DNA from: Candidatus Latescibacterota bacterium
Lineage (GTDB): Bacteria; JAAXHH01; JACQVL01
DNA length: 5,995 nucleotides
Direction of reading: 5' to 3'
Assembly (NCBI GenBank): GCA_016209865.1
Contig: JACQVL010000006.1
Coordinates: 1-5,995, forward strand
Shown: positions 1 to 5,995 of the stretch, piece by piece
How positions within the stretch are numbered: the first letter of the stretch is position 1
How the letters are laid out: each line of letters opens with the position of its first letter
Made by a program: the position numbers and the translations under genes
Notes under the pieces: generated by a model
Told to the model about the DNA's origin: nothing
The model's database searches: none
Seen by the model: only the letters and a program-made list of their open reading frames with translations

Positions 1-28
1 GGTCAGGGGTCGGGGGTCAGGGGTTAGT
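1..28. repeat. Heptamer tandem repeat GGTCAGG inside waaA
   Basis: Four consecutive 7-base units: GGTCAGG, GGTCGGG, GGTCAGG, GGTTAGT. The array may continue left of the window. It lies in frame within waaA; on the coding strand three units make 21 bases and so encode a 7-residue period (LTPDPRP, then LT). It resembles in form the short tandemly repeated heptamers (STRR) described in cyanobacteria, though a relationship is only inferred. Confidence 0.85.
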
Positions 29-927
29 ACAGACAGGGGCTGAATCTCGCTTCGCCGGATGAAGGGGAGTCCGTGCTCACGCAGGGATCGCTGCACGTCG
101 GGTAGGCGGTCGAGATGGCGAGGGGCGCAGATCAGTCGGGCTTCGGGATGACGAGCCCGCACGGCGATAAATGCCTCGAACACCATCTCCTCCTCGCCAG
201 GCCGCGTACTCCCGGCGATGATGACCGGCTCCGCCTCCGGCAGGCCGAGCATCTGGCGCAGGACGGTTCGGGACGAAGGAGGAGTTGAGGACATGAGATC
301 GACTTTCACGTTGCCGGTGACGATCACACGATCCGGGCTGGCTCCGCAGTCGATGAACCGATTCGCGTCCGTCTCTGTCTGCGCACAGAGGAGTGCCAGC
401 CGGGAGAGCATCCGGCGCGTGAGCCGTCTGATCGTCCGGTAGCGGGGATAGCTCCGGTCGGACATCCGCCCGTTGACGAGGGCGACGCGGCACCCGGACC
501 GCACTGCTTCCTCGATCAGACAGGGCCATAATTCTCCCTCGACGAAGACGAGCGCCCGAGGGGAGAACCGGACGAACGCCCGCCGGACGATGATCGGCAC
601 GTCGAGTGGGACAAGGCAGAGCCCATGCACATCGGGCACCATCCGCCGGGCGTGGTCGAGTCCGGTCCGCGTCATCGTGGACACGACCACCCGCCAGTCG
701 GGTTGTACCCGGATGAACGCGCTGACTATGGCTGTCAGTCCAGCCACTTCGCCGACCGACGCGGCATGAAACCAGATGACCGGCCGGTCGGAGGAGCCGT
801 TGACGGCCGGCAGGATGCCGACCCGATGCCGCATCCCCCTCCAGTTGGCCATCCCCGCGATGGCAAGAACAGGGGACGCGAGGAACGCGAGGAGCGTGGC
901 GAGAAAGGCGTAGAGGAAATACATCAT
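1..927 (-). CDS. waaA: 3-deoxy-D-manno-octulosonic acid (Kdo) transferase, 3' end beyond the window
   Basis: Transfers Kdo from CMP-Kdo to the lipid A precursor at the cytoplasmic face of the inner membrane. The 309 visible codons match the WaaA/KdtA family over their length: an N-terminal hydrophobic anchor (residues 2-26), the IWFHAASVGE block (51-60) whose last Glu (E60) aligns with the catalytic base known in this family, EGELWP (130-135), GNVKVD (205-210), STRPGEE (240-246) and PRHLDR (269-274). The C-terminal GT-B domain lies outside the window. Two adjacent ATGs (927 and 924) follow the acyltransferase stop after one base, so translation is probably coupled; no clear Shine-Dalgarno is seen. 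The last visible codons (301-309, LTPDPRPLT) are encoded by a heptamer repeat array. It sits where homologues have a linker before the next conserved block, so the gene is either extended there or soon ends; the window cannot tell. Identity is secure, completeness unknown. Confidence 0.93.
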   Translation of the reverse strand, partial: MMYFLYAFLATLLAFLASPVLAIAGMANWRGMRHRVGILPAVNGSSDRPVIWFHAASVGEVAGLTAIVSAFIRVQPDWRVVVSTMTRTGLDHARRMVPDVHGLCLVPLDVPIIVRRAFVRFSPRALVFVEGELWPCLIEEAVRSGCRVALVNGRMSDRSYPRYRTIRRLTRRMLSRLALLCAQTETDANRFIDCGASPDRVIVTGNVKVDLMSSTPPSSRTVLRQMLGLPEAEPVIIAGSTRPGEEEMVFEAFIAVRARHPEARLICAPRHLDRLPDVQRSLREHGLPFIRRSEIQPLSVLTPDPRPLT

Positions 928-928
928 A

Positions 929-1621
929 CTAACTGGATTCCCGCTTTCGCGGGATGGAATTATCAATCCGCAATCCGCAATCCGCAATCGGTAGAAGCTC
1001 TTCCTCCGCCTCGCGCATCGCCTCCATCAGCCGCGTTTCCAGCTCCACCCGTTTTGTCTCGACGACGGCCTCTGAACCATGCATCGGCACCGTGAGCGGC
1101 TCCCCGAACGCGACCACCGTCCGGGCGAACGGGAGCGGAACGATGAACCGGTCCCAGCTCGACAGGACGAGCTTGCGGGAGCAGGCGACCGCGAACGGGA
1201 CGATGGGAAGCCCGGAGCGCATGGCGATGTAGAGGATGCCCGCCTGAGCCTGGCGGCGCGGCCCGCGCGGCCCGTCCACCGTGATACCTAAGTCGTACCC
1301 CTCCATGCCCGCGACGACCATCTGGAACAACGCCTGCGTGCCTCCACGGGTGGACGATCCCCGGATCGTCGTGTAGCCTAATCGCTGGATCGTCCGACTG
1401 ATGTACTCCCCGTCCCGGTGCTGGCTGACGAGCACCCGGATGCCGCGATGCCGGAACGCATACGTGGCGATGAGGAGCCCCTCATGCCAGAACGCGTAGA
1501 TCACCGGTTGGTCGCCCGCTCTGGCCTTGTCAAAACGCTCCCCCCCGATGAACCGGACGGTACACGTCCGGCCCAGCGCGGTGATCAGCCAGGCGCCGAG
1601 AAGACCGATGAGAGAAAGCAT
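929..1621 (-). CDS. DUF374-family lysophospholipid acyltransferase-like protein (candidate LpxJ-type lipid A acyltransferase)
   Basis: A 230-aa membrane-associated acyltransferase. Family motifs are clear: WHEGLL (45-50) with the His-Glu pair, SQHRDGE (66-72), RGSSTRGG (87-94) and TVDGPRGPR (114-122). An N-terminal hydrophobic helix (about 1-17) would anchor it. DUF374 proteins include LpxJ, a non-canonical lipid A secondary acyltransferase known from Campylobacterota. The position between lpxB and waaA suggests a role in late acylation of lipid A, but substrate and acyl chain cannot be read from sequence. The start ATG lies two bases after a T-run of the upstream repeat element, and no Shine-Dalgarno is visible. 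The domain ends near residue 210; residues 211-230 (IADCGLR period, then SIPRKRESS) are translated from a heptamer array and a palindromic repeat and are probably not functional family sequence. The stop lies one base from the waaA ATG. Confidence 0.85.
   Translation of the reverse strand: MLSLIGLLGAWLITALGRTCTVRFIGGERFDKARAGDQPVIYAFWHEGLLIATYAFRHRGIRVLVSQHRDGEYISRTIQRLGYTTIRGSSTRGGTQALFQMVVAGMEGYDLGITVDGPRGPRRQAQAGILYIAMRSGLPIVPFAVACSRKLVLSSWDRFIVPLPFARTVVAFGEPLTVPMHGSEAVVETKRVELETRLMEAMREAEEELLPIADCGLRIDNSIPRKRESS
939..954 (-). repeat. Palindromic repeat, GAAA-capped hairpin upstream of waaA
   Basis: On the coding (minus) strand TCCCGC-GAAA-GCGGGA forms a 6-bp GC-rich stem with a GNRA tetraloop. 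The surrounding pattern, ATTCCC-type ends around a short core, resembles the dRS3-like palindromic repeats dispersed in many Gram-negative genomes. It is translated as part of the acyltransferase tail and ends 11 bases before the first waaA ATG, so in mRNA it could affect waaA initiation. That effect is inferred only. Confidence 0.7.
964..991. repeat. Heptamer tandem repeat CAATCCG in the acyltransferase tail
   Basis: Four units: CAATCCG three times, then CAATCGG. Read on the minus strand (CGGATTG) the array contains no stop in any frame, so the acyltransferase frame runs through it and gives the peptide IADCGLR in a 7-residue period. It starts at the point where the conserved domain ends. 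Confidence 0.88.
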
Positions 1622-1623
1622 GG

Positions 1624-1713
1624 AAAAAAGTGAAGAGTGAAGAGTGAAGAATTAAGAGTGAAAGACGAAGAGAACCAACGATATGCGATGTTTTGCACTC
1701 TTCACTCTTCACT
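1624..1713 (-). terminator. Possible attenuator or terminator-like structure between lpxB and the acyltransferase gene
   Basis: Read along the operon (minus strand), the 18-bp stem ends directly in TTTTTT, the layout of an intrinsic terminator. Against this, the loop is long (49 bases), the stem is only moderately GC, and the genes downstream belong to the same pathway. Partial attenuation, or an RNA-processing or stabilising stem, is as likely as full termination. The plus-strand reading also ends in T6 after two intervening bases, so the shape is bidirectional. Confidence 0.3.
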
Positions 1714-1721
1714 GCTTTTTT
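1624..1721. repeat. Inverted heptamer element between lpxB and the acyltransferase gene
   Basis: The left arm has six 7-base units at 1629-1670 (AGTGAAG three times, then degenerate AATTAAG, AGTGAAA, GACGAAG). The right arm has the inverse unit CTTCACT twice plus one degenerate copy (1693-1713). Bases 1629-1646 and 1696-1713 are perfectly complementary over 18 bp, separated by 49 bases. The arms are flanked by A6 on the left (1624-1629) and T6 on the right (1716-1721). The right arm contains the lpxB stop codon and the left edge lies two bases from the acyltransferase ATG, so the element fills the whole junction. No coding potential is seen in the 49-base centre. Confidence 0.88.
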
Positions 1722-2839
1722 GCCAGTTCTACCGCCATCCGCGCCACGCGCTCCGACGCGCCCGGACTGCCGAGCCGCGACCGGACGCCGTGGAGATCGC
1801 TCCGCATGCGTGCGAGACGAACCGGATCGTCGAGGAACTGGAGCGCTGCCGGGGCGAGAATGTCTGGAGTCACCTCGTCCTGGAGGAATTCCGGGACGAC
1901 GCGCTGGCCAGCGACAACGTTGACCAGCCCGATGTTCGGGACCGTCACCACGCGCTTCCCGATCCACCACGAGAGCCGGGCCATCTTGTACAGCACGAAC
2001 ATCGGCGTCCCCAGGCAGGCCGCCTCGAGGGTTGCCGTCCCAGATGCGACGAATAAGAAATCGGCGTGCTGCATGACGTCGTACGTCAGTCCTTCCACCA
2101 CGGCCATCTGTCCGGCCTGCGCGAGCAGGGGCGCGATCGTTTCCTGCTGGATCGTCGGGGCGAGGCCGATGACCCCCTGGAGACCTGGCATCGACCGGCG
2201 CATCTCCTGGATGGTGCCGATCATCGTGGGCAGCAGGCGAGAGACCTCCTGCCACCGGCTGCCCGGCAGCAGGCCGATGATGGGCTGCACGGGAACGAGT
2301 CCCGCCTGCTGACAGAACACCGGTTTATCGTGAATCGGGCGCACGACCTCCAGGAGGGGATGACCGACAAATTCCACACGACCGCCCGCCCGTTCGTACA
2401 GCTCGACTTCAAACGGAAACACGACCGCCATCCGGTCGACCAGCCGGACGATCGTCGAAACCCGGCCCGGCCGCCACGCCCAGACCTGCGGGCTGATGTA
2501 GTACAGGATGGGAATCCCGTGCCGCTTCGCCCGCCGGGCGAGGCGCAGGTTGAACTCCGGATAATCGATCAGGACGAGGACGTCTGGCCGGCGGTCGATG
2601 AACAGCCGCTCGAGGCGGCGGAACGCAGCCCGGACGAACGGGAGATGGCGGACGACCTCGACCAGCCCCATGAACGCGAACTGTTCGATGTGATAGATCG
2701 GTTCGAACCCCTCCCGACGCATCCGGTCGCCCCCGACCCCGAACACCTCGCCGTCCGGATCACATCCCCGCAGCGCCCGAACCAGGCCGGCCCCGTGCAG
2801 GTCTCCCGACGCTTCTCCCGCGATGATCATGATGCGCAT
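1709..2839 (-). CDS. lpxB: Lipid A disaccharide synthase
   Basis: Condenses UDP-2,3-diacylglucosamine with lipid X to form the tetraacyl disaccharide 1-phosphate, the committed disaccharide step of lipid A synthesis, at the inner membrane. At 376 aa it is close to the roughly 380 aa usual for LpxB. Motifs in order: AGEASGDLHGA (7-17), IDYPEFN with D92 (91-97), ISPQVWAWR (115-123), GLLPGSRWQEV (189-199, including the conserved Arg of the PGSR motif), ASGTATLEA (265-273) and NVVAGQRVVPEFLQ (307-320). The ATG at 2839 gives the family's canonical MRIMIIAGE start; the only in-frame extension upstream is repeat sequence starting at a TTG. The leader is CCTTTCT with no Shine-Dalgarno. The final codons AAG CAG TGA come from the right arm of the following repeat element, so the C-terminus (AKKQ) is probably repeat-derived. 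All key motifs are intact. Confidence 0.97.
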   Translation of the reverse strand: MRIMIIAGEASGDLHGAGLVRALRGCDPDGEVFGVGGDRMRREGFEPIYHIEQFAFMGLVEVVRHLPFVRAAFRRLERLFIDRRPDVLVLIDYPEFNLRLARRAKRHGIPILYYISPQVWAWRPGRVSTIVRLVDRMAVVFPFEVELYERAGGRVEFVGHPLLEVVRPIHDKPVFCQQAGLVPVQPIIGLLPGSRWQEVSRLLPTMIGTIQEMRRSMPGLQGVIGLAPTIQQETIAPLLAQAGQMAVVEGLTYDVMQHADFLFVASGTATLEAACLGTPMFVLYKMARLSWWIGKRVVTVPNIGLVNVVAGQRVVPEFLQDEVTPDILAPAALQFLDDPVRLARMRSDLHGVRSRLGSPGASERVARMAVELAKKQ

Positions 2840-2841
2840 AG

Positions 2842-2922
2842 AAAGGCAGTGACAAGTGACGAGTGACAAGTGACGAGCGAGAGTGAGACCTATTTGTTTT
2901 ACTCGTCACTCGTCACTGCTTT
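2842..2922. repeat. Inverted heptamer element between the methyltransferase gene and lpxB
   Basis: The left arm at 2848-2875 holds four 7-base units alternating AGTGACA, AGTGACG, AGTGACA, AGTGACG, followed by a decayed unit. The right arm at 2901-2917 holds CGTCACT twice plus a partial unit. Bases 2846-2864 and the complement of 2901-2919 match at 18 of 19 positions, with 36 bases between. The outer ends are AAAGGCAGTGAC on the left and, inverted, AAAGCAGTGACG on the right. The right arm carries the methyltransferase stop codon, and the left end lies two bases from the lpxB ATG. Confidence 0.88.
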
Positions 2923-3485
2923 AAATACCATCGGACCGCGATGGCGAGCGAGACGGCGAAGATCGATTGAAACGTCCGCCGGTCGCTCCGGAACGCGTCC
3001 CGCAGATCGAACGGCAGGGTGGAAGTGTACGGGTATGGCCGGATGTTCGGGAGAAACCTCGGGACGTGGGCCGCATACCGCCCATACTCTACCGGGAACG
3101 CCGCGCGCAAGTGGGCTTCTTCGAGCGAGACGATCAGTCCGTACTGGATGCCGAACGCCAGGACGAAGACGAGGAGCATGTACGGCATCCAGGCCCAGGC
3201 CATGATGCACAGGCCGAGGCTCAGGATGAAATTGCCGTCGTAAATCGGGTTCCGGACGTACGCATACGGTCCGTTGGTGATGAGGACGGACGCGCCGACG
3301 TGCCGGGTTCGCGTCGCCGATCCCGCGTACCCCACGGCCCACAGCCGGATGGATTCGCCCGCGAGCGTGATGAATCCTCCGGCAGCGAGTGAGGCTGGAC
3401 TGGGATCTGCCATGATGAGCACCAGGACGAGCAGGGGGAGCGGGGTGTAACTCCGTGCCCGGAACATCGCGGCGCGAACGTTCAT
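2913..3485 (-). CDS. Isoprenylcysteine/phospholipid methyltransferase-family membrane protein
   Basis: A 190-aa integral membrane protein of the ICMT/PEMT type, predicted to methylate a lipid or membrane-bound small molecule with S-adenosylmethionine. Hydrophobic segments lie at about 14-25, 33-51, 84-118 and 173-189. The family signature is in its C-terminal half: ITNGPYAYVRNPIY (69-82), then EEAHLRAAFPVEY (122-134) and YAAHVPRFLP (137-146), matching the usual GPY-x-x-VRNP...EE...F...Y...VPRFLP pattern. The substrate is not identifiable. Sitting between an oxidoreductase and lpxB it may act on an envelope lipid, but this is guilt by association. The ATG at 3485 was chosen because the extension upstream is low-quality sequence overlapping the hairpin repeat; a weak GGA lies about seven bases upstream. 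An internal ATG at 3467 is possible. The end, AAG CAG TGA, is supplied by the repeat element. Confidence 0.85.
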   Translation of the reverse strand: MNVRAAMFRARSYTPLPLLVLVLIMADPSPASLAAGGFITLAGESIRLWAVGYAGSATRTRHVGASVLITNGPYAYVRNPIYDGNFILSLGLCIMAWAWMPYMLLVFVLAFGIQYGLIVSLEEAHLRAAFPVEYGRYAAHVPRFLPNIRPYPYTSTLPFDLRDAFRSDRRTFQSIFAVSLAIAVRWYLKQ

Positions 3486-3500
3486 GAGATTCCATCTGGT

Positions 3501-3556
3501 GCAGGGGCGATCCTTGTGATCGCCCTCATCTGGGCGAATACGAGATTCGCCCCTAC
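3501..3556. repeat. Twin-hairpin palindromic repeat between the oxidoreductase and methyltransferase genes
   Basis: Two adjacent perfect 8-bp hairpins with 5-base loops: GGGCGATC/GATCGCCC (3505-3512 and 3518-3525) and GGGCGAAT/ATTCGCCC (3532-3539 and 3545-3552). The outer ends GCAGGGGCGA and, inverted, GTAGGGGCGA are also near-complementary, so the whole unit is an imperfect palindrome. The GTAGGGGCGA type of repeat is, to my knowledge, dispersed in several environmental bacterial genomes. It spans the 67-base gap between the two genes and overlaps the oxidoreductase stop codon. Confidence 0.82.
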
Positions 3557-4554
3557 AACCCTTGCTGTATCTTCTCCACGATCTCCAGTGAGATCCGGAG
3601 GGCCTCCCGGCCATCCTCCCCGGTCACGGGCGGGGGACAGGCTTCGCGGGCCGCGCGTACGAATGCGGCCAGTTCCAGGGCTAACGGCTCCGCGGGCGGA
3701 ACCGCCGGCCGTTCGCACAGGACCTGCCGTGTCCGGCCATCCGGGGTCGGGATCGTATAGGGAAGCGCCACCGTCCCCGGACGGGCGAGATGAGGGTCGA
3801 TCGACGCCCCGTCAGCGAGGCGATAGACCTCAGCCTGTCCTGCCAGGAAGTCCAGGGCGAGGTACGCGTCCCGCTGGAACAGGCGCATCTTCCGCATCTT
3901 CTTGAGCGAGATCCGGCTGGCCGTCACGTTCGCCACGCAGCCGTTGTGAAACCGTAGCCGGGCGTTGGCGATGTCGATCTGATCCGACACGACGGCGACG
4001 CCCGCCGCATCGACCTGCACGACGTCCGAACGGACGAGATGCCGGATGAGGTCGATGTCGTGGATCATCAGGTCATGGACGACGGAGACGTCAGTGCCGC
4101 GCGGGTCGAACGGGGACAGCCGGTGGGATTCGATGAAACCAGGGGAGAGCGCGAGACCGTCCAGCGCGCGCACGGCCGGGTTGAACCGTTCGATATGGCC
4201 GACCTGGAGGGTCACCCTGCGTGTTCGGGCGAGGTCGATGAGCGCGTCCGCCTCCTGGAGAGTCGTGGTGATCGGCTTCTCGATGAACGTGTGCATCCCG
4301 CGATCCAGCGCCTGTCTGCCGACGTCGAAATGGCTCGTCGTCGGGACGACGACGCTGACCGCCTCGACCGCGCGGTAGAGCGCGTCGAGGTCTGAAAAGA
4401 CAACCGCTCCGTGCCGTCCGGCCACCTCCTGGGCCCGGCCTCGATCCGTGTCGAACACCCCGGCTAAGGTGACATCCGGCAGACCGGCGTAGACACGAGC
4501 GTGTTCCTGGCCGAGTCGTCCGACCCCGATGACGGCCACGCGCAACGGATTCAC
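3553..4554 (-). CDS. Gfo/Idh/MocA-family NAD(P)-dependent oxidoreductase
   Basis: A 333-aa cytoplasmic sugar-type dehydrogenase with an N-terminal Rossmann fold: RVAVIGVGRLG carries G10-x-G12-x-x-G15, and FIEKPI has the family's Glu-Lys-Pro at 92-94, where the Lys is catalytic. The C-terminal substrate domain holds HDLMIHDIDL (160-169), the position of the conserved His/Asp pair. It heads the lipid A operon. Similar genes beside lpxA or lpxB occur in other diderms. One characterised relative is GnnA, which oxidises UDP-GlcNAc at C3 for diamino-sugar lipid A, but its partner aminotransferase GnnB is not in view, so no specific substrate is claimed. The GTG at 4554 is preferred: AAGGAG lies seven bases upstream and the residues beyond it are promoter sequence. 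The stop TAG falls within the twin-hairpin repeat. Confidence 0.93.
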   Translation of the reverse strand: MNPLRVAVIGVGRLGQEHARVYAGLPDVTLAGVFDTDRGRAQEVAGRHGAVVFSDLDALYRAVEAVSVVVPTTSHFDVGRQALDRGMHTFIEKPITTTLQEADALIDLARTRRVTLQVGHIERFNPAVRALDGLALSPGFIESHRLSPFDPRGTDVSVVHDLMIHDIDLIRHLVRSDVVQVDAAGVAVVSDQIDIANARLRFHNGCVANVTASRISLKKMRKMRLFQRDAYLALDFLAGQAEVYRLADGASIDPHLARPGTVALPYTIPTPDGRTRQVLCERPAVPPAEPLALELAAFVRAAREACPPPVTGEDGREALRISLEIVEKIQQGL

Positions 4555-4561
4555 GAGGAGA

Positions 4562-4567
4562 CTCCTT
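4562..4567 (-). promoter_or_regulatory. Ribosome binding site deciding the GTG start of the oxidoreductase
   Basis: AAGGAG on the minus strand with seven bases to GTG at 4554. It settles the start against the upstream ATG at 4602, which would add 16 hydrophobic residues encoded by the -10 region. Confidence 0.75.
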
Positions 4568-4588
4568 CGCTGGAGGATGAGGAATAAA

Positions 4589-4618
4589 ATAATATACGAC
4601 ATAGATGGATGGGGTCAA
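4589..4618 (-). promoter_or_regulatory. Predicted sigma-70 promoter of the lipid A operon
   Basis: On the minus strand TTGACC (4618-4613) is followed after 16 bases by TATATT (4596-4591), or after 18 bases by TATTAT (4594-4589). It is embedded in the only markedly AT-rich patch of the window and would give a leader of roughly 25-30 bases to the GTG at 4554. It is the only clear promoter seen for the five minus-strand genes. Confidence 0.6.
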
Positions 4619-4644
4619 CTGCTTTTCCATCGACCTTTCCTCTG

Positions 4645-4673
4645 TTGACAACCTGAAGGGACAGGGTTATTAT
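4645..4673 (+). promoter_or_regulatory. Predicted sigma-70 promoter of the YHS-lnt operon
   Basis: A perfect TTGACA (4645-4650), a 17-base spacer and TATTAT (4668-4673, five of six matches to TATAAT). The expected start is near 4680, giving a leader of about 70 bases that contains the 9-mer repeat. Its -35 lies 26 bases from the divergent -35 of the lipid A operon, so the two could be coregulated or compete. Confidence 0.7.
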
Positions 4674-4690
4674 ACTTGCCGAAATACGCG

Positions 4691-4717
4691 TTGCGGTCTT
4701 TGCGCCCTCTGCGGTTG
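4691..4717 (+). repeat. Nine-base tandem repeat in the YHS-lnt leader
   Basis: Three degenerate 9-mers: TTGCGGTCT, TTGCGCCCT, CTGCGGTTG. They sit between the predicted transcription start and the ribosome binding site. Unlike the other arrays the period is nine and there is no inverted partner. Chance similarity cannot be excluded with three imperfect units. Confidence 0.5.
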
Positions 4718-4736
4718 ACATGATGTGTGATCCAAG

Positions 4737-4743
4737 AAAGGAG
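4737..4743 (+). promoter_or_regulatory. Ribosome binding site of the YHS protein gene
   Basis: AAAGGAG with seven bases to ATG 4751. It selects this start over the in-frame ATG at 4727, which has no such site and would place acidic and basic residues before the signal peptide. Confidence 0.8.
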
Positions 4744-4750
4744 TCTTCTG

Positions 4751-5023
4751 ATGCGGAACACAGTCGGCCTTCTTCTCGTCCTCGTCCTGGCATGGGGGGT
4801 TGTCGATTGTGGGAAGAAACAGGAGGCGGCCAAGCCGGAGAGCGCGGCAGGAGGAGCGGCGCCGGCGGCCGCGACCGCCACCGACCCCGTCTGCGGGATG
4901 GAAGTCAAGACTGCGGATGCCCAGAAGGTGGAGTACAAGGGCAAGATGTATTATTTCTGTTCAGCCGGGGATAAGGCTCAGTTCGAGAAAGAGCCGGCCA
5001 AGTACGTGAAGCCGGGGGAATGA
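4751..5023 (+). CDS. Secreted or lipid-anchored YHS-domain protein
   Basis: A 90-aa exported protein. Residues 1-19 form a signal sequence (Arg2, hydrophobic 5-18) followed by C20, then an Ala/Gly/Pro-rich linker (26-44) and a compact YHS domain (45-86). The domain has DPVCGM (45-50) and YYFCS (67-71), with C48 and C70 as likely metal ligands, then FEKEPAKYV (78-86). YHS domains are linked to heavy-metal or copper handling. The usual second Cys of the CxxGC motif is Asp here (D74). The lipobox would be VVDC, with Asp instead of Gly/Ala/Ser before Cys20, so lipidation is uncertain and cleavage by signal peptidase I or an uncleaved anchor is possible. Its stop overlaps the lnt start by four bases (ATGA). 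Confidence 0.88.
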   Translation: MRNTVGLLLVLVLAWGVVDCGKKQEAAKPESAAGGAAPAAATATDPVCGMEVKTADAQKVEYKGKMYYFCSAGDKAQFEKEPAKYVKPGE

Positions 5024-5995
5024 TGGCGCCGTCCTCGCGTCGTTGGTCCCTCCATTCACGCTCCACCGGACTCTGGCTCGCCGTCCTGTCCGGCATCCTG
5101 ACCACCGTCAGCATCCCCAAGCTCGACTGGTGGCCGGCCGCCTGGGTGAGTTTAATCCCCGTCCTCGTCGCCGTCTCCTCTGCCCCGCGCAGGACGCCGG
5201 AGGTCGGCCTGACGTTCGGGTTCGTCTCCGGCCTCGGCAAGGTGTACTGGATGACGGAGACGCTCGTCCTGTACGGGCACCTGAACACCCCACTGGGCGT
5301 GTTCAGCATGAGCATCGTCGCCCTGTTCGTGGGGCTGTACGCCGCCGTTTTTCTCATCCTCCTCTCCCGGACGAATTGGCAGGCTGTCTACTTTCCGATC
5401 CTCGCCGCCGCGCTCTGGACGGCCTTAGAGTGGGTCCAATCGTTCTTCCTGACCGGCTTCCCCTGGGAACTCTTGGGATATTCCCAGTACCGGGTGCTCT
5501 CGATCATCCAAATCGCCCGGTTCACGGGGGTCTACGGGGTGAGCTTCCTGGTCGTCCTCGTCAACGCGACGATCACTATGCTTCTCCTCGCCTCGAGAGA
5601 CCGGACGAAGATATCCGGACACGCCGTCGTGGGGGCCACGAGTCTCACGGCCCTGGCGTTGATCGGGACACTGGGCTACGGATTCCACGTCCTGTCCCGC
5701 GAACGCGCCCGCGAAGCGAAGGCCTCGCCGATGACCGTCGTGGTCGTGCAGGGGAGTGTCTCGCAGGACTTGAAGTGGTCGGAGATGCTCGTCCATCGGA
5801 CAGTGGCCATCTACGACAGCCTGGCGCGCCAGATGTTGCCCCAGCATCCTGATTTCATCGTCTTCCCGGAGACGGCGCTGACGTTCTACCCGGAGAGCCC
5901 GGCGTACGCCGCGTTGACCGACCAGGTCTACCGGCTGGTGGACGACGCGGCCGTGTCCCTGTTGACGGGCGGTCTGGGGTATGAACCGGGACAAC
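5020..5995 (+). CDS. lnt: Apolipoprotein N-acyltransferase, 3' end beyond the window
   Basis: Adds the third acyl chain to the N-terminal Cys of lipoproteins at the periplasmic face of the inner membrane, using phospholipid as donor. The 325 visible codons cover the multi-span membrane half (hydrophobic stretches at about 17-33, 41-54, 91-115, 123-139, 160-190 and 203-222) and the start of the nitrilase-like domain. Diagnostic are EWVQSFFLTGFPWELLGYSQ (137-156), VVVVQGSVSQDLKW (240-253) and FPETAL (282-287), whose E284 matches the catalytic Glu (E267 in E. coli). The catalytic Lys and Cys lie beyond the edge. ATG 5020 overlaps the YHS stop and a second ATG follows at 5023, indicating translational coupling; the G-run at 5014-5018 is too close for an ideal ribosome site. 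Confidence 0.95.
   Translation, partial: MMAPSSRRWSLHSRSTGLWLAVLSGILTTVSIPKLDWWPAAWVSLIPVLVAVSSAPRRTPEVGLTFGFVSGLGKVYWMTETLVLYGHLNTPLGVFSMSIVALFVGLYAAVFLILLSRTNWQAVYFPILAAALWTALEWVQSFFLTGFPWELLGYSQYRVLSIIQIARFTGVYGVSFLVVLVNATITMLLLASRDRTKISGHAVVGATSLTALALIGTLGYGFHVLSRERAREAKASPMTVVVVQGSVSQDLKWSEMLVHRTVAIYDSLARQMLPQHPDFIVFPETALTFYPESPAYAALTDQVYRLVDDAAVSLLTGGLGYEPGQ

Follow-up and report, generated by a model that had tools for sequence, protein, structure and literature searches.

The window, which is the whole stretch of 5,995 nucleotides analysed here from a Candidatus Latescibacterota genome, carries waaA, a DUF374 gene, lpxB and a methyltransferase-like gene, together with an oxidoreductase gene, and the heptad arrays lie in or beside the first four (Table 1). 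The gene order ICMT-lpxB-DUF374 is kept in relatives.

Table 1. Genes and repeat features of the window (positions in nucleotides)
Feature	Position	Strand	Unit or sequence	Evidence and remarks
Heptad array, TCAGGGG family	1..28	+	GGTCAGG GGTCGGG GGTCAGG GGTTAG	TRF span 1-24, 88% match
waaA/kdtA (KDO transferase), truncated by contig end	2..924	-		Pfam Glycos_transf_N 1.1e-55
DUF374 (lysophospholipid acyltransferase-like)	929..1621	-		Pfam
Second dispersed repeat, one copy	935..960	.	GGATTCCCGC-TTTC-GCGGGAT palindrome	Read from sequence
Heptad arm GCGGATT	964..989	-	+ strand AATCCGC; TRF unit CAATCCG	TRF: perfect, 3.7 copies
Heptad arm AGTGAAG	1629..1662	+	AGTGAAG	TRF; ends ~8 nt before DUF374 start codon; inverted partner 1696-1713
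Heptad arm AGTGAAG	1696..1713	-	+ strand CTTCACT; TRF unit CACTCTT	TRF; lpxB stop codon (1709-1711) inside
lpxB, lipid-A-disaccharide synthase	1709..2839	-		Pfam LpxB 4.9e-96
Heptad arm AGTGACA/AGTGACG	2848..2877	+	AGTGACA and AGTGACG, alternating	TRF (2848-2874/2886); ends ~8 nt before lpxB start codon
Heptad arm AGTGACG	2901..2917	-	TRF unit ACTCGTC	TRF; stop codon (2913-2915) of upstream methyltransferase gene inside
Isoprenylcysteine/phospholipid methyltransferase-like gene	2913..3485	-		Pfam PEMT/ICMT
Gfo/Idh/MocA oxidoreductase	3553..4554	-		Pfam

A preliminary description, made from the letters alone, had reported four arrays in this region. All four were recovered with TRF, and the third and fourth each resolve into two separate, inverted arrays. 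The stretch 1629-1713 has a spacer of about 33 nt and a predicted 18-bp hairpin (RNA z = -5.4), while 2848-2917 has a spacer of about 23 nt and a predicted hairpin with RNA z = -7.2. These convergent inverted pairs fill the two stop-to-start gaps in which they lie. Nothing in Rfam reached the gathering score, and generic sub-threshold hairpin matches were the only ones obtained at both pairs. In the arm at 2848 the alternation of units leads TRF to call period 14 as well. The first array lies at the contig edge within the waaA reading frame, and the G-rich strand of the GCGGATT arm is the sense strand for DUF374 and waaA. The second dispersed repeat has 46 ATTCCC..GGGAAT copies per 1.03 Mb, compared with 0 for the reversed control.

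Period and unit families across the genome

The genome was sampled as stretches totalling 1.03 Mb of 3.75 Mb, from a MAG that is 83% complete. A scan by period, proposed in the preliminary description, revealed a strong excess at exactly seven, with 140 arrays of period 7 compared with 2, 7 and 6 at periods 6, 8 and 9. Harmonics of seven were also abundant (75 arrays at period 14 and 24 at period 21), and among periods 4 to 27 none other than the multiples of seven exceeded 7 arrays. Sequence simulated with a Markov-3 model contained zero period-7 arrays at an exact-run threshold of 12, and the pattern AGTGACR, which matches the genome 237 times, has 0 matches when reversed.

The units of the window had been considered unrelated to one another, yet each belongs to a family reused across the genome. 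The families AGTGACG, GATTTTG, GAAGGAC, TCGGTGG, TCAGGGG, AGTGAAG and GCGGATT coexist, and the arrays counted per family in the sample were ACGAGTG 43, AAAATCC 27, AAGGACG 12, ACCACCG 12, ACCCCTG 8 and AAGAGTG 6, plus others; TCAGGGG, the family of the first array in the window, has 8. Since the commonest families, AGTGACG, GATTTTG and GAAGGAC, are devoid of runs of three G, and runs of three or more are confined to minor families such as TCAGGGG and GGGGTTC, G-quadruplexes cannot be the common principle.

Copies share more than the unit. AGTGACG-family arrays have AAAA.C upstream and CGAG-TAAAA downstream in common, and an A-tract is also found 3' of TCGGTGG, TCAGGGG and GAAGGAC arrays. In the GATTTTG family, 10 of 41 arrays carry one and the same 31-mer, and the order of variant units is common to copies of one family. 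The core shared beyond the array is short (median 1 nt upstream, 1-5 nt downstream) and gives no support to the copying of a larger unit. The shared non-repeat flanks and the variant order in one family indicate that part of the pattern is the common ancestry of copies and not independent amplification. The earlier proposal, that a constant period points to a shared mechanism rather than to ancestry, is thus partly supported, by the excess at exactly seven but not by the flanks and variant order that copies share.

Placement at stop codons and orientation of pairs

The suggested clustering at gene boundaries was borne out, as 136 of the 140 period-7 arrays are not deep inside a called gene. 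The lipid A operon is not a special setting: arrays were detected at 14% of tandem gene junctions, and at 12% of convergent and 16% of divergent ones. Of the 136 arrays, 57 (42%) are at most 10 nt from a stop codon, compared with 8% of random noncoding positions. Where an array begins 0-25 nt 3' of a stop, the G-strand is sense in 43 cases and the C-strand in 4 (p = 3e-9). Stops within the units are not the source of this strand bias: in the recount that gave 43:4 every stop precedes its array, and an artefact of that kind was rejected. Loss of the Shine-Dalgarno signal at starts adjoining an arm was likewise rejected (14/35 vs 337/737, not significant).

An inverted copy within 250 nt was found for 62 of the 136 arrays, compared with 6% when neighbourhoods were exchanged between arrays, and a direct copy nearby for only 3. 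All 43 pairs in the genome sample are convergent and none is divergent, the G-rich strands facing inwards. Spacers measure 33-185 nt, and the middles are unrelated between copies except for nested dispersed repeats. For more than half of the arms a partner was not detected. Single arms do not fold better than shuffled sequences (z -1.0 to -1.6). Complementarity within pairs does not exceed that of random arms of the same family under shuffled pairing, so that selection for exact pairing is unsupported, and compensatory co-evolution of paired arms was rejected.

Origin of the arrays and competing explanations

On balance, the arrays probably belong to a set of REP-like intergenic elements, dispersed throughout the genome and with heptad-built arms. 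One element would consist of an arm of about 25-35 nt, with four to five heptads and one strand rich in G/A, and short A-tracts would often border it. Such arms would multiply by whole-arm copying, while slippage and mutation would alter unit number and letters within each arm. Purifying selection would spare those that leave coding sequence and start signals intact, and the arms may bracket the gap between neighbouring genes because it leaves them only there. Transcripts of operon-like pairs, as in ICMT-lpxB-DUF374, are predicted to contain an intercistronic stem-loop of 17-40 bp beginning at the stop codon. By analogy with REP sequences, these stem-loops probably slow ribosomes or 3' exonucleases, or are cut by RNase III. 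RAYT or a reverse transcriptase as the spreading agent was rejected, neither gene having been found in this 83%-complete MAG; PF01797, for the Y1/RAYT transposase, had no match and the E. coli control was positive. Absent mismatch repair was also rejected as a cause, since two MutS-family genes are present.

Heptamer over-representation has been known since 2007, with no mechanism beyond slippage. As reported in PMC4679880, Mrazek et al. (2007) found that in many genomes heptanucleotides outnumber every other class of long repeat and proposed that 7 nt is the stretch contacting the polymerase, so that a constant seven reflects a shared amplification mechanism. The arrays would then be ordinary long microsatellites, formed in place by polymerase slippage favouring a 7-nt step, and the harmonics at 14 and 21 and the unit variants do show homogenisation within arrays. 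We nevertheless consider this account unlikely. Slippage alone is insufficient, because the copies have A-tract flanks in common and one family also keeps its variant order. It would yield neither non-repeat flanks nor a variant order common to many copies, and it would not fix the orientation relative to the stop codon (43:4) or make same-unit pairs converge (43:0). The facing rule, the anchoring at stop codons and the shared flanks are what distinguishes copying from slippage as a model. The two MutS-family genes also count against slippage, as do the relatives. Arrays are missing from most of these, and 100 kb of G002, of the same order, yielded 0 of period 7. G013, the closest relative compared, has 10 period-8 and 5 period-7 arrays in 177 kb, so that the period, contrary to what had been supposed, is not always seven. 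The orthologous DUF374-waaA junction of G013 carries a hairpin of period-8 arms running from stop to start (z -8.5).

The pairs come after stop codons, read AAAA-arm ... arm-TTTT and are predicted to fold strongly, as would a transcription terminator with A-tract, stem and T-tract at gene ends. Loops of 33-185 nt are, however, far beyond intrinsic-terminator length, convergent junctions are not enriched over tandem or divergent ones, and arrays lie between operon genes such as ICMT-lpxB-DUF374, whose order is conserved in relatives. Termination is a quite improbable origin, and the heptad elements are not primarily terminators. Miniature inverted-repeat transposable elements (MITEs), with terminal inverted repeats that happen to be heptad arrays, would explain why inverted arms alike in length flank a 33-185 nt middle, why copy number is high and why the sites are intergenic. 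This is very doubtful: nested repeats are all that the middles of different copies have in common, a partner was detected for fewer than half of the arms, target duplication was not seen and the Y1 transposase was not found. Chance or an assembly artefact, to which the arrays at contig ends might point, is negligible in view of the empty Markov-3 simulation, the 237 to 0 matches of AGTGACR and the presence of the same class in cultured isolates (a Stagnimonas record here; Xanthomonas, PMC4692102).

Known heptamer repeats and other phyla

Cyanobacterial STRR sequences are heptanucleotide tandem repeats with several units per genome, as here, and with different unit sequences; they had been named as the nearest described analogue. 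The GGGAATC repeats of Xanthomonas are closer, as these too form convergent pairs of about four heptamers (PMC4692102). The GGGAATC / GGGGA(T/C)T repeats of Xanthomonas and Nostoc have period 7 and most commonly consist of about four units (Rehm et al. 2015, PMC4692102), and prominent repeats of this type lie at different genes in related species. In Xanthomonas they are about 90% intergenic, lie nearer the 5' neighbouring ORF and form 70-75 convergent inverted pairs (PMC4692102). Period, intergenic location and convergent pairing (43:0) are shared with the arrays described here. The systems differ in that Xanthomonas and Nostoc use one G-quadruplex unit per genome, whereas many families coexist here and the commonest have no three-G runs; the arrays here are additionally anchored at stop codons, show a strand bias and share A-tract flanks.

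REP/BIME elements of the GTAG and CGTC families (PMC3733652, PMC12306157) are likewise 20-40 bp long, intergenic, high in copy number and located just 3' of stops, and they often occur as dimers of opposite orientation whose two copies fold jointly. The distance from stop to REP is 1-20 nt, and REPs within 15 nt affect translation (PMC12306157); dimers of this kind lie downstream of ORFs (PMC3733652). In contrast, the arm here is a heptad array and not itself a palindrome, there is no shared GTAG/CGTC end tag, and the RAYT gene of the GTAG class was not found in this 83%-complete MAG. The TAACTGA repeats of Beggiatoaceae, Cyanobacteria and Bacteroidetes resemble the present arrays as direct heptamer repeats in intergenic gaps, with fixed gene orientation and a scattered distribution across phyla, but they have one unit, lie just upstream of start codons and form inverted pairs in 1/170 (PMC4679880).

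Already published are the heptamer excess (Mrazek 2007) and the convergent GGGAATC pairs of Xanthomonas (Rehm 2015); new are the many non-G4 units that follow one architecture in a single genome, the anchoring at stop codons and a facing rule that extends across phyla. That rule holds at 36:1, counted by array, in loci taken from many other phyla; for period 7, the base rate across phyla was drawn from seeded loci and small samples. AATCCGC (= GCGGATT) occurs in many phyla (15/384 genomes vs 2 for the control), and AGTGACR was shared with far genomes no more than its reversed control (5 vs 7 of 368). Tentatively, heptad arms may form one class of intergenic element, selfish or semi-functional, that spans phyla and is set by architecture and not by sequence (four to five units of 7 nt, stop-anchored, with the G-rich strands facing). 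Shared machinery working in steps of 7 nt, sometimes 8 nt, would make or copy them in unrelated bacteria, whatever the unit sequence and without regard to G-quadruplexes. That so many different units lack G-runs argues against G-quadruplex formation as the factor that maintains such repeats, and the architecture gives a sequence-independent search route for the heptad class. Recurrent junk peptides in gene predictions are also explained: in the window, the last ~34 residues of the DUF374 frame translate through the GCGGATT arm, and homology with all order-level relatives ends at residue 195-196 of 230, leaving a non-conserved C-terminal extension.

Heptad arrays in the window

All four period-7 arrays of the preliminary description are present in the window, which encodes waaA, DUF374, lpxB, a PEMT/ICMT methyltransferase, Gfo/Idh/MocA, a YHS protein and Lnt. 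The stretches at the two intergenic junctions keep the period of seven, but neither is a single array as described, each being composed of two mutually inverted arrays. In the direction of the operon (minus strand), both inverted pairs extend from the upstream stop codon to about 8 nt before the next start codon, and folding into stems is predicted for them as DNA as well as RNA.

Repeats and associated genes in the window
Feature	Position	Observation
TCAGGGG-family array	1-28	within the waaA frame, exactly at the contig end
waaA	2-924 (minus)	
DUF374	929-1621 (minus)	homology to relatives stops at residue 195-196 of 230
DUF374 tail	929-1033	GCGGATT arm and palindrome add ~34 non-homologous residues to the frame
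ATTCCC-N4..14-GGGAAT palindrome	935-960	copy of a second dispersed repeat
GCGGATT arm	964-989	within a tail of the DUF374 frame, the tail being absent from all relatives
Inverted pair	1629-1713	predicted stem ~18 bp, RNA folding z = -5.4
lpxB	1709-2839 (minus)	stop codon (1709-1711) inside the first unit of its arm
Inverted pair	2848-2917	predicted stem ~18 bp, RNA folding z = -7.2
Methyltransferase	2913-3485 (minus)	stop codon (2913-2915) inside the first unit of its arm
Inverted repeat AGGGGCGATCC...GGGCGAATACGAGATTCGCCCCT	3501-3556	spans the methyltransferase-Gfo/Idh junction

The palindrome ATTCCC-N4..14-GGGAAT occurs in 46 copies per 1.03 Mb, against 0 for its reversed control; 41 of the copies are noncoding, and the palindrome is frequently nested between facing heptad arms. 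Sites with GGGCGA/TCGCCC, resembling the repeat at the methyltransferase-Gfo/Idh junction, number about 20 in the 1.03-Mb sample.

Period, unit families and placement in the genome

Within a 3.75-Mb draft genome, 83% complete, the window forms contig 286. A systematic selection of 98 contigs from this genome, totalling 1.03 Mb, was analysed; genes were called with a simple codon-usage caller built for this analysis. The suspected excess at period seven is borne out in this sample, with 140 arrays compared to 2, 7 and 6 at periods 6, 8 and 9, while periods 14 and 21 are represented by 75 and 24 arrays; third-order Markov simulated sequence contained 0 period-7 arrays (exact-run threshold 12). 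The arrays had been regarded as unrelated, which does not hold, as a small number of unit families is reused across the sample (labelled by lowest rotation: ACGAGTG 43, AAAATCC 27, AAGGACG 12, ACCACCG 12, ACCCCTG 8, AAGAGTG 6, AAGTGAC 5, and others). The 20-mer AGTGACRAGTGACRAGTGAC has 237 matches in the window's genome, where its reversed control has 0, and 0 matches across 15 genomes of the same order.

Clustering at gene boundaries was likewise found: 136 of the 140 arrays do not lie deep in a gene, and 57/136 start no more than 10 nt from a stop codon, a proximity expected for 8% of noncoding positions drawn at random. The recurrent layout in these contexts is a stop codon, a few bases, an arm with its G-rich strand in sense, and A-rich bases. 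Since TGA occurs inside some units, the strand recount was restricted to arrays starting 0-25 nt after a stop, giving 43 G-sense and 4 C-sense (p = 3e-9); the bias extends to many families, among them GATTTTG with a main unit free of stop codons. An inverted copy lies within 250 nt of 62 of the 136 arrays (6% in an exchange control) and a direct copy within that distance of only 3. Arms measure 17-40 bp and spacers 33-185 nt in the 46 pairs resolved, and family-specific patterns identified 43 pairs as convergent, with G-rich strands facing inwards, and 0 as divergent.

Origin and possible role of the arms

A shared amplification mechanism had been preferred to a shared ancestor sequence. This does not hold as worded, since common flanks and a common GATTTTG 31-mer point in part to copies of common descent; slippage may act inside arms. 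In the AGTGACG family, AAAA.C precedes the array and CGAG-TAAAA follows it, with A in 53-68% of copies at single positions against 22% in noncoding DNA (p about 2e-9 for 42/79). An A-tract is also located 3' of TCGGTGG, TCAGGGG and GAAGGAC arrays, and the core common to copies hardly reaches past the array ends. Of 41 GATTTTG copies, 10 are the same 31-mer, in which the variant units follow one specific order. Variant order in AGTGACG is more repetitive than in within-array shuffles, weaker evidence because a global redraw can attain the observed value. Judged from sequence, the arrays look like copies and not the outcome of slippage alone. Whole arms would be copied by some route, and selection against gene damage may shape where they remain.

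Arms within a pair are no more alike than arms from different pairs, and neither snap-back copying of an arm from its partner nor compensatory change is visible, in families that vary too little for much power. A classic MITE is disfavoured, since all that spacers of different pairs have in common is other repeats nested in them. The arrays are probably not terminators either, because they occur at similar rates at junctions of all orientations and lie inside a conserved operon. By analogy with REP elements, a stem-loop at the stop codon may affect translation or decay of operon messages.

Relatives, known systems and other phyla

The LpxB-DUF374-WaaA gene order is conserved within the order, and LpxB of the nearest genome compared, G013, is 68% identical. 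Among orthologous junctions, those of G013 carry arrays, with other units and, at one of them, period 8: TCACCAT x4 stands right before the start at lpxB-DUF374, and a predicted hairpin of period-8 arms (z -8.5) spans stop to start at DUF374-waaA. In other relatives, the lpxB-DUF374 junction is without such arrays and without a strong stop-to-start hairpin. Across 177 kb, G013 holds 5 arrays of period 7 and 10 of period 8, and G002, of the same order, 0 period-7 arrays in 100 kb. The G013 junctions indicate reuse of the sites by other units and even at another period; the class is missing from most relatives. Related units occur in G013 (L276-L290) in both lengths, TGGTGAT (7) and TGGTGATT (8), so the period itself can shift.

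Heptanucleotides are the most abundant class of long repeats according to Mrazek et al. 2007, as relayed in PMC4679880, which also attributes to them a polymerase-contact explanation for heptamers. In Xanthomonas, GGGAATC arrays, mostly of four units, ~90% intergenic and near the 5' ORF, form 70-75 convergent pairs and were investigated as G-quadruplex formers (Rehm et al., PMC4692102); the anatomy is alike, but the commonest units of the present genome lack the G-runs that G-quadruplexes require. REP elements are similar in place and in their opposite-orientation dimers (PMC3733652, PMC12306157), whereas REP units are tagged palindromes, and those of the GTAG class are accompanied by RAYT genes; no RAYT partner was found in the 83% complete draft.

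By record name, AATCCGC arrays occur in Acidobacteria, Verrucomicrobia, Planctomycetota, Chloroflexi, Gemmatimonadetes, Bacteroidetes, Nitrospinota, Nitrospirae, Deltaproteobacteria and Gammaproteobacteria (an isolate among the last), in 15 of 384 genomes compared to 2 for the reversed pattern. At 80 of these AATCCGC loci, other arrays number 82 at period 7 against 8, 10 and 8 at periods 6, 8 and 9, and paired arrays are convergent in 36 cases and divergent in 1, a count per array in which both arms of one pair may be included. An unrelated genome of 64% GC (G195, L311-L315) has 6 period-7 arrays in 57 kb, mostly with CCTC- or TCCC-containing units, and is another candidate for the heptad-array class.
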